DNA from: Deltaproteobacteria bacterium RIFCSPLOWO2_12_FULL_60_19
GTDB lineage: Bacteria > Desulfobacterota > Binatia > UBA9968
NCBI GenBank assembly: GCA_001798595.1
Contig: MGSS01000057.1
Span: forward strand, 62,001 to 126,000
Direction: 5' to 3'
DNA: 64,000 nt
In this document: positions 1-64,000 of the stretch, one piece after another
Layout: the number at the start of each line of letters is the position of its first letter
Position numbering within the stretch: position 1 is the stretch's first letter
Notes under the pieces: model-generated
Told to the model about the DNA's origin: nothing
What the model saw: the letters and a program-made list of their open reading frames with translations, nothing else
Databases searched by the model: none
Translations under genes and position numbers: made by a program

Positions 1-2314
1 GGACGGGAGATTCAAGCCACACTTCATCGCCGTCGGCGATCCCTTTCCGCTTCGCCACTTGTTCGTTGACCAGAATGCTATAGGCATCGGTCTGCTCGCA
101 GAGCTCGTTGATCCACGGATTATCGTTGCCGAATGCGCCGTACACGTAAGGAAACTTATAGTGGACCGCGATAAGATCGTAATCCCCTTTCTGCACGGCA
201 TTGTAAGATGGGCAGGGCAGCCATTCTGAGAGCGGCGTGTAGTCCGAGAAGTCCCAGTCGAGTCCCATCTGGCTGGTAACCTCCTTGAGCTCTTCTCCGC
301 GCTGGAGAAAATGCTCCAGATAGATCGGCAGCCGCGCCTTAAGAAATGGCCCGATGTAGACTTCGTCCACGTCCTTAGGGAACCGGATCACGCCGTGCTC
401 TTGGAACCAACTCAGGCCATGGTCCTCGCCGAACCAGCCTTGGGCCGTTCGATCGACCACCTCGTCCGCGCGATAGCGGTGGCCCGGCTCCAAAGCATAG
501 GGCTCCTTGAGACGGAAGGTATGATTGAGCAGCCGGTACCAGTCGTCGCGGATGCCGACCCGCTCGGCCAGCTCCATGAGCACCTCTTGCGGGTGCCTCA
601 GTCCCGGCGCCAACTCGACTACCGGCTGCCTGATCTGCCAGAACCAGTCGTCCTGACCACAAGGACCGAGTTGACGCGACGAGGTCCCGGCGTTGAAGTC
701 GAACCGCTCCAGATAGCTCGGGAACGGGAGCACAATGTCGTCGAAGAGATTGGTCTCGTTGATCTCGACGGCAAAGCCGGCGATGAACGGTATCGACCGA
801 TAGAAACGCTCCACCACGTTGAGATCGCCGAAAGAGCCCAACACCGAGTTGGTGGGCGTGTGGAGCATGACTTGCAGGCCGTAGTCCAGCCCGTAGCGCG
901 CATGATTTTCGGCGGTAATCGGCAGCAGCGTGTGGTAGTGAGGCGCCAGCGGAAACAGCTCCGCCAGGTCGTTTCGCACCGGTTTGGTCGGGGTGCGGCC
1001 GGGGAAGGCTTTCGGGTGGGGTAGGGGCAGAATGTTTCCGCCCTTCTCCAGCATCCCATCCGTCCCTCCTTCAGGGAACCACCGAAAAGGCTTCTTGCCG
1101 GCCGCGCCGGTGCTGAGAATACCTCCCGGCACGCTGACGGCGCCCATGACGATGTTGAGGAGCTTGAGCGGCCAGGACTGGTGAAAGCCGTGCTTGTGAC
1201 CCTGCGGCCCTTTGGCCCAATCGACGCAGGCCGGCCGATAGGGAAGCTTGACTCCGTCGATCACCGTGGTCGAGCCGATTGATGCGGCCTCGCCGAATTC
1301 TTTGGCGAGTTGCCTCAAGGTCGCCGGCGGGATGGTGGTGATCTCCTCGGTCTTCTCGGGCGGATACTTTGCCACATGCTCCTTGAGGAGTGCGAAGGCA
1401 GGGCGACCTGCCTCGCCCGCTCCTACAATCGCCGGATCGCTGAGCGTCGGATCGTCGTAAACCTTGGTTTTCTGATCCGCGGCGTCCAGAATCAACGGCT
1501 TTCCGCTACTCGGGTCGCGCGCATACAATCCTTTGGGTCCTACCAGGTAGGGAGCGTTGGTTTTGTGCTTCAAAAACTCAGCGTCGTAGATGCCGAGCTC
1601 GTTCAACAGGACATGGAGCATGCTGAGAGCGAATGCCGTGTCCGTGCCGGGCCGGATGGGAACCCACTGGTCGGCTTTGCTGCCGGCAAATCCGCCGATC
1701 GGATCGACCACCACCAGTTTCATGCCCCGAGCGCGGGCATCCGCCATGTCCCGGATGATGTGGTTGAAGGAGGCGCGCGCCGCGATCGCAAACTGCGTTC
1801 CCACCAAGATGCAATAGTTGCAGTGATGCAGGTCGGGCTGCTGATGAAATCCGCCGGCGGCAAAAAATTCGACGGGGTGGATCACCTTGCCGCACGTGGG
1901 CGAGCCGTTGCTGGAATAGTGGGGGGTGCCGAAGGCGCTGGCGAACGCGTGCAGCCAGAGATGGCTGTCGCCGGTGATCTCCCAGCCCTGGATGTAAAGC
2001 TGCTTCGGATTATCCTGAATCGCTTTGAGCTTGGATGCGATGGTACCGAGCGCTTCGTCCCACGAGATTTCCTGCCAGCCCGGATCGACGTACAGCCCCT
2101 TTTGCGGGTTGGTCCGTTTGAGCGGGGTTTTGATCCGGTGCGGGTTGTAGAGATTCATGAGGCCCGCCTGGCCCTTGGCGCAGATGTTCCCCCGGTTCTG
2201 CGGATTGTTCGGGTCGCCCTGGATGCTGACCGCTACACCGTTCTCCACCTTGACCTGAATGCCGCAGCCGACGTAACACATCCCGCAGCTCGTCAGGATC
2301 GTCTCTATCCCCAT
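1..2314 (-). CDS. Molybdopterin oxidoreductase catalytic subunit, 3' end outside window
   Basis: Catalytic subunit of a complex iron-sulfur molybdoenzyme (DMSO reductase/formate dehydrogenase superfamily); 771 codons are visible and the C-terminus lies beyond base 1. The protein begins MGIETILTSCGMCYVGCGIQV and has the Cys set CGMC, GC and NICAKGQ that binds the N-terminal 4Fe-4S cluster (about residues 10-45). A bis-MGD domain follows, with typical segments such as VVDPIGG and the nucleotide-binding region near WVPIRPGTD. No twin-arginine signal precedes the first Cys, so the subunit looks cytoplasmic, unlike Psr/Phs-type enzymes. The start is at 2314, behind a strong AGGAGG site that overlaps the last codons of the upstream MoaD-like gene. 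Its partners are the NrfD and four-cluster ferredoxin genes upstream. The substrate cannot be read from the sequence; polysulfide, thiosulfate, formate or an organic oxyanion are all possible. Confidence 0.9.
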   Translation of the reverse strand, partial: MGIETILTSCGMCYVGCGIQVKVENGVAVSIQGDPNNPQNRGNICAKGQAGLMNLYNPHRIKTPLKRTNPQKGLYVDPGWQEISWDEALGTIASKLKAIQDNPKQLYIQGWEITGDSHLWLHAFASAFGTPHYSSNGSPTCGKVIHPVEFFAAGGFHQQPDLHHCNYCILVGTQFAIAARASFNHIIRDMADARARGMKLVVVDPIGGFAGSKADQWVPIRPGTDTAFALSMLHVLLNELGIYDAEFLKHKTNAPYLVGPKGLYARDPSSGKPLILDAADQKTKVYDDPTLSDPAIVGAGEAGRPAFALLKEHVAKYPPEKTEEITTIPPATLRQLAKEFGEAASIGSTTVIDGVKLPYRPACVDWAKGPQGHKHGFHQSWPLKLLNIVMGAVSVPGGILSTGAAGKKPFRWFPEGGTDGMLEKGGNILPLPHPKAFPGRTPTKPVRNDLAELFPLAPHYHTLLPITAENHARYGLDYGLQVMLHTPTNSVLGSFGDLNVVERFYRSIPFIAGFAVEINETNLFDDIVLPFPSYLERFDFNAGTSSRQLGPCGQDDWFWQIRQPVVELAPGLRHPQEVLMELAERVGIRDDWYRLLNHTFRLKEPYALEPGHRYRADEVVDRTAQGWFGEDHGLSWFQEHGVIRFPKDVDEVYIGPFLKARLPIYLEHFLQRGEELKEVTSQMGLDWDFSDYTPLSEWLPCPSYNAVQKGDYDLIAVHYKFPYVYGAFGNDNPWINELCEQTDAYSILVNEQVAKRKGIADGDEVWLESPV

Positions 2315-2316
2315 AA

Positions 2317-2652
2317 TCATCCTCCTTCAAACATAGGCAGCATGATCAGCTCCACGCGGTCATCCTGCGCGCCCAATTCAGCCGTCAAGCCGCCTATATC
2401 CCGGACATTCTCGCCGTTGACGAAAATCAGAATATGATGATGGAGCTCCCCCGATCCGGTAAAGAGCCACTTGGCGAAGGGGTCGCCGAATCTCTCGGCA
2501 AGGGACTTTAAGAGATCGCCCACGCTGGTCCCTTGAGGCAGGGACAACTTGAGATCGGCCGACTCGACCACGGCCCTCAGATCGCCCATAAATCTGATCC
2601 GAACGTCAATGGTCTGCCCGCGCATAGACTCTTCGACAGACAGGTTCGTCAT
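2317..2652 (-). CDS. MoaD/ThiS-like ubiquitin-fold protein
   Basis: 111 residues with the beta-grasp pattern of small sulfur-carrier proteins (IDVRIRFMGDLRAV, then a hydrophobic core ILIFVNGENV and ELIMLPM) and a C-terminal Gly-Gly (FEGG). In MoaD the terminal Gly is thiocarboxylated for molybdopterin synthesis. The gene lies between the NrfD gene and the molybdoenzyme catalytic gene, 2 bases from the next start. This suggests a dedicated sulfur carrier for cofactor assembly or sulfuration of the adjacent enzyme. At 111 residues it is longer than typical MoaD (about 80), because of about 15 extra N-terminal residues; Met11 (base 2622) is an alternative start. The two Gly codons form part of the downstream ribosome-binding site. 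Confidence 0.8.
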   Translation of the reverse strand: MTNLSVEESMRGQTIDVRIRFMGDLRAVVESADLKLSLPQGTSVGDLLKSLAERFGDPFAKWLFTGSGELHHHILIFVNGENVRDIGGLTAELGAQDDRVELIMLPMFEGG

Positions 2653-2658
2653 GGTCGA

Positions 2659-3513
2659 TCAGGTCAGCGGAAACGGCACGTAGACCCCGGCCTTCAACAC
2701 GCAGTAGCGAAAGAGCAGGCTGCCGACCAAGATGCAAAGACCGGCAAGCGCGATGACCGACGGCATCCACAGAACGACCGACAATGGAACGATCATTCCG
2801 AGCAAGATCACGCCTACGTTAAATGCCAGGCCCAAGGAACCCTGGTTCAAGCGTCTGACAGCTTCCTTGGCCGCCAGACCTGCGCCCTTCGAATTTGCCA
2901 GGTACATCGCCCCGAGAGCCAGGTTCACGACGATAAGGATCCCTCCCCAATAGCGTATGGTTTCGAGATGAGCGTTGGCCAATCCCAACGGGGCAATCAG
3001 AAATACCAGCCCGCTGGCGGCCATCAGCGAGTGAAAGGTAAAGAGCACCGGCAAAAGCGGGCTGTTCCAAAACGGAATAGAAGGAGAGGCGGCAAGCACG
3101 AAGCCGGGATAGAGGGTAACGAAGAGAGCGGAGATCCCGGCAATCGCGCCGATGGTTCGCCTGGCCGTATCGCCGGCCGGGACCAGCCAGGAAAGAGAGT
3201 CAACAGCGGACGCGCTGTAGAGTGCGCCGAACACGATAAACAGCGTCACGAACATAACGCCGCGGCTGATCCAGGAAGAAAAGGGCTTGCAGAGCGCGCG
3301 CCAGGCCCTGAGCGGGCGTCCCAACTCCACGATCAACACCACCGCCCCGAGAACCACCAAACCCAGGGAAAGGAGAGCGACGGCCGGGGGAAGGTTAAAC
3401 AGCAGGCAGAGCAGGAAAAGGCCTCCCCCCACTCCGGCGAAGAATAAATCCAACGCCAACAGCCAACCCCACTCCTCCTGCGCGGTTAACTCCGTGTTGA
3501 ACTCATGCGCCAT
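2659..3513 (-). CDS. NrfD/PsrC-family quinone-interacting membrane subunit
   Basis: 284-residue polytopic protein beginning MAHEFNTELTAQEEWGWLLA, with about eight hydrophobic helices. It includes the GVGGGLFLL helix and the helix preceding WISRGVMF that are characteristic of NrfD/PsrC membrane anchors. These subunits exchange electrons between the quinone pool and the adjacent 4Fe-4S subunit. The start at 3513 was chosen because CTCAGGAGG lies 6 bases upstream; a longer reading frame to 3630 overlaps the preceding gene and has no such site. It follows the ferredoxin subunit by 16 bases and precedes the MoaD-like gene by 6, so one transcript is likely. Confidence 0.9.
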   Translation of the reverse strand: MAHEFNTELTAQEEWGWLLALDLFFAGVGGGLFLLCLLFNLPPAVALLSLGLVVLGAVVLIVELGRPLRAWRALCKPFSSWISRGVMFVTLFIVFGALYSASAVDSLSWLVPAGDTARRTIGAIAGISALFVTLYPGFVLAASPSIPFWNSPLLPVLFTFHSLMAASGLVFLIAPLGLANAHLETIRYWGGILIVVNLALGAMYLANSKGAGLAAKEAVRRLNQGSLGLAFNVGVILLGMIVPLSVVLWMPSVIALAGLCILVGSLLFRYCVLKAGVYVPFPLT

Positions 3514-3529
3514 ATCGGCCTCCTGAGAG

Positions 3530-4177
3530 TTACGTGAGATAATAAAGCGACGGATCGGTGCCCAGCTCGGCGCGTGGCTGAAAATGATTTCTCCCCCTGA
3601 TGAGCTTGGCGATTTCGCTTTCCACATCATTCAGGTCGCCGAACACAAGGGCGGCCGTGGGACAGGTCTGAACGCAAGCCGGCTGATTTCCGGTTTCGAG
3701 GCGGTGCTCACAGAAAGTGCACTTCTGGACGGTTCTCGGCTGCCATTTCCGATAGCTCTCGGTTTCGTACGGAGTGAGCTCGTCCCCGTAATATCCTTTG
3801 GTATCTTCCGCGATAAAGCGGACCTGGTAGGGGCAGGCTACAACGCAGGCGCGGCACCCGATGCACTTATCCTGGTTGATCAATACGAGGTTGTCGCGCT
3901 CGCGCTTATAGCTGGCGCCGGTGGGGCAGACCGGAACGCAGGGCGGTTCGGCGCAGTGGTTGCACCTGACTGGCAAGAAGACTTTGCGCGCCAGAGGGTA
4001 TGTGCCTTCTTCCTTCTCCAGCACCCTCATCCAGAAGACTTTTCGCGGGGTGCCGTTCTCCGCCTTGCATGCCAGGGTGCAACTCTGGCAGCCGACGCAG
4101 CGCTTGAGATCAACCGTCATGCCCCATCTGGGAGACTTACCGTTTTTACTTGCCGGGAGTTTTTCGCTCGTTGCCAT
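3530..4177 (-). CDS. 4Fe-4S dicluster electron-transfer subunit (DmsB/PsrB-like)
   Basis: 215 residues carrying four Cys groups typical of the beta subunit of molybdoenzymes: CVGCQSCTLAC (around residue 27), CNHCAEPPCVPVCPTGA (around 72), CIGCRACVVACPY (around 105) and CTFCEHR with a distal CVQTCPTAA (around 150-175). These would hold four 4Fe-4S clusters linking the catalytic subunit to the NrfD anchor. No Tat or Sec signal is visible, in agreement with the leaderless catalytic subunit. First gene of the four-gene operon; a GGGAGG site precedes the start. Confidence 0.92.
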   Translation of the reverse strand: MATSEKLPASKNGKSPRWGMTVDLKRCVGCQSCTLACKAENGTPRKVFWMRVLEKEEGTYPLARKVFLPVRCNHCAEPPCVPVCPTGASYKRERDNLVLINQDKCIGCRACVVACPYQVRFIAEDTKGYYGDELTPYETESYRKWQPRTVQKCTFCEHRLETGNQPACVQTCPTAALVFGDLNDVESEIAKLIRGRNHFQPRAELGTDPSLYYLT

Positions 4178-4252
4178 CCCTCCCTCCTCGTTAACCCTTT
4201 AAATCGACAGTTTAATAGGCAAGATACATGCCACCGCCCCTAGGGAGGTGAC

Positions 4253-4306
4253 ATGAGTAATATCTGCCAAAAAGTGGATCGAAGAGAGGAACAGGCCGAG
4301 GGATAA
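4253..4306 (+). CDS. Possible 17-residue leader-type ORF
   Basis: A short reading frame (MSNICQKVDRREEQAEG) preceded by GGGAGGTGAC, a strong Shine-Dalgarno site 3-4 bases before the ATG. It lies in the 245-base gap upstream of, and divergent from, the molybdoenzyme operon. No homologue is recognised. The only support is the ribosome-binding site; it could be chance. Nothing else is seen in this gap. Confidence 0.2.
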   Translation: MSNICQKVDRREEQAEG

Positions 4307-4422
4307 CGGCTTCGAATCCCTATATGTGGAAAAAACGGTTCAGAAATTCCTAATAGTCGGAAGGCTGGCTCTCTTTGACTTTTTAGCAAGGCTCACCGCA
4401 GCCAATGACGTAACTGCTGCCG

Positions 4423-5427
4423 TTAAAACCCTTCCTTTTCAACCTTGCGCGCAATTCGGTCATCCATAAGATCCTCCACCTTCAGCGCCCCAATTTTCGG
4501 ATTTACTTTGCCTAAAACGCGCAGCGCATTCTGTAACCCCTCCCTGGTGGGAGTGATAGGTCGCTCATAGAGAATCGTCATTCTCTCATACAACCCCTCG
4601 GCCCCTTCCATTTGAGGCAGCCGCAGCCATTTAGTTAAACTCCGCATCACCGCCTGCTTGTTTGCCGGATCCTGAATAAAACCAATCGCCTTGAGAAGGC
4701 TTCTCAAGGTCTGCTCAGCCAGCTGGGGAGAGCTTTCCACGATGCTCCTTCGGGCCAGGAGGCCCATGTGTTGGTAGGGAATATTGAGCTTGGGGAGATC
4801 GGCCAGGAGGTAGGATCCCTGGCGCTGCGCCAACCGGCTGAACGTATAACCCAATAACGCGCCATCGACGATGCCGGTCATCATAGCCTGCGCAATGACA
4901 GACTGATCTCCTATCACCCGGAATTGGATCTTGTCCCGCTCGGGGTTGAGCTCCCAATGGTCAAGAGCCATCATCGTAAACATCCAGATCCCGCCTCCTA
5001 TGCTCTGCACGCCGAGGGTCTTGCCTTTAAGGTCTGCCGGGCTCTTGATTCTTGGCGAAACGACGAAGTAGCCGTCAAGCTTATTGATGAGACCAGCCAC
5101 GAATACCACGTCCAGCCCTCCGGCCATCGCCCCAATCGTGGCGCCGGAAGCGGGGGCGGAATAGAAGTGGGCATCGCCTGAGGCCAGAGCCGAAACGGCG
5201 ATCGGCCCGCTGCGCACCTGGACGACCTCGGCATCCAATCCGCGCGCTTCAAAAAAGCGCTGATCCTTGGCGACAAAGACAAGCCCTGTCCGCTCGCTGA
5301 AATCGGCAAACGCGATGATGACCTTCTTGTTGAGGCTAGCCGCCGCGGCGGAAGGATGCGCAAAAACGGAGAGAAGAAAGACCGGACAGAGCCCTAATGC
5401 AAGACAGGTAAATCGATGAATAAACAT
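4423..5427 (-). CDS. NMT1/SsuA-type ABC substrate-binding protein
   Basis: 334 residues with a signal peptide (about residues 1-29, ending HPSAAAA) and the periplasmic-binding-protein-2 fold of the NMT1/THI5/SsuA family. Typical segments are FADFSERTGLVFVAKDQRFFEARGLDAEVVQV, the ALASGDAHFYSA region and ADLKGKTLGVQSIGG. The usual role is to bind an organic solute in the periplasm and hand it to an ABC permease, but no permease or ATPase gene lies nearby. The protein is transcribed alone between the molybdoenzyme operon and the asparaginase gene. Ligand unknown. Confidence 0.85.
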   Translation of the reverse strand: MFIHRFTCLALGLCPVFLLSVFAHPSAAAASLNKKVIIAFADFSERTGLVFVAKDQRFFEARGLDAEVVQVRSGPIAVSALASGDAHFYSAPASGATIGAMAGGLDVVFVAGLINKLDGYFVVSPRIKSPADLKGKTLGVQSIGGGIWMFTMMALDHWELNPERDKIQFRVIGDQSVIAQAMMTGIVDGALLGYTFSRLAQRQGSYLLADLPKLNIPYQHMGLLARRSIVESSPQLAEQTLRSLLKAIGFIQDPANKQAVMRSLTKWLRLPQMEGAEGLYERMTILYERPITPTREGLQNALRVLGKVNPKIGALKVEDLMDDRIARKVEKEGF

Positions 5428-5520
5428 CAGACCAACCTCCTGACAGGACCGAAAAGCGCCCGGTTTTTTCGTGTGGCAAAGTCACGGGTAAAGCCACACG
5501 CGGCCGCTAGCGCAATAAGA

Positions 5521-6525
5521 TTAGTAGGTGTCGAACATCCGCTGAATCTCGTCGGCGTTGCTGGTCTCGGTAAGCGCCAGTGCCAGCAGCGCGCGGGCTT
5601 TCCACGGCTGAAGGTTGTCGCCCGCGACGAAGCCGCGCTTGGCCAGTCCCGGACTCCGCACCACGCGCCCTGAGCCGACGCGGCTGCAGAGGCACATGAT
5701 CACTCCCTTTTCTTTGTAAATCCGGTCGAAGGCTTCGTCTTCCGCCGGCGTCGGGCGTCCGGCGCCGGTGGCGGCGCTGACGATGCCTTTCGCGCCTGCG
5801 GCTGCGGCGGCCTCGATCATTTTGCCGTCGGCGCCGACGTAGGAGACAACGACATCGACGCGCGGGAGCGCTTGGAGATTGCGCACGTCGAATTCCGTAT
5901 TAACGGTGTGTTTCTTTACGGCTTGATGGTAGTAGACAATTTTTCCATCGGCGTCGGCGTAGCCGAGCGGCCCGAGGTCGCGTCCCTGAAAGGCGTGGAC
6001 GCGGTAGGTCGCGGTCTTGGTGACGTCGCGCCCGTTGTAGATCGTGTCGTTCATCACCAGCAGGCAGCCGCGTCCTCTGGAGTTGGGATCGGCTGCCACC
6101 TTGATCGCGTTCACGAGATTCAGATAGCCGTCGGCGCTGATCGCCGAGGCAGGACGCATGGAGCCGACGATCACCACGGGCTTTTCCGTCTTGAGCGTCA
6201 GATTGAGAAAGTAGGCCGTCTCTTCGATCGTGTTGGTGCCGTGCGTGATGACGATGCCGTCGGCGTTGTTTTGGTCGAAGATGGAATGAATCGTCCGTAC
6301 CATGTCGAGCCAATCCTTATCGACCAGCGCGTGGCTCGGCAGCCGGCGAAACGGGACCTCCTCTACCTGGGCGATCTGTTTCAGCTCGGGAAGCTGAGCC
6401 AGCAGCTCGCCGGTATTCAGCCGTTTTCCGGCTTCGATGTACCAGGCAAGATCCAGGCGGTCTTTCCCGACCGAGTCGATCGTTCCGCCGGTGATAATCA
6501 ATGCAACTCGCGGTAGGTCGCTCAT
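5521..6525 (-). CDS. L-asparaginase, type I/II family
   Basis: 334 residues of the bacterial amidohydrolase family that converts asparagine to aspartate and ammonia. The first catalytic motif ITGGTIDS supplies the nucleophile Thr15. The second motif reads HGTNTIEE at residues 95-102 with Thr97, and Lys170 lies in DVTKT. In most family members the second motif is HGTDT; here the Asp that assists catalysis is Asn98. The SMRPASAISADG segment is well conserved. No signal peptide, so the protein is cytoplasmic. The start is ATG at 6525. Annotations of asparaginase-like proteins with Asn here may have a different substrate, so exact function is less certain than family. Confidence 0.88.
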   Translation of the reverse strand: MSDLPRVALIITGGTIDSVGKDRLDLAWYIEAGKRLNTGELLAQLPELKQIAQVEEVPFRRLPSHALVDKDWLDMVRTIHSIFDQNNADGIVITHGTNTIEETAYFLNLTLKTEKPVVIVGSMRPASAISADGYLNLVNAIKVAADPNSRGRGCLLVMNDTIYNGRDVTKTATYRVHAFQGRDLGPLGYADADGKIVYYHQAVKKHTVNTEFDVRNLQALPRVDVVVSYVGADGKMIEAAAAAGAKGIVSAATGAGRPTPAEDEAFDRIYKEKGVIMCLCSRVGSGRVVRSPGLAKRGFVAGDNLQPWKARALLALALTETSNADEIQRMFDTY

Positions 6526-6598
6526 CTGTCAGTTATCCTTTCACGAAGGGTAAATGCGTCTGAAGATTTTAGTAGCCTAAGGGCTTGGAAATGTCCAC

Positions 6599-7528
6599 CT
6601 AACCTAAGGCGGGAAGCACTTCACGCGCGAAGCGCTCGATCTGCTCCACCCGCTCCGGCCAGTGGGGCACCATGAACTGCAGCGCGATGTGCTCCACGCC
6701 GGTCTTCTCGTAGCCTCTGAGCAGGGCTGTAACCTGTTCCGGCGAGCCGCGTAGGCGGTCCTCTTCTTGCGGCAGCGGCTCGCGGCTCAGTTCGATCGGC
6801 AGGCAGCAGTTGAGGCGGATCCGCTCGGGATCGCGCCCGGCCTTTTCCGCCGACCGTCGGACGTGGTCGAACCGTCTTGTTAACTCCTCGGGCGTCATCC
6901 GCACAAAATAGGGGAACCACGCGTCACCGTATTCGCCGGCCCGCCGTTGCGCGCGCACTCCCTCGCCGCCCACCCAGATGGGGATGCGCGGCTTTTGCAG
7001 CGGCTTCGGCGAGAAGGCGATATCACTGAAGCGATAGTGGCGGCCTTCAAAACCGATCTTTTCTTCGCTCCACAGCGCGCGCAGGAGTTCGAGCTGTTCA
7101 TCGGACGATTCTCCCCGCTTCTCGAAGTTCGCGCCGAGTGCGGCGAACTCCTCGACCATCCACCCCACGCCTACGCCAAGAATCAGACGACCCTTGGATA
7201 GATGGTCGATCGTGGTGGCGATTTTCGCCCAGTAGAGCGGGTGGCGGTAGGGGAGGACGAGGACGCTGATGCCGAGCGAGATTTTTTCCGTGCAGCCGGC
7301 GAGAAACGCGAGGCAGGTGAGCGGCTCGAAGAACGGCCGGTCGGGAGGAACGATGAAGCTTTGCCCTTCACTATAGGGATAAGGGGTCTTGATCTCCCAC
7401 GGGATGATGATTCTATCCGCGCACCAGACGGAATCGTATCCCAGAGCTTCCGCCTGACGGGCGGCGCCCATGAGTGTGGCCGGTCCCGCGGCGCGGCCGG
7501 ATATCGGTAGAAATACGCCGAACTTCAC
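6599..7528 (-). CDS. LLM-class (luciferase-like) F420-dependent oxidoreductase
   Basis: 309 residues of the bacterial luciferase-like monooxygenase fold. Hallmarks are MKFGVFLPISGR at the N-terminus, RQAEALGYDSVWCADR, the ISLGISVLVLPYRHPLYWAK strand-helix, GRLILGVGVGW and IPIWVGGEG. Members use FMN or F420 to oxidise or reduce organic substrates. Because cofH (F420 precursor synthesis) occurs at 57287, F420 use is plausible. The start codon overlaps the stop of the upstream bicupin gene (ATGA), so the two are translationally coupled and probably act in one pathway. Confidence 0.88.
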   Translation of the reverse strand: MKFGVFLPISGRAAGPATLMGAARQAEALGYDSVWCADRIIIPWEIKTPYPYSEGQSFIVPPDRPFFEPLTCLAFLAGCTEKISLGISVLVLPYRHPLYWAKIATTIDHLSKGRLILGVGVGWMVEEFAALGANFEKRGESSDEQLELLRALWSEEKIGFEGRHYRFSDIAFSPKPLQKPRIPIWVGGEGVRAQRRAGEYGDAWFPYFVRMTPEELTRRFDHVRRSAEKAGRDPERIRLNCCLPIELSREPLPQEEDRLRGSPEQVTALLRGYEKTGVEHIALQFMVPHWPERVEQIERFAREVLPALG

Positions 7529-8577
7529 AGTCCCAGGCGGGTTTCTCCCTGCTTCTCTTCGCGATACAGTCCGAACGCCTTCAAGATCGGCGCGTCATGC
7601 ATCGAGAAGAGAATCGCCTCGTCCTTCGACGAGCGGTTGGCGTGCTCGTGCCAGTGCCAGAGCGGCACGACGAAAGTGTCGCCCTGCTCCCAGTGAAACG
7701 GCTCGCCGTTGATCACGGTCGTGCCGCTGCCGCGGAAGGCGTGATAGATGCTTGTGCTGGTGTGGCGGTGACCCAGGGTGCGCATGCCGGGGCGGAGCAG
7801 CTGGATCCAGCACGACAACGTCGGCAGCGTGGAGCCGCCGCTCAGCGGATTCACGTATTCCATCGCCGCGCCTTCGAAAGGATTCAAGGTTCCCTCGGCG
7901 AGCCGCTTGAGGTTCGGATAGGTGTCGCGCCAGCGATAGTGAAGCGGCGCGGGCAGATCTGCCGACGGCTCGCCCACCGGCCGCGTCATTCCATACGGCG
8001 GCGCAAGATCGGAGCTGCTCCTCACGCCGAGCCGCTTTTCCTTGAACGGCTCAAACGAGATTACCTGCAGCGATTGTATGAACGGCACGTCGAGGCCGTC
8101 GATCCAGATCATATCTCTGTCGCCCTCGTGCGCATGCTCATGCCAGCTCCACTGCGGCGTCAGGATCAGGTCGCCGTCTTCCATCACCATCTTGTGGCCG
8201 TCCACGTTGGTGTAGGCGCCTTTGCCCTGGAGAATAAAGCGGATCGCGGTCATCGTGTGGCGGTGCGCCGGGGCGACTTCTCCCGGCTGGATGAGTTGGA
8301 ACGAGAGGAGCATGGTATGGCTGGTCATTTCGGTATTTTCCAATCCCGGATTGACCAGCCGGATAACCCGCCGCTCCACGCTCCCGCCTTGAATCCCGAT
8401 GCGCTCACGCGCCTGAACGAGACTGTCAAAGATATCCGCCCACTTCCAAAGATGGGGCCGCACGGCGGTCTTCGGGTCGAGAGGGCGCTCGTCCCGGTTG
8501 ATCCGCCAGATGCCGGAGAGGCCGCGCTGCCGGAGGAGACGATCCAACTCTTCCGTGGACTTAAATTCCGCTTTCAT
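7525..8577 (-). CDS. Gentisate 1,2-dioxygenase-like bicupin
   Basis: 350 residues with two cupin domains. The N-terminal domain carries PAHRHTMTAIRFILQGKG and WSWHEHAHEG, giving the metal ligands His-His-Glu-type set around residues 103-146. The C-terminal domain repeats LGHRHTSTSIYHAFRGSG and WHWHEHAN (about 268-315). This is the architecture of gentisate 1,2-dioxygenase and 1-hydroxy-2-naphthoate dioxygenase, which cleave an aromatic ring with Fe(II). It overlaps the LLM oxidoreductase by 4 bases and lies 25 bases downstream of the TenA/PqqC-like gene, so a small aromatic-degradation operon is likely. Substrate not determinable. Confidence 0.88.
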   Translation of the reverse strand: MKAEFKSTEELDRLLRQRGLSGIWRINRDERPLDPKTAVRPHLWKWADIFDSLVQARERIGIQGGSVERRVIRLVNPGLENTEMTSHTMLLSFQLIQPGEVAPAHRHTMTAIRFILQGKGAYTNVDGHKMVMEDGDLILTPQWSWHEHAHEGDRDMIWIDGLDVPFIQSLQVISFEPFKEKRLGVRSSSDLAPPYGMTRPVGEPSADLPAPLHYRWRDTYPNLKRLAEGTLNPFEGAAMEYVNPLSGGSTLPTLSCWIQLLRPGMRTLGHRHTSTSIYHAFRGSGTTVINGEPFHWEQGDTFVVPLWHWHEHANRSSKDEAILFSMHDAPILKAFGLYREEKQGETRLGL

Positions 8578-8602
8578 AGCGCACCTCCGGTAGTCTTACC
8601 CT

Positions 8603-9358
8603 TTAACGCCAGGTCTCCTGGTTTTTGTATCTGCGGTAGATGCCGTCATAGAAGCTCGTCATCATCTGGACGGAGACGCGCGCGCAATACTCCAGCGGCC
8701 ATCCGGCGCGCTCGTTGCCGTAGCCGTCTTCGAGCGCCTTCTCCAGAATCCGCTGGTTGGTGCCGCCGTGCTCTTCGCTGAGATCGGCCTCCTCGTGAAT
8801 CTTGAAGTATGCCATGTCTTCCTTCGACAAGCCGTACTTGGGCAGCGCCTGGCGGTAATCCTGCGCGATATATCCGAAGATCTCCTCTTCCAGATGAATC
8901 GCGTAGCACTCCGCCAGCGGCACGTCGATCCAGGAACGCACGAAAAAATCCACCAGGCCGCGCGCTTCGGGAATCAGCTCCGCCTCGATCATCTCCCGCG
9001 GCTCGAGTCCCAAGGCTTTCCCCAGCTTCAGCAACACTCGGGCGTGGCCGCCGAGGCCCGGCGTGGTGAATTCTTCGCCGATCTTCTGGGCGATCATGTC
9101 CTCCAGTTCGGGATGTCTTTTGAAAAAGCCGACGAACTGATGATAGACCGTAGCCATGCCGGTGTTGACTTCGACGGCGAAGGCGTGCCAGTTCTTAATC
9201 CAGAACTTCAGATGGTCGCGCTCGAGCTTTCCGGCCCGGAGATCCACGAAGTAGGGGTGATTGCGGATCTCCTTCTCGTAGGTATCCAGGACGATTTTCC
9301 TGAGCGCGGCGACTTTTGCTTTTGCTTCTTGGGGGGTCATTTTGATATGTTCAGCCAT
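8603..9358 (-). CDS. TenA/PqqC-like (heme-oxygenase-fold) iron-containing enzyme
   Basis: 251 residues, all-helical. The family is recognised from HPYFVDLRAGKLERDHLKFWIKNW-type N-terminal helices, HLEEEIFGYIAQDY in the middle and KIHEEADLSEEHGG near residue 205. The Glu-rich and HxxxD...H elements are candidate iron ligands as in heme-oxygenase-like diiron oxidases, or a cofactor site as in PqqC. The first gene of the operon running into the bicupin and LLM genes. Two divergent relatives lie at 25474 and 26311 in this window. Reaction unknown; oxidative decarboxylation or N-oxygenation are known in the superfamily. Confidence 0.78.
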   Translation of the reverse strand: MAEHIKMTPQEAKAKVAALRKIVLDTYEKEIRNHPYFVDLRAGKLERDHLKFWIKNWHAFAVEVNTGMATVYHQFVGFFKRHPELEDMIAQKIGEEFTTPGLGGHARVLLKLGKALGLEPREMIEAELIPEARGLVDFFVRSWIDVPLAECYAIHLEEEIFGYIAQDYRQALPKYGLSKEDMAYFKIHEEADLSEEHGGTNQRILEKALEDGYGNERAGWPLEYCARVSVQMMTSFYDGIYRRYKNQETWR

Positions 9359-9398
9359 CGTCAGTCCTTTCCAGCGAATGTGGATTGATAGTTATCCA

Positions 9399-10361
9399 AT
9401 GCGACTCGGGTTGTCAACGCTGTTTTCGATTCTGCTCGCGCAGGTTTCGGCTTTTGGTCAGATTGCCGAGAAGGCGATCATCGCGCACAACAGCGACAGC
9501 ATCAGCATCGCGCCGCTGCTCTACGGGATCGAGAGGGGGTTCTATCGCAGAGAAGGGGTCGATCTGGAATTTCGCATGCTGCGGACCGACCTTGCCACCG
9601 CCGCGATCGTCAGCACGAGGGAAGTCGACTACATGTACTCCGCCGGCACTGCTTTTCGCGCCGCCGTGCGGGGGCTGCCGCTCAAAATCGTCGCCTACAG
9701 CTTCAAGGACATCCTCTTTTATCTGATGACCCAGCCGTCGATTCAATCGGGAAAAGATCTCAAGGGCAAGAAGGTCGCCGTGAGCCTGCCGACGGACACG
9801 GGAGGCCTTGCCGCGAAGGCGTCGATCAGGGCGCTCGGCCTCGATCCGGATCGGGACGTGGTTTACATCGCCATCGGCGCGGCCTCGGTCCGTCTGGCGG
9901 CAATGAAGGCGGGTTCCGTGGAGGCTTCGATCATGCCGGTCCCGTGGAATATAAGGATGAAGCAGGAGGGCTTCAGGGAATTGGTTTTCGCCGGAAACCA
10001 TCTGAAGCAGCCGCTTACCGGCATCGTTACCAGCGGGGAGAAGATCGAAAAGAACCCCCAGCAGGTGCGGCGGGTGCTGCGCGGTTTCCTGCGCTCGATG
10101 AGGGCATTCAAACAGGAGCGGAAAGAGGCAACGGACTTCATCGGCAAGCGGTTCAACCTGGAGCCGCAGGTCGCGGAAGAGGTTTATAAGATCGTCCTGC
10201 AGACGCTGAGCGAAGACGGCACCGTGAACCAGGAGGTGCTGCAAAACTTTCTTGAGCTGGTGAAGAAAGAGACGGGAGTCAAGAAGCCGATCGCTCTGCC
10301 GGAGATCGTGGACTATCGGCTGCTTAGAGAAGTGGCGAAGGAGTTAGACACAAAGGGATGA
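9399..10361 (+). CDS. NMT1-type ABC substrate-binding protein
   Basis: 320 residues. The start at 9399 gives a compact signal peptide (MRLGLSTLFSILLAQVSAFG); an in-frame upstream start would overlap the divergent gene at 9358. The mature part has the NMT1/SsuA-type signature: HNSDSISIAPLLYGIERGFY, then REGVDLEFRML, SGKDLKGKKVAVS and MPVPWNIRMKQEGF. It is a tandem duplicate of the gene beginning at 10372, with which it shares the same blocks throughout. No ABC membrane components are adjacent. Confidence 0.87.
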   Translation: MRLGLSTLFSILLAQVSAFGQIAEKAIIAHNSDSISIAPLLYGIERGFYRREGVDLEFRMLRTDLATAAIVSTREVDYMYSAGTAFRAAVRGLPLKIVAYSFKDILFYLMTQPSIQSGKDLKGKKVAVSLPTDTGGLAAKASIRALGLDPDRDVVYIAIGAASVRLAAMKAGSVEASIMPVPWNIRMKQEGFRELVFAGNHLKQPLTGIVTSGEKIEKNPQQVRRVLRGFLRSMRAFKQERKEATDFIGKRFNLEPQVAEEVYKIVLQTLSEDGTVNQEVLQNFLELVKKETGVKKPIALPEIVDYRLLREVAKELDTKG

Positions 10362-10371
10362 GGGATAAGAG

Positions 10372-11340
10372 ATGAAAAGAAAACTCTTAAGGTCTTTCGT
10401 GATAAGCGTGTTGGTCTTAGCCGCAGCGGGCGATTGTTGGGCGCAGCGGCTGGATAAGGCGCTGCTGACGCATTCGAGCGAGAGCATCAGCATCACGCCG
10501 CTCATCTACGGCATCGAGAAGGGGTTCTACCGCAACGAGGGAGTCGATCTTCAGTTTCGCATCCTGCGCGGCGACCTGGCGATCGCGGCGATGGTGAACA
10601 GCAGAGAGGTCGATTACATCTACGGCGCGGGGACGGCCTTCCTCGCCGCGCTGCGCGGCGCGCCGGTTAAGATACTGTCGCACGATTTCAAGAGCGTGCT
10701 CTTTTATCTGATGGCGCAGCCGAACATCCAGTCGGGCAAAGACTTGAAAGGAAAGAAAGTCGCCGTCAGCTCTCTCGGCGGCACCGGCGCGGCTTCGGCG
10801 CGAGCGTCGATCAAGGCGCTCGGTCTCGATCCGGACAAAGACGTGACTTACATCGTTATCGGCGCGGCGTCGATTCGGATGGCCGCGATGGAGTCCCGTT
10901 CGATCGAGGCGGCGATCATGCCGGTGCCCTGGAACTTCCGCATGAAGCAAAAAGGCTTCAAGGATTTGATTTTTGCCGGCAGCGTCATGTCGCAGCCTCT
11001 CACGGGGATCGCCACGACGCGGGAGAAGATCGAGAAGAATCCCGATCAGGTAAAACGAATGCTGCGAGGCTTTCTTCGCTCTCTGCGGGCGGTCAAGCAG
11101 GAAACGAAGGACGTGACGGAGTTTATCGCGCGCAGGTTCAGCTTGGATGCGGCCACGGCGGAAGAGACGCACAAAGTCGTTTTGCAAACGTTGAGCGAGG
11201 ACGGCACCGTCAGCGCGCAGGCGCTTCAGGATTTGCTGGAGCAGTCAAAACGCGAAGCCGGCGTGACCCGAGAGATCAACGTCAACGATATCGTGGATTA
11301 CCGGATGCTGAGGGAAGTGGCGAAGGAAGGGATCAAGTGA
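10372..11340 (+). CDS. NMT1-type ABC substrate-binding protein, tandem paralogue
   Basis: 322 residues with a signal peptide (MKRKLLRSFVISVLVLAAAG and an AQ cleavage region). It is clearly homologous along its whole length to the preceding gene: SESISITPLIYGIEKGFY, NEGVDLQFRIL, SGKDLKGKKVAVS and MPVPWNFRMKQKGF. The 10-base gap between the two genes contains a GAG-rich ribosome-binding site, so they form one unit. Conservation is weakest in the N-terminal leader and the loop after the KVAVS segment, as expected for paralogues with different ligands. Confidence 0.87.
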   Translation: MKRKLLRSFVISVLVLAAAGDCWAQRLDKALLTHSSESISITPLIYGIEKGFYRNEGVDLQFRILRGDLAIAAMVNSREVDYIYGAGTAFLAALRGAPVKILSHDFKSVLFYLMAQPNIQSGKDLKGKKVAVSSLGGTGAASARASIKALGLDPDKDVTYIVIGAASIRMAAMESRSIEAAIMPVPWNFRMKQKGFKDLIFAGSVMSQPLTGIATTREKIEKNPDQVKRMLRGFLRSLRAVKQETKDVTEFIARRFSLDAATAEETHKVVLQTLSEDGTVSAQALQDLLEQSKREAGVTREINVNDIVDYRMLREVAKEGIK

Positions 11341-11380
11341 GATGGGGCGAGTGTCAAGTGTACGGAGACAGCGAAACAAC

Positions 11381-12349
11381 ATGAAGAGAGAAATCATCGT
11401 CCTTACGCTTTGCGCCATGCTCTTTGCGCTTTGCTATCCTGTTGAGGCGCAGCAGGCGAAAAAGGTTCCGCAAATAGGGTATCTATTTACCGGTTTGTTG
11501 CCTCCGAAAGAATTCCTGCGAGCACTGCGCGAGCTCGGCTATATTGAGGGAAAAAACATCGCTGTCGAATTCCGCGCCGCTGAAGGAAGAGAGGAACGGC
11601 TCCCCGCCCTCGCAGCCGAGCTGGTGAAGCTCAACGTTGCCGTCATCGTTGCCCCTGGTACAGCACCGGCTCAAGCTGCCAGGCAAGCAACCAAAACGAT
11701 CCCCATTGTTTACACGGGTGGCGCTGATCCTGTCGCCGTCGGGCTCGTCGCCAGTCTCGCCCGGCCGGGAGGGAACGTGACGGGGATAAGCAGCCTGTCG
11801 CGGGAATTGACCGGAAAACGGCTGGAGCTATTAAAGGAAGCCTTTCCCAAGGTCTCGGCGGTGGCTGTCCTCACAAGAGGCGTGAATCCGGTTACTACAG
11901 ACCTGCTTAAAGATATGGAGGCGGCGGCCAAGGCGTTGCGGCTGCAGCTTCTAATCCTGGAGGTGCGAGGTCCCGACGATTTTGACAAAGCATTCTCAGC
12001 CATCAATAAGGAGCGGGCCGGAGCGCTCGTCGAGCTTCCGAGCCCGTTGTTCCATAGCAACCGAAAGCGGATCGTGGAGTTCGCGGCAAAGAGCCGCCTG
12101 CCGTCGATATTCCACTCGAGGGATTTTGTCGATGCCGGTGGTCTCATGTGCTATGGAGGGAACAACGCCGACCTGTTACGCCGTGTCGCATACTATGTCG
12201 ATAGAATCCTCAAAGGCGCGAAGCCCGTCGATCTGCCGGTCGAGCAGCCGATGAAGTTTGAGATGATTATTAATCTCAAAACCGCGAAGCAGATCGGGCT
12301 CACCATTCCGCCCAACGTGCTGGCGAGGGCGGATAAGGTGATTAAATGA
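11381..12349 (+). CDS. ABC substrate-binding protein, PF04392 (TrpX-like) family
   Basis: 322 residues. The start at 11381 yields a clean signal peptide (MKREIIVLTLCAMLFALCYP, cleaved after VEAQQ). The mature chain follows the PF04392 family: VPQIGYLFTG, FLRALRELGYIEGKNIAVEFR, IPIVYTGGADPVAVGLVASL, ARPGGNVTG, GKRLELLKEAFP, and the C-terminal LPVEQPMKFEMIINLKTAKQ followed by IGLTIPPNVLARADKVI. This family normally pairs with a simple ABC permease and ATPase; none is present here. Two further paralogues lie at 18055 and 19079, with almost identical C-termini. Confidence 0.87.
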   Translation: MKREIIVLTLCAMLFALCYPVEAQQAKKVPQIGYLFTGLLPPKEFLRALRELGYIEGKNIAVEFRAAEGREERLPALAAELVKLNVAVIVAPGTAPAQAARQATKTIPIVYTGGADPVAVGLVASLARPGGNVTGISSLSRELTGKRLELLKEAFPKVSAVAVLTRGVNPVTTDLLKDMEAAAKALRLQLLILEVRGPDDFDKAFSAINKERAGALVELPSPLFHSNRKRIVEFAAKSRLPSIFHSRDFVDAGGLMCYGGNNADLLRRVAYYVDRILKGAKPVDLPVEQPMKFEMIINLKTAKQIGLTIPPNVLARADKVIK

Positions 12350-12417
12350 TTTTGAGAGTAGAAGGTCGGGTGAGGCTGCTGAGAGGTGCGAAGGTGCGGC
12401 AAAACAGACGCCTACCA

Positions 12418-12516
12418 CTAGGAGCGACGCTTGAGACCTTTATCAAACAGGATGATGAACAGACCGACCAACGCAATAATGCCGAGAACGATAAAGGCGG
12501 CAGTCCAAGGGTTCAC
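12418..12516 (-). CDS. 32-residue single-helix membrane protein
   Basis: A very short gene starting with GTG at 12516 and overlapping the stop of the upstream small gene by four bases (GTGA). GGGAGG lies just upstream inside that gene. The peptide is MNPWTAAFIVLGIIALVGLF followed by a further hydrophobic stretch and a basic tail DKGLKRRS. It would be a single membrane span with positive charges at the C-terminal side. The coupling to the neighbouring membrane protein gene makes it more credible than its length alone. Confidence 0.55.
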   Translation of the reverse strand: MNPWTAAFIVLGIIALVGLFIILFDKGLKRRS

Positions 12517-12719
12517 TTCGACACCTCCCTCCCGTCAAGGAAATGGCCCATAAAACCCAACAGCAATCCTATAGCAATGCCGAGGAGAAGTCCAGATGAG
12601 CTAAAGCTCTCGGGCTTTGCGAATGGGCCGATGACGAGAAGAGTAAAGGCGACCTTCGCCATGTCCCAGAAGAACTTTGCCAGGTTGTCTTTCTGCTTCT
12701 CAGCGCGGATGATCCTCAT
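12513..12719 (-). CDS. Small two-helix membrane protein (DUF6722-like)
   Basis: 68 residues. The N-terminal part is basic and amphipathic (MRIIRAEKQKDNLAKFFWDM) and is followed by two hydrophobic helices, AKVAFTLLVIGPFA and SSSGLLLGIAIGLLLGFMGH. The pattern resembles small conserved membrane proteins called DUF6722 (from memory, low certainty). It is antisense to weak plus-strand reading frames in the 530-base gap between two plus-strand genes, and is coupled to a 32-residue gene downstream. Function unknown. Confidence 0.6.
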   Translation of the reverse strand: MRIIRAEKQKDNLAKFFWDMAKVAFTLLVIGPFAKPESFSSSGLLLGIAIGLLLGFMGHFLDGREVSK

Positions 12720-12880
12720 ACCGGGCTTTCCAAAGGGCCATGTTAATACACTACGTCAATGGCGTCAATTGAAATTTCTGGCGAGAAGCTTTTGGCTGCC
12801 TTGGCTCGGAAATCTAAAACCTCTATTGAGCGAAGGCGAAGTGTCCAAAATCTAAGGGAAGGTCGGGGGAAAAGGGCAGG

Positions 12881-15184
12881 ATGCAATCACCCATCGGGCA
12901 GAGCATCGAGAGAATCGACGGTAGGGACAAAGTAACCGGCGCGGGGGTTTATGCCGGCGACATGAAGCTGCCGGGGATGGCCTATGCGAAAGTCCTTCGC
13001 AGCCCGCTGCCGCACGCAAGGATCAGGCGGATCGACGCGCGGAAGGCCGAGGCGCTTCCCGGCGTCTTCGCGGTCCTGACGCGCGATAGTCTAAAGGTTG
13101 CCGCGCCGCTCTACGGCGCTTACGTGAAGGACCAGCCGGTCGTCGCCTTGGAGAAAGTGCGCTACGTCGGGGACATCGTGGCCGCGGTGGCGGCGACGAG
13201 CGAGGAGATCGCGCGCGAGGCGCTCGAGGCGATCGAAGTGGATTACGAAGAGCTGTCGGCCGTTTGGACCGTTGACGAAGCGCTGCGCGAGGGAGCGCCG
13301 CTGGTTCACGAGCGCCTCGAAGGGCGGAAGGAGCCCGATTTCGGCCGAGGCGCGACGCACATCGTTCATGACAAAAGCAACATCTGTTTTCACTTCCGCT
13401 ACGAGCGGGGGAATCTCGACGAGGGATTTCGCGCCGCCGATCATGTGTTCGAGGACAGTTTCGAGTTTCCCAGCGCGCAGCACTATCCGATGGAGCCGCA
13501 CGTCAGCCTCACGCGATTCGACGGCGATAGCCTGACGGTCTGGAGCTCGACTCAATCGCCGTTTCCGCTGCGCCAGGAGCTGGCGCGAATTTTCGGAATG
13601 CCGCTCAGCCGCGTTCGCGTGATCGTGCCGTACGTGGGCGGGGGCTACGGCTCGAAGAGCGGCGTTAAGACCGAAGGCATTGCCGCCGCGCTCTCGCGGA
13701 TGGCGGGCCGGCCGGTGCGCATCGCGTTCAGCTCGGAGGAGACCTTCAGGACGCTCTGCCAGCCGCGCGCGCGTCTCACTATCAAAACCGGCGTTAAGAA
13801 AGACGGAACTTTTCTCGCGCGGCGCTGCGAGGTCTATCTTAACGGCGGGGCCTACGCGAACTCCGGCCCTTCGGTGACGGAAAAGGCGGGCTACCGCGCG
13901 GGGGGCCCGTACCGCATCCCGAATCTGCTCACCGACGCTTACTATGTTTATACTAATACCGTTCCGGGCGGCGCGTTCCGTGGCTTCGGCGGACCGCAGG
14001 CGGCTTATGCCTACGACGCGCACCTGGACATGATCGCGCGCCGGATGAAGCTCGATCCGCTGGAGCTTAGGGTCAAGAACCTGCTCAGACGCGGCGAGGA
14101 ATTCTCGCCGGGCGACACGCCGATCGACTGTGATCTCACGGGGGCGCTCAGGAAAGTCGCGGAGGAAATCGAATGGGAAACAAAAGATAGTTCAAGGGTT
14201 CAAGAGTTCAAGGGTTCAAGAATTAAGAGGGGGAAGGGGATCGCGGCGGCGGTGAAAGACGGAGGCGGAACGAACAAGGCGGCGCACGCGATGGTGAAGA
14301 TTTTGAACGACGGCAGCGTGCTTTTGTCCGTAGGTTCCGTCGAGATCGGCCAGGGGATGCGGACCGCTTTTCTTCAATTGGTCGCGGAGGAGCTGTCCGT
14401 TCCCGCCGAGCAGGTCCACGTCGCGGAATTGGACACGGACTACACGCCGTTCGATAAAGGGACCAACGCGAGCAGCGCCACTTCGGTGATGGGGCTGGCG
14501 GTGCAGAAGGCGGCGCGCGACGCGCGCGCGCAACTGCTCGACGCGGCGGCCTCGGCGTTCGGCGCTTCAAGCGCGAAGCTCCAGGACGGAAAAGTGATCG
14601 TCGGTGAAAAGGCGCTCACGCTGCGCGAGGCGATGCGCCGCTGCTTCGGCGAGGCGGAGGGCGACATCGTCGGGCGGGGCTATTTCAAAGTCCCGCGCAA
14701 CGATCAGGTTCCGCTCGGATATCCCTCGCCGTTTTGGGAGGTCGGCTTCGGCGGCGCCGAGGTCGAGGTCGACGAAGAGACGGGCGAGGTGAGGATCGTC
14801 AAATATGTTTCCGTCACGGACGCCGGCAAGATGATCCATCCTCTCCAATGCCACGGGCAGGACGAAGGCGCCGCCGTTTTCGGCATCGGCCAGGCGCTGT
14901 TCGAGGATCTCATCTATCAGGACGGCGAGCTGCTGAACGGCAATCTCGTGGACTATCAGGTTCCGAGATTCAGCCATCTTCCCGAGACGTTTAAGACTAT
15001 CGTTCTCGAAGAAGGAGGCGGGTTGGGGCCGTATGGCGTGAAGGGAATGGGCGAGGGCGGGATTCTCGCCGTGGCGCCGGCGATCTGCAACGCGGTTTAT
15101 GATGCAATCGGCGTCCGCATCCAGTCGGTGCCGTTAAAGCCCGGCGTTGTGTGGAAAGCGATCAAGGGAGTAAAAGGGGATTAG
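12881..15184 (+). CDS. Xanthine dehydrogenase family, molybdopterin-binding large subunit
   Basis: 767 residues forming the molybdenum-cofactor subunit of the CoxL/XdhA/aldehyde oxidoreductase family. The N-terminal aldehyde-oxidase hammerhead domain (IGQSIERIDGRDKVTGAGVY to about residue 115) is followed by the cofactor-binding domains. These carry the YVGGGYGSK loop (about 251), GGAFRGFGGPQ (about 364), EIGQGMRT (about 488) and the C-terminal VKGMGEGGILAVAPAI, where Glu725 is the general base of the family. Followed within 3 bases by a second large subunit and then a 2Fe-2S small subunit; no FAD subunit gene is present. An octamer repeat has been inserted into the coding region at 14190-14221. 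Substrate is likely an aldehyde, N-heterocycle or CoA-aromatic, not readable from sequence. Confidence 0.93.
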   Translation: MQSPIGQSIERIDGRDKVTGAGVYAGDMKLPGMAYAKVLRSPLPHARIRRIDARKAEALPGVFAVLTRDSLKVAAPLYGAYVKDQPVVALEKVRYVGDIVAAVAATSEEIAREALEAIEVDYEELSAVWTVDEALREGAPLVHERLEGRKEPDFGRGATHIVHDKSNICFHFRYERGNLDEGFRAADHVFEDSFEFPSAQHYPMEPHVSLTRFDGDSLTVWSSTQSPFPLRQELARIFGMPLSRVRVIVPYVGGGYGSKSGVKTEGIAAALSRMAGRPVRIAFSSEETFRTLCQPRARLTIKTGVKKDGTFLARRCEVYLNGGAYANSGPSVTEKAGYRAGGPYRIPNLLTDAYYVYTNTVPGGAFRGFGGPQAAYAYDAHLDMIARRMKLDPLELRVKNLLRRGEEFSPGDTPIDCDLTGALRKVAEEIEWETKDSSRVQEFKGSRIKRGKGIAAAVKDGGGTNKAAHAMVKILNDGSVLLSVGSVEIGQGMRTAFLQLVAEELSVPAEQVHVAELDTDYTPFDKGTNASSATSVMGLAVQKAARDARAQLLDAAASAFGASSAKLQDGKVIVGEKALTLREAMRRCFGEAEGDIVGRGYFKVPRNDQVPLGYPSPFWEVGFGGAEVEVDEETGEVRIVKYVSVTDAGKMIHPLQCHGQDEGAAVFGIGQALFEDLIYQDGELLNGNLVDYQVPRFSHLPETFKTIVLEEGGGLGPYGVKGMGEGGILAVAPAICNAVYDAIGVRIQSVPLKPGVVWKAIKGVKGD
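14190..14221 (+). repeat. Four tandem 8-base units inside a coding region
   Basis: Units GTTCAAGG, GTTCAAGA, GTTCAAGG, GTTCAAGA follow one another exactly, i.e. two copies of a 16-base repeat. They encode residues around SSRVQEFKGSRI of the first large subunit, at the boundary between two cofactor domains. Similar GTTCAA-type strings occur in the intergenic gap at 29094. Confidence 0.85.
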
Positions 15185-15187
15185 GGA

Positions 15188-17503
15188 TTGGGAATTAGGA
15201 ATTGGAGGGAAGCGAAAATCGAAAATCTAAAATCTAAAATCGAAAATCATGAAGAGTCTCCCCGGATCGACCTTCAGGATAAGGTTACCGGCGCGGCGAA
15301 ATATATCGACGATCTTCCCGATCTTCCGGGCATGACCTACGCCGCGACGCTGCTGAGTCCCTACTCGCATGCGCGCATCCGCGCAATCGATTCCTCAAAG
15401 GCGGAGCGGCTGCCGGGCGTGCTCGGCGTCGTGCACCGCGACCGGCTTGACGGCTTGAATCCGCTGTTGCCGGCTCACCGCCACGAGTTGTTCCAATTAA
15501 CCGCCGACCAGCCTTTCGTCGCAACCGACAAGGTCCGCTTCGACGGCGAGCTGGTCGCAGTCGTCGCGGCGGAAGACATGCGCACGGCGCTGCGCGCCGT
15601 AGAAATGATTGAAGTCGACTACGAGCCGCTGCCTCCGCTCTTCGACGCGACCGAAGCGCTCGCGCCCGGAGCGCCCATTCTGCACGAGAGCCGGGGAACG
15701 AACCTGCTGCTGGAAGACAAGCTGGAGTGGGGCGACGTGAAGCGGGGATTCAAAGAGGCGGATCGCGTCTTCGAAGAGGTCTACACCTCGCCAGCCATGT
15801 TTCACCATCCGATGGAGCCGATCGGCGGCTGCGTCGCGCAATTTGCCAACGACGAGATCAACCTCTGGGCGCCTACCAGCTCACCCTTCCGCGACACCGG
15901 CGAGATCGCCCACTTTTTCGGCCTCGACCCGGAGAAAGTGCGCGTCCGCGTCCCCTACGTCGGCGGCGGCTTCGGCTCCAAAGTCATCACCAGCGCCATC
16001 TTCGGCGCGCTGTTCCTGTCGCGGAAGATCCGGCGGCCCGTCCGGCTGGCGCCTTCCGCCCAAGAAAGTTTCCGGCAGAATTCCCGCCACGCCATGGTTT
16101 ACAAGGCGAAGATCGGCGTGAAATCCGACGGCGCGCTTGCGGCGCTGCAGGTCGATCTTGTCGTCGATACGGGCGCCTACACGACGGGCGGCGCAACGGT
16201 GACGCACAACGCCGCGATCTCGGCCTGGGGCTGCTACCGGATTCCGCACGTAAGCATTCATGCGCGCTGTGCCTACACCAACAAAGTTCCCGCCAGCCAC
16301 ACGCGCGCGACCGGCAAAGTCCAGACGACCTGGGGCATCGAATGCGCGATCGACAGCGTCGCGCGCCAGATGGGGATCGAGCCGCTGGAGTTTCGCAAAA
16401 AAAACGCGCTGCGCCGGGGAGAGTTCGTCGCCAAGGGAACTCCGGCGATGGACACGGATTATTCAGAATTGATGGCTGAGGCGACGGCGGCGATTCAGTG
16501 GAACGGCCGCTCGTCTTCGAGCGGCCTGCCCCGCGCCTCTCATTTTGCGCGCGGGAGAGGGATGGCGCTGAGCCTGCGTCACGGCTCTCAAGGCGGCGGC
16601 AGGGCGTATGCCATGGCGACCATCGACGCCCGCGGCGTCGTCAAGATTCATCACAACACGCCGGAAATCGGGCAAGGAACGCATAATTTAATCAGCGTAG
16701 TCGCCGCGAAGACGCTCGGCATTCCGCAAAGCGAGGTCCGGGTGGCGCAGCCCGACACGGCGATGCAGCTGCCGTTCGCCGGCGTGAGCGCGCAGCGGAC
16801 CACGATGCAGATGGGAAAAGCGGTCGAGAATGCCGGTGAGAATCTGAAGCAGGAGTTGATCCGGCTCGCTGCGCAAGCCAAAGGGGGAAAGCCGGAAGAG
16901 TGGCAGGTGGTGCAGGGGCGGTTGTGCCGCGCGGAGCGGAGCTTTACCTTCAGCGAGATCGTCCGCACGCTGGGCGGCAGCGCGGTGCTGAAAAGTATCG
17001 GCTCGCATAGCCCGCCGCCGACGGTGAGAGAATCGGCGTTTTCCGGCATGGACCATTGGGCGCCGAGCGCCGCGGCGGCCGAAATCGAGGTGGACTGCGA
17101 GACCGGCGAGCTGCGCGTGCTGCAATTTTCGGTCATCGCCGACGCCGGCAAGGCGATTCACTACGCCTCCGCCAAGGCGCAGGTCGAGGGCGGCGTGGTC
17201 ATGGGCTTCGGCCATGCGCTGTTCGAGGAGGTGGTCTATCAGGAGGGCCAGTTGCTGAACGGCCATACCGCCGAGTACCGCCTGCCGGTGATGGGGGATA
17301 TACCGGAGGCTCTCTATGCTTCGATGGTTGAAAACGAAGACGGCCCGGGGCCGTTCGGCTCGAAAGGAATGTCCCAGACTTCGATCGTGACGGTCGCCCC
17401 GGCGATCGGCAACGCGATCTACGACGCCATCGGCGTGCGGGTGAGAGATCTGCCGATCACGGCGGAAAAAATTCTGAGGGCGCTGGGCAAAATAGGAAAG
17501 TAG
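15188..17503 (+). CDS. Xanthine dehydrogenase family large subunit, active-site Glu replaced by Gln
   Basis: 771 codons from TTG at 15188. The family fold is clear from residue 26 on: RIDLQDKVTGAAKYIDDLPD, YVGGGFGSK, HTRATGKVQT, EIGQGTHN. The C-terminal motif is GSKGMSQTSIVTVAPAIGNA, in which Gln730 stands where the first large subunit and the family have Glu. The first 25 residues are encoded by an AT-rich intergenic repeat, so the real start is uncertain. An ATG at 15249 would give MKSLPRIDLQDK only if one extra C were present in the CCCC run at 15259. Either a one-base deletion or assembly error is present or a nonstandard start is used. Forms a tandem pair with the preceding gene; one of them may be a non-catalytic partner. 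Confidence 0.85.
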   Translation: MGIRNWREAKIENLKSKIENHEESPRIDLQDKVTGAAKYIDDLPDLPGMTYAATLLSPYSHARIRAIDSSKAERLPGVLGVVHRDRLDGLNPLLPAHRHELFQLTADQPFVATDKVRFDGELVAVVAAEDMRTALRAVEMIEVDYEPLPPLFDATEALAPGAPILHESRGTNLLLEDKLEWGDVKRGFKEADRVFEEVYTSPAMFHHPMEPIGGCVAQFANDEINLWAPTSSPFRDTGEIAHFFGLDPEKVRVRVPYVGGGFGSKVITSAIFGALFLSRKIRRPVRLAPSAQESFRQNSRHAMVYKAKIGVKSDGALAALQVDLVVDTGAYTTGGATVTHNAAISAWGCYRIPHVSIHARCAYTNKVPASHTRATGKVQTTWGIECAIDSVARQMGIEPLEFRKKNALRRGEFVAKGTPAMDTDYSELMAEATAAIQWNGRSSSSGLPRASHFARGRGMALSLRHGSQGGGRAYAMATIDARGVVKIHHNTPEIGQGTHNLISVVAAKTLGIPQSEVRVAQPDTAMQLPFAGVSAQRTTMQMGKAVENAGENLKQELIRLAAQAKGGKPEEWQVVQGRLCRAERSFTFSEIVRTLGGSAVLKSIGSHSPPPTVRESAFSGMDHWAPSAAAAEIEVDCETGELRVLQFSVIADAGKAIHYASAKAQVEGGVVMGFGHALFEEVVYQEGQLLNGHTAEYRLPVMGDIPEALYASMVENEDGPGPFGSKGMSQTSIVTVAPAIGNAIYDAIGVRVRDLPITAEKILRALGKIGK
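15214..15248 (+). repeat. AT-rich direct repeat (GAAAATC/TAAAATC units)
   Basis: Units of the type GAAAATC and CTAAAATC alternate directly before the second large-subunit gene. Related strings are at 19037-19070 (inverse orientation) and 19131-19158. All three lie at or just before gene starts and intrude into the N-terminal reading frames. Confidence 0.7.
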
Positions 17504-17527
17504 GGGCACGGCATGCCGTGCCCCTAC
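17500..17527. repeat. Perfect 28-base REP-like palindrome
   Basis: A perfect palindrome centred on GCATGC with arms GTAGGGGCACGGCA and its complement. It overlaps the TAG stop of the second large subunit (17501-17503) and ends before the 2Fe-2S gene. Imperfect relatives with the same GTAGGGGC head are at 23903 and 42484; the latter terminates a broken REP-associated transposase gene. It could form a stem in the transcript between the two genes. Confidence 0.9.
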
Positions 17528-17544
17528 GAAAGCGCAAAGAGGCA

Positions 17545-18042
17545 ATGCAGATGCAGGATGAATTAGATACATCGCAAACCTTCGCACTTTCGGTGACGGT
17601 TAACGGCAGGCCGTGGAGCGGCGACGTGCCGGTGGAGGAGACGCTGATCGAATTCCTGCGAGGTCGCCTGGGCCTCACCGGCACCAAGCGCTCCTGCGAG
17701 GCGCAGGTGTGCGGCGCGTGCACGGTGCTTGTGGACCGGCGGCCGATCAGCTCATGTAGTTATCTCACCTTTGAGGCCAACGGCAAATCTGTGCTAACCA
17801 TTGAAGGACTCGCGATCGGCGAACAACTCGATCCGCTGCAAGCGGCGTTCATCCGCAACATCGGCGCGCAGTGCGGCTACTGCACGCCGGGACAGATCAT
17901 GGCGGCCAAGGCGCTGCTGCTGGAAAACCCCTCGCCGACGCGAGAACAGATCGCCCACTGGCTCCGTGGAAATATCTGCCGCTGCGGCGCCTATCCGGGG
18001 ATCGCCGCGGCGATATTGGAAGCGAGTCGGGAGAAAAGATGA
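17545..18042 (+). CDS. 2Fe-2S small subunit of a xanthine dehydrogenase family enzyme
   Basis: 165 residues with the two-domain layout of CoxS/XdhC-type small subunits. The plant-type ferredoxin cluster is CEAQVCGACTVLVD with a distal Cys in ISSCSY (about residues 52-77). The second cluster is CGYCTPGQIM plus CRCGAYPG (about 113-150). It passes electrons from the molybdenum site to an acceptor. The start at 17545 was chosen because the upstream GTG at 17518 lies in the palindrome and the residues before Met do not match the family. The third gene of the L1-L2-S unit; the FAD subunit is absent, so the acceptor may be a quinone or a cytochrome. Confidence 0.93.
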   Translation: MQMQDELDTSQTFALSVTVNGRPWSGDVPVEETLIEFLRGRLGLTGTKRSCEAQVCGACTVLVDRRPISSCSYLTFEANGKSVLTIEGLAIGEQLDPLQAAFIRNIGAQCGYCTPGQIMAAKALLLENPSPTREQIAHWLRGNICRCGAYPGIAAAILEASREKR

Positions 18043-18054
18043 GGGTTGGAAACG

Positions 18055-19035
18055 ATGACTAAAAAAGTCTTTTCTCTTGCGCTCGGCGCTTTGCTCTTTG
18101 CGCTTTGCGTGTCTGTTCAGGCGCAGCAGCCGAAGAAAGTTTCCCGGATCGGTCTGCTCGCGAGCGGTCAAGGGCTCGGGTCGGCCGGCGACGCATTCCG
18201 GCAACGTCTTCGCGAGCTCGGCTGGGTTGAGGCCCAGAACATCACGATTGAGTCCCGGTTTGCAGGGGGAAAAAACTTGGACAGGCTGCCCCAGCTTGCG
18301 GCCGAGTTGGCGCGGCTCAAGGTTGCCGTAATCGTAGCGGATGGCGATCCAGCGATCTATGCTGCCAAGCAAGCCACCAGCGCGATTCCTATCGTCGTGG
18401 TGGCAGTTGGCGATCCAGTCAGAGAGGGTCTTGTCGCCAGCCTCGCCCGTCCGGGCGGAAACATCACGGGGTTGACATCCATTTCTACGGAGTTGAGCGG
18501 AAAGAGACTGGAGCTACTTAAGGAGGCTGTTCCTAAGGTATCGCGCGTGGCCGTCCTTTGGAATCCGGCCAATGCATCCAATGTGATCGAATTCAAAGAG
18601 GCGGAAGTCGCCGCGCGGGCGCTTGGTTTGAAGCTTCAATCTCTGGAGGTGCGTGGTCCGGACGATTTCCAAGGCGCATTCGCAGGCGCAGCCAGAGACC
18701 GAGCTAATGCGCTCATCGTGGTTAGAGACCCCCTCGTCGATAGTCACCATTTCCGCATACTAGACTTCGCTATCGACAAAAGACTGCCATCGATACACGG
18801 CGAGGAACAATTCGTAGAAGCAGGAGGCCTCATGTCCTACGGGCCGAGCCGCGTAGAGCTGTTCCGCCGCGCCGCTACTTATGTGGATAAGATCCTGAAA
18901 GGCGCGAAGCCCGCAGACCTGCCCGTGGAGCAACCGACTAAATTCGATCTGGTGATCAATCTGAAAAACGCCAAGCAGATCGGCCTCACGATTCCGCCGA
19001 ACGTGCTGGCAAGGGCGGATAAAGTCATCAAGTAA
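18055..19035 (+). CDS. ABC substrate-binding protein, PF04392 family
   Basis: 326 residues. ATG at 18055 opens a signal peptide (MTKKVFSLALGALLFALCVS, ending VQAQQ); a TTG nine bases upstream is less likely. The mature sequence has FRQRLRELGWVEAQNITIES, AIPIVVVAVGDPVREGLVAS, ARPGGNITG, GKRLELLKEAVP and the PF04392 tail IGLTIPPNVLARADKVIK. It begins 12 bases after the 2Fe-2S gene, so it may be transcribed with the molybdenum hydroxylase and deliver or sense its substrate. Confidence 0.87.
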   Translation: MTKKVFSLALGALLFALCVSVQAQQPKKVSRIGLLASGQGLGSAGDAFRQRLRELGWVEAQNITIESRFAGGKNLDRLPQLAAELARLKVAVIVADGDPAIYAAKQATSAIPIVVVAVGDPVREGLVASLARPGGNITGLTSISTELSGKRLELLKEAVPKVSRVAVLWNPANASNVIEFKEAEVAARALGLKLQSLEVRGPDDFQGAFAGAARDRANALIVVRDPLVDSHHFRILDFAIDKRLPSIHGEEQFVEAGGLMSYGPSRVELFRRAATYVDKILKGAKPADLPVEQPTKFDLVINLKNAKQIGLTIPPNVLARADKVIK

Positions 19036-19036
19036 T

Positions 19037-19158
19037 TTTAGATTTTCGATTGCTGATTTTAGATTGAGGAAAAAAGAGATGCACAGAACTCTTCGAAACC
19101 GATTTCTCAACTCTGATTCCGGCAACAATCGGAAATCTAAAATCGAAAATCCAAAATG
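19037..19158. repeat. Pair of AT-rich inverted repeats around a gene start
   Basis: 19037-19070 contains TTTTAGATTTTCGATT and GATTTTAGATTG; 19131-19158 contains the opposite-strand forms AAATCTAAAATCGAAAAT and CCAAAAT. The second copy is inside the N-terminal codons of the substrate-binding protein at 19079, encoding RKSKIENPK ahead of its hydrophobic core. Confidence 0.6.
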
Positions 19159-20131
19159 GGCGGGGATCTTCGCTATCGCTCTCACATTCGCCCTCGGTGG
19201 GGCTGGGGTTCAGGCGCAGCAGCCAAAAAGTGTTCCCAGGGTCGGGTATCTGTCGGTGCTCTCACCTTCGTCTGATTCCGCCCGCATTGAGGCGTTCCGC
19301 CAAGGTATGCGCGATCTGGGCTACCTTGAGGGACAGAACATGGCCATCGAGTACCGATATGCGGAGGGGAAGTTGGAGCGGCTCCCCGACCTGGCGGGGG
19401 AGCTGGTCCGTCTCAAAGTTGATGTCATCGTTGTCGGTGGGTCTACTGCAACTAGAGCGGCCAAAAATGTCACCAGGGTGATCCCAATCGTCATGGCGCA
19501 TGGTAGTGATCCTGTTGAACTCGGGTTTGTGGCGAGCCTCGCGAGGCCCGGGGGAAACATCACAGGGTTAACCCATCTGGCGCCGGAGCTTGGGGGGAAG
19601 CGCCTGGAGCTGCTCAAAGACAGTCTTGCCCAGCTTTCCCGCGTGGCCGTCCTCACGGATCCGGGCACTCAAGGCCACGGCCCGCAGATAAAAGAGCTCG
19701 AGGTTGCAGCACGGGCGTTGGGTCTGCAGCTTCGGCCCGCGGAAGTTCGAAAGCCCAACGACCTGGAGAACGCTTTTTCGGCAATGACCACGGGGCGCGC
19801 CGGCGCTCTTATCGGGCTGCAACAACCGACGTTGGATAGGCTTCGAGAACGGATCGTGGACCTCGCGGCCAAGAACCGGCTGCCAGCGATGTATTCAAAC
19901 AGCGAATACGTTGAGACGGGCGGTCTCATGTCTTACGCGGCTGACATTGTCGCCATGTTCCGGCGCGCCGCCACCTACGTGGACAAGATCCTCAAGGGCC
20001 GCAAGCCAGCCGACCTTCCTGTCGAGCAGCCGATGAAGTTCGAGCTGGTCATCAACCTGAAGGCGGCGAAGCAGATCGGGCTGACAATTCCGCCGAATGT
20101 GCTGGCGCGGGCGGACAAGGTGATCAAATAA
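19079..20131 (+). CDS. ABC substrate-binding protein, PF04392 family, unusual leader
   Basis: 350 residues. The mature region matches the paralogues at 11381 and 18055: VPRVGYLSVL, FRQGMRDLGYLEGQNMAIEY, IPIVMAHGSDPVELGFVASL, ARPGGNITG, GKRLELLKDSLA, and tail IGLTIPPNVLARADKVIK. The N-terminus is odd: about 26 residues, several encoded by an AT-rich repeat, precede the hydrophobic core WAGIFAIALTFALGG. A GAAAAAAGAG string precedes the ATG. Either an extended n-region is tolerated or the original start was displaced by repeat insertion. Confidence 0.82.
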   Translation: MHRTLRNRFLNSDSGNNRKSKIENPKWAGIFAIALTFALGGAGVQAQQPKSVPRVGYLSVLSPSSDSARIEAFRQGMRDLGYLEGQNMAIEYRYAEGKLERLPDLAGELVRLKVDVIVVGGSTATRAAKNVTRVIPIVMAHGSDPVELGFVASLARPGGNITGLTHLAPELGGKRLELLKDSLAQLSRVAVLTDPGTQGHGPQIKELEVAARALGLQLRPAEVRKPNDLENAFSAMTTGRAGALIGLQQPTLDRLRERIVDLAAKNRLPAMYSNSEYVETGGLMSYAADIVAMFRRAATYVDKILKGRKPADLPVEQPMKFELVINLKAAKQIGLTIPPNVLARADKVIK

Positions 20132-20137
20132 CACCGA

Positions 20138-20497
20138 TCAGCGGAAAGGGGCGATCGAGCCGGGTCCGAGCGGGAGTTCGAGAGCGTGGGCAAGGGCACG
20201 ATTGAGTTGGGCGAGCTTGGTCGCCGATAAGGTGGACACAAAATGGGTGAGCTTAGTTTTGAACATCAATGTGAGAAAATCGCAGCGGATCGCGGAGGTG
20301 CGTGGCAGACCGTCCTCCGGCCCCAGCACAACCTCGGTTGTGAGTCCCAGGACTTCTCCGTAGACAGGGGCGCAAACGACCGTCGAAACGTCCTCGTGCT
20401 CGGCGACAAATGTTCGGGACACCACGACGTAAAATCCCGGCTTTCCGCCGCGCTCGGAAACCCGCTCGCGCGTGCGGTAGACCTCGCCTCGCCTCAC
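20138..20497 (-). CDS. MazF/PemK-family mRNA interferase toxin
   Basis: 119 residues with the PemK-type pattern MRRGEVYRTRERVSERGGKP followed by FYVVVSRTFVAEH, VVCAPVYGE and PRTSAIRCDFLTLMFKTKLT. Such toxins cleave mRNA. It overlaps the upstream antitoxin by 4 bases (ATGA), the usual toxin-antitoxin coupling. Its stop is 7 bases from the convergent substrate-binding protein stop. Confidence 0.85.
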   Translation of the reverse strand: MRRGEVYRTRERVSERGGKPGFYVVVSRTFVAEHEDVSTVVCAPVYGEVLGLTTEVVLGPEDGLPRTSAIRCDFLTLMFKTKLTHFVSTLSATKLAQLNRALAHALELPLGPGSIAPFR

Positions 20498-20730
20498 GAG
20501 CGCGCCTGCTCCGAGATGAGCGCCCGCGCTTGCCGCGCCAGGCGCTTGCGGTGTTTCCGAAACACCTCGCCGTCCTTCGCCTCAATCTGTCGGCGTCGCT
20601 CTCGTTCGCCGAATTCGCGCAGCGCCTCTCGAACAAGCGCCGATCGACTGCGAAATCGCATGGACCCCTCGGTCAATTCATCCAGGACCTTCAACGTTGC
20701 TTCGTCAACAGTAACAGCAATAGTTTTCAT
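20494..20730 (-). CDS. Ribbon-helix-helix antitoxin of a MazF-type pair
   Basis: 78 residues from ATG at 20730: MKTIAVTVDEATLKVLDELT then FRSRSALVREALREFGERER. The N-terminal strand and the RSALVREAL helix are typical of CopG/MetJ-type DNA-binding antitoxins; the C-terminal basic tail would bind the toxin. An upstream in-frame ATG at 20766 adds 12 residues that do not fit the fold. Expected to repress its own promoter in the gap to the divergent gene. Confidence 0.82.
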   Translation of the reverse strand: MKTIAVTVDEATLKVLDELTEGSMRFRSRSALVREALREFGERERRRQIEAKDGEVFRKHRKRLARQARALISEQARS

Positions 20731-20779
20731 ATTGGCAAAGGTATCAGCATTTTGGGCTGATTTCAATGTTCCTGCCGTC

Positions 20780-21763
20780 TTGACTCAAGGCTTCACAAGA
20801 TACGGCATCGGCGTGGCGATGGTATGTGGCGTGGTGGCGGGGGTGTTGTGTGCGGAGGTCGGCGCGGCGGATAAGATCAGAATCGCCGTCACCAACTTCA
20901 ACATGAGCTTTCTCCCTTCGGGCATCGCGCTGAAGCGGGGCTTCTTCAAGGAAGAGGGGTTGGAGGCGGAGGTGATCCGGATGAACGCCAACGTCGCCAT
21001 TGCCGCTCTGGCCGGCGGCGACGTCGGCTACACGATGATCTTCGGCTCCGTCGTGCGGGCGGCGATGAGAGGCCTGCCGGTCAAGGTTGTCGCGAGCTTC
21101 ATCGACGGCTCGACGCACGCGCTGATCGCCCGTCCCGAGTTCAAGTCCGCCAAAGATTTAAAGGGCAAGACGCTCGGCGTGCAGGCTTACGGCGCCACCG
21201 ACCACCTCGCTGCGAATATGATGCTCAAACATTTCGGCGTCGATCCTGAAAAAGATATCAAGACGGTGGCCCTGGGTTCCGCCTCGGCGCGCCTGGCCGC
21301 GCTGAAAGAGGGAGTCGTGCAGGCTGCCGTGGTCGCGCCTCCGGCGGACGCTGAAGGGAAGAAGCTCGGGTTTGTCGTCTTTAGCAGGGCGTACGAAGTC
21401 TTCAACTTTCCGTTTGTCGGGCTGGGAACGACGGTCAAGAAGATTCAAGAGCGGCCGGACGAGGTGCGGCGGACGATCAAGGCGTTGATCAAGGCGAATC
21501 GTTTTATCCGCAACAATCGAGAGGGGACGATCCAGATCCTGACGGAGTGGGGCCGGACGGAGCCGGAGAATGCGGCGGCGGCCTACGATTCGTCGTGGAA
21601 GGTTTACAACCTCGACGGGAATATACCGGAGGACGGCTTACGCTCGGTGATCGAGCAGGCGAAGCAGGAGGCGAAGATCACGCGCGAGATTGCGTTGGGG
21701 GAGGTGGCCGAGCAGGGGCTGCTGCGCGAGGCGCAGCGGGAGTTGGGAATAAAAGGGCGATGA
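20780..21763 (+). CDS. NMT1-type ABC substrate-binding protein
   Basis: 327 residues if it starts at TTG 20780; ATG at 20819 is the alternative. Starting at 20780 gives a plausible leader ending VLCAEVGA before ADKIRIAVTNFN. A much longer open frame upstream is antisense to the toxin-antitoxin pair and is rejected. The mature part has LKRGFFKEEGLEAEVIRMNA, ALAGGDVGYTMIFGS, KDLKGKTLGVQAYGA and FPFVGLGTTVKK. It is a tandem paralogue of the gene at 21790. Confidence 0.83.
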   Translation: MTQGFTRYGIGVAMVCGVVAGVLCAEVGAADKIRIAVTNFNMSFLPSGIALKRGFFKEEGLEAEVIRMNANVAIAALAGGDVGYTMIFGSVVRAAMRGLPVKVVASFIDGSTHALIARPEFKSAKDLKGKTLGVQAYGATDHLAANMMLKHFGVDPEKDIKTVALGSASARLAALKEGVVQAAVVAPPADAEGKKLGFVVFSRAYEVFNFPFVGLGTTVKKIQERPDEVRRTIKALIKANRFIRNNREGTIQILTEWGRTEPENAAAAYDSSWKVYNLDGNIPEDGLRSVIEQAKQEAKITREIALGEVAEQGLLREAQRELGIKGR

Positions 21764-21789
21764 CACGTTTGAAAACTCGAGGAGAAAAC

Positions 21790-22746
21790 ATGAAGAAATT
21801 TTGGATGCTGATCGTTGCGGCCATCGGCCTGTGTGATCCCGCCTACGGCGCGGATAAGATTCGCATCTCCATATCGAGTCTGGATGTGGCCTTTCTCACC
21901 GGGGGGGTGGCGGAGAAGAGGGGCTTCTTCAAGGAAGAAGGATTGGAGGTCGAGCTGATTCGCATGAACGCCAACGTCTCGATCACCGCGCTCGCCACGG
22001 GCGACATCGACTATACGATGATCTTCGGCTCGGTGGTGCGAGGCGCGATGCGCGGCCTGCCGATCAAGGTCGTCGCGAGCTTCATGGACAGCTCCACGCA
22101 CACGCTGATCGCCCGGCCCGAGTTCAAATCGCTTAAGGATTTAAAGGGCAAGACGCTGGGCGTCAGCTCTTTCGGCGCGACGGCGGATGTGGCGGCGCGC
22201 ATGATGTTCAAACAGGCGGGCATCGATCCTGAGAAAGAGATCAAGATCATCGCCTTGGGAGCCGATCGCGCGCGCTTCGCCGCGCTGAAAGAGGGGATCG
22301 TCGACGTGGCGGTCATCTCCCCGCCGGCGGACGCCGAGGGGAAGAAGATGGGATTCAACGTTCTCGCCCGGGCCTACGAGCTGTTCAGCTTTCCCTTCGT
22401 CGGGCTGGGAACGAACGTGAAGAAGCTGAAGGAGAAGCCCGACGAGATCAAGAAAACCATCAAGGCGCTGATCAAGGCGAATCGCTACATCCCGGCCAAC
22501 CGGGACGGCGCGATCCAGGTCCTTGCCGAGTGGGGCAGGACCGACCGGGAGAGCGCGGCGGCGTCGTACGACGGCACGGTCAAAGTGTTCAACGCAGACG
22601 GGAGCATTCCGCAAGACGGGCTCAAGCTGGTGATCGACCAGGCCAAGCAGGCCCTGAAGATGGACCGTCCGGTCTCATTCGATGAAGTCGCGGACCTAGG
22701 TCCTTTGCGCGAGGCGCAAAAAGAGTTAGGAATCAAAGGACGTTAA
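21790..22746 (+). CDS. NMT1-type ABC substrate-binding protein, tandem paralogue
   Basis: 318 residues with signal peptide MKKFWMLIVAAIGLCDPAYG. Start at 21790 is preceded by GGAGAAAAC. The mature protein parallels its upstream neighbour block by block: EKRGFFKEEGLEVELIRMNA, DYTMIFGSVVRGAMRGLPIK, KDLKGKTLGVSSFGA, FPFVGLGTNVKKLKEKPDE, and ends LREAQKELGIKGR just as the neighbour does. The two were produced by a recent duplication and probably bind related ligands. Confidence 0.87.
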   Translation: MKKFWMLIVAAIGLCDPAYGADKIRISISSLDVAFLTGGVAEKRGFFKEEGLEVELIRMNANVSITALATGDIDYTMIFGSVVRGAMRGLPIKVVASFMDSSTHTLIARPEFKSLKDLKGKTLGVSSFGATADVAARMMFKQAGIDPEKEIKIIALGADRARFAALKEGIVDVAVISPPADAEGKKMGFNVLARAYELFSFPFVGLGTNVKKLKEKPDEIKKTIKALIKANRYIPANRDGAIQVLAEWGRTDRESAAASYDGTVKVFNADGSIPQDGLKLVIDQAKQALKMDRPVSFDEVADLGPLREAQKELGIKGR

Positions 22747-22767
22747 ACAACAGGAGGACAGAGAGAT

Positions 22768-23850
22768 ATGCCGGAACCAAAGATTTCAACGCAGCAGATT
22801 GCGGAGAAAAAAAGTTCGTACCGCAAGTGGATCGATGCGGAGGGTGTGCCGCTGATCGAAGGATTTTTTCTCGACGACATCGCCGCGGCGCCGCTTTCGC
22901 CCTGGGACCGCGTCGGCGGCAATGCCGTGCGCGTATGCCTGGAAGGCACGGGCGAGACGAACGATGCCTATATTTGCGAGATTCCGCCCGGGAAGTCCCT
23001 CAAACCGCAAAAGCACATGTTCGAAGAGCTGGTCTATATCGTGAGTGGCCGGGGGGCGACGACGATGTGGCAGGACAACGGCCCCAAGCGGACCTTCGAG
23101 TGGCAGGAAGGATCGCTGTTTTCGCCGCCGCTCAACACGAATTACCAGCACTTCAACGGCAGCGGCACTCAGCCCGCGCGCTATCTCGCGGTCACGAGCG
23201 CGCCGATCATGATCAACCTCATCCATAACATCGACTTTGTCTTCAACTGCGCGTACGTCTTCAAGGATCGCTTTAACTCCGAGGACGATTACTTTTCGAA
23301 GGAGGGCACCTGGTACGCGGGCAGGGTCTGGGAGACCAACTTTGTGCCCGACGCGAAGAACCTGAATCTCATCGAGTGGAAGGAGCGTGGCGCCGGCGGC
23401 TCCCAGGTCCGCTTCCAGATCGCCGAGAATACGATGTGCGGCCATGTCTCGCAATTTCCCGTCGGCACCTACAAGAAGGCCCACTACCACGGGCCGGGCG
23501 CTCACGTGATCATCTTGAGCGGCCAGGGCTACTCGCTCATGTGGCCCAAGGGCCAGCCGATCCAGCGATTCGATTGGAAGCCGGGCAGCATGGTCGTTCC
23601 GCCGGCGGATTGGTTCCACCAACACTTTAACTCCGGCCCGAACCCCGCGCGCTATCTCGCGCTCCGCTGGGGCAGCAAGAAGTACTACGGCATCATGGGC
23701 GAGGGCGGGGGTCAGACCGACGTGGACGTGAAACTCGGCGGCCATCAGATCGAGTACGAAGACGAGGATCCAATGGTGCGGCGCATATTCGAAGAGGCGT
23801 GCGCCAAGTCCGGCGCCAAGAGCCAGATGGAGAAGTACTATAAGAAGTGA
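22768..23850 (+). CDS. Two-domain cupin protein
   Basis: 360 residues with two cupin barrels. Domain 1: SLKPQKHMFEELVYIVSGRG followed by the second motif SLFSPPLNTNYQHFN (about residues 72-135). Domain 2: YKKAHYHGPGAHVIILSGQG and MVVPPADWFHQHFNSGPNPA (about 235-295). The His-rich motifs in both halves would hold a metal. The sequence is of the kind annotated as cupin or ethanolamine-ammonia-lyase-activating protein in catabolic clusters. An AGGAGG-like site precedes the ATG and it follows the binding protein by 21 bases. Reaction unknown. Confidence 0.8.
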   Translation: MPEPKISTQQIAEKKSSYRKWIDAEGVPLIEGFFLDDIAAAPLSPWDRVGGNAVRVCLEGTGETNDAYICEIPPGKSLKPQKHMFEELVYIVSGRGATTMWQDNGPKRTFEWQEGSLFSPPLNTNYQHFNGSGTQPARYLAVTSAPIMINLIHNIDFVFNCAYVFKDRFNSEDDYFSKEGTWYAGRVWETNFVPDAKNLNLIEWKERGAGGSQVRFQIAENTMCGHVSQFPVGTYKKAHYHGPGAHVIILSGQGYSLMWPKGQPIQRFDWKPGSMVVPPADWFHQHFNSGPNPARYLALRWGSKKYYGIMGEGGGQTDVDVKLGGHQIEYEDEDPMVRRIFEEACAKSGAKSQMEKYYKK

Positions 23851-23902
23851 GTCGTGAGAAGTGAGCAGTGAGTAGTGGGGACAAAGAAGCAAAGCGCAAA
23901 GA

Positions 23903-23929
23903 GTAGGGGCGCGATTCATCGTGCCCGTA
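23903..23929. repeat. Degenerate REP-like palindrome
   Basis: GTAGGGGCGCGATTCATC followed by GTGCCCGTA: the arms GTAGGGGC/GCCCGTA pair imperfectly. Same family as the elements at 17500 and 42484. Lies between the cupin gene and the next plus-strand gene. Confidence 0.7.
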
Positions 23930-23942
23930 TGAGCTTCAGTAG

Positions 23943-24911
23943 ATGGGCATAACGAGGAAGATTACCTTCGCGGGCGGGGACTACGACCGCACGCATGCGC
24001 TGATCGAAGGGAGCATCAAGCCGGAGGGTCTCGAGCTCGACTGGCGCATCCTGCCGTATCATGAAATCTGGACGCGGATGCTCAATCGCTACGAGTTCGA
24101 CGCCTCGGAGCTGTCGCTCTCTTCGTATCTGATCGGGCGCACGATGGGGAAGCCGTTGACCGCGATCCCCGTCTTTCCGGCGCGCGCCTTTCGCCACTCC
24201 TGCATCTTCGTCAACACGCGGAGCGGCATCCGCGAGCCGCGCGACCTCGTCGGGAAAAAGGTCGGCATCTCCGAATTTCAACAGACGGCGACCGTATGGG
24301 TGCGGGGAACTTTGCAGCACGAGTACGGCGTTGATCTGGAGAAGGTCCGCTGGTTCACCTGGGTGAAGCAGAGCCGGATGGAGATCGAGCTGCCACGGCG
24401 ATTCAATATTCAGCAGCTTCCACCCGAGACGCCGCCGGACGAGCTGCTGGCGCAAGGGGAGCTGGACGCGATCATCTGCGCCAATCTCTTTCCCTCTCTG
24501 CTGAACGGCGCGCCGGGAATCCGGCGGCTGTTTGAGAATTACGAGGAGGTCGAGGCCGACTATTTCGCCAAGACCGGGATTTTTCCGATCATGCACACCG
24601 TGGCGATCCGCGCCGAGCTCTGGAAGGAATCCCCTTGGATCGCGGAGAGTCTCTTCAAGGCGTTCCAGCAATCCAAGGAGCTGGCTTACCAGCGGCTCAA
24701 CGATCTCTCGCCTTATAAAATCAGCCTCGCCTGGTTTCGCGAGCCGGTGAAGCGGCAGAGAGAAATTCTCGGCGACGACCCGTGGGCTTACGGACTGAGC
24801 AAAAATCGCCGCGTCGTGGAGACGCTGATGCAGTACCTCTACGAGCAGGGGCTGGTGAATAAGAAGATGCCGCTGGAAGAGTTGTTCGCGCCGAACACGT
24901 TGGATTTGTAG
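23943..24911 (+). CDS. 4,5-dihydroxyphthalate decarboxylase-like / periplasmic-binding-fold protein
   Basis: 322 residues without a signal peptide. The pattern ITFAGGDYDRTHALIEGSIK, FDASELSLSSYLIGRTMGKP, IPVFPARAFRHSCIFVNT, DLVGKKVGISEFQQTATVWV and GVDLEKVRWFTW is that of the Pht5 family. Proven members decarboxylate 4,5-dihydroxyphthalate, but most relatives have a substrate-binding-protein fold of unknown role. ATG at 23943 directly follows the palindromic element with only weak ribosome-binding sequence. Likely catabolic enzyme; substrate uncertain. Confidence 0.78.
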   Translation: MGITRKITFAGGDYDRTHALIEGSIKPEGLELDWRILPYHEIWTRMLNRYEFDASELSLSSYLIGRTMGKPLTAIPVFPARAFRHSCIFVNTRSGIREPRDLVGKKVGISEFQQTATVWVRGTLQHEYGVDLEKVRWFTWVKQSRMEIELPRRFNIQQLPPETPPDELLAQGELDAIICANLFPSLLNGAPGIRRLFENYEEVEADYFAKTGIFPIMHTVAIRAELWKESPWIAESLFKAFQQSKELAYQRLNDLSPYKISLAWFREPVKRQREILGDDPWAYGLSKNRRVVETLMQYLYEQGLVNKKMPLEELFAPNTLDL

Positions 24912-24942
24912 GTCGGCACCGAAATAGATAGGAGAGAGATTT

Positions 24943-25281
24943 ATGGAAAAGCCGAGAATCCGCCACATCGCCATCAACGTTCGGGACCGGGAGAAGGAGG
25001 CCGAGTACTACAAGCGCGTCTTCGGCATGGAAGAGAAGCAGCGGGGCGAAAACGGCACGATCTATCTTTCCGACGGCTTCGTCGACGTCGCCCTGATCAG
25101 CACGCCGAGGCATCCCTGGGGGATCAACCATTTCGGTTTCAAGGTGGACAGCGTGAAGGCCGTGGAGAAGACCGCGCAAACGACCGCCGAGGCCAATACT
25201 TTCGGCGCGATCGCGGAGAGTTGGATCAAAGACCCGGAAGGTAACCGGGTGGATATCTCCGAGCACGGCTGGCCAGTCTGA
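24943..25281 (+). CDS. VOC-superfamily (glyoxalase-like) protein
   Basis: 112 residues with the VOC pattern: IRHIAINVRDREKEAEYYKR, VFGMEEKQRGENG, INHFGFKVDS and the C-terminal WIKDPEGNRVDISEHG. His7 (IRHIAIN), His55-type (NHFGF) and Glu (DISEH) are candidate metal ligands. Proteins like this act as dioxygenases, isomerases or lyases on small molecules. It follows the Pht5-like gene by about 30 bases with an AGGAGAGA site, suggesting joint function. Confidence 0.82.
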   Translation: MEKPRIRHIAINVRDREKEAEYYKRVFGMEEKQRGENGTIYLSDGFVDVALISTPRHPWGINHFGFKVDSVKAVEKTAQTTAEANTFGAIAESWIKDPEGNRVDISEHGWPV

Positions 25282-25408
25282 GAGCCTGCTGAAAAAGGCC
25301 CATCTGCGGCGTTGCACTCGAACCGCTTCGCTCGACGTACTATAGAGTACGCCGTCGCTCGCGGATTCATCGTGCGCCTTGCATCTGGGACCTTTTTGAT
25401 CAGGCTCT
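25281..25408. repeat. 128-base imperfect palindrome, MITE-like
   Basis: The left end AGAGCCTGCTGAAAAAGGCC and the reverse complement of the right end, AGAGCCTGATCAAAAAGGTC, match in most positions, as do the next ~15 bases (CATCTGC.GGCG). The centre is GTACTATAGAGTAC. The element begins on the last base of the VOC gene stop. Its terminal inverted repeats and the lack of coding capacity suggest a non-autonomous mobile element; no target duplication is obvious. Confidence 0.7.
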
Positions 25409-25473
25409 AAGAGTTTTAAAACAGATGCGGATTGCCAAAAAACGTTTCATGACGAGTTTTACAGAGGAGCACG

Positions 25474-26187
25474 ATGATGGACGCCGCGTCCTGGAGAAAA
25501 AACATCGGCGAGATGGTTAGGCAGTACGCCCGCTCGCCGCAACTGCAACATTACTTCTCGGTGCGGATGACGCGGGAACGGGCGCAGCTCATGCTCAAGC
25601 AGCTTGCTCTCTACGTCCGGCATCGCCGCGACTGCTGGGCCAATGTTTCGTCGAACTGTCCGGAGATGGCGGTGAAGCATAAAATTCTGGAACACGAGAT
25701 GGGCGAGGTGATCAAGGATAAATATTCCGAGCACGGCCATCTCGACCTGATCGTGCGCCAGGGGCGCGCCGTCGGGCTCAGCCCCGAAGATATTCTCAAC
25801 GCCGAGCCGATTCCGACCACGCGCGCGACGCTTTATGCCTGGGCCTGGCTGACGCGGAGCAAAAGCTGGATCGAAGGGATCGCCGCGCTCACCGTGACCG
25901 AATGGGGCAACGACGACCGGCTGCTGGGAGATTTAGGCGGCGGCCATTCGACCCGGATGGCCCGGCGGTGGATGGACGACATGGGGCTGAAGATGAAGGA
26001 CATGCCCAACTTCGAAGCCCACAGCGAGGCCGACGAAGAGCACAGCGATATGTTCCTGCCGTTCCTGTCCCGCTTCGCCACCGGTGAGAAAGAAAAGCTG
26101 GCGTTCCAGGCGGTGCAGGAATCGCTGGACCTGTTCGCTATCTACCGCGAGGGCGTCGCCGTGGCGATGGAGAAGCTCCCGGCTTGA
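25474..26187 (+). CDS. TenA/PqqC-like heme-oxygenase-fold protein
   Basis: 237 residues, helical. Candidate iron ligands are the Glu and His of ILEHEMGE (about residue 72), Glu in TVTEWGN (about 146) and the HSEADEEH set near residue 188 (His-x3-Asp-x2-His). This distribution matches heme-oxygenase-like diiron oxidases. ATG is preceded by GAGGAGCACG. A homologue with the same ligand pattern follows at 26311, and a third more distant one is at 8603. The pair may form a heterodimer or successive enzymes. Confidence 0.78.
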   Translation: MMDAASWRKNIGEMVRQYARSPQLQHYFSVRMTRERAQLMLKQLALYVRHRRDCWANVSSNCPEMAVKHKILEHEMGEVIKDKYSEHGHLDLIVRQGRAVGLSPEDILNAEPIPTTRATLYAWAWLTRSKSWIEGIAALTVTEWGNDDRLLGDLGGGHSTRMARRWMDDMGLKMKDMPNFEAHSEADEEHSDMFLPFLSRFATGEKEKLAFQAVQESLDLFAIYREGVAVAMEKLPA

Positions 26188-26191
26188 CAAA

Positions 26192-26300
26192 GAACGTGTT
26201 CGTGTCCGTGGTTCGTGTTCGTGTAACGAGAGTCAAGGCTGATTCTGATTGAGCGGAAATTTGCTTTTACGAGCACGACGCACGATCACGAGCACGGGGA
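26192..26300. repeat. Inverted CGTGTTCGTG-type repeats
   Basis: 26192-26230 has repeated TTCGTG/TCCGTG strings; 26270-26300 has the opposite-strand CGAGCACGA-type strings. They can pair around a 40-base loop between the two TenA/PqqC-like genes. The intergenic stretch is otherwise empty. Confidence 0.5.
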
Positions 26301-26310
26301 TGGGGGTTCT

Positions 26311-27018
26311 ATGAGCCATTGGGGTAACGCGCGGGCGGAGATCGACGGAATTCTAAACCAACACTTCGACACGCCGGAGTACAAACGGTTGTTCGGCGTG
26401 AAGCTGACGCCGGAGCGGCAGAAGCTGCTCGATATCCATTATCCCCATTACATTAAAAGCCGGCGCGACTGCTGGGCCGCGTCGCAGGCGAAAGCGCCGC
26501 TCGACGTCAAGCGCGCCATCTGGGAGCATGAAAAAGACGAGCTGATCTACGACGAGCGTCTCGGCGCGGCTCATCTGACGGACGACGACATGGCGCGAGC
26601 GACGGCCGAGGCCGCGTTGCTCCCCAGCGCCAGGGCGGCGATTTACGCCTGGCTCTATCTCTGCAACACGCGGCCGTGGATCGAGAGCCTGATGATCAAC
26701 CACGCCACCGAGCGGAAAAACAACCCGGAGATCGTCAAAGGGGGCGGCTACACGCAGCGCTTTGCGATGAAGAAGGTCGCCGACCTGGTCGGCAGCGTGG
26801 AGAAGCTCGACGCGAACACCCGTGTCCACATGGTGGCCGACATCGACCACTCCAATTTGTTCGAGCCGGTCTTCGAGCGCTACGTGGGGGACGAAAGGGC
26901 GGCGCGCGCCGTCGTGCTCGCGGCCCAGGACAGTCTCGCCGTCGACCGCGCCTACCGCAACGCGTTGGCCGTGGGGATGATGGAAATTCCGGAGCAAACC
27001 GGCGAGGCGCTCACATGA
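26311..27018 (+). CDS. TenA/PqqC-like heme-oxygenase-fold protein, paralogue
   Basis: 235 residues, aligned with the previous gene by YIKSRRDCWAASQAKAP (compare VRHRRDCWANVSSNCP), AIWEHEKDE, IYAWLYLCNTRPWIESL, NHATERKNN and HMVADIDHSNLFE. The conserved EHE, TE and HxxxDxxH elements keep the putative metal site. A CACGGGGATGGGGG stretch precedes the ATG. The two proteins are diverged enough not to be a recent duplication. Followed by a hydroxyacid dehydrogenase 81 bases on. Confidence 0.78.
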   Translation: MSHWGNARAEIDGILNQHFDTPEYKRLFGVKLTPERQKLLDIHYPHYIKSRRDCWAASQAKAPLDVKRAIWEHEKDELIYDERLGAAHLTDDDMARATAEAALLPSARAAIYAWLYLCNTRPWIESLMINHATERKNNPEIVKGGGYTQRFAMKKVADLVGSVEKLDANTRVHMVADIDHSNLFEPVFERYVGDERAARAVVLAAQDSLAVDRAYRNALAVGMMEIPEQTGEALT

Positions 27019-27099
27019 TAGACGAATTACATGGCCTGTGGCACTTTAGGCCTGACCCTCAACCCGCCCCCTCAACCCTAAGTCAGAAGGAGAAAAGGG

Positions 27100-28074
27100 A
27101 TGAAGATTGCGGTGATCGACGACTATCAGGATGCGTTCCGCACGCTCAAGTGTTACGCGAGGCTGAAGGGTCACGACGTGATCGTTTACAACGACACCGA
27201 GAAAGATCCGGTTCGGCTCGCCGAGCGGTTGAAAGACGCCGAAGCTGTGTTGCTAACCCAGCAGCGCTCGCGCTTTCCAAGCGCCGTGATCGAGCGGCTG
27301 CCCAAGCTCAGGCTCGTCAGCCAGACCGGGCGCGCGACCGCCCATATCGACGTCGAGGCCTGCACCCGGCACGGAGTCATGGTCTCGGCCGGTGGGGCCG
27401 GCAGATCGCACACGACGGCGGAGCTGACCTGGGGACTGATCCTGGCCGCGCTGCGGCACATCCCGTACGAGGTAAAGCGATTGAGAGAGGGACACTGGCA
27501 ATCGACGATCGGCACCGCCGTGCAAGGCAGGACGCTCGGCATTTACGCTTTTGGCAAGATCGGCGGTCTGGTCGCCGGCGTCGGACGCGCCTTCAGCGCA
27601 CGGGTGGTTTGTTGGGGCCGGGAAAGATCGACGGCGCGCGCGAGAGAGGCTGGATACGAGGTCGCGGCAAGCCGTGAATCATTTTTTGGCGAATCGGACA
27701 TCGTGAGCCTGCATCTCCCGCTGATCAACGAGACGCGCGGCATCGTGACCCGCAAAGACCTCGACCGGATGAAGCCGACGGCGCTGATCGTCAACACCAG
27801 CCGCGCCGGGATCATCGCCGAGGGCGCGCTGGCGGACGCGCTCAAAGCCGGGCGTCCGGGCTTTGCCGCCGTGGATGTCTTCGAAGACGAACCGGTCATT
27901 GGCGCGGCGCACCCGCTGCTCAAAATGGACAACGCCGTCTGCACGCCACACCTCGGTTACGTTGAGCATGATAGTTATGAAGCTTACTACGGCGACGCCG
28001 TGGAGCAGATCGTCGCATACGCTCAGGGCAAGCCGATCAACGTAGTGAATCCGGAGGCGCTGGGAAAGAAATAA
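27100..28074 (+). CDS. D-2-hydroxyacid dehydrogenase family protein
   Basis: 324 residues. The NAD-binding domain has [20 protein letters not shown] (GxGxxG-like variant with Phe-Gly-Lys-Ile-Gly) and catalytic elements NTSRAGII (Arg region), DVFEDEPV (Glu) and CTPHLGYV (His). These fit the SerA/GyaR-type family, which reduces 2-oxoacids or oxidises D-2-hydroxyacids. AGAAGGAGAAAAGGG precedes the ATG. It sits among catabolic enzymes and may process a ring-cleavage product. Confidence 0.88.
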
Positions 28075-28111
28075 GAGGGATTTAGGATCGATCGGTCGCG
28101 GAGGAAGCCTC

Positions 28112-29092
28112 ATGGAATACCGCCAATTCGGCACGACAGAATTCAAAGTCTCCCCGATGGGTCTCGGCTGCATGAGCATGTCGGGCGTGTACGGTCCGGC
28201 CGACGACGCCGAGTCCATCGCCACACTGCACCGAGCTTTCGATCTCGGCATCAATTTCCTGGACACCTCGGCCAGCTATGGCAACGGCCATAATCATGAG
28301 TTGATCGCCAAGGCGCTTAAAGACAGGCGGGAGCGGATCGTGATCCACTCCAAATCGGGCAGCCCTCGCGCTCCCGACGCCAGCGGGAGCCGCAGCGGCA
28401 GCACGCCGCAATACTTGACGGAAAATTGCGAGCAGAGCGTCAAGCGTCTCGGCATCGACAGTCTCGATATTTTTTGCATGTCGCGGGTCGATCCCAAAAT
28501 ACCCGTTGAGGAATCGGTGGGCGCCATGGCGCGTCTCGTTGAACAGGGCAAAACGCGCTACATCGGCCTGTCCGAAGCCAGCGCGAACTCCATCCGGCTG
28601 GCGCGCAAGGTTCACCCCATCGTCTCCCTGCAGATGGAATATTCGCTCTGGTCCCGCGATCCGGAGAGCGGCAACATCCAGGCCTGCCGCGAATTCGGCA
28701 TGGGCTTCATGGCCTATTCGCCGTTGGGACGAGGCTTCTTTGCTGGCGCCGTGCGTGACGTCAAGGATCTGGCCGACGGCGACGGGCGCAGCCATCATCC
28801 GCGCTTTCAGCCGGGCAACATCGAGCACAACCTGAAACTGCTCGCTCGGTTCGAAGAGTTGGCCGGAGAGAAATCAGCCACGCCGGCGCAACTGGCGCTG
28901 GCCTGGCTGATGGCGCAGGGCAATGACGTCATCCCGATTCCCAGTAACAAGAGCCGAAAACATCTCGAGGAGAACCTCAAGGCCGTCGACATAAAACTCA
29001 GCAGGGAAGATCTCGCCGGGCTCGATGCGCTCTTTTCGCTCGGCGCCGCCGCGGGTCCGCGCGCAAGAGATATGGATCGGGTGAATATTTAG
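28112..29092 (+). CDS. Aldo/keto reductase with substituted catalytic His
   Basis: 326 residues of the AKR superfamily (YakC/IolS-like): [20 protein letters not shown] at the N-terminus and [20 protein letters not shown] near the C-terminus. The tetrad residues Asp51, Tyr56 and Lys81 are present. The fourth residue, normally His in the YQHRVDP motif, is Ser124 ([15 protein letters not shown]). Other members with non-His at this site have altered or low reductase activity. GGAGG lies 6 bases before the ATG and 37 bases separate it from the hydroxyacid dehydrogenase gene. Confidence 0.87.
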
Positions 29093-29093
29093 C

Positions 29094-29137
29094 CGGTTCA
29101 AAGCGTTCAGGCCGTTCAAAAAGTTCACACCGTTATT
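29094..29137 (+). repeat. GTTCAA-type short sequence repeat
   Basis: The gap after the aldo/keto reductase stop contains GTTCAAAGC, GTTCAGGCC, GTTCAAAAA and GTTCACACC in succession. Same type of string as the octamers inside the coding region at 14190. Confidence 0.5.
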
Positions 29138-29166
29138 TGACGATCTAACGGGCCAAGGGGGAAAAC

Positions 29167-30003
29167 ATGCCGAACGTTAAACTACCGACGGGCGTCGATC
29201 TCTATTACGAGTCTCACGGTCAAGGAGAGCCGCTGATCCTGGTGCCGTCGACCGCCTACTCCTGCGAGGTTTGGAAACCTTCGCAGATGCCGCTCGCGCA
29301 ATCGCTCCATTTGGTTATACACGATCCACGGGGATGCGGCCGCTCGGTAGCCAGGCAAAACGTTTACACGATTGAACAAATGGGGGCGGATATCGTCGCG
29401 CTCATGGATCACCTGAAGATTCCCTCGGCCCATCTCTTAGGCCACTCCATGGGAGGGCGCATCGCGCTCGCCGCCGCGCAGAATTTTCCGGGGCGGGTGA
29501 AGAGTTTGATTATGGCGGCGAGCGGCTCGGGCCCGGCGTCGCGGCCCGGCTCGGATTGTATCACCGGTCTGCCGCATCGCCTCGTCTACGAGCTGGCCCA
29601 CATGGGTTTGGAGAAAATGATTCGTTATGAAGTCTGCGAGTCCGATACGTTCTTTACGAAGGACTACCGGGATCGCCACCCCGATAAAGTCGAAGAATTT
29701 TTCCGCCTCGCCTGGGCGACGCACGCCAGGCTCTCGGAGTTCGTCCATATCGTCATCGCGCGCCACAATTTCGAAGGGACGCACCGGCTGAGTGACGTGC
29801 GAGTCCCAACGCTGGTGGTGATCGGCGATCATGACACCGGCAGGAGCAATCACCTGGCGCAAGCGGAGGTTCTCGTCAAGAGAATTCCCGGCGCCGAGCT
29901 GAAGGTTCTAAAGGGACAATCGCACGGCTTTTTCTGGCAAGCGGCGGAGGAAACCAACGCGCTGATTCTCGATTGGGTCAAGAATCACGGCGGCGCGAAA
30001 TAG
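29167..30003 (+). CDS. Alpha/beta hydrolase
   Basis: 278 residues. The fold signature is ESHGQGEPLILVPSTAYSCE (oxyanion region), LLGHSMGGRIAL with the nucleophile Ser (about residue 96), Asp in VVIGDHDTG and His in LKGQSHGFFWQ. It resembles 3-oxoadipate enol-lactonases and meta-cleavage hydrolases. Preceded by AAGGGGGAAAAC. End of the plus-strand catabolic run; the next 219 bases (30004-30222) hold no gene, only a tract related to 31840 (see repeats). Confidence 0.86.
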   Translation: MPNVKLPTGVDLYYESHGQGEPLILVPSTAYSCEVWKPSQMPLAQSLHLVIHDPRGCGRSVARQNVYTIEQMGADIVALMDHLKIPSAHLLGHSMGGRIALAAAQNFPGRVKSLIMAASGSGPASRPGSDCITGLPHRLVYELAHMGLEKMIRYEVCESDTFFTKDYRDRHPDKVEEFFRLAWATHARLSEFVHIVIARHNFEGTHRLSDVRVPTLVVIGDHDTGRSNHLAQAEVLVKRIPGAELKVLKGQSHGFFWQAAEETNALILDWVKNHGGAK

Positions 30004-30222
30004 TGATCAGCGTGAGTGATTCGCGGCGCTAAAAAGAGTTCATCAACGAACTCCCCAGGTTCTCAGGGCGCTCTCGGACTTCATCGATTCGGCTTCACCC
30101 TCACGGGAATAGTTGCGTACTTGCGCAACTACGACAAGTGACAGCGTCCCTGTGAAAGTGCTCCGGTGGGTCGCATGCGTATTCGACCTTGAAGTAGGGC
30201 TGAGCTTTCTGTACCATGTGTC

Positions 30223-30552
30223 ATGGATCTACGGGAGATCCGGCAACTCGTACGACAAGGCGACTATGAGTTCAGTGTCCATGCACAACAAGAACGCTTG
30301 GAGGACAACCTCGATATTACGGAGATCGAATCTGCATTGCTCGGCAACGCGGAGATTTTGGAGGAGTACCCCAACGATCCACGGGGAGAAAGCTGCTTGG
30401 TTTTAGGTTTTACCGAATCTCGACCGGCACATGTTGTGTTAGGATGGGCCAAAAGAAAGCTGGACGGTAGCAAAAGATTGAGGATTATTACGGTTTACAT
30501 CCCGAGATTACCTAAATGGGCTAACCCCAGAACCAGAGGGATAACGATATGA
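30223..30552 (+). CDS. DUF4258-family putative toxin
   Basis: 109 residues: MDLREIRQLVRQGDYEFSVH then AQQERLEDNLDITEIESALL, CLVLGFTESRPAHVVLGWAK, and LRIITVYIP. The His-containing N-terminal helix and the CLVLG/HVV strands match DUF4258 proteins, which are RelE-like and usually paired with a YgiT-type zinc-finger partner. The following gene is exactly that, overlapping by 4 bases. Function as an RNase toxin is inferred from the pairing. Confidence 0.78.
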   Translation: MDLREIRQLVRQGDYEFSVHAQQERLEDNLDITEIESALLGNAEILEEYPNDPRGESCLVLGFTESRPAHVVLGWAKRKLDGSKRLRIITVYIPRLPKWANPRTRGITI

Positions 30553-30794
30553 CAACCTACGCAGACTGCTCCTTTTGTGGCGGAGAGGTCACCGAGAAAA
30601 GAATCGACTACGACTATCGGCGGCAAGCCCATCTCGTGGTTATCAGCAACGTGCCCGCTGGGGTGTGCGGCCAATGCGGTGAGAAATATTTCAGGCCGGA
30701 TATCCTCAAGAAGATGGATGAAACCTATCACGACATTTTCGACCGGAACCAAAAGCCTCAGCGCACGCTAACAGTGCCCACGGTCTCGCTGTAG
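30549..30794 (+). CDS. YgiT-type zinc-finger antitoxin (MqsA N-domain)
   Basis: 81 residues with CSFCGGEVTEK and CGQCGEKYF, two CxxC pairs about 30 residues apart that bind one zinc as in the N-terminal domain of MqsA. No helix-turn-helix follows, so only the toxin-binding half is present. Coupled to the DUF4258 gene by an ATGA overlap. The module probably neutralises the upstream toxin. Confidence 0.8.
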   Translation: MTTYADCSFCGGEVTEKRIDYDYRRQAHLVVISNVPAGVCGQCGEKYFRPDILKKMDETYHDIFDRNQKPQRTLTVPTVSL

Positions 30795-30905
30795 AACCGC
30801 AAGCGCAAACACATCAGCCTCGTTGACTACAGGTAGCAGTTTACCATCTGCGGCTCTCCGCATCCCCCAACCCCCAGTTCCAAATTCCTAATCCCCGACT
30901 CGGGT

Positions 30906-31091
30906 GAATTAGCCGGATTGTGGAAATACAAGGTGAGACGATTTCGCATCGTCTACGGGATCGACCCGAAAAAGCGGCTGATTAAGATTTTCGCAATCCG
31001 TCACCGGCGGGAGATTTCCGAAGAGCTGGCTGAACAATTCCACCCCTTGACGCTGCGAGCCGTGGTCCAATCAGGGAGTGAACAGAAATAA
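30906..31091 (+). pseudogene. RelE/ParE toxin fragment
   Basis: Reading from 30906 gives ELAGLWKYKVRRFRIVYGID followed by KKRLIKIFAIRHRREISEEL and a short tail to a TAA at 31091. This is the C-terminal two-thirds of a RelE/ParE toxin; the first strands and any start are missing. A possible TTG at 30918 exists but would give only 57 residues. The 486 bases between 30795 and 31280 otherwise contain no gene. A related piece (AAGCTGGCTGAACAATTC) recurs near 31992. Confidence 0.65.
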
Positions 31092-31280
31092 GTCTAGACT
31101 CAGGCCTGACCTCTCAACCTGACCCCTCAACCCTCAGACTGCTCTCAACGTGCGAGAAATGGCCGACCTGCGGCTTGGAAGTCAGAAAGAACGGCTTCGC
31201 AGAGAAGCTCCGCTGAGAAGCCGCTAGCAGTGTATCCGAAAGGCTGGCGCTCCGAGGAGAAACGGGCTATCCTGTAGCTG

Positions 31281-31523
31281 GTGGCGCAATACAGATTCAC
31301 GGAATATTTCGAAAAGGAAGTATTGCGCAAGCGGCCCTATCTCAAGAAGGAATGGTGCATACAGGTTTTGGAGAATCCCCTGAGAAGCGAACCTCAAGAG
31401 CAAAACCGGTATCGTTTTTGGGGTACAATCGAGGAATTCGAGGGACGCGTCCTGAGGGTCATCACGTTGGAGGATAAAATTACGATTCACAACGCCTTTC
31501 CTGATCGAGGGTTCAAACCATGA
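31281..31523 (+). CDS. Small protein, probable toxin of a DUF2283 pair
   Basis: 80 residues from GTG: MAQYRFTEYFEKEVLRKRPY then LKKEWCIQVLENPLRSEPQE and RVLRVITLEDKITIHNAFPD. The pattern is that of DUF4258-like proteins commonly found just upstream of DUF2283 genes. The ATGA overlap with the following gene supports a toxin-antitoxin pair. Start is the only in-frame candidate with an upstream purine-rich stretch. Role is inferred. Confidence 0.65.
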   Translation: MAQYRFTEYFEKEVLRKRPYLKKEWCIQVLENPLRSEPQEQNRYRFWGTIEEFEGRVLRVITLEDKITIHNAFPDRGFKP

Positions 31524-31738
31524 AGCTCAATTATTATCCCGATACAGACTCACTTTATATCGATCTCTCCGAGAAGCCGAGCGTCGAGAGTCGAGAAATT
31601 TCGGCAGGCGTCGTTCTCGACTACGACGTCGAAGGACATCTGGTAGGCATCGACATCGATAATGCCAGTCGAAAAGTCGATCTCAAAAAGCTCACGCTGA
31701 ACAAACTACCGGGGATTATTCAGACCAACTCAGTCTAG
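31520..31738 (+). CDS. DUF2283 protein, probable antitoxin partner
   Basis: 72 residues beginning MKLNYYPDTDSLYIDLSEKP, then SAGVVLDYDVEGHLVGIDID NAS, the DUF2283 signature of strands with a conserved DYD..G.L.GI.I pattern (last segment split here). Translationally coupled to the upstream small gene. DUF2283 proteins are small beta proteins of unknown role, often in toxin-antitoxin-like pairs. Confidence 0.78.
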   Translation: MKLNYYPDTDSLYIDLSEKPSVESREISAGVVLDYDVEGHLVGIDIDNASRKVDLKKLTLNKLPGIIQTNSV

Positions 31739-32244
31739 CGTTGTGTGCCCCGGCCGATCCAATGCGCCCGCCGGCAGGTGCCTAAAACCGAACCCGTCCT
31801 TTTTTTCTCGAACAGCATCGATTTGGCTTAGTGCTCACGGCGATAGTTTCGTACTTGCGCAATTGCGCAAATACGCAAGCCTGCCTCGGTGAATAGAGAT
31901 AGCAGTTTGCCACCCGTGGCTCTCCGCATTCTCCCAATTCCTAATGCCTGATCCCCAACCGAAATACACTGGCGAAAGGTTTATGAAAAGCTGGCTGAAC
32001 AATTCCTCCATCCGACCTCGACCTTGCCGTTAAGAAAGTCGAGTCGTAGAAGTCCGACCCTAAAGTTTCCCCCTCGATGTTCCCCGCCAGACGATAAAGT
32101 AATTTCTTCCAACCAGTAACTTTTTTTACCTGCCATACGGGCCGGCGCTTATTTACCCAACTCGGGAAAACCATTGAAAATCATTACTGTTTTCCCGCTT
32201 GGCACAGACCTTGCCTTTAAATCTCGCCGGGGGAAACGACTTTT
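31739..32244. other. Gene-free stretch with decayed duplicates of the 30.1 and 30.8 kb region
   Basis: 31825-31875 (TTGCGCAATTGCGCAAAT and flanks) resembles 30099-30130. 31900-31960 (GTTTGCCACCCGTGGCTCTC and on) resembles 30836-30901, and 31985-32002 repeats part of the RelE fragment. No open gene is seen. The last 80 bases precede the secreted protein at 32245 and contain no recognisable promoter that I can assert. Confidence 0.5.
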
Positions 32245-33450
32245 ATGAAGACACTTAGGCTTATTAGACGCACCTTGCTAAGTCTCTTGCTTGGCACGGC
32301 CCTCGTGCTCGCCGTTCCGGTCGCTGACAATCGAGCGGCGAGTTATGCGCAAGCCGTTAACTTTGGGTTTTTCTACAGTACTCTTTCGCCTCACGGCCGA
32401 TGGGTAACAGTCGACGCTTACGGCGACGTCTGGATTCCGGCACGAGCGCCGGTTGGCTGGCAACCTTACACGGTTGGCCGTTGGGCGTACACCGACTATG
32501 GTTGGACATGGGTGTCTCTCGACCCCTGGGGCGATATCCCTTATCACTACGGCACGTGGACCCACATCCGTCACCATGGATGGGTTTGGGTTCCAGGATA
32601 TGTCTGGGCTCCTGCGTGGGTCACCTGGAGCTATAGCGACGCATACATCGGCTGGGCGCCGATTCCCCCGACCTTGGTCATCACTTCTTGGGGCTACGCG
32701 GGACCTCCTGTGGTGGTGGAACGTGACCACTACGTATTCGTCCCGGTGCATCGGTTTGTAAATGTAGACGTAACAACAGTGCGGGTGGCGATAAGGCGAA
32801 ATATCACAATTATCCGCGAGACCCGGAACGTGACGAACTTCAAGGTTGTCAATGGCACTGTGCGCAGCACTGCGGTCCCGGTGACCCACGTTGAAAGAGC
32901 TGCCCATACCCGAATTCAGCGCACTGACATCAATGTAGTGCGTGCTACGCCGACCCGAATCGAAGCCGGCGGCGGGCGTCAAGGGGACAGGATTCTTGTC
33001 GCCGGTCCTCGTGAAAGAAACGTGGCGCGACTTGAAGAGAGATCTAACCGGAGTGACCGTGAAGGACGACCCCGGGCGCCGGACGGGATTTCGCCTCGCC
33101 CTGGATCAAATCGAGGCTCTTCCGAAGAGCGCGTCGTAAGCCCGCCTGAAAGAAAAGGGGGAGCGATTGAAGAAAAACGCGATCAGCGCGTTCGTGAAGG
33201 ACAAGGCCGGCGACCGGACGTTGGTTCGCCTCGTCCCGGAACAGATCGCGGCTCTCCTGAGGCCCGTGTCGTAGCTCCGCCTGAAAAAAAGGGGGGACGA
33301 TTTGAGGAAAGATCCAAGCAGCATGAAAGACCGAGCGAGCCGCCGCGCGTGCACTCGCGTCAACCACCAACAAAAGAACAGCACTCACAGAGCCGTAAAG
33401 ACAAGGGCGAAAAATCACAGGAGCATCGTAAGGAATTGCCTCCATCCTAA
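32245..33450 (+). CDS. Secreted YXWGXW/DUF6600-type protein with basic repeat tail
   Basis: 401 residues. A signal peptide (about 1-32) is followed by a region rich in Trp/Tyr/Gly motifs: LSPHGRWVTVDAYGDVWIPA, VGWQPYTVGRWAYTDYGWTW, HHGWVWVPGYVWAPAWVTW and AYIGWAPIPP. These are typical of the DUF6600/YXWGXW family, envelope proteins of unknown function. After residue 260 the chain becomes low-complexity and charged with a roughly 44-residue repeat: SPRPGSNRGSSEERVVSPPE and SPRPGTDRGSPEARVVAPPE are equivalent positions. The tail is Lys/Arg/Glu rich and probably disordered. Confidence 0.8.
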   Translation: MKTLRLIRRTLLSLLLGTALVLAVPVADNRAASYAQAVNFGFFYSTLSPHGRWVTVDAYGDVWIPARAPVGWQPYTVGRWAYTDYGWTWVSLDPWGDIPYHYGTWTHIRHHGWVWVPGYVWAPAWVTWSYSDAYIGWAPIPPTLVITSWGYAGPPVVVERDHYVFVPVHRFVNVDVTTVRVAIRRNITIIRETRNVTNFKVVNGTVRSTAVPVTHVERAAHTRIQRTDINVVRATPTRIEAGGGRQGDRILVAGPRERNVARLEERSNRSDREGRPRAPDGISPRPGSNRGSSEERVVSPPERKGGAIEEKRDQRVREGQGRRPDVGSPRPGTDRGSPEARVVAPPEKKGGRFEERSKQHERPSEPPRVHSRQPPTKEQHSQSRKDKGEKSQEHRKELPPS

Positions 33451-33618
33451 TCGTAGTCTTGAGCAGACAGATCGGCGAGTCCCGTCGCCACAGCGGCGCC
33501 ATTCTCCTTTAGCCTTCAGTTATCCGGGCGCCTTTTCGCCATTTCGGTAAAGAACGCCTCTTTCTCCGGCAAAATCCGCGGTTCATAATCCTAATTTTTG
33601 GTCGTCAAAGACACCCTT

Positions 33619-34860
33619 ATGCAAAGAAAAAGTTCCAAACAAATCAAACTCGTAAGCGCTGATCCGGCTAAATCGGCGCAGACGTCAGGTCTCCGTTACG
33701 TGACGGATAAGCTTCCGGGAATCAGGCGAGAGCGAACCGGCAAAGCGACGCGTTACTATGATCCGAAAGATAGACCGCTGCAGGACGTGGATGAAATTTG
33801 TAGAATCAAAGCGCTGGCGATCCCGCCGGCCTGGAGGGATGTATGGATCAGCCCTTTTCCCGACAGCCATCTACAGGCGACGGGACGGGATACGAAAGGG
33901 CGAAAACAATACCGCTACCATCCGCGCTGGCGCGAGGTCCGCGACCAAACAAAATACGACCGCATGATGCTCGTTGGGGAGAAGCTGCCTGCGCTTAGGG
34001 CTCGGGTATCCAAAGACCTGGCCCGTGCTGGATTACCGCGGGTCAAAGTCATCGCGACCGTCGTTAAGCTCCTCGAAACCACTCTGATCCGCGTCGGCAA
34101 CGAAGAGTACGCCCGGGAAAACCAATCCTTTGGCTTGACCACCATGCGTAACAAGCACGTTAGGATCAATGGATCGAAAATCCGCTTTCGCTTCCGCGGC
34201 AAGGGCGGCGTGGGACATGATCTGGAGTTCGACAACCCGCGATTGGCGCGAATTGTGAAACGCTGCCAGGATTTGCCGGGACAGGAGCTGTTTCAATATG
34301 TCGATCAAAACGGCAAACCGGGCACGGTCGAGTCAAGCGATGTCAACGCATATCTGCGCGAGGCGACTGGAGACGACTTCACCGCCAAGGATTTTCGCAC
34401 GTGGGCCGGCACTGTATTAGCGGCCCGGGCCCTTCGAGAAAGCGAATATTTTGATTCGAAGGCTCAGGCCAGGCGGAACATCGTCAAAGCCGTTGAAAAA
34501 GTAGCCAGGAGGCTGGGCAATACGCGGGCCGTCTGCCAAAAGTGCTATATCCATCCTGCAGTGGTGAATTCGTATATGGATGGATCTTTGCTCCAAACCC
34601 CGGACCATCGTGCGCAGCGGGCGACAGCCGGGTCGCCGAGCGATTTACATCCCGAAGAGGCTGCGGTTATGGCCGTACTGGAGCAACAAATGGCGAGAAA
34701 ACCGAAGGTCGACAAGGTAAAAGTCAAAACTAAAAAGCCAAAAAATGATCTCGTAGCACGGGACCACAAATTGGTCGGGAATGCTTTTCCTGAACCGCAT
34801 TCCTTTCCTCTCGGATTACGTCCGTCCAATCCCGGAGCTGGTGTAGGATCAAAGATGTGA
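33619..34860 (+). CDS. DNA topoisomerase IB (poxvirus/eukaryotic type)
   Basis: 413 residues from ATG 33619 (TTG at 33598 is possible). Relaxes supercoils through a 3'-phosphotyrosyl link. Catalytic positions: Arg158 in LIRVGNEEYA, Lys195 in RFRGKGGVGH, Arg260 in KDFRTWAGT and the nucleophile Tyr319 in CYIHPAVVNSYMDG. The N-terminal domain LRYVTDKLPGIRRERTGKAT is also family-typical. The final residues (about 405-413, GAGVGSKM) are encoded by the first copy of a dispersed repeat, so the tail may have been altered. Frequently found with Ku/LigD-type genes elsewhere; none here. Confidence 0.92.
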   Translation: MQRKSSKQIKLVSADPAKSAQTSGLRYVTDKLPGIRRERTGKATRYYDPKDRPLQDVDEICRIKALAIPPAWRDVWISPFPDSHLQATGRDTKGRKQYRYHPRWREVRDQTKYDRMMLVGEKLPALRARVSKDLARAGLPRVKVIATVVKLLETTLIRVGNEEYARENQSFGLTTMRNKHVRINGSKIRFRFRGKGGVGHDLEFDNPRLARIVKRCQDLPGQELFQYVDQNGKPGTVESSDVNAYLREATGDDFTAKDFRTWAGTVLAARALRESEYFDSKAQARRNIVKAVEKVARRLGNTRAVCQKCYIHPAVVNSYMDGSLLQTPDHRAQRATAGSPSDLHPEEAAVMAVLEQQMARKPKVDKVKVKTKKPKNDLVARDHKLVGNAFPEPHSFPLGLRPSNPGAGVGSKM

Positions 34861-34874
34861 CGGGATCGGGAACC
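34846..34874 (+). repeat. Short copy of a dispersed direct repeat
   Basis: GGATCAAAGATGTGACGGGA and the next nine bases are shared with the long copy at 37267 and, less exactly, with 35533. It overlaps the stop codon of the topoisomerase gene. Confidence 0.75.
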
Positions 34875-35013
34875 AGGATTTGGCGAAGAAAGTGGGGTAG
34901 GGCCAGCAAGCCGTCCCTCCTCAACCCGTTCGTCCGCAATGCCCGGACTTCCTTCGCTTTCGCGGCGCGTCGCTGAAGGAATCTAATACGGGGTCGCGAG
35001 CGGCGCGGCTCTG

Positions 35014-35478
35014 CTACTCACAACGGCCGATTCCCTGGCGTAGGTTCGCGGGGATCGTCAGGGTAACGGTAAAGCCCTGAGAGCCGACAAGACCCGGCAC
35101 CACCAGCACCACGTCCTTGGTAACAGTCGTGGGAAGCTGGTTTGGGGTCCAGGGCGCCCGTTGAATACCGACACACTTACAATCCATGGTGCAGGGCATA
35201 AGATCCAGCTCACGGGGAAGCTCGAGGGGAGCCGTTGGATTGGCGCCGAAGATGGCATTCGTGATGGTAGCCCTCTGGGCGGCCGTTGGACCGGGCGCAA
35301 TGCCGGTTATGTTTGCGGCGACAGCCGCCGCCCACCTGAATTCCATACGGACGCACGGGAGTTGCCGGCATGAGAACTGGACCTGAACGGGCTGACCTTT
35401 GACCGATCCTTCGTCGCCGCCCTGTTTCCGTGTGGTCCGGCCTCGCCGTGATGCTTTCTTTTTATCTTGCCTCGGCAT
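35014..35478 (-). CDS. Hypothetical protein with basic N-terminus and Cys clusters
   Basis: 154 residues, no recognised family. The first 25 residues are strongly basic (MPRQDKKKASRRGRTTRKQG). Cys residues occur as CRQLPC and MPCTMDCKC, and the C-terminal half is beta-rich (VVLVVPGLVGSQGFTVTLTI). A reading frame of this length in a region of repeats, with a GAAGGGAGG-like site before its start, suggests a real but unassigned gene. It lies between the first and second copies of the direct repeat. Confidence 0.45.
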   Translation of the reverse strand: MPRQDKKKASRRGRTTRKQGGDEGSVKGQPVQVQFSCRQLPCVRMEFRWAAAVAANITGIAPGPTAAQRATITNAIFGANPTAPLELPRELDLMPCTMDCKCVGIQRAPWTPNQLPTTVTKDVVLVVPGLVGSQGFTVTLTIPANLRQGIGRCE

Positions 35479-35532
35479 GGATTGGTTCCTCCCTTCGCCG
35501 TGCGTCGTTGACCCGCTCCAGCCGTTGATGCG

Positions 35533-35728
35533 GGATCAAAGATGCGACTGGATCGGGAGCGCGGCCTATGTTACATCGGCAAAATACGGCCTAGATGAAT
35601 AGGACAAATTTATGGGTTGTGTCAAGCGGAAAAAAACCGGAAAAAAGCCGGAAAGCCGCGGGCCGTCTGGATTTTAGATTCGTCGGCACTTGCGGTTGAG
35701 GAAACATTGTTTAGATTCTCGTGTCTGA
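35533..35728 (+). repeat. Left copy of a ~190-base direct repeat
   Basis: Shares with 37267-37457 the head GGATCAAAGATG, the block CGGCCTAGATGAATAGGACA with AATTTATGGG, the GTGTCAAGCG-poly(A) tract, GGGCCGTCTG and ATTTTAGATTCGTCG. The two copies enclose the secreted phospholipase/nuclease-like gene. Together with flanks this accounts for the 315-base gap 35479-35793. Confidence 0.85.
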
Positions 35729-35793
35729 GCTAACCCTCAATGTACTTCCTAGATGCGACACGCCAAGTGTCGTTCGACCGTGAACTTCCGGCG

Positions 35794-37188
35794 TCATTGG
35801 ATCGGCAACCACATGAAGCTGGTGACCTTAGGCTGGTCGTTGACTCTCACTGCGCCAACAACAAGTACTTCCCGCGGCAGGTGAATGAAGCGGGCGAAAG
35901 CTAAGTAGGTGCCTGATGTCACCCCGGGCGTCACTGTATACCTGGATGGACCTGTCACCCCGGCTCGTTCGATAAGCTCGCTCAGGGCCGGTCCTCGCCT
36001 TGAGCCGCCGGCAATCGCATTTTGTGCAAACGTTATGAGTTCATCACACTTGGGTCCCTTGTCCCTCTCTTGTTGAATCTTCGCGGCAATTTCGCACACC
36101 GCGAGCGGTTGATGCGCGCCACGGCCGTCGACGAACCCTTTCCCGAGAAAGAACTCGAACAGGATGGGGTAGAGTTTCGGACATGAGCCATCGGCGTGCA
36201 ATGCGCGCTCCAACGCCAGAGCGGCCAAGCTGTGATCGATGAGCTCGCGCAGGTTCGATACCTGCTGCTGAGTCAGGGCCGAGAAGAATCGCTTGAACAG
36301 ATCTGCAAACTGCTGTGGGATATCTGAAGAGAAAGGGCTGTCGTTGGCCACGATCCCGTTCCAGATTTGCACTAGCTTTTCGAATGCATAGGGGACACAG
36401 GGACGAGCACCCGGCTCGCAGTCCGGGAGACTGATCCCTTGTAGAAAGTTGCGATCCAAAAAACTCTCTTTCTTGAACCATTCGTCCTTCTGCCATTTTG
36501 TGCGTGCGTCCGCGAAAGATTTGACTTTCGGCGCGAGCACCTTCCACGTAGCCAGAGGTTTATTGTTCCGCGCTGAGGACACAAGCACCTCAAACGTCAT
36601 CCTGGCCATTTCAGGAACATCCTTGTCGGACCAAAAATACGTGAGGTCGGCGAGGTGGCAGGACCAACCGCCGCGTTTCGCCGAATGCCCCCAGCCCAGC
36701 TTCGGCTCGCAAAGCGGAGCAATATCCGGCACGCCCTGATGCGACCAGGAGTCTTGCAGGACATGCAGGTAGCGACCCAATGCCAAAAGAGACGGCTCTA
36801 AACCATCCAAGTCGGGAACTTTTCTCACGCTCCCATGCTGCCAAGCAGTGGCCGGGGTTACGGCTCGTTCGGAGGGAATCCAAGGCGGGTCGCGTCTTGA
36901 TGGGAAGTGATTGTCGTGGACTGTCGCCGAGCCAGCCGAGTCCTTGCCGACACAGGATGCCATAACGGTTCCATGGACCGGTCCAGTTATCCAGCTGTCA
37001 TCGATTTCTTGATTTCCCCGCGCGATTAGCTCGGCTTCTTTTTGCGGGTCGTAACCCGCGTTGATGGCGAGCCATTTTGTCAATCCGTAATGAACATCTG
37101 ACTCCCAAGCCTGCGCGCCGAAAAAGGTTCCCGAGAACAGGGTGAGGGCGTGCAAGAGCGCGCATGATATGTACAATTGTCGGTTCAT
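35794..37188 (-). CDS. Secreted zinc-dependent phospholipase C / S1-P1 nuclease-like protein
   Basis: 464 residues with a signal peptide (about 1-27, ending FGAQA). The mature N-terminus WESDVHYGLTKWLAINAGYD carries the Trp and His expected of the S1-P1/PLC zinc site. Further candidate ligands are HDNHFPS (about 92), the H..D...H set in LGRYLHVLQDSWSHQG (about 141-151) and GWGHS. That arrangement resembles the trinuclear zinc site of bacterial phospholipase C and S1/P1 nucleases. The C-terminal half has no recognised motif. Single gene between two direct repeats, so probably acquired. Exact substrate (lipid or nucleic acid) unknown. Confidence 0.65.
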   Translation of the reverse strand: MNRQLYISCALLHALTLFSGTFFGAQAWESDVHYGLTKWLAINAGYDPQKEAELIARGNQEIDDSWITGPVHGTVMASCVGKDSAGSATVHDNHFPSRRDPPWIPSERAVTPATAWQHGSVRKVPDLDGLEPSLLALGRYLHVLQDSWSHQGVPDIAPLCEPKLGWGHSAKRGGWSCHLADLTYFWSDKDVPEMARMTFEVLVSSARNNKPLATWKVLAPKVKSFADARTKWQKDEWFKKESFLDRNFLQGISLPDCEPGARPCVPYAFEKLVQIWNGIVANDSPFSSDIPQQFADLFKRFFSALTQQQVSNLRELIDHSLAALALERALHADGSCPKLYPILFEFFLGKGFVDGRGAHQPLAVCEIAAKIQQERDKGPKCDELITFAQNAIAGGSRRGPALSELIERAGVTGPSRYTVTPGVTSGTYLAFARFIHLPREVLVVGAVRVNDQPKVTSFMWLPIQ

Positions 37189-37266
37189 GTTTGCGCAACT
37201 GACCTTTCTTAAAATATTCCAAAAAACAAAAGCCTCGGCTGGGAGACAAGTCCGCGCGATGGTGTG

Positions 37267-37457
37267 GGATCAAAGATGTGACGGGATCGGGAAACCCAGC
37301 CTAAGTTGCGTCGCCAATACTCGGCCTAGATGAATAGGACAAATTTATGGGCCGTGTCAAGCGAAAAAAAGGGCGCGAGTCGGAAGCCCTGGGCCGTCTG
37401 AATTTTAGATTCGTCGCCGATTGTGTTCAGGAGTGGTTGTTAAAACTCTCGCGTGTG
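37267..37457 (+). repeat. Right copy of the ~190-base direct repeat
   Basis: Same blocks and order as 35533-35728 with scattered substitutions. Its end comes within 14 bases of the stop codon of the DNA methyltransferase gene. Covers most of the 282-base gap 37189-37470. Confidence 0.85.
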
Positions 37458-37470
37458 ATCCCGGCGTCGA

Positions 37471-38349
37471 CTATCCGGTGACCTCGAGGTCGACAAGTTT
37501 CGGAATTGCAGACTTCGCCATAGTGAAGTACTTGGAGTCCAATTCTACCCCGACGCTTTTTAGGCCAAGGTACGTCGCGGCGGCGATCGTTGATCCTGCT
37601 CCCATAAAAGGATCCAACACAACGCCCTTTCCAAGAGGGAGCGAAGCACGTACCAAGAAACGCATTAGCGCCTGTGGCTTAAGCGAGGGATGGTTCGCAA
37701 CAGCGCGCTCAGGTCGGCGAGCGGGCGGAACTTGCAGCAGGTCCGGGAAGGGTGTGTCTTCTGAAGGGCGGCGAAGTGCACCAGTACCAAACCTCTTCAG
37801 ATTTTCAATGACACGCCCGACACACGGCTTTCGAAACAGGAGCCAAAGCTCAAAGCATGAACGTGGAATTACCGAGACGTCACGGTATTGTTTATCTCCA
37901 AACTTAGGACGGTCACCGCCCCGAAGTGTCTTTACTACTCGAACTATTTGCCCACGCGCCTCAAATCCGGCCATACAAAACGCTTGGGCTACAAGATATG
38001 ACACCAAACACTGCGAAGACAGCATCACATGTGCGCCCGGCACGAGAACGCGGAACAGTTCTGGCGCAAGGCGAAGGTGGAAAGCCAGCACTCCCATCCG
38101 GTCATGACCGTTAAGGACAGTGAAACGCGGCATGGGTTGTCGCTTTGCGCCATCGAAGGCATTGGGAAGGCGCCAGATACCCCCGCGCCCTTTACGTCGT
38201 TTATTCAGTTCCGGCGCTGTATATTCAACAAGTCCGAACGGCGGATCTGTCACTACAGCGTGATACGAGTTTGCTCGCTCGGATCCCAGCCATTCTAGGG
38301 AATCCGCGTTATAGATCGTGTAGTGTGAATTGCGATACCACTTCCTCAT
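37471..38349 (-). CDS. DNA methyltransferase, beta-type amino-methylase
   Basis: 292 residues. The catalytic motif IV is TDPPFG (34-39) and the AdoMet-binding motif I DPFMGAGST follows near residue 246, i.e. the IV-then-I order of beta-class N4-cytosine/N6-adenine methyltransferases. The end VGVELDSKYFTMAKSAI is the usual motif II region. The target recognition part between residues 60 and 220 shows no motif. The start overlaps the DUF262 stop by 4 bases, so it is the third gene of an operon with a nucleotidyltransferase and a DUF262 protein. No restriction endonuclease is adjacent. Recognition sequence unknown. Confidence 0.88.
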   Translation of the reverse strand: MRKWYRNSHYTIYNADSLEWLGSERANSYHAVVTDPPFGLVEYTAPELNKRRKGRGGIWRLPNAFDGAKRQPMPRFTVLNGHDRMGVLAFHLRLAPELFRVLVPGAHVMLSSQCLVSYLVAQAFCMAGFEARGQIVRVVKTLRGGDRPKFGDKQYRDVSVIPRSCFELWLLFRKPCVGRVIENLKRFGTGALRRPSEDTPFPDLLQVPPARRPERAVANHPSLKPQALMRFLVRASLPLGKGVVLDPFMGAGSTIAAATYLGLKSVGVELDSKYFTMAKSAIPKLVDLEVTG

Positions 38350-39434
38350 TTCTTTTCCCTAAGGAACGGTCTTATGATCTCAGCGAGCGCCTCATGTCGA
38401 TCCATGCGTCGTGCCTTATCGTTCGATCCTTTTTCTATGGCTCTTGCATACTTCCTTGAAGCGGCACTCGTCTTCGCCGTAGGCTTCTCAAGACGTTGAT
38501 TAACCTCTCCGCCGAATTCTACCAACTTCGCAGGAAGCGCCTTCATGGACCCTTGTGGCAGATCGTATTCCTGAAGGACATTGCCTAGCGCGACAAACAG
38601 ACTGTAGTAGTCAGCGCGATTGCCCCAGCGTGGGACATCCGCAATCGTTGGGAAGAGGCGTCTAATCGTGTCGAGTGTCTTGGCGAACTGCCGCCTAGTC
38701 CTATTTTGTTCCGGAAAATCATCCTCGTACTGTTCATACTGCTCGTAATACTCGTCAATGATCTTGGCCGCGCCACCCTGTGGGCCGTGAAGAAGACCAA
38801 TTAAAAGATCGCTCATCATTTCGATGTCGGCCATGCGGCGGATCGCTGCTGGGCTTACGATCCGGTTTACCACCCAGTACTCGTCGTCCGCCAACTGTTC
38901 CGATAACTTTGCAAACGGGCCGTGGTAAGTTGCGTTTCGAAGCTCTTGCGCCTTGAGGGGAAGAGTGAATTTGTTTAATCTTTTAAAAACATCTTCGACC
39001 TCTCTTCGGTCCTCGGTATAGAGAAAACGAACGCAAACGTCGTACTGAAAGAACCGCTTACGCTCTTCGCCGGTAACTTCAGCGAAGGTCTTGCCCTTGT
39101 GAATTGATGTCGCTGGTAATGCTTCGAGCGCAAAAAGATTGCTATCCCCATCTTTCTGATCCTGTTCGCGCTCAATCCCAACGAACTGCAGGACGGTTCG
39201 CAATCGCTGTTGCCCGTCAACAACGCCGTATTGTTCGGTACCATCCTCCGCCTGTGTGACCTGGACATAAACCTCGGGCATCGGAATTTCCATGAGTATA
39301 GATTCGATCATAAAGCTCCGCTGTTTGTCACCCCACACAGGTTTCCGTTGAAACGGCGGCCTGAGTTCAAGACGACCGGTCTTGTACTGATCTTGGAACC
39401 AGGAGATAGATTGTGGACGGGAAGCGTGTTTCAT
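38346..39434 (-). CDS. DUF262 (GmrS/ParB-like) protein
   Basis: 362 residues from ATG 39434, preceded by GAGGAG. Typical DUF262 elements are LELRPPFQRKPVWGDKQRSF (residues 22-41), IPMPEVYV (50-57), and the NTP-binding DGQQRLRTVL (73-82), then FKRLNKFTLPLKAQELRNAT (about 170). In type IV restriction GmrSD and in other systems this domain hydrolyses NTP and may act as a nuclease; the HNH (DUF1524) half is missing here. It lies between the nucleotidyltransferase and the methyltransferase, coupled to both (13-base gap and ATGA overlap). Confidence 0.88.
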   Translation of the reverse strand: MKHASRPQSISWFQDQYKTGRLELRPPFQRKPVWGDKQRSFMIESILMEIPMPEVYVQVTQAEDGTEQYGVVDGQQRLRTVLQFVGIEREQDQKDGDSNLFALEALPATSIHKGKTFAEVTGEERKRFFQYDVCVRFLYTEDRREVEDVFKRLNKFTLPLKAQELRNATYHGPFAKLSEQLADDEYWVVNRIVSPAAIRRMADIEMMSDLLIGLLHGPQGGAAKIIDEYYEQYEQYEDDFPEQNRTRRQFAKTLDTIRRLFPTIADVPRWGNRADYYSLFVALGNVLQEYDLPQGSMKALPAKLVEFGGEVNQRLEKPTAKTSAASRKYARAIEKGSNDKARRMDRHEALAEIIRPFLREKK

Positions 39435-39447
39435 GGACTGCTCCTCA

Positions 39448-40059
39448 TTATTCGGACAACGTTTTTCGCAGCACCGCAAGACTATCGAGATGGTAGAGTT
39501 CCGCATGCCGCCAAGTGCGATAGAGACGGCCCGTGATGTCTTCGTGCCTTCGACTAGGATATCTTGATGCCTCCTTTAGCGCATTGAACCATCGAGTGTT
39601 GAAATCCAGCACTGGCCTAGCCTTTACTCCGAATATTTTACTATCCAGCCTTATTTCCAAGGGTGTTAACCATCCGGTGTAGAGTTCCCGCCTTCGTTTT
39701 TCCAGCCAGCCGCCAAATTGTTGGGTGATCGGCGGCCTCGGGTATGCAGCTTCTAGCAGGGCCTCCCACAGTTGGTCGAAGAGGGAGGGGTTGACGACTA
39801 CTACGTCGATGTCCGAAGTATCAACAAAACCTTTCAAACTATACCCTGGCTTCATGCTGAAGCCGAATCGAGCACTGCCGACTACTCTAATAGCAGAACG
39901 GGAGACACCGAGCCTTACAACAAGTTCATCGCGGAACTTATCCCAACCCGTCGGCTGGGGTTCAAAGACGAAGGGTGTCCCATCGTCGTGCAAGCACGGA
40001 TCGAGCAACTGTACATCGGTCTGTTGCTGAAGCAGATGACGAAACTCCTCGGAAGTCAT
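39448..40059 (-). CDS. Minimal nucleotidyltransferase-fold protein
   Basis: 203 residues. The pol-beta nucleotidyltransferase signature is present: Gly61-Ser62 in VVGSARFGFSMKP and Asp83/Asp85 in TSDIDVVVVN, which would bind two metal ions and an NTP. The rest (FGGWLEKRRRELYTGWLTPL) has no HEPN or PAP domain. The length and layout differ from CD-NTases of CBASS systems, so assignment to cyclic-nucleotide signalling is not supported. First gene of the operon with DUF262 and methyltransferase genes. Possible roles: nucleotidylation of a partner or RNA, or a toxin-type function. Confidence 0.78.
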   Translation of the reverse strand: MTSEEFRHLLQQQTDVQLLDPCLHDDGTPFVFEPQPTGWDKFRDELVVRLGVSRSAIRVVGSARFGFSMKPGYSLKGFVDTSDIDVVVVNPSLFDQLWEALLEAAYPRPPITQQFGGWLEKRRRELYTGWLTPLEIRLDSKIFGVKARPVLDFNTRWFNALKEASRYPSRRHEDITGRLYRTWRHAELYHLDSLAVLRKTLSE

Positions 40060-40347
40060 ATCTTATGCAATCGCGAGCCGCGATGGTTTGATAAAATTAC
40101 CGTAACCAATCCCACGCAGCGCCGTTGTGCAATTAGAAAGAAAAGTGGGTGTAATATCCTTCATTCTGAATAGCTTGTCAACTTTGTCTTTCCCGAGAGT
40201 GGCTGCCACTTTTGCGGCCTATCTCCCTATTTGCCGGAGAATAAAAGGGAACGTCTTGCAATCCTACATCTGTATTTCTAAGCGAGTGAACCAGGTTGCG
40301 TGTTACCAAGGCCGCAGGGGAGCGTACACGCCGCTTTTGGATAGCCG
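40060..40347. other. No gene seen
   Basis: 288 bases upstream of the nucleotidyltransferase operon, AT-richer than the surroundings. It should contain the promoter of that operon, but no convincing -35/-10 pair or operator could be singled out. Confidence 0.4.
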
Positions 40348-40425
40348 TCATCTTCCCGCCCAGAGTTTGTCGAAAAAGCTGCTTTTCTCCAATCCGTCGA
40401 GGTAGCGCCGGTCGATAAGGTTTTG
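40348..40425 (-). pseudogene. Tail fragment of an NMT1-type substrate-binding protein (A)
   Basis: Reads NLIDRRYLDGLEKSSFFDKL followed by WAGR and a TGA at 40348. This is the typical C-terminus (D.RY...LE.SGF..K) of the NMT1-type binding proteins. No upstream part is present. Confidence 0.6.
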
Positions 40426-40453
40426 TGGCCGAGAAACGATAAAAAGGACGAAA

Positions 40454-40660
40454 CTATTTGCCGCCATAGGCGGCGGTCACCTTTTCGATGAAGCCGCTTT
40501 CGTCCAATTTGCGAACGAAGCGCGGCTCGATAAGCTCTTCGATTCTCACGCCGGTCACCTTGGGGTTGTGGAGCGCCATGAGCCTCTGGATGTTGCGCAT
40601 CGCCTCAAGGGAAGGGTAGGGCTTTCGTTCCACGGTCGGCAAGTATTGGATAGCCGTCAT
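40454..40660 (-). pseudogene. Tail fragment of an NMT1-type substrate-binding protein (C)
   Basis: 68 codons: KPYPSLEAMRNIQRLMALHN, then EPRFVRKLDESGFIEKVTAA. Matches the last 60 residues of binding proteins such as the one at 4423 (VEDLMDDRIARKVEKEGF), but has no leader, no ligand-binding lobes and only a chance ATG that overlaps the stop of the next remnant. Would not give a functional protein. Confidence 0.65.
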
Positions 40661-40740
40661 TTTGCCGCGCGGGGTTTGTCGAAGAAGCCGCTTTCCTCCA
40701 GTCCGTCGATGTAGCGCCGGTCGATGAGGCGTGTATTAAA
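40657..40740 (-). pseudogene. Tail fragment of an NMT1-type substrate-binding protein (B)
   Basis: Reads RLIDRRYIDGLEESGFFDKP followed by RAAK and a stop at 40657. Nearly the same as remnant A, and both are followed by TGACGGCTATCCAA, showing they are copies of one ancestral tail. Upstream (40741-40860) is empty. Confidence 0.6.
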
Positions 40741-40860
40741 GGATAAAGGATGAACAAGAAGGCGTGAAAGAGAGGCAATAGGCAACGGTTAGGCGGAAAC
40801 TGTGTGAGGAACATATCTTGGGCTTCTTGAGCTTTAGTAACGTATGTGTTACCGTCGGCA

Positions 40861-41190
40861 ATGATCGAGGTTCTCGAATATCTGGCGACCGACGGCGGCA
40901 GTCCGTACCGCAAATGGTTTAACAGCCTGAACGCTCAGGCTGCTGCCAAGATAGCGATAGCCGTCACGCGGATTGAGCAGGGCAATCTGTCCAACGCAAA
41001 AGGCGTTGGAGCCGGGCTGCAGGAATACTCCATCGATTTCGGACCTGGCTATAGAATTTATTTCGGCAGGGACGGTGACCGTCTTGTAATTTTGCTCGGT
41101 GGCGGAACCAAGAAGCGACAACAGGAAGACATCAGCCGGGCGCAAGCCCTATGGATTGACTATAAACGACGCAAGAAAAAGGAGAATTGA
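40861..41190 (+). CDS. RelE/HigB-family toxin (phage-derived Gp49-like)
   Basis: 109 residues from ATG 40861: MIEVLEYLATDGGSPYRKWF, AKIAIAVTRIEQGNLSNAKG, LQEYSIDFGPGYRIYFGRDG, LVILLGGGTKKRQQEDISRA. The GYRIYF and LLGGGTKKRQ segments are diagnostic of the HigB/addiction-module killer family that cleaves mRNA at ribosomes. The antitoxin gene begins two bases after its stop. In this order (toxin first) the pair is typical for HigBA-type modules. Confidence 0.85.
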   Translation: MIEVLEYLATDGGSPYRKWFNSLNAQAAAKIAIAVTRIEQGNLSNAKGVGAGLQEYSIDFGPGYRIYFGRDGDRLVILLGGGTKKRQQEDISRAQALWIDYKRRKKKEN

Positions 41191-41191
41191 G

Positions 41192-41515
41192 ATGCCGCTA
41201 ACCAGAGACTTTAAAGACACGATTCAGGAGCGCGCTCGTCGCGATGCGGCGTTCCGCGAGGCCCTTTTGAAAGAGGCTATCGATGCCTTGCTCTCGGGAG
41301 ACGTGGAAACCGGCAAGACCGTCCTGCGCGACTATATCAACGCCACCGTGGGTTTTGACGCGTTAGCCACGGTCACCAAAAAATCGCCGAAGAGCCTGAT
41401 GCGCATGCTTGGCCCTAAAGGCAACCCTCGAGCTCGCAACTTCTTTGAGATCGTCGCCTACCTTCAGAAAAAAGAAGGCCTTCACCTAAAAGCCATAGCG
41501 AGGCGGGTGGCGTGA
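41192..41515 (+). CDS. HigA-like antitoxin / transcriptional regulator
   Basis: 107 residues beginning MPLTRDFKDTIQERARRDAA. The C-terminal part has the helix-turn-helix-like FDALATVTKKSPKSLMRMLG PKGNP segment and FEIVAYLQKKEGLHLKAIAR of HigA-type addiction-module antidotes. An in-frame extension back to 41099 overlaps the toxin and is rejected. Expected to bind the promoter upstream of the toxin and to neutralise it. Confidence 0.82.
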   Translation: MPLTRDFKDTIQERARRDAAFREALLKEAIDALLSGDVETGKTVLRDYINATVGFDALATVTKKSPKSLMRMLGPKGNPRARNFFEIVAYLQKKEGLHLKAIARRVA

Positions 41516-41581
41516 GCCGGATCTGAAAGGATGAGGGATGAAGGATAAAGGCGGAAGAGGGATGGGGGGATCGGGTTGAGT

Positions 41582-42004
41582 CTAACCCGTCCTGACTCCG
41601 AGAACCGAAAAGCCGAGGCTGCGGGCGGCGGTGCCGAGCTGGGCATCGTGGGTCAATAACAGGTCAATCGGCTCGGCTTCCCGTATCGCCAGAGCCGTGG
41701 CCAAATGAATCGCGTCCAGAGTTCCCACAACGGTTGGGAAGGTCTCGCTTGCGCGCTGTAGGATTCTTTCGGTAAGCGGATGGATCGCCAGGGTTTCGTG
41801 CACAACCCGGATGTCACTTACTAGATCGGCCACTTCCTGATCGGAAAGATCCCCGGAAAGCCGGAGCCGGTCAACAGTCCTGAGCGCCTCGACGCGCCAT
41901 AGATTACTGCTGAAAGCCCTTTGCCATTTGCCCCACACCCCGACCGGATTCGGCTCCCGCAAGAGAATCCGCAGAATCACCGAAGTATCGACGTAGGCGG
42001 TCAT
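41582..42004 (-). CDS. PIN-domain toxin, VapC-type
   Basis: 140 residues: MTAYVDTSVILRILL gives the first acidic residue Asp6; further acidic positions are DAIHLATAL (about 96) and LLTHDAQLG (about 116), which form the PIN-domain RNase site. The Glu in the middle (WRVEALRT, about 38) completes the set. Coupled to the upstream antitoxin by a 4-base overlap. Cleaves RNA, commonly initiator tRNA in VapC family members. Confidence 0.87.
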   Translation of the reverse strand: MTAYVDTSVILRILLREPNPVGVWGKWQRAFSSNLWRVEALRTVDRLRLSGDLSDQEVADLVSDIRVVHETLAIHPLTERILQRASETFPTVVGTLDAIHLATALAIREAEPIDLLLTHDAQLGTAARSLGFSVLGVRTG

Positions 42005-42252
42005 CTACGCTCACGGTCTTCGAGAAGCGTGCGCACCGCGGATACCGAGCGCCGAGGCTTGACTCCCTTCACTTTTTTAAGATCTTTCAAAGGCCGGGAG
42101 GGCTCCGATATCTGGGCATCCGGCGCCGACGCAGGAAGGATTCGAGCGACCCGGTGGCGATGAGACGTCACCACGATTTCCTGCCCTTCCTTCACTAAGC
42201 CAAGATAATAGCTTAGTTTCTCTTTCAAGGCGGCTACATTCACCAAAGTCAT
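42001..42252 (-). CDS. Phd/YefM-type antitoxin
   Basis: 83 residues: TLVNVAALKEKLSYYLGLVK then EGQEIVVTSHRHRVARILPA. This is the N-terminal Phd/YefM fold with the typical VTxHxxxVARI strand, followed by a disordered toxin-binding tail. Partner of the VapC-type toxin that follows. The start is ATG 42252; a second reading frame upstream has no support. Confidence 0.83.
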   Translation of the reverse strand: MTLVNVAALKEKLSYYLGLVKEGQEIVVTSHRHRVARILPASAPDAQISEPSRPLKDLKKVKGVKPRRSVSAVRTLLEDRERR

Positions 42253-42291
42253 GACCAGAATATAGCCATCTTCTAGTCATATTGTCAACAA

Positions 42292-42510
42292 GTGCATCGA
42301 CAACGGTTCCGCTTACCCCAGAGCGTCTGCGGGTTCATGGAGCGAGAGCACACACGCCGTTTGCGGTTAAACCCGTATCGTGAAATCGCGCGTGCGTGTT
42401 GGCAGGAAATCCCCGAACATTTTCCGCATGTTGCGGTGGATGGGTTTGTGGTCATGCCGAACCATATTCACGGCCTCCTTAATGTAGGGGCGCCATTCAT
42501 TGCGCCCTAG
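42292..42510 (+). pseudogene. Truncated REP-associated tyrosine transposase (RAYT)
   Basis: 72 codons from GTG. Residues YREIARACWQEIPEHFPHVA and VDGFVVMPNHIHGLLNV contain the Y1_Tnp histidine-hydrophobe-histidine motif HIH of transposases that process REP palindromes. The N-terminal part before LNPYREI and everything after the HIH motif, including the catalytic Tyr, are missing. The last residues GAPFIAP are encoded by a REP-like palindrome, into which the reading frame runs. A decayed element, not an active enzyme. Confidence 0.75.
42484..42510. repeat. REP-like palindrome at RAYT remnant
   Basis: Arms GTAGGGGCGC and GCGCCCTAG around ATTCATT. It supplies the stop codons of both convergent reading frames: TAG for the transposase remnant and TGA for the methyltransferase, whose last residues (PRAQ) are encoded by it. 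Confidence 0.8.
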
Positions 42511-44206
42511 GATGCTCCTTGAACCCGCCCACGAGCGCTCTTCTGCCGCTTTCCCGGAAGCATTGTACGTTTTCAAACCCGGCTTCTCTCAACCACTTCA
42601 TCTGCTCCTTCAGTGACGGAGTCATCCTATCGAAATTCAGGAAACAACCGCCGGGTTTCACCAGCGCAAAAGTCTCGCTGTAGATCGCCCGAATGATGTC
42701 GGGTGAGCGGACATTATGGATCGCTATCGAAGATACGACGGCCTCAAAAGGCCCTTTGATCTTCCGACTCCAGCCCCGCTTACTAAAATCACAAAAGACA
42801 TACTCAAAGCGTCCTTTGAGGCGTTCCATACGCTTCCGGCCCAGCCTAGCCATCTCCTCCGATCCATCCTGGCATACGGCAGTGGCGTTGGAAAAATGGC
42901 TCAGGAGATACTGCGCTAACGCCCCATATCCCGCCCCTAGATCTAAGATGTTCATTGGGGCCTCCTGGTCATAGGGCAGGACTTTCGCTATCAAACGGAA
43001 GGTTTCCTCTCGATCGACTTCCCTTTGATCTTGCCGTTCCGCCCACTGGGAAACGTACTTTCGCGAATCCCAATCGTGGTGGTCCCAGGGGTCCCATATT
43101 CTCGGCATCGGCATTCTCCTCTTCAATTTTGGTATTTTCTTTCGACACGGACTCCGGTCCAGCGCCCAGGAGGCGAAGGTAAAGATATACTGCGTGCCCA
43201 TGTTCACCATCACCACCCGAAACAGGTGAAAGGCGACCACCAGCGGGACGCTGATCTGCAGCGCCTGCGCGGCGATGGTCATCTCCGCCAGTCCGCCGGG
43301 CGCGGTGGCCATGATCATCGTGGCGATCGGCAGGTCGAAAGCCCAGGCCAGGATCGCCGCGGCCGCGACCGAGGCGAGCAGGATAAAAAAAGAGTTCAAC
43401 AGCGCGAACGGGATGAAGAGCCTGTGGCGCGCAAAGAAGGCGCGCTCGTAGCGCGCTCCCAGCACCAGCCCGAACATGAGCTGGGCGAGGTCCGTCAGGC
43501 CGTGGGGCACGGCGGAAAGTTGAATGCCGCTCATGGTGAGCGCGGCGCCGAAGAAAATCGGCATGAGCAAATAGCCGTTGTGAAAGCGATAGCGCTCCGA
43601 GACCTCGCCCAACACGCAGCCGAAGGCGAGCCACGGCACGAGGATCAAAATATCCAGCGGGATTGCGGGGCGGTACGCCGAGGCTACGAGCGGGATGCCG
43701 CCGTAAGTCAAAGCGAACGGGATCAGGATGACGACGACCGAGACGCGCAAGCTGTGGGCGACCGCCACCGGCGCAACCTGCGCGCCGTAGCGCTCCGCCA
43801 GCACGGCCATCGACATCGCCCCGCCGGGGATCGAGGCGAAGAACGTAGACTTGCCATCCACGCCGGAGGCCCGGCTCAAAGTGAGCGCGCCGAGGCCGCC
43901 GACCACGAAAACCGCGACTGTGGCCGCGACGATGGCTGGGAGATTGCCGCCCAACTCCGCCACCACCATCGGCGTGAAATAGAGCGACACCGCCGAGCCG
44001 AGGATCACCTGGCCCATTTGCCGGGCAAACGGAGGCGAGTGCATCCGCACGCCCAGCAGGTTGAGCGCGGCGACGGCGACCATCGGACCGATCATCCAGG
44101 GAATCGGCGTGCGGAGGACGGCGAACAGGTAGCCCGCGGGGATACCGACGGCAAGGGCCTTGACGATGCCGGGCAGCCGCACCCGCAGGTTGGCGAACTC
44201 GTTCAT
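42497..44206 (-). CDS. AbrB-type membrane protein continuous with a class I methyltransferase
   Basis: 569 residues. Residues about 1-350 form the duplicated AbrB/ammonia-monooxygenase-regulator-like membrane domain with about ten helices (IPAGYLFAVLRTPIPWMIGP, FFASIPGGAMSMAVLAERYG, MIMATAPGGLAEMTIAAQAL). After SPCRKKIPKLKRRMPM a SAM-dependent methyltransferase of about 203 residues begins at MPRIWDPWDHHDWDSRKYVS, with motif I ILDLGAGYG and post-motif CFLNFD. No stop separates them. But a Shine-Dalgarno (AGGAGA) precedes internal ATGs at 43114 and 43108, so the methyltransferase is probably also or only translated on its own. ATG 44206 is used as the start; ATG/GTG upstream (44335, 44218) would overlap the SDR gene. 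Confidence 0.78.
   Translation of the reverse strand: MNEFANLRVRLPGIVKALAVGIPAGYLFAVLRTPIPWMIGPMVAVAALNLLGVRMHSPPFARQMGQVILGSAVSLYFTPMVVAELGGNLPAIVAATVAVFVVGGLGALTLSRASGVDGKSTFFASIPGGAMSMAVLAERYGAQVAPVAVAHSLRVSVVVILIPFALTYGGIPLVASAYRPAIPLDILILVPWLAFGCVLGEVSERYRFHNGYLLMPIFFGAALTMSGIQLSAVPHGLTDLAQLMFGLVLGARYERAFFARHRLFIPFALLNSFFILLASVAAAAILAWAFDLPIATMIMATAPGGLAEMTIAAQALQISVPLVVAFHLFRVVMVNMGTQYIFTFASWALDRSPCRKKIPKLKRRMPMPRIWDPWDHHDWDSRKYVSQWAERQDQREVDREETFRLIAKVLPYDQEAPMNILDLGAGYGALAQYLLSHFSNATAVCQDGSEEMARLGRKRMERLKGRFEYVFCDFSKRGWSRKIKGPFEAVVSSIAIHNVRSPDIIRAIYSETFALVKPGGCFLNFDRMTPSLKEQMKWLREAGFENVQCFRESGRRALVGGFKEHPRAQ
43106..43124 (-). promoter_or_regulatory. Internal ribosome-binding site for the methyltransferase part
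   Basis: On the minus strand GAAGAGGAGA is followed by ATGCCGATGCCG. The spacing fits initiation at 43108 (nine bases) better than at 43114. It decides that a separate 203-residue methyltransferase can be made from within the long frame. Confidence 0.65.
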
Positions 44207-44289
44207 CAAGGCCGTCACTTTATTACCGTTGCGCGCGATTCGCCACCCAATGACGGGAATTTTTCTTAGTCCTTTCTCCTCGCACCGGG

Positions 44290-44994
44290 CTAGAACTTCT
44301 CCGACCACGGCCGCAATTCGACGTAGGAAGCCCATGCGCTACGGTGCTGGCGGTGCAGGTGGAGATAGGTTTGAGCGATGGCGTCCGGGTCCAGCCAACC
44401 GTCGGGACCGCGCGACTGGAGTTGCTCCGAACCCCGCGTGGGTTCGTAGATGCCGCCGTCAATCACGACCTGAGCAACATGGATATTGCGGGGTTGCAGC
44501 TCGCGCGCCATGCTTTGGACGAGGCCGCTCAAACCCAACTTGCCCATGGCGAAAGACGCCGAGTGCGGAAAACCTTTGATGCTTGCCGATGCGCCGGTGA
44601 ATAGAATCGTTCCATTCCCCGCCGAAATCATCCGTTTCGCGGCCGCCTGTCCGACGAGAAATCCCCCGTAACAGGTGACCAGCACGGCTTTCCGGACCGC
44701 TTCAGGATCCACGTCGGTGATCGGACCGCGCACTCGACTGCTCGCGTTGTAGACGACGAGATTGGGTTCGCCCAGGTCTCCGGTCACCGAGCTGAATAGG
44801 TTCTCCACTTCCTTTGGAATCGTCGCATCGCAGGGATAGACGCGTCCGTCGATCTCCTTTGCCAGCCTGTCCAGTTTTTTGGCGTCGCGGGCGGCCAAAG
44901 CCACCTTCATGCCTTCCTTATGGAACAACCTGCCAAGCGCCGCGCTGAGCCCCGGCCCGGCGCCGACGATCAACGCAATTTCCCGTTGAGCCAT
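44290..44994 (-). CDS. Short-chain dehydrogenase family protein, Phe in place of catalytic Tyr
   Basis: 234 residues. Rossmann motif GAGPGLSAALGR (11-22), NAS (83-85, usual NAG), FTGASAS and then SFAMGKLGLSGL with Phe148 and Lys152 where classical SDRs have YxxxK. A subfamily with FAxxK and the following ARELQPRNIHVAQVVIDGGI is known. NADP specificity is suggested by Arg in LAARDAKK. Located downstream of the hydrolase gene (51-base gap) in the minus-strand catabolic operon. Substrate unknown. Confidence 0.85.
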   Translation of the reverse strand: MAQREIALIVGAGPGLSAALGRLFHKEGMKVALAARDAKKLDRLAKEIDGRVYPCDATIPKEVENLFSSVTGDLGEPNLVVYNASSRVRGPITDVDPEAVRKAVLVTCYGGFLVGQAAAKRMISAGNGTILFTGASASIKGFPHSASFAMGKLGLSGLVQSMARELQPRNIHVAQVVIDGGIYEPTRGSEQLQSRGPDGWLDPDAIAQTYLHLHRQHRSAWASYVELRPWSEKF

Positions 44995-45045
44995 TCCCGG
45001 CCTCCCAAGTCCTATACGCAGTTCACGCCGATCTTCGCGCGCAAT

Positions 45046-45990
45046 CTAGGCATCGGGCCGCCCGGATTGGGGTTTCTTCGGATGGCGCCGGCCGCGCGCG
45101 GACACTTTTTGTACGAACCCTCGTACAACCTCGTTGAACGTCTCCGGCTGCTCGCGGTAGCAGAAATGGCCGGCCTGGTTGATGACGTGCAGCTCCGCCA
45201 TCGGCGTCTTCTTGGCGATCAGGTCGAATAAGTATCGCCCGCGCCTTAGGGGCGCGGTGGGGTCGTTGTAGCCCCAGACGGCCAGAGTAGGACGCGTCAG
45301 GCGTCCCTGAATGATCCAGTTGAGAGATTCGTCTTTGTCGAGAGCCATCTGGGGCAGGAACTGTTTTCTCCTCAGGCCCATCTCGTACATCTTTTTGACG
45401 GCCTCCCGGTATTTAGGCAGATTGGCGATCTGCTCGGCCTCGTCGAGCCACGACTCGGTGATGTGGCTGCCGCTGTAGGAATAATGCTCCACGATCCAGC
45501 GTTGGCTTTCGCGGGTCAGGCGCGGTTCCGGCGCGCTTGCCATAATGTATTCGGTCTCGGAAGGGCCGGGAGCGAGCGTCCCGCTGTCGACGATGACGCA
45601 GGAGCGGACGAGTTCCGGATGTTCGAGCGTGAGGCGCGCCACCACGTAGCCGCCCCGCGAGTGGCCGATCACGTGCGCGTCCTTCAATCCCAGCGCGAGA
45701 AGAAACCCGTACACGTGTCTGACGATGGCGGCCATCGTGTAATCCTCGTCCCGCTTCGGATTTTCGGTGCGGCCTTGCCCGAGCTTGTCGACGGCGATTA
45801 CCCGGAACCATTGCGAGAGGCGGTCGAAATTCAGCTCCCAGTCGAGCGCGCTCTCGCAGGCGTCGTTGGTCCCGACGTGGCTGCCGTGGATCAACAGGAG
45901 GGTTTCGCCCTTGCCTTTGTCGAAATACCGCGTCCTGATCCCGTCCACGTTAACGAAGCGCTCTTCCGTCTTCATCGTCGAACCCGGCAT
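45046..45990 (-). CDS. Alpha/beta hydrolase, meta-cleavage-product hydrolase type
   Basis: 314 residues from ATG 45990, preceded by AGGGAGGG. ETLLLIHGSHVGTNDACESA gives the oxyanion hole, HVIGHSRGGYVVARL the nucleophile Ser (about residue 109), Asp in VWGYNDPTA and His in INQAGHFCYREQPE. The family hydrolyses C-C bonds of 2-hydroxy-6-oxo-hexadienoates or related esters. Fits a catabolic cluster with UbiD and the FMN oxidase upstream. Ends with a basic tail. Confidence 0.88.
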   Translation of the reverse strand: MPGSTMKTEERFVNVDGIRTRYFDKGKGETLLLIHGSHVGTNDACESALDWELNFDRLSQWFRVIAVDKLGQGRTENPKRDEDYTMAAIVRHVYGFLLALGLKDAHVIGHSRGGYVVARLTLEHPELVRSCVIVDSGTLAPGPSETEYIMASAPEPRLTRESQRWIVEHYSYSGSHITESWLDEAEQIANLPKYREAVKKMYEMGLRRKQFLPQMALDKDESLNWIIQGRLTRPTLAVWGYNDPTAPLRRGRYLFDLIAKKTPMAELHVINQAGHFCYREQPETFNEVVRGFVQKVSARGRRHPKKPQSGRPDA

Positions 45991-46038
45991 GTTTCCCTCC
46001 CTATCGCTTATCTGCAAACGCTCCGGCGAACCCGTCTC

Positions 46039-47106
46039 TCACAACCGCGGCGCTTTGACGACGGTGGTGGAATCGATGCTCGCGATCGTCGGCCTGCCGC
46101 ACTTGGCCATCGTGATCTCGATCTCTTCGCGGAGAATGTCCAGCACGCGAATGACGCCTTGCTCGCCGTCCACGGCGAGACCCCAAAAAAGCGGACGGCC
46201 GATGAAGACGGCTTTGGCGCCCAACGCGATGGCTTTCACGACGTCGGCGCCGCGCCGGACGCCGCCGTCGAGCAGAATCTCCAGACGCCCCTTCGCCGCG
46301 GCGACGGCCTCGGAGAGGACTTCGATCGTCGCCAGGGTGTTGTCGAGATGGCGGCCGCCGTGGTTGGAGACGATCACCGCGTCGGCGCCGGCCTCGGCGC
46401 ACAACTCGACATCCTCGCCCGTCATGATTCCCTTGGCGATTATGGGAAGATCGGTCGCGGATTTTATCCACTCCAGATCCTTCCACGTCGCCGCAGGGTC
46501 CGATCCCTCGCCGGCCCGGCCGGCGGGCCTCGGTGTCTCCGCGCCCGCCTTCGGAAAATTGACGCCGCGGACGTTTTTATAATTGTTGCGGATGTTGCGC
46601 TCGCGCTTGGGCGGCCACTGCGAATCCAGCGTGACGCAAACCGCCTTGTATCCCGCTGCCTTGGCGCGTCTGAGCCAGTCTTTGATCATCTCCCGGTCGC
46701 GGAACGGATACAACTGTACCCAGAGATGGCCGTTGGCGGCCTTGGCCAACTCTTCAAAGCCAATGCTTGAATTCGCGCTGACGGTGAAAATCGTCCGGCG
46801 CGCGGCCGCGGCGCGGTAGGTGGCGAACTCGCCGTCGGGATGAGCCTTTTTATGTCCGCCGCACGGCGCGATCAAGACCGGCAGGCTCACCTTGGTTCCC
46901 AGCACCGTGGTGGAGAGGTCGAGCGCGCTCACGTCGCGGAGCACGCGGGGGCGCAACGTCCACGACTCAAAGGCGCGGCGGTTGCGATCGACGCTGAGCT
47001 CGTCGGTCGCTCCGCCGGCGATGTAGTCGTACTCCTCTTTCGGCAGCCGCTCTTTTGCGGCGGCTTCGAATTCAAAAAGATTGATCGGTCTCTGGTTCAT
47101 GCTCAT
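46039..47106 (-). CDS. Alpha-hydroxy-acid oxidase/dehydrogenase (FMN)
   Basis: 355 residues. The FMN-dependent alpha-hydroxyacid dehydrogenase signature is SNHGGRHLDN, with the catalytic His, followed by ILLDGGVRRGADVVKAIALG (phosphate-binding loop) and KAVFIGRPLFWGLAVDGEQG. The N-terminal FEFEAAAKERLPKEEYDYIA and SANSSIGFEEL segments are also typical. Oxidises lactate, glycolate, mandelate or similar. ATG 47106 (MSMNQ) has GGAG nine bases upstream. It follows ubiD by 13 bases and precedes the hydrolase by about 50. Confidence 0.9.
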   Translation of the reverse strand: MSMNQRPINLFEFEAAAKERLPKEEYDYIAGGATDELSVDRNRRAFESWTLRPRVLRDVSALDLSTTVLGTKVSLPVLIAPCGGHKKAHPDGEFATYRAAAARRTIFTVSANSSIGFEELAKAANGHLWVQLYPFRDREMIKDWLRRAKAAGYKAVCVTLDSQWPPKRERNIRNNYKNVRGVNFPKAGAETPRPAGRAGEGSDPAATWKDLEWIKSATDLPIIAKGIMTGEDVELCAEAGADAVIVSNHGGRHLDNTLATIEVLSEAVAAAKGRLEILLDGGVRRGADVVKAIALGAKAVFIGRPLFWGLAVDGEQGVIRVLDILREEIEITMAKCGRPTIASIDSTTVVKAPRL

Positions 47107-47119
47107 GAAAATCTCCGTG

Positions 47120-48535
47120 TTACGACTTCACCAATTTCGGATCGAAACGCTTGAGTAGTCTTTCCGGCTCTACGCGGCTGACTAATTCTTCCGGAGGTTT
47201 TGTCCGCGGCGGGAAGCGGAGCGGCGGCGCGGGCATCGTGGCGTCGAGGATCATGGCGCTGCCCATGACGGGCTTGCGCGACTCGTCCACGCCGTACTCC
47301 CAATTCGACGGGTTCAGCCCGCCGGGGCCGCTAAAGTTGGGAATCACGGTCAGATCTTTTTCGGCGCGGAACCGGGTGCCGACGGCCCACATGACCTGGG
47401 ACTCGTTAAAAACATCGACATCTTCATCCACCACGACGACGAACCTCAAATTCTCCGGCTCGGTCTTGAGCGCCGCCATGGCGGCCTCTTTGGAGTCCGC
47501 TTCGCTCGACTTCTTGATCGAGACGTAGCAGTGGGTGCGCGCGTGCGCGGGCACGTTGACGTTGACGACTCCCGGGACGCTTTCTTTAACCCGGCGGTAG
47601 ATGCTGCCCATGCGCGGCAGGCTGCCCAAAACCAGATGCTCCTGGCTCGCGGGGAAAACGTTATAGTAGATTGCGTCCTTGCGCATCGTGATCGCCTTCA
47701 CTTTGATAAACGGCTGCTCGCCTTCGGCGACGTAGTAGCCGGGCCATTCGCCGAACGGGCCTTCGAAGTGGGTCTCGCGCGGCGGCATCTCCCCTTCGAT
47801 GACAATCTCGGCTCTCGCGGGAACCATGAGGTCCACTGTTTCGGCTTTCACCAGTTCCAGCGGCTCCCCGAGCAGCGCGCCCGCTTCCTCGAACTCGCCG
47901 CCCAATCCGGGAAGTCTGGAAACCGCGCCTAACATGAAGGTCGGGTAGTGGCCGATCGCGATGGCGACCTCCATCGGCCGGTTTTTTTTCGCGTAGCGTT
48001 TGTAGATCGCGCCGCCGTGGTGAGAGCCCTGGAAATAGACGCCGAGCTGACGTTCGGCTTGGACTTCGTGGCGGTACATCCCGGAATTGTGCAGACCGGT
48101 GTCGGGGTCTTTGCAGATGAGGACGCCGCCGGTGATATACGCGCCGGAATCCAACTCGTTGTGCGTAGGGATCGGGAGGAGCGAGAGTTTCGCCCGCTCG
48201 CCGGTGAGAATCATTTCTCTTACGGGGCCGTCTCGGACAACCTGAGGCGGAATCGGTTTCGCTTGACGTTCGCCGTAGGCCGTCGCCATCTCAGCCACGG
48301 TTGTACCCAATGCGAGAGCAAGCCGTTCGTAGGATGCCGTCAGGTTGATGACCAGTGGCAGGTCGGAGCCTTTCATGCGCGTGAAGTAGAGCGCGGGAAA
48401 TCTTTGCTGCTGCGCCAATTTCCCCGCGAGCGCGGTGACGCCGAACCTGGGATCGACTTCCTCGGTGACGAGCTGGATCTCGTCCGGCATCGTTGTCGCG
48501 ATCTCATGGATGAATGCGCGCAGATCTTTCGCCAT
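47120..48535 (-). CDS. UbiD-family decarboxylase
   Basis: 471 residues, prenylated-FMN-dependent reversible (de)carboxylase. Typical segments: LRAFIHEIATTMPDEIQLVT, SGMYRHEVQAERQLGVYFQG, YPTFMLGAVSRLPGLGGEFE, and FEGPFGEWPGYY which holds the catalytic Glu of the E-R-E network. No ubiX (flavin prenyltransferase) gene lies in the window. First gene of the minus-strand operon and divergent from hisS. Substrate likely aromatic or alpha,beta-unsaturated acid; exact identity not determinable. Confidence 0.9.
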   Translation of the reverse strand: MAKDLRAFIHEIATTMPDEIQLVTEEVDPRFGVTALAGKLAQQQRFPALYFTRMKGSDLPLVINLTASYERLALALGTTVAEMATAYGERQAKPIPPQVVRDGPVREMILTGERAKLSLLPIPTHNELDSGAYITGGVLICKDPDTGLHNSGMYRHEVQAERQLGVYFQGSHHGGAIYKRYAKKNRPMEVAIAIGHYPTFMLGAVSRLPGLGGEFEEAGALLGEPLELVKAETVDLMVPARAEIVIEGEMPPRETHFEGPFGEWPGYYVAEGEQPFIKVKAITMRKDAIYYNVFPASQEHLVLGSLPRMGSIYRRVKESVPGVVNVNVPAHARTHCYVSIKKSSEADSKEAAMAALKTEPENLRFVVVVDEDVDVFNESQVMWAVGTRFRAEKDLTVIPNFSGPGGLNPSNWEYGVDESRKPVMGSAMILDATMPAPPLRFPPRTKPPEELVSRVEPERLLKRFDPKLVKS

Positions 48536-48686
48536 GAGCGGGATTAAATCACCGGCGGTCTCGCCGTGTCAATGAGTCGTTGGCTCGTGTGGGATTTTCA
48601 GCTATTCTGAGCCGATTGTGGTCGATTTACTTGCTTGATTTCTGCAAGTTGTATATCGTCTACGGATCATCGACGCGGGCGTAGCT

Positions 48687-49958
48687 ATGAAAATCAGTTC
48701 GATCAAGGGATTTGCCGATATTCTGCCGGGAGAAGTGGAGACCTGGCAGTTTGTCGAGCAGAAAGCCCGCGAGGTCTTCGCGCTCTACAACTTCTCCGAG
48801 ATCCGCATTCCGATCGTGGAGAAGACGGAGCTTTTCAGCCGCTCGCTGGGCGAGACGACGGATATCGTCGAGAAGGAGATGTACACTTTCCCCGACCAGG
48901 ACGCCAAAGAGTCGCTTTTGACGCTCAGGCCGGAGGGGACCGCGGGAGTGGTGCGGGCCTACGTGGAGGCCGAGCTGTATAAAGTCGAGCCGGTGCGCAA
49001 GCTCTACTACCTCGGCCCGATGTTTCGCCGCGAGCGGCCGCAGAAGGGGAGGCTGCGCCAGTTCTACCAGATCGGCGGCGAGATTTTAGGGCGCGCTGAC
49101 GCCTATGCCGACGCCGAGCTGCTCCTGCTGCTGGGCGAATTCTTCTCCAACGTCGGGCTCGACGGCGCGGCCCTGGAGCTCAACTCGCTCGGCTGCGTGC
49201 GCTGCCGTCCGGCTTACCGAAAAGAGCTGCTCGCGTTTCTTGCGCAGCAAGAAAATAAATTATGCGGCAACTGCCGCCGGCGCATGGAGCGCAACCCGCT
49301 GCGCGTGCTCGACTGCAAAGAGGAGAGCTGCGTCGCGATCACGGCCGGCGCGCCGTCGATTCAGGGCTTTCTCTGCCAGGATTGCCGGGAGCATTTTGAG
49401 ACGGTGCAGAAGCTCCTGCGCGAAACCGGCGTGGACTACAAACTCAACCCGCGCATGGTGCGCGGCCTCGATTACTATTGCCGGACGACTTTCGAGTGGA
49501 CCAGCGACCGGCTGGGATCGCAGAACGCGGTGGCGGCGGGCGGGCGGTACGACGGCCTGGTGGAGGACCTCGGCGGGCCGCCAACGCCCGGTGTCGGCTT
49601 TGCGATGGGCATGGAGCGGCTCGTGCTGTTGTTGGGAACGAGAGAGTTCGACGCCGACGGCGCGCGGCCGAGCGTCTATTTCGTCTCGGTCGGCGACGGG
49701 GCGCGCGCCTGGGCCTTTCCGGCCGCGCATAAGCTCAGGCGGCGCGGAATCTCCGTGGAGATGGACGGCGAGCAGAAGAGCCTGAAAAGCCAGATGAGGC
49801 GCGCGGACAAAGTTCGAGCGCGATATGTTCTGATCGTCGGCGACGACGAGCTCGCGAAGGGAACAGCCGTCCTCCGCAACATGGACAACAAGGAGCAGGT
49901 CGAGGTCAGACTCGACGGAATCGACGAGGCGCTCGCGGAACGCATTAATGCAAAATGA
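48687..49958 (+). CDS. hisS: Histidyl-tRNA synthetase
   Basis: 423 residues, class II. Motif 1 surrounds FSEIRIPIVEKTELFSRSLG, motif 2 includes KLYYLGPMFRRERPQKGRLR, HisA region ends LDYYCRTTFEW and motif 3 GVGFAMGMERLVLLL. Between them are QENKLCGNCRRRMERNPLRV and CKEESC, a Cys set that could bind zinc. The C-terminal anticodon domain follows. A clear ATG at 48687 fits; the second Met is not needed. Its last residues and stop are within an AT-rich inverted repeat. Confidence 0.96.
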   Translation: MKISSIKGFADILPGEVETWQFVEQKAREVFALYNFSEIRIPIVEKTELFSRSLGETTDIVEKEMYTFPDQDAKESLLTLRPEGTAGVVRAYVEAELYKVEPVRKLYYLGPMFRRERPQKGRLRQFYQIGGEILGRADAYADAELLLLLGEFFSNVGLDGAALELNSLGCVRCRPAYRKELLAFLAQQENKLCGNCRRRMERNPLRVLDCKEESCVAITAGAPSIQGFLCQDCREHFETVQKLLRETGVDYKLNPRMVRGLDYYCRTTFEWTSDRLGSQNAVAAGGRYDGLVEDLGGPPTPGVGFAMGMERLVLLLGTREFDADGARPSVYFVSVGDGARAWAFPAAHKLRRRGISVEMDGEQKSLKSQMRRADKVRARYVLIVGDDELAKGTAVLRNMDNKEQVEVRLDGIDEALAERINAK

Positions 49959-50062
49959 AAAATGTAAAGTGTAAAAGTCAAAATGGATTGGAAGCCGGAG
50001 TTTCGCGGATGAGTTGCCGCCCGAAACATTTTGCATTTTTCAATTTTCACTTTGCATTTTGA
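49947..50062. repeat. AT-rich inverted repeat between hisS and aspS
   Basis: The left arm (AATGCAAAATGAAAAATGTA and on) and right arm (ATTTTGCATTTTTCAATTTT and on) are complementary in part, with an insert of about 45 bases. A second copy flanks the other side of aspS at 51881-51992. May act as an RNA hairpin or be a non-autonomous element. Confidence 0.65.
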
Positions 50063-50079
50063 ATTGAGGCTTCTTGGTT

Positions 50080-51876
50080 ATGGACCGATTGTTCACCGAT
50101 CAACTAGGAGAGTGGAAGCGGAGCTGTTACTGCGGCGAGCCGCGCGCGGTCGGCGTCGGCCGGGAGATGATCTTCGTGGGGTGGGCGCAGACGCGGCGGG
50201 ATCACGGCGGGCTGATCTTCGTCGATCTGAGAGACCGCAGCGGCCTCGTCCAGGTCGTGTTCAACCCGGAAGTCAGCGCCGCGTCGCATGAGAAGGCGAA
50301 GCAGATTCGCTCGGAAGACGTGATCGCCGTGCGCGGTCTTCTGTCGCGCCGGCCGCCCGAGACCGTCAATCGGCAGCTTGGCACCGGCGAGGTCGAGCTG
50401 CTGGTGCACGAGGTCAAGCTGCTCAACGCCTCGCAGGTCCCGCCGTTTCCGCTCGACGACTACGCCGAGGTCAATGAAAACACCCGCCTCAAGTATCGAT
50501 ATCTCGACCTGCGACGCCCGGAGAGTCTCGCCCATCTGTTGCTGCGCTACCGGATGGTGAAAAAAATCCGCGACTATCTGGACGGCCTGGGCTTTATCGA
50601 CGTGGAGACGCCGGTGCTCACCAAGAGCACGCCGGAAGGGGCCAGGGACTATCTCGTCCCCAGCCGCATTTACCCCGGAAAGTTTTACGCGCTACCGCAG
50701 TCGCCGCAGCTCTTCAAGCAGATCCTCATGGTGGCGGGACTCGACCGCTACTATCAGATCGTGCGCTGCTTTCGCGACGAAGACCTGCGCGCCGACCGGC
50801 AGCCGGAGTTCACCCAGCTCGACATTGAAATGTCCTTCATCCAGCCGAAGGACGTGATCGAGATGGTCGAGGGGATGATGGCGCGGCTGTTTAAGGAATT
50901 GAAGGGGATCGATCTCCGGCTTCCGTTACTCCGCCTCACGTGGCAAGAGGCGCGCGCCCGCTACGGCACGGACAAGCCCGACGTGCGCTTCGGGCTGGAG
51001 CTGAAGGACTTCTCCGCCTGTTTTCAACAATCTCAGGTCAGAGTGTTTTCCGCCGTCCTCCAGGGCGGCGGCATGGTCAAAGGCTTGAGTGTTCCCGGCG
51101 GCGGGACTCTTTCCCGCAAAGAGCTGGACGACTTGACGGCCTTCGTCGCCAACTATGGGGCGAAAGGGCTTGCGTGGATCAAGCTGGCCGACGGCGAATG
51201 GCAGTCGCCGATCGCCAAATTTCTCTCCGACCAGGAGCGAAGCGGGATTCTGACAATCACCGGCGCTAAGAACGGGGATATTATCTTCTTCGTCGCGGCC
51301 GACGACCCCGTAACCCACGACGCCCTGGCCAACCTGCGGCTTCACCTGGGAGAGAAGCTCGGCTTGATTCCGCAAGACCGGTACGCGCTCGTCTGGGTGG
51401 TCGATTTCCCGCTGCTCGAATATTCCGCGGAAGAGAAGCGCCACGTCTCCGTGCATCATCCCTTCACCGCGCCGCTGGACGAGGATATCCCGCTGCTGGC
51501 GACGGCGCCGCTCAAAGTAAGATCCAAGGCCTATGACCTGGCGTTGAACGGCGTCGAGGTCGGCGGCGGCAGCATTCGCATCCATCAGGTGGAGATGCAG
51601 AAACAGCTGCTGGGGCTATTGGGAATCGACGCCGATGAGGCGGAAGCGAAGTTCGGCTTCCTGCTCGAAGCGTTGAGCTACGGCGCGCCGCCGCACGGCG
51701 GGATCGCCTTCGGGATCGACCGCCTGGCGATGATTCTGAGCGGGGCGAAGTCGCTCAGGGAAGTGATCGCCTTCCCCAAGAGCCAGCGGGCGGTCTGTCT
51801 TTTGACCGAGGCCCCGTCGTCGGTGGATCCCAAGCAACTTAGAGAGTTGGGGATTAAAACGATCGTCGACAAATAG
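50080..51876 (+). CDS. aspS: Aspartyl-tRNA synthetase, probably non-discriminating
   Basis: 598 residues, bacterial class IIb with insertion domain. N-terminal OB-fold WAQTRRDHGGLIFVDLRDRS; motif 1 RYRMVKKIRDYLDGLGFIDV; motif 2 RCFRDEDLRADRQPEFTQLD; motif 3 GGIAFGIDRLAMIL. His42 in RRDHGG is the residue found in non-discriminating AspRS of species that use GatCAB to make Asn-tRNA; discriminating enzymes usually have Leu. ATG 50080 is chosen over TTG 50074. The C-terminal region lies before a second inverted repeat. Confidence 0.96.
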   Translation: MDRLFTDQLGEWKRSCYCGEPRAVGVGREMIFVGWAQTRRDHGGLIFVDLRDRSGLVQVVFNPEVSAASHEKAKQIRSEDVIAVRGLLSRRPPETVNRQLGTGEVELLVHEVKLLNASQVPPFPLDDYAEVNENTRLKYRYLDLRRPESLAHLLLRYRMVKKIRDYLDGLGFIDVETPVLTKSTPEGARDYLVPSRIYPGKFYALPQSPQLFKQILMVAGLDRYYQIVRCFRDEDLRADRQPEFTQLDIEMSFIQPKDVIEMVEGMMARLFKELKGIDLRLPLLRLTWQEARARYGTDKPDVRFGLELKDFSACFQQSQVRVFSAVLQGGGMVKGLSVPGGGTLSRKELDDLTAFVANYGAKGLAWIKLADGEWQSPIAKFLSDQERSGILTITGAKNGDIIFFVAADDPVTHDALANLRLHLGEKLGLIPQDRYALVWVVDFPLLEYSAEEKRHVSVHHPFTAPLDEDIPLLATAPLKVRSKAYDLALNGVEVGGGSIRIHQVEMQKQLLGLLGIDADEAEAKFGFLLEALSYGAPPHGGIAFGIDRLAMILSGAKSLREVIAFPKSQRAVCLLTEAPSSVDPKQLRELGIKTIVDK

Positions 51877-51880
51877 GCCT

Positions 51881-51992
51881 GCAATGAAAAATGCAAAGTG
51901 CAAAGTGAAAAGTGCAAAATTTAGAAGACGAGAACCGGGACCGAGACGGTCCGGACATTTTGCATTTTGCAATTTACAATTTTCATTTTGAA
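51881..51992. repeat. AT-rich inverted repeat after aspS
   Basis: ATGAAAAATGCAAAGTGCAA with following units pairs with the opposite strand of GCATTTTGCAATTTACAATT. Same type as 49947-50062. Between them the sequence also contains short GC-rich arms (ACCGGGACCGAGACGGTCCG). Confidence 0.65.
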
Positions 51993-52054
51993 TTGACTCC
52001 CCCCGATACCTGCCCTTGAGACCCAAGGGGCCTTTTGTTATTATCCCGCCAACT

Positions 52055-52702
52055 ATGTGGCGTTTACTTCCACTTCTGCTGTTTGTTGTGTCATGCGGCT
52101 TCGGCCCCGCGAACTTCCACAGCCAGCAATCCGGTGACCTCGGCACGAGAGGGATCAAGCGGATTGCCGTATTCCCGCTGGACACGTTTGCCGGTGAAGA
52201 GCCGACGCGCGTGCCGTATGCCGGGTCTGGGGAGGGCGGGTTAGGGAGCCGGTCGGCGCCTGTCGTGGTGACGCGCCATCTTTACAACACGCTGATCGGC
52301 TTGCCGCAATGGCAGATCGTTTCCGATCGTGAAGTCAAAGAGGTCGAGACGATGGTTCCGAAGGGATCGCCCGAATCCCGCGCAAGGCATCTAGGCCAGC
52401 TGGTCTATGCGGACGCGGTGATCTCCGGGCGTATTACGCGTTTCCGCGAGAGACAGGGCGAAGCGATGGGGGCGAAGAGCCCGGCATCCGTGGCGTTTGT
52501 TCTGGAGCTCTATGACGTGAAACGGGGCGACTCGGTCTGGAAGGCGCGCTTCGATGAGACCCAGCAAGCGCTTACGGAAAATCTGCTCAGCCTCGGGACA
52601 TTTTCCGCCAGAGGTTTGAGGTGGCTGACCGCCGAGGAGCTGTCACAGGAAGGCATCAAAAAAGCCATTAACGAGCTGCACCAGACCCTGTACCGGAAAT
52701 AA
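52055..52702 (+). CDS. Outer-membrane-associated lipoprotein, LpoB/GNA1162-like
   Basis: 215 residues from ATG 52055 giving a lipoprotein signal MWRLLPLLLFVVSCGFG with the lipobox VVSC. The mature protein has RIAVFPLDTFAGEEP, GLPQWQIVSDREVKEV, DAVISGRITRFRERQGEAMG and VAFVLELYDVKRGDSVWKAR, a pattern seen in LpoB-type or CsgG-related lipoproteins. Its job (envelope assembly or transport) cannot be fixed from sequence. The GTTATTATCCCGCCAACT leader offers no classic ribosome-binding site. Confidence 0.7.
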   Translation: MWRLLPLLLFVVSCGFGPANFHSQQSGDLGTRGIKRIAVFPLDTFAGEEPTRVPYAGSGEGGLGSRSAPVVVTRHLYNTLIGLPQWQIVSDREVKEVETMVPKGSPESRARHLGQLVYADAVISGRITRFRERQGEAMGAKSPASVAFVLELYDVKRGDSVWKARFDETQQALTENLLSLGTFSARGLRWLTAEELSQEGIKKAINELHQTLYRK

Positions 52703-52718
52703 ACCTTAAGTTCGTGCC

Positions 52719-52925
52719 TTATAGTAGAACCGTGGCCGATACGACCTCGAAGGCTGTGGCTGCGGCCGCCGTGCGATTCTCCACGCCGAGCTTCTGGTAA
52801 ATGTGCTCGAGATGCTTCTGCACGGTGCGCGGACTTAAGTCAAGAATCGTTCCAATCTCCCCGTTAGTCTTCCCACAAGCTACCCAACTTAGCACCTCAG
52901 CTTCTCGGTGACTGAGCCGCGGCAT
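52719..52925 (-). CDS. LuxR-type DNA-binding domain, orphan
   Basis: 68 residues: MPRLSHREAEVLSWVACGKT, NGEIGTILDLSPRTVQKHLE and HIYQKLGVENRTAAAATAFE. That is a complete GerE/LuxR helix-turn-helix with no receiver, autoinducer or other domain. Upstream, on the same strand, is a CGGACACC-type short repeat (52939-52972) that would encode additional residues if a TTG at 52958 is used. Either a minimal regulator or the stranded C-terminus of a larger protein. Confidence 0.6.
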   Translation of the reverse strand: MPRLSHREAEVLSWVACGKTNGEIGTILDLSPRTVQKHLEHIYQKLGVENRTAAAATAFEVVSATVLL

Positions 52926-52938
52926 CCCAACGGTGGCA

Positions 52939-52972
52939 GGCCGGACACCGGACACCAAACATCGGACACCGT
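52939..52972. repeat. GGACACC short direct repeats
   Basis: CCGGACACCGGACACC, a spacer AAACAT and CGGACACC. Directly upstream of the orphan LuxR domain; probably a short-sequence repeat insertion at the truncated gene end. Confidence 0.55.
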
Positions 52973-53111
52973 ATAGCTCTGTTAAGCTCTCTCGTAGCCT
53001 TTGCCATATACGCCAAATCGCGTATTGACGGTCAAGAAGCCGCTGATCTAATGGCCTTGTATTGCAACCGGAAAACTATGTCAATGACCAAACACGTTAA
53101 GGAGGGCAACG

Positions 53112-53209
53112 ATGAAAGCAAGATGGATAGTTGGAATGGTAGTGTCTTTGGCCTTTGCCTGGGGCTGAACATTCCGCTGGTCTACGGCCACAGGGGCAAC
53201 AGCCCTTGA
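53112..53209 (+). pseudogene. Frameshifted small secreted peptide
   Basis: AAGGAGGGCAACG then ATG opens MKARWIVGMVVSLAFAWG, a signal-like peptide that stops at 53168. In the next frame the sequence continues LNIPLVYGHRGNSP to a stop at 53209. One base more or less would join them into a 30-residue leader-like peptide. It lies 67 bases before the beta-helix protein gene. Confidence 0.3.
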
Positions 53210-53275
53210 TTCAAACGTTCACTTGTTACCTACGGCATGGGAAGTGCGGATCGAATTCTAGGTAGGAGGATTAAC

Positions 53276-54733
53276 ATGGAAAAAACGAAGACAATGCTCG
53301 TAGCAGGCCTAGTGGCATTCGCGACATTTCTCTGGCTTCTGCCATCGGTAGGGAAGGCGCAGGCGCCAAGCGTACCACTACCTCCGAATGATTCCGCTTC
53401 CAGTGAAGCGCCTGATGTGACGAGGAGGGTGAACTGCGATGCCGGCGAAACGATTCAGCAGGCCGTGGATAACTCCAACAACGGCGACACCGTTTTAGTA
53501 AGTGGCACCTGCGATGAAAACGTGACCGTGGGTGATGGGCGGACACGCGTAACTCTCGACGGCCAGGGGACGGCGACCATCAATGGCCCCGATGCCGGTG
53601 TGGACACTGTCGATATTAGAGGTAGGGGGATCACGATAAGGGGCTTTACCATCAGCGGAGGTCGCGATGGGATAAGGATATTCAGAGGCGGGACTGCCGC
53701 CGCCATCGACGGGAATAGCATCCAAGGCACCGGGAGAAACGGCGTCAATGTTTTTAGGAGTAGCTCTGCTTCAATTACAAACAATACAATACAGAACCTG
53801 ATTACTGGGATCACACTGAACGAAAGTGGTACTGCGTCAATCTCGAACAACACCATCCAGAATATAACTGGCAGGGGAATCCAACTGAACAATGGTAGTT
53901 CTGCATCGATTACCAGCACAATCGTTCAAAACGCTGGCTCGGACGGGATTAGTTTCACGAGTTCTAATGGTACTGTTGATTTATGTTCCATACAGACTAA
54001 TGCGGTGAATGGAATCGTAATCCAAGTGAGTGGTGGTGTCTCAATAACAAGGAGCACAATTTCCGGAAACGGACAACGAGGGATCCAAGTCGGTATTGGT
54101 GGCAGCGCGAGGATTGGAACTAACTCTAGTCAGACTAACGGAAACATAATTAGCGGTAACCAGAACGACGGTGTCAACATCGGGAATGCCACGGCCTTCC
54201 TGGGTGGAAACACGATCAGTAATAATGGCCGTTACGGAGTGGGGCTCAACATGGCCACAGCCAGTCTTTTCGGCGGAAACACCATTACGAATAATGCTAC
54301 TTCAGGTATCACCGCCCAAGCTTCTGGTGTCATACTCGGGGATCCCGGAGCCAGTCCGAACACGAATACTATAAGCGGGAACGGGGTTGCGCCAATACCC
54401 GGTAGCGGCATTGCTGGTGGGATCTATTTGCTCTCGGGCACAACCCTCACCGCTCGCAACGCTACGATCAGTGGCAATACCGGAAATGGCTTGACGGTCC
54501 AGAGCAGATCGGTGGCTAATTTCTTTTCGCCTAGCACCGTGGACAACAACACTGGTGACGGAATTCAACTCACCCTAGGTGGCGCACTTGTGTCGGCATC
54601 TAACGTTACCGCTTCAGGCAACGGCGGCTTCGGTCTCCAGTGTACAGATGGCGAATCCAGTTTCCAGGGCAGCACTGCCGGAATTTCCGGTAATACCGCA
54701 GGAGATGTGAGTGTGACTTGCACCGGGTTCTAA
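53276..54733 (+). CDS. Secreted right-handed beta-helix (NosD/pectate-lyase-like) protein
   Basis: 485 residues from ATG 53276, preceded by AGGAGGATTAAC. Signal peptide about 1-29 (ending GKAQA). Then a chain of short beta-helix turns: IQQAVDNSNNGDTVLVSGTC starts, followed by repeated GITIRGFTISGGRDGIRI, ITNNTIQNLITGITL, ISNNTIQNITGRGIQL, GGNTISNNGRYGVGL and similar. Asn/Ser/Gly/Ile rich; probably extracellular or surface bound. It could bind or cleave polysaccharides; catalytic residues are not evident. Confidence 0.83.
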   Translation: MEKTKTMLVAGLVAFATFLWLLPSVGKAQAPSVPLPPNDSASSEAPDVTRRVNCDAGETIQQAVDNSNNGDTVLVSGTCDENVTVGDGRTRVTLDGQGTATINGPDAGVDTVDIRGRGITIRGFTISGGRDGIRIFRGGTAAAIDGNSIQGTGRNGVNVFRSSSASITNNTIQNLITGITLNESGTASISNNTIQNITGRGIQLNNGSSASITSTIVQNAGSDGISFTSSNGTVDLCSIQTNAVNGIVIQVSGGVSITRSTISGNGQRGIQVGIGGSARIGTNSSQTNGNIISGNQNDGVNIGNATAFLGGNTISNNGRYGVGLNMATASLFGGNTITNNATSGITAQASGVILGDPGASPNTNTISGNGVAPIPGSGIAGGIYLLSGTTLTARNATISGNTGNGLTVQSRSVANFFSPSTVDNNTGDGIQLTLGGALVSASNVTASGNGGFGLQCTDGESSFQGSTAGISGNTAGDVSVTCTGF

Positions 54734-54877
54734 GATGAGATAAATGGAGCGCTCCGACAGAAAGGATGGCTGGTTAAAGTGGTGGTTCCCCAGGAGCATG
54801 AAGCCGGGGATGGAGGCTGTCGACGACGGCCAGCTCCATGACTCGACGCAACCATGAGTGAAGCTCTCCTGCAGAAA

Positions 54878-54914
54878 GAGGGGCTGCTCGATTTCAGCGG
54901 CCCCTCTTCTTGTT
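54878..54914 (+). terminator. Rho-independent terminator
   Basis: Stem GAGGGGCTGCT pairs with AGCGGCCCCTC (11 positions, one G-T) around CGATTTC, followed by the T-rich TTCTTGTTT. Lies about 145 bases after the beta-helix gene stop and before the convergent toxin gene at 54955. The 221-base gap 54734-54954 has no gene. Confidence 0.8.
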
Positions 54915-54954
54915 TCCGAATAGGCGGCCTTACTATTTTCCAGTAGCCGAGAGG

Positions 54955-55299
54955 TCAAAGACTGAGAATGATACGAACCCGCCGTTCCAGCTCCTCCATC
55001 AAATGATCCGGCAAAGCGCCAATTTCGCGCCGGAACGACTCGTTGGCGACGGCGATGAGTTGACCCACCAGGAGATCGCTTTCGTGCGCGAGGCCGCCTT
55101 CGCCTTTTTTGAGACGCAGCCTCAGGATCCCTGGATCATCCACGAGCCTGGTGGTTGTGGGGATAACGATGGTAGAGGGATACCCCGCCTCGTTGACGAT
55201 ATCGGATTGAACGACTACAGCAGGCCGGAGCTTGCCGGGTTTGGTTCGTACGCGTGGATTAAAGTCGATGACATACAGGTGTCCCCGGGCGATCTGCAT
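54955..55299 (-). CDS. MazF/PemK-family mRNA interferase toxin
   Basis: 114 residues: MQIARGHLYVIDFNPRVRTK, PGKLRPAVVVQSDIVNEAGY, STIVIPTTTRLVDDPGILRL, LLVGQLIAVANESFRREIGA. The R/KxRPAVVVQ strand and the VIPTTT segment are diagnostic of PemK/MazF RNases. Its start abuts the antitoxin stop (TAAATG). Second of three MazF-type toxins in this window. Confidence 0.88.
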   Translation of the reverse strand: MQIARGHLYVIDFNPRVRTKPGKLRPAVVVQSDIVNEAGYPSTIVIPTTTRLVDDPGILRLRLKKGEGGLAHESDLLVGQLIAVANESFRREIGALPDHLMEELERRVRIILSL

Positions 55300-55539
55300 T
55301 TACTCTCCAGTGCGCCGGGCAACTCCGGCAAAGAGAAGCTCCCGGTTCTCGCGTTTGTCGGCAGCGGCACACCGGCTCACGGACTCTTCGATCTCGCGCC
55401 GCAGCTTTTCTTCGTGAGCTTTCTTTTCCAGCGTCTTCAGCGCCACCCGGATCAATCCCGACTTGCTCGTTATTCCAAGCTCCTTCTGGAGCTTTTCGAT
55501 TTGATCCTCCTCCTTCTTAGAAACCGCTATCGCTCCCAT
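55300..55539 (-). CDS. MazF-associated ribbon-helix-helix antitoxin
   Basis: 79 residues from ATG 55539, with AGGAGG seven bases upstream. Sequence MGAIAVSKKEEDQIEKLQKE, LGITSKSGLIRVALKTLEKK then AHEEKLRREIEESVSRCAAA. Contains a DNA-binding SKSGLIRVALKTL helix and a charged, coiled-coil-like tail that would embrace the toxin. The longer upstream frame overlaps a pseudogene fragment and is rejected. Confidence 0.78.
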   Translation of the reverse strand: MGAIAVSKKEEDQIEKLQKELGITSKSGLIRVALKTLEKKAHEEKLRREIEESVSRCAAADKRENRELLFAGVARRTGE

Positions 55540-55621
55540 AATGCCTCCTGTAATAGGAGTTACTAGCATTCTCGTAATAAAAACACAATGAAAAGCAGCG
55601 ACCGTGAGAGACGTGAAGACT

Positions 55622-55785
55622 CTACGCCGAGAAATCTTTTGGTTGCTTCTCCGATTCCAGCGGTTTTTCGAGGAACGCGCTGAGCCGCTTCGCAGGTTGT
55701 CCAATCGTTTCATTCCGCCGCGATCGAGCAGCACAGTCTCGCTGCTTTTCAACACCAACCGCGTGCGGAAGCGGACGGAGACTTG
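55622..55785 (-). pseudogene. Fragment of a small membrane-protein gene (56476 family), frameshifted
   Basis: Reads RTRLVLKSSETVLLDRGGMK and RLDNL in one frame, then QPAKRLSAFLEKPLES in the next. This matches SLRLVLKSGGTILLDRSGMK and KLESLAERLGSYLNK at the end of the protein encoded at 56476-57072. Only the C-terminal part survives. It fills part of the 311-base gap between toxin-antitoxin modules. Confidence 0.7.
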
Positions 55786-55850
55786 ATGCGAATCCGGCTC
55801 ACGAGTTCCACCCCCGCATATGTTTGCCGGCGACCGGCTTCGCGCCTGGG

Positions 55851-56180
55851 CTAGACGTTGTCGAAGCCCAAAGCGAACAGCAGCGCTTCTCGAATCTCCG
55901 CCAGGACATCGGTTGACACGGTCCCGACAAACGAGCGCAGCCCGCTTTTCGGCACGGTCGCCAGGTTATCGAGATTGGCGGCAGATGCCATTTTCAGCCC
56001 GCATTCCGTTCCGATAACGACTTCGGAAGGGATGCCGCGGATCGTCGTTGTAATAGGGGCGACCGTGACGCTGTGCAGCTGGCCGAGAATTTCCTGCCGG
56101 GTCAACACCAGCACCGGTCTGCGTCGATTCGGAGTCGGGAAGCTGAACTGCCAGATCTCGCCGCGGTTTACTTCGGCCAT
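55851..56180 (-). CDS. MazF/PemK-family mRNA interferase toxin
   Basis: 109 residues: MAEVNRGEIWQFSFPTPNRR, RPVLVLTRQEILGQLHSVTV, APITTTIRGIPSEVVIG and LASAANLDNLATVPKSGL-type segments (the first two residues of the last block read MA). Typical MazF arrangement with RGEIW, RRPVLVLT and a central Asn-Leu-Asp segment. Overlaps the antitoxin frame by 13 bases. Confidence 0.87.
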   Translation of the reverse strand: MAEVNRGEIWQFSFPTPNRRRPVLVLTRQEILGQLHSVTVAPITTTIRGIPSEVVIGTECGLKMASAANLDNLATVPKSGLRSFVGTVSTDVLAEIREALLFALGFDNV

Positions 56181-56401
56181 ATCTGGGCTCTCAGCACCGG
56201 CGCAAACTCGTTCGGAGCGACCGGGCGACGTTTATAGCCTTCGCGGTGGCGTCTGATTTTTTCCGCCAGGGCGCGTCGCTTGAGCCACAGCTCCAACGCC
56301 TCCCGTATGGCCTCTGATCGTCCCATTTGGTCCGGCCCGGCAGCGGCGTCCACCGCTTCTAAGAGCGATTCATCAAGACGAACCGAGATAGTTTTTGCCA
56401 T
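56168..56401 (-). CDS. Ribbon-helix-helix antitoxin of a MazF-type pair
   Basis: 77 residues: MAKTISVRLDESLLEAVDAA and MGRSEAIREALELWLKRRAL. N-terminal beta strand and RSEAIREALELWL helix match CopG/MetJ-type DNA-binding proteins. It precedes and overlaps the MazF-type toxin. A poly-T-free AT-rich stretch lies upstream at 56402-56430, suitable for an autoregulated promoter, but no -35/-10 is firmly identified. Confidence 0.83.
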   Translation of the reverse strand: MAKTISVRLDESLLEAVDAAAGPDQMGRSEAIREALELWLKRRALAEKIRRHREGYKRRPVAPNEFAPVLRAQIWPK

Positions 56402-56475
56402 GAAAATGTATTACAGAACATATGGCAGTATGTCAATACCGAGTGAAAGGCGGGACGACGGGGCTTTCGGATATC

Positions 56476-57072
56476 TCACGAATGGCTCGCCGGCTGTTGT
56501 GTTACCACGTCCTTGTTAAGGTAGCTCCCGAGGCGCTCGGCAAGACTTTCGAGTTTCTTCATTCCGCTACGATCCAGCAAGATAGTCCCGCCGCTTTTCA
56601 GAACGAGTCTCAGAGAGGGGACCGGATAGGTTTCCGCGGCGGAGGAGCCGGCGATGGCGAAACCGCTGTAGACCTGATCGGTTCCGAGCCGTAACGCTTT
56701 CACCTCGTCCCAATTCAGCCGGAGCTGTGACCGGCGAAGCAGCGTGCGCTTCGCCAGGACGATCGTCTTAGCCTTCGCGTCAACCACGATCGTCCGCTTG
56801 AGCGACAGCAGGTAGAACGAAATCCCGAGCAGCACGAGGTTCATCAGCGGGAAATACCACAACGAGGCGGCCGGGCCTTGGAAACCTCGCTGGCGCAGCG
56901 CCTCGAGAATCGGAACGGAGATAGACAGCAGGGCTAGGGCGATGCCCAGGCAGAGAAAGGCGGGGAAGCGCGCGCCTTGCCAGGCGAGGACGATTCTCTC
57001 AGGAGTCTCTTGGATTAAGCGAAATCCGAGGCGGCTGCCGAGCGCCTCGAATTCGGACAGATTGCCTTGCAT
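56476..57072 (-). CDS. Two-helix membrane protein of unknown function
   Basis: 198 residues from ATG 57072. Cytoplasmic-looking N-terminus (MQGNLSEFEALGSRLGFRLI), two hydrophobic helices (ARFPAFLCLGIALALLSISV and ASLWYFPLMNLVLLGISFYL), then a PH-like or DUF-type beta region: TIVVDAKAKTIVLAKRTLLR, RLNWDEVKALRLGTDQVYSG, LRLVLKSGGTILLDRSGM. A truncated copy of its end lies at 55622. An in-frame extension upstream to 57138 adds no match. Confidence 0.6.
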   Translation of the reverse strand: MQGNLSEFEALGSRLGFRLIQETPERIVLAWQGARFPAFLCLGIALALLSISVPILEALRQRGFQGPAASLWYFPLMNLVLLGISFYLLSLKRTIVVDAKAKTIVLAKRTLLRRSQLRLNWDEVKALRLGTDQVYSGFAIAGSSAAETYPVPSLRLVLKSGGTILLDRSGMKKLESLAERLGSYLNKDVVTQQPASHS

Positions 57073-57286
57073 GAAATCAGTCAGCAGTAAGCAGTGTGCA
57101 GAAAACAACTTCGGGCGGAGTTCACTGCCTACTAGCAAACGGTAATGCTAGATCTGGTAGCGCCGTCCTGGTTCGACAAAGCTCACCACGAACGGCGCTT
57201 TCCTAGTCCGTTCGCACTGAGCCAGTCGAAGTGCGGGCGGGCCAGGCTGCTACCGAATCAACTGTTACGCTCCACTAGAATTGGGG

Positions 57287-58576
<1,290 letters not shown>

Positions 58577-58631
58577 GGCGTGACTTTATCTAACTGCTTC
58601 CCGAAAGACAATCCGGCTACAACGTAGCAGG

Positions 58632-59165
58632 TTATTTCTCCAGCCAGTAGCGGGAGAATTCTTGCAAGTAGGTAAGCGTCGACAGATCGCGCATGCGATC
58701 CAAAAAGACTTTTCCGTTCAGATGGTCCCATTCATGCTGGATCACGCGCGCATGGAAGCCCGAAGCGGTGAACTCCAACGGTTTGCCGTCGCGGTCCAGC
58801 GCCTGCACCTGGATCGTCTTATAGCGCGGCACCCGGCCGCGCAACTCGGGGATGCTGAGGCAGCCCTCCCAGTCCTCTTCCATCTCGTCCGTAAGCGGCG
58901 TGACGTTGGGATTGATCAGCACGGAAAGAGGGACTTCGGGCTTCTTGGGATAGCGCGGGTTTTCCGCCACTTCCAAAACCGTGATCCGGCTCGACTCGTG
59001 AACCTGCACGGCGGCGAGACCGACTCCGTCGTGCTCCTTCATCGTCTCGATCATGTCGTCGATGAACTTTTGGATCTCGACGGATCTGATCTGGTCAAGG
59101 GGTAATTCGTCGGTAACCCTGCGAAGCACCGGGTGCCCAAGTCTTGCTACCTTGAGGATAGACAT
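58632..59165 (-). CDS. def: Peptide deformylase
   Basis: 177 residues. The three metalloprotease motifs are present: GVGLAAVQ (about 48-55; canonical GxGLAAxQ), EGCLSIPE with the metal-ligand Cys (about 100), and QHEWDHLNG (HExxH, about 142-150). Removes the formyl group from nascent proteins. Beginning MSILKVARLGHPVLRRVTDE is typical. The divergent promoter region of the nuoB unit lies directly upstream. Confidence 0.95.
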   Translation of the reverse strand: MSILKVARLGHPVLRRVTDELPLDQIRSVEIQKFIDDMIETMKEHDGVGLAAVQVHESSRITVLEVAENPRYPKKPEVPLSVLINPNVTPLTDEMEEDWEGCLSIPELRGRVPRYKTIQVQALDRDGKPLEFTASGFHARVIQHEWDHLNGKVFLDRMRDLSTLTYLQEFSRYWLEK

Positions 59166-59228
59166 GAAGTTTTCTTAGCACAGCTAAAAATACAGAGGAA
59201 GGGGCCTAAAGCATTTGTCCAGGAGGTC

Positions 59229-59258
59229 TTGACAAGATAGACTTTATAGGTCTATCTT
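59229..59258 (+). promoter_or_regulatory. Promoter with operator between -35 and -10 (nuoB unit)
   Basis: -35 TTGACA at 59229-59234, -10 TATCTT at 59253-59258, 18-base spacing. Inside lies a perfect 9-base inverted repeat, AAGATAGAC and GTCTATCTT, separated by TTTATAG (59234-59258). It shares TAGGTCTAT with the operator before the rrf2 gene. A repressor bound here would block RNA polymerase. Confidence 0.78.
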
Positions 59259-59284
59259 CTAGGAAAAGAGAGATCGGAGGCCCA

Positions 59285-59776
59285 ATGCCATTAACAAATA
59301 GTTTACCCGAAACCGCCTTTACCACAAAAGTAGACGACCTCCTCAACTGGGGACGGGCGTCTTCGCAGTGGTACATGCTTTTTGGCCTGGCCTGCTGTGC
59401 CATCGAGCTGATGCAGACAGGAGGGCCACGGGCCGATGTAGATCGCTTCGGCGCTGTGCCGCGTGCTTCGCCTCGCCAGTCAGATCTGATGATCGTCGCT
59501 GGTACGCTCACCTATAAGATGGCCAAGCGAACCAAGCTTCTCTACGATCAGATGCCCGATCCAAAGTATGTCATCTCCATGGGAAGCTGTGCCAACTGCG
59601 GAGGTCTTTTCCAGCTCGCTTACTCCGTGTGTAAAGGAGTGGACAAGATCATTCCCGTCGATGTCTATGTCCCAGGATGTCCGCCTCGGCCAGAGGCTCT
59701 AACTGAAGGACTGTTGAGGATTCAGGAGAAGATCATGAAAGAAAGGTGGTTGGTAAAAAATGCTGCTTGCGTATAG
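59285..59776 (+). CDS. nuoB: NuoB-like subunit (NADH:quinone oxidoreductase subunit B), stand-alone
   Basis: 163 residues with all four Cys that bind the N2 4Fe-4S cluster: [11 protein letters not shown] (Cys37-Cys38), MGSCANCGG (about 100-104) and [11 protein letters not shown] (about 132). It matches NuoB/HyfI/20-kDa subunits of complex I and related hydrogenases. No other nuo gene is visible, and the neighbours are ferredoxins and Fe-S assembly genes. GGAGG precedes the ATG. It may be the N2 subunit of a divergent complex or a regulated duplicate used under iron-sulfur stress. Confidence 0.9.
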
Positions 59777-59822
59777 GCCTGAGAATCCGGATTACCTGTG
59801 AACGCCTAGAGAGAAAGAAATT

Positions 59823-60092
59823 ATGGCTTACACGATTGCTGAAACATGCATAGATGTAAAAGATACCGCCTGTGTGGATGTTTGCCCGGTCGATTGCATA
59901 CATCCGACAAAAAACGAAGCGGAGGCCTTCGCGCAAGTACATCAGCTCTTTATCGACCCCGAGGAGTGCATTGATTGTGGGGCCTGCGAGCCTGTTTGTC
60001 CCGTTGAGGCTATCTTCGAGAACGACGCCCTGCCGGAAAAATCGAAGCATTACGCCCAGATTAACGCAGTCTATTACAAAAGGAGCGAATAG
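59823..60092 (+). CDS. Seven/eight-iron ferredoxin, FdxA-like
   Basis: 89 residues with two cluster motifs: CIDVKDTACVDVCPVDCI (residues 9-26; like a 3Fe-4S/4Fe-4S FdxA type) and CIDCGACEPVCPVEAIF (about 50-66). The short C-terminal extension IFENDALPEKSKHYAQINAV is also typical of FdxA. Located 47 bases after nuoB and 8 bases before the next ferredoxin. It should supply electrons to the partner proteins of this unit. Confidence 0.9.
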   Translation: MAYTIAETCIDVKDTACVDVCPVDCIHPTKNEAEAFAQVHQLFIDPEECIDCGACEPVCPVEAIFENDALPEKSKHYAQINAVYYKRSE

Positions 60093-60099
60093 GCCTGAT

Positions 60100-60663
60100 A
60101 TGGAACAGCAGGGTGAAGGGCAACTAAAGAAGCGTAAAGGTACACCGCTCCTTGCTGTCATGGACGAGAGCTGCAGTAGCTGTGCGGGCTCGCCAGTATG
60201 TGAGTTGCATTGTCCGGTGGAGGACTGCATCAATTTGCTTTACGAGGAAACACCCAACGGCGGATTGAAGCCGTACCGGGTGTGGGTGGACAACGACAAG
60301 TGCATTGGCTGCCAGATGTGCTTCAGCGACGACTCAACGAAAGTCCATCGGCATAAGGAAACAGGGGAAATATTCCGCGAGTATGCGGGTAGATATTACG
60401 ACAGCTCAAAAAGGCCTCTTGAGAAGGAAGAGGTGCCCAAGAAATTTCAGCTTGAGCTTATAGGCACGGAGTCAGAAGACAGACTCGACAAGAAAATCTG
60501 CCCTTGGGATGCCATAAAGATGCACGAGTTTGATGAGGGGGCGGAGCTTTCCAAATATTTCTATGGACCGGAAAACATAAAGGTCGTTAATGGAATATAC
60601 GTTATAGATGCCGCGGAAAAGAAAAGATTAGAGGAAAAGCAGAGCGAGCTATATGGGGGATAA
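60100..60663 (+). CDS. Ferredoxin-like protein with a split second cluster motif
   Basis: 187 residues from ATG 60100. First motif: CSSCAGSPVCELHCPVEDC (about 25-43). Second motif starts as CIGCQMC (about 68-74) but the closing Cys-Pro (CPWDAI) comes only after about 60 inserted residues (FSDDSTKVHRHKETGEIFRE through DRLDKKI). The insert is rich in charged residues. Such an interrupted ligand set is unusual; the inserted loop may dock a partner or cover the cluster. It follows the FdxA-like gene by 8 bases and is part of the nuoB unit. Confidence 0.8.
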   Translation: MEQQGEGQLKKRKGTPLLAVMDESCSSCAGSPVCELHCPVEDCINLLYEETPNGGLKPYRVWVDNDKCIGCQMCFSDDSTKVHRHKETGEIFREYAGRYYDSSKRPLEKEEVPKKFQLELIGTESEDRLDKKICPWDAIKMHEFDEGAELSKYFYGPENIKVVNGIYVIDAAEKKRLEEKQSELYGG

Positions 60664-60717
60664 GACGAACGAGTCTCAAGAAAGGGAAAGTTGAAGCCAT
60701 GAACACTGCGCCTCTCA

Positions 60718-60813
60718 GGCGTTAAGGACGTCGGCGTCGAAGTGGTTTTCGACCCGTCCTGGGATCCGAGCAAGATGTCCAATGCAGCCAAGCTTCAGCT
60801 GGGATTTAACTGA
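60718..60813 (+). pseudogene. C-terminal remnant of a SufT/MIP18 (DUF59) gene
   Basis: Codons give GVKDVGVEVVFDPSWDPSKM and SNAAKLQLGFN, stop at 60813. This matches the last third of DUF59 proteins (LPGVKDVEVELVFDPPW, MSDEAKLELG type). An ATG at 60699 is in another frame and leads to a stop after 8 codons. The N-terminal half with the conserved Cys is absent. Occupies the 221-base gap 60664-60884 between the ferredoxin and Rieske genes. Confidence 0.65.
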
Positions 60814-60884
60814 GCGGGGAAGTTCTGGAAGGAATAGTTTGGGTTTTTCTGGCGGTCAACCAAAAATTTCGTAGGAGGTGAGTT

Positions 60885-61193
60885 ATGGCAGGATTTGTGA
60901 AGGTAGCTAAGACCAATGAGGTTGCTCCCGGTCAGGGTAAGATGGTCGAAGTGAGCGGCAAGAAGATCGCCCTCTTTAATATGGAGGGCACATTCTATGC
61001 TATCGATGACACGTGTACCCATCGAGGTGGACCGCTTTCGGAAGGGGTCCTCGAGGGTAAACAGGTAAGCTGTCCCTGGCACGGCGCGATCTATGATGTA
61101 ACTACCGGCGAGGTTTCAGGTCCCCCGGCTCCCAAAGGGGTTGCGCGCTATAACGTCCGGGTTGAGGGGGACAATGTCGAGGTGGAGATCTGA
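60885..61193 (+). CDS. Rieske-type 2Fe-2S ferredoxin
   Basis: 102 residues with CTHRGGPL (about 44-51) and CPWHGAIYD (about 64-72), the two Cys-His pairs of a Rieske cluster. The domain begins FVKVAKTNEVAPGQGKMVEV and ends VRVEGDNVEVEI; no membrane anchor. AGGAGGTGAGTT precedes the ATG. It may pass electrons to an oxygenase or to the nuoB-ferredoxin set upstream. Confidence 0.92.
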   Translation: MAGFVKVAKTNEVAPGQGKMVEVSGKKIALFNMEGTFYAIDDTCTHRGGPLSEGVLEGKQVSCPWHGAIYDVTTGEVSGPPAPKGVARYNVRVEGDNVEVEI

Positions 61194-61366
61194 GCGAGGG
61201 TGACGATGGACTGGACCATGGCCCTTTTTTTTGGTCGAGACACGCCAGGGTTTGGTTAAAGCAGTCAAGTCGCGAAGCAACTCCGGCACTAAAACAAAAT
61301 CCTCAGATCGCAGCCGTTGTGTTTGCGTAACTTTGGAATCGATAAACCTTTTCTTCAGATAGGAAC

Positions 61367-61395
61367 TTGAAAAAAAGACCTAGTAGGTCTATATT
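61367..61395 (+). promoter_or_regulatory. Promoter with operator between -35 and -10 (rrf2-suf unit)
   Basis: -35 TTGAAA at 61367-61372 and -10 TATATT at 61390-61395 with 17-base spacing. The spacer contains the palindrome AGACCTAGTAGGTCT (61376-61390). The half AGGTCTAT equals that in the nuoB operator. Likely autoregulation by the downstream Rrf2 protein. The 264-base gap 61194-61457 has nothing else. Confidence 0.78.
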
Positions 61396-61457
61396 TGAGA
61401 CGAAACTTTGTGAAGTGTATGAAAGGGCAGAGGAAAACAGCGGAGAGAAGTTCTCTG

Positions 61458-61898
61458 ATGAACGTCGGCCGCCGCGTGGACTACGCCGTGCGAGCGCTCT
61501 CCTACCTCGCCGGCCAGCCAACTGGAAAGATAGTCAGCCGAGTGGAAATCGAGCAAAAACAGGCTATTCCATCCTATTTTCTCTCTAAAATCATGAAGGA
61601 CCTGGTAGCCGGCGGGCTGGTTCAGTCCCATATCGGCTCCAAGGGCGGCTTCACCCTCGCGCGGCCGGCCGAAAGCATCAGCGTCAAAGAGGTTTACGAA
61701 ACCGTCGAGCGGCCGATTGTCCTGATGGAATGTCTGGACAAAGGGGAGAATTACTGCTCCTATTGCGGCGTCTGCACCCAGCGCTCGGTGTGGGACAAGG
61801 CCCAGAGCCTCGTGGCAAGCTACCTCGGCGGCGTCTCCATCGGCGACATCTCCGATCCGCGCGGGCTGACGGGGCGGCTGGCCGCGCTGTCGCGATGA
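61458..61898 (+). CDS. Rrf2/IscR-family transcriptional regulator
   Basis: 146 residues from ATG 61458, preceded by GGAGAGAAG. The winged helix begins MNVGRRVDYAVRALSYLAGQ, with SRVEIEQKQAIPSYFLSKIM, recognition helix and wing KGGFTLARP. Three Cys in CLDKGENYCSYCGVC (about 107-121) are the cluster ligands of IscR-type sensors. It sits before sufC and should regulate Fe-S assembly in response to cluster supply. Probably also binds the nuoB promoter. The longer in-frame start at 61395 would lie at the promoter. Confidence 0.9.
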   Translation: MNVGRRVDYAVRALSYLAGQPTGKIVSRVEIEQKQAIPSYFLSKIMKDLVAGGLVQSHIGSKGGFTLARPAESISVKEVYETVERPIVLMECLDKGENYCSYCGVCTQRSVWDKAQSLVASYLGGVSIGDISDPRGLTGRLAALSR

Positions 61899-61923
61899 TA
61901 TTCAAGCTAAGGAGTTCGATTAA

Positions 61924-62679
61924 ATGCTGGTGATCAAAAATCTTCACGCCAACGTGGCGGGCAATGAAATCCTCCGGGGCATCAGTCTCACCGTGGGCGC
62001 GGGCGAAGTCCATGCGGTCATGGGGCCGAACGGCTCGGGGAAGAGCACGCTCGCGAACGTGCTCGCGGGACGAGAAGGTTACCAGGTGACGGAGGGCGCG
62101 GTGCTCTATCAGGGAAAAGATCTCCTCAAGATGCCCCCGGAGGAGCGGGCGCGCGAGGGGATTTTTCTCGCCTTTCAATATCCGGTCGAGATTCCCGGCG
62201 TGAGCACGACGTACTTTCTCAAGGCGGCGCTGAATGCCGTGCGCAAGCATCGCGGGCTGCCCGAGCTGGACGCGATGGATTTTCTCGGCCTGGTAAAAGA
62301 GAAGATGCGGCTCGTGGAGATGGATCAAGCCCTGATGAACCGGCCGGTCAACGAAGGCTTTTCGGGCGGGGAAAAAAAGCGCAACGAAATTCTCCAGATG
62401 GCGATGCTCGATCCGAAGCTCGCGGTGCTGGACGAGACCGACTCCGGCCTCGACATCGACGCGCTCAGGATAGTCGCCGCCGGCGTCAACGCGCTACGCG
62501 GCCCGGAGCGCGCGATGATCGTCATCACGCACTACCAGCGGCTGCTCGGTTATATCGTCCCGGACTACGTTCACGTCTTGTCCGAGGGGCGCATCGTCAA
62601 ATCGGGCGGCAAAGAGCTGGCGCTGGAGCTTGAGGAGAAGGGCTATAGCTGGATCGAGGAGCAGCAGCCGGGCGCCTGA
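61924..62679 (+). CDS. sufC: Fe-S cluster assembly ATPase SufC
   Basis: 251 residues. Walker A GPNGSGKST (about 37-45), the SufC-specific Q-loop FLAFQYPVEIPG, ABC signature FSGGEKKRNE (about 150), Walker B LAVLDETDSGLD (about 162-173), and switch His in MIVITHYQRLL. SufC powers the SufBCD scaffold. It follows the regulator by 25 bases with AAGGAG upstream. No sufB is between the regulator and this gene. Confidence 0.95.
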   Translation: MLVIKNLHANVAGNEILRGISLTVGAGEVHAVMGPNGSGKSTLANVLAGREGYQVTEGAVLYQGKDLLKMPPEERAREGIFLAFQYPVEIPGVSTTYFLKAALNAVRKHRGLPELDAMDFLGLVKEKMRLVEMDQALMNRPVNEGFSGGEKKRNEILQMAMLDPKLAVLDETDSGLDIDALRIVAAGVNALRGPERAMIVITHYQRLLGYIVPDYVHVLSEGRIVKSGGKELALELEEKGYSWIEEQQPGA

Positions 62680-62695
62680 TACGATCGTTACTCCG

Positions 62696-64000
62696 ATGGA
62701 TGTTATCGAAGCCAAGAAATTTTACCTGGCGCGCTATGCCGATTTCGAGCGCGCGCTGGCGACCGCCGCCGCCCCCGCCGCGTGGGGCGGCGCGATCCGC
62801 AGCGGGGCGATCTCCCGCTTCGCCGCCGCCGGTTTTCCCGGCGTGCGCGACGAAGAATGGAAATACACCAGCATCGCGCCGATACTCGACGTTCCGTTCA
62901 ACCCGGCCCGCTCTTTGGGCGACGGTCTTGTGCGCGAGCGCCTGGGGCAACTCGACCTGGGCGCTCCCGTCGAAAACCGTCTGGTTTTTATTAACGGCCG
63001 CCTGTCCTCGGAACTGTCCACCGCGCCCCGGCTGCCTGCGGGAGTCGAGGCGGGGAGCCTGGCAGCCGCCATGCGGCGAAGCGACGCGCGGGTGGCGAGC
63101 CACCTGGCGCGCTACGCGAACTACGACAATCAGGGTTTCGTCGCCCTCAATACCGCCTTCATGGAAGACGGCGGATTTATCTTTGTCCCGGCAGGCGTGG
63201 TGATCGAAGAGCCGATTCACCTGGTCTTCGTCGCTCTCTCCGCGGACGGGGCGGGTGTCTGTTATCCACGGAATTTGATTGTGCTCGAGCGCGGCGCCGA
63301 GGCGTCCGTCGTCGAGACTTATCTCAGTCTTGAGCGGTCGCTCCATTTCACCAACGGCGTGACCGAGGCGGTGGTCGGAGAGAACTGCCGGCTGGAGCAC
63401 ATTAAAATTCAGCGCGAGAGCGAGGAGGCTTTTCATATCGGCACCCTTCAGGTCCAGATGGGCCGCAGCAGCCGCTTCACCTCGCATTCGCTGGCGCTCG
63501 GCGGCGCGTTGACGCGAAACGACATCGACGTGGCGCTTGAAGGCGAGGGCGGCGACTGCACGCTTAACGGACTATACATCGCGGGCGGGCGGCAGCACAT
63601 CGACAACCACACGCGGATCGATCACGTGAAACCCCATTGCGCCAGCCGGGAACTCTACAAGGGAGTTCTCGGAGGCCGGGCGCGAGGAGTGTTCAACGGC
63701 AAGATCTACGTGCACAAGGCCGCGGAAAAGAGCGACGCGAAACAGACCAACAAGAACCTGCTCCTCTCCGAAGGCGCCTGGGTGGACACCAAGCCGCAAC
63801 TGGAGATTCACAACAACGACGTGAAATGCAGCCACGGCTCGACGATCGGCCAGGTCGATCAGGACGCGCTGTTTTATCTCCGCTCGCGCGGCATCGGCCG
63901 GAGCGCCGCCTGCGCGCTCCTGACGCAGGGCTTTGCCGGCGACGTCGTCGCGCGGCTCCCGGACGCCGCCGGGCGCGCGGCTATAGAGGATAGGGTGCGG
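62696..64000 (+). CDS. sufD: Fe-S cluster assembly protein SufD, 3' end outside window
   Basis: 435 codons are visible and the frame continues beyond 64000. The N-terminal region contains GVRDEEWKYTSIAPIL (DEEWKYT is typical of SufD/SufB), followed by the beta-helix core: NRLVFINGRLSSEL, DGGFIFVPAGVVIEEPIHLV, NHTRIDHVKPHCASRELYKG, VLGGRARGVFNGKIYV, KQTNKNLLLSEGAWVDTKPQ, LEIHNNDVKCSHGSTIGQVD. The CSHGST motif and RARGVFNGKI favour SufD. It forms the scaffold with SufB and SufC. Starts 16 bases after sufC. Confidence 0.93.
   Translation, partial: MDVIEAKKFYLARYADFERALATAAAPAAWGGAIRSGAISRFAAAGFPGVRDEEWKYTSIAPILDVPFNPARSLGDGLVRERLGQLDLGAPVENRLVFINGRLSSELSTAPRLPAGVEAGSLAAAMRRSDARVASHLARYANYDNQGFVALNTAFMEDGGFIFVPAGVVIEEPIHLVFVALSADGAGVCYPRNLIVLERGAEASVVETYLSLERSLHFTNGVTEAVVGENCRLEHIKIQRESEEAFHIGTLQVQMGRSSRFTSHSLALGGALTRNDIDVALEGEGGDCTLNGLYIAGGRQHIDNHTRIDHVKPHCASRELYKGVLGGRARGVFNGKIYVHKAAEKSDAKQTNKNLLLSEGAWVDTKPQLEIHNNDVKCSHGSTIGQVDQDALFYLRSRGIGRSAACALLTQGFAGDVVARLPDAAGRAAIEDRVR

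Follow-up and report, generated by a model that had tools for sequence, protein, structure and literature searches.

AbrB-type membrane proteins (PF05145) carry an internal duplication (TIGR03082), and class I SAM-dependent methyltransferases are represented among solved structures by 3dtn (MM_2633), CysG(N-16) and BelI. The fusion of neighbouring genes through a lost stop codon is a general class of event, in which the modules are complete, the linker is the leader of the downstream gene and the internal start is kept. Here we describe such an arrangement in a 64,000-nucleotide window (the whole stretch of DNA analysed) from Deltaproteobacteria bacterium RIFCSPLOWO2_12_FULL_60_19. The protein matches AbrB-type proteins over their full length and in both repeats, but carries a 203-aa methyltransferase behind the AbrB module, which none of the AbrB-type relatives examined does. 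Its second module is like 3dtn, CysG(N-16) and BelI in sequence and fold, yet here it can also be read as the C-terminal part of a longer chain. It shares the three hallmarks of stop-loss fusions and differs from that general class in being confined to one genome, with a product predicted from sequence. A literature search at the level of bibliographic entries found no account of an AbrB–methyltransferase fusion. We consider it probable that the locus is a one-genome, tail-to-head fusion of two ordinary genes that arose by rearrangement and loss of the abrB stop, with the start of the enzyme kept.

Architecture of the fused frame

The frame and its parts are as follows.

42497–44206, minus strand: fused coding sequence, from the open reading frame list and its translation
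43142–44206, minus strand: AbrB-family membrane protein module, M1–R355 (PF05145, TIGR03082), matching its relatives to their stop
43109–43141, minus strand: linker K356–P366 (KKIPKLKRRMP), read through, from the alignment and a low-confidence stretch (351–375) of the structure model
43116–43121, minus strand: Shine-Dalgarno-like GAGGAG in the sequence, 7 nt before the ATG at 43108–43106
42497–43108, minus strand: predicted class I SAM-dependent methyltransferase with its own ATG at 43108–43106 (MPRIWDPWDHHDW..), from PF13649, the conserved start and the model fold

One uninterrupted minus-strand frame runs from the ATG at 44206 to the stop at 42497 (569 aa plus stop), confirming the first-pass annotation, which had reported no stop between the AbrB domain and the methyltransferase. 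The maximal open frame (42497–44335, minus strand) encodes 612 aa counted from its first ATG, in frame at 44335; judged by where its closest AbrB relatives begin, the true start is likely the ATG at 44206. A short-chain dehydrogenase gene (44290–44994) lies upstream of abrB. Along the frame, a complete AbrB-family membrane protein is followed by about 12 mostly basic codons and a complete class I methyltransferase. Neither module is damaged and no decay is visible at the joint, as would also hold for a selected fusion. Stretches of 12 codons sampled from the neighbouring 13 kb are stop-free in ~70% of cases, and one frame in three is in register, so that a joint would be open and in frame by chance in ~23%. 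The open frame is thus real yet not improbable (~0.23, about one in four) once the stop had gone.

The AbrB module matches PF05145 at E 5.7e-69 (232.9 bits against a cut-off of 29.2, profile positions 1–312 of 314) and TIGR03082 with 203.3 bits against a cut-off of 94.7, in two stretches, which places it in the family by curated cut-off over the full profile. The stand-alone length typical of AbrB relatives (~355–400 aa) is exceeded here by an open frame of 613 codons. Full-length relatives are 66–84% identical. The nearest (L003/L031, 83–84%) ends in ..LGRSPRR-stop, where the fused frame reads ..LDRSPCRKKIPKLKRRMPMPRIW. Homology extends to about R355 (43142), and the aligned stop of the nearest relative falls on codon K356 (43141–43139). 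Relatives with a readable end, a set from which one that runs off its contig (L009) and one broken copy (L045) were put aside, stop from 3 residues before to ~35 after the joint, most of them within 11. Simple hydropathy gave nine segments above threshold, compared with ten helices in the first-pass annotation.

The methyltransferase module matches PF13649 at E 8.1e-12 in the fused frame and 1.1e-12 alone (49.0 bits against a cut-off of 27). Together with the fold, this assigns it to the class I enzymes, with catalytic activity as a prediction. In a structure model built on 19 sequences (mean pLDDT 60 overall), the methyltransferase is confident (pLDDT mostly >85 from residue 381), the stretch 351–375 has low confidence and the AbrB half is poor. 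The nearest solved structures, by sequence and by Foldseek, are the three named above (3dtn at E 5.6e-17 by sequence), and the leading Foldseek matches are methyltransferases. These matches go no further than to indicate an ordinary class I enzyme as the second module. The GC content is 0.66 in AbrB and 0.54 in the methyltransferase, a step that argues weakly for foreign origin because the methyltransferases of 7 of 9 relatives also lie at 0.49–0.55. An origin from phage or plasmid was rejected: viral contigs held no relative of the methyltransferase and plasmids only distant ones (the best 8 of 25 records are 23–31% identical). An Rfam search gave no match.

The joint and the internal start

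The linker corresponds to the leader of the separate methyltransferase gene, Shine-Dalgarno sequence included. The ribosome-binding site and ATG that had been placed at the junction are indeed there (GAGGAG at 43121–43116, ATG at 43108–43106). Most methyltransferase relatives begin exactly at the position of this ATG with M(P/A)K(L/I)., for example MPKL or MAKI; the exceptions are of more divergent types (L024, L026 and L044). The internal start is therefore well supported, being the conserved start of the stand-alone enzyme. A second in-frame ATG at 43114 is poorly spaced from GAGGAG, and a consensus search found no promoter for the methyltransferase within abrB. Under the positive-inside rule, a basic linker would hold the downstream methyltransferase on the cytoplasmic side, and the fusion is therefore predicted not to be obviously harmful.

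In the joint itself, 20 of 21 bases (43131–43151) recur in the same genome at C80:25812–25832 (L052; E 0.015), near a histidine-kinase-like open frame. A dispersed repeat was rejected here, as the genome has only two sites within two mismatches; the recurrence is probably chance.

Relatives and neighbourhood

We searched for fused homologues at four levels, and every homologue found was separate. Across the class, matches at E<=1e-50 occurred in 25 of 148 genomes, this one among them, and none elsewhere covers both modules (0 of the 147 other genomes); within the family the count is 0 of 24 other genomes. At the level of the order, PF05145 was found in 24 of 35 genomes with 20 near-full-length places, where the open frames measure 358–454 aa in the 19 others and 613 here. 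In a phylum sample of 395 genomes, PF05145 was present at E<=1e-30 in 19, none of the other 18 with a fused homologue. A 575-aa frame in one genome (G387) was considered as a second fusion and rejected: AbrB is C-terminal in it, the frame ends soon past AbrB, and the remainder is an N-terminal stop-to-stop extension with no methyltransferase recognisable by eye. A conserved AbrB–methyltransferase fusion, which would occur in more than one species, was rejected on the basis of these searches.

We also asked where the two genes lie in relatives. Some match was present in 49 of 97 genomes, many to other methyltransferases. Among the other genomes, 23 have AbrB matches, 18 have close methyltransferase matches (21 places) and 16 have both. 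The two genes are on different contigs in 13 of these 16, and on the same contig in three, 23.6 kb, 1.80 Mb and 2.40 Mb apart. They were never adjacent in the 16 genomes, where different contigs of drafts do not prove distance. An unfused intermediate, with the genes as neighbours and a stop between them, was not seen among the compared genomes, which include no congener.

The side downstream of the methyltransferase contains the following features.

42488–42507, no strand: imperfect palindrome GGGCGCCATTCATTGCGCCC, supplying the last methyltransferase residues and the stop
42292–42510, plus strand: weak REP-associated tyrosine transposase-like fragment (NF047646, E 0.0012, 18.8 bits against a cut-off of 80)
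42252–41582: Phd/YefM and PIN pair
40846–41190: RelE/ParE-type toxin (TIGR02683), paired with an open frame (pair span 40846–41515)
22768–23844, plus strand: cupin-domain gene, context outside the fusion, with best matches near the separate methyltransferase in three genomes (G023, G020 and G008)

The transposase-like fragment abuts the 3' end of the methyltransferase, and relatives of the enzyme terminate a few residues earlier than the palindrome-derived end seen here. By this comparison, the 3' end has apparently gained a few residues from the palindrome beside the fragment.

The cupin matches in G023, G020 and G008, which belong to one genus, are 69–71% identical and the best of 17–27 paralogues per genome. 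Their distances downstream from the separate methyltransferase are 1.3, 4.3 and 3.2 kb, respectively, and the two genes occupy opposite strands, as they do here. The distance in the window is ~19 kb, with a variable stretch between that holds toxin–antitoxin, DNA methylase and GmrSD-like genes and repeats. As the 3' side of the methyltransferase is thus partly conserved, abrB would be the arriving partner and the break would lie 5' of the methyltransferase, at the joint. The compared abrB relatives have none of the flanking genes of the window abrB as close matches. For the cupin-domain family itself, a search of seven genomes at E<=1e-60 gave between 8 and 27 members in each, and 18 in this one.

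Within the variable stretch, the two toxin–antitoxin-like pairs adjoin each other (40846–41515 and 41582–42252), and diverged repeats of 53–84 nt occur in three copies at 40337–40729, one of them overlapping the end of a short open frame. A DNA methylase (PF01555; PADLOC MTase_II, E 5.8e-90) adjoins a GmrSD_N/NsnA-like gene at 37471–39506, possibly as a restriction-type defence locus, and a 203-aa open frame at 39448–40059 lies beside them. Direct repeats at 34830–35692 and 37251–37423, spaced ~1734 bp, flank a 464-aa gene (35794–37188), as if this segment were duplicated or mobile.

In one further genome (G017), one 24.6-kb contig carries the methyltransferase, preceded at ~0.23 kb by the best match to the hydrolase gene of the window at 29167–30003 (75%), and also an abrB tail at a distance of 23.6 kb. 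This genome has two abrB-tail copies, L045 (G017:C468) and L029 (G017:C18), with one gene broken into several frames. The presence in G017 of an abrB tail, an aldo/keto reductase, a hydrolase and the methyltransferase on one contig suggested one inversion of 13 kb or one deletion of 23 kb as the cause. This reading is tentative at most, since G017 alone suggests it and the gene orders call for at least two steps; the presumed ends of such an event have no long inverted repeat.

Origin and meaning of the fusion

We propose that a rearrangement set abrB directly before the methyltransferase gene, which would have retained both its ribosome-binding site and its ATG. Loss of the abrB stop may have come from the breakpoint itself, from a substitution or from a small indel. 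Ribosomes would continue from AbrB via the short basic linker into the methyltransferase to give a product of 569 aa. Initiation at 43108 would still yield the normal 203-aa enzyme, beside which the fusion would be a second product. Such a fusion may be near neutral. Because relatives keep both genes apart, it has the appearance of a chance local event and not of a novel protein type. The first-pass annotation had left two possibilities: a true, membrane-tethering fusion that also starts internally, or mutational loss of the AbrB stop. The absence of fused genes from the 147 other genomes and the aligned stop at K356 favour stop loss, and the internal start is conserved, while purposeful tethering finds no comparative support.

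The main rival is an error at the joint, since the genome is a draft and a single base or join decides: a base may be wrong near 43125–43145, or the contig may wrongly join two places. We regard this as unlikely, while granting it a substantial chance. The assembly has 162 contigs, and the fusion is a singleton; in a passage of one published study (PMC3711429), singleton frame anomalies are treated as likely recent indels or sequencing errors. It had been suggested that single-base shifts upstream of the junction would create a stop, which holds for one shifted frame (TGA at 43125–43123, 14 nt before the methyltransferase ATG), but the other stays open to a TGA at 42971–42969, within the methyltransferase. 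The flanks of abrB and of the methyltransferase occur together in no relative, G017 loosely excepted, and the 21-nt stretch that recurs with one mismatch on another contig would also fit a false join. Against an error, the joint is far from the ends of its 131-kb contig, each module is present once in the genome, and no substantial genomic repeat covers the joint, which gave one full match plus short, near-chance matches. The A runs there are merely 3–4 long, and G017 has an abrB tail and the methyltransferase on one contig.

A selected bifunctional protein, in which AbrB tethers the methyltransferase to the membrane, perhaps to act on the AbrB substrate or at the membrane, is in our judgement improbable. 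It would account for the open frame with two complete modules, the basic linker predicts a cytoplasmic C-terminus, and two starts would give tethered and free forms. However, fused homologues are absent from the class and phylum searches, the two genes are not neighbours in relatives, and the linker is identical to the leader of the separate gene. We think it slightly less probable still that this is a newborn bifunctional protein, in which a small-molecule methyltransferase is anchored to the membrane through the AbrB-type protein and the internal start gives a free form; if so, it would be a very young fusion with its separate parts still present.

If the joint is real, the fusion of two ordinary genes proposed here offers a clear snapshot of gene fusion, in which each part is whole and the former start signal survives but the stop has disappeared. 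There is a warning in it as well, as automatic annotation would call a membrane-tethered methyltransferase that is absent from the relatives.
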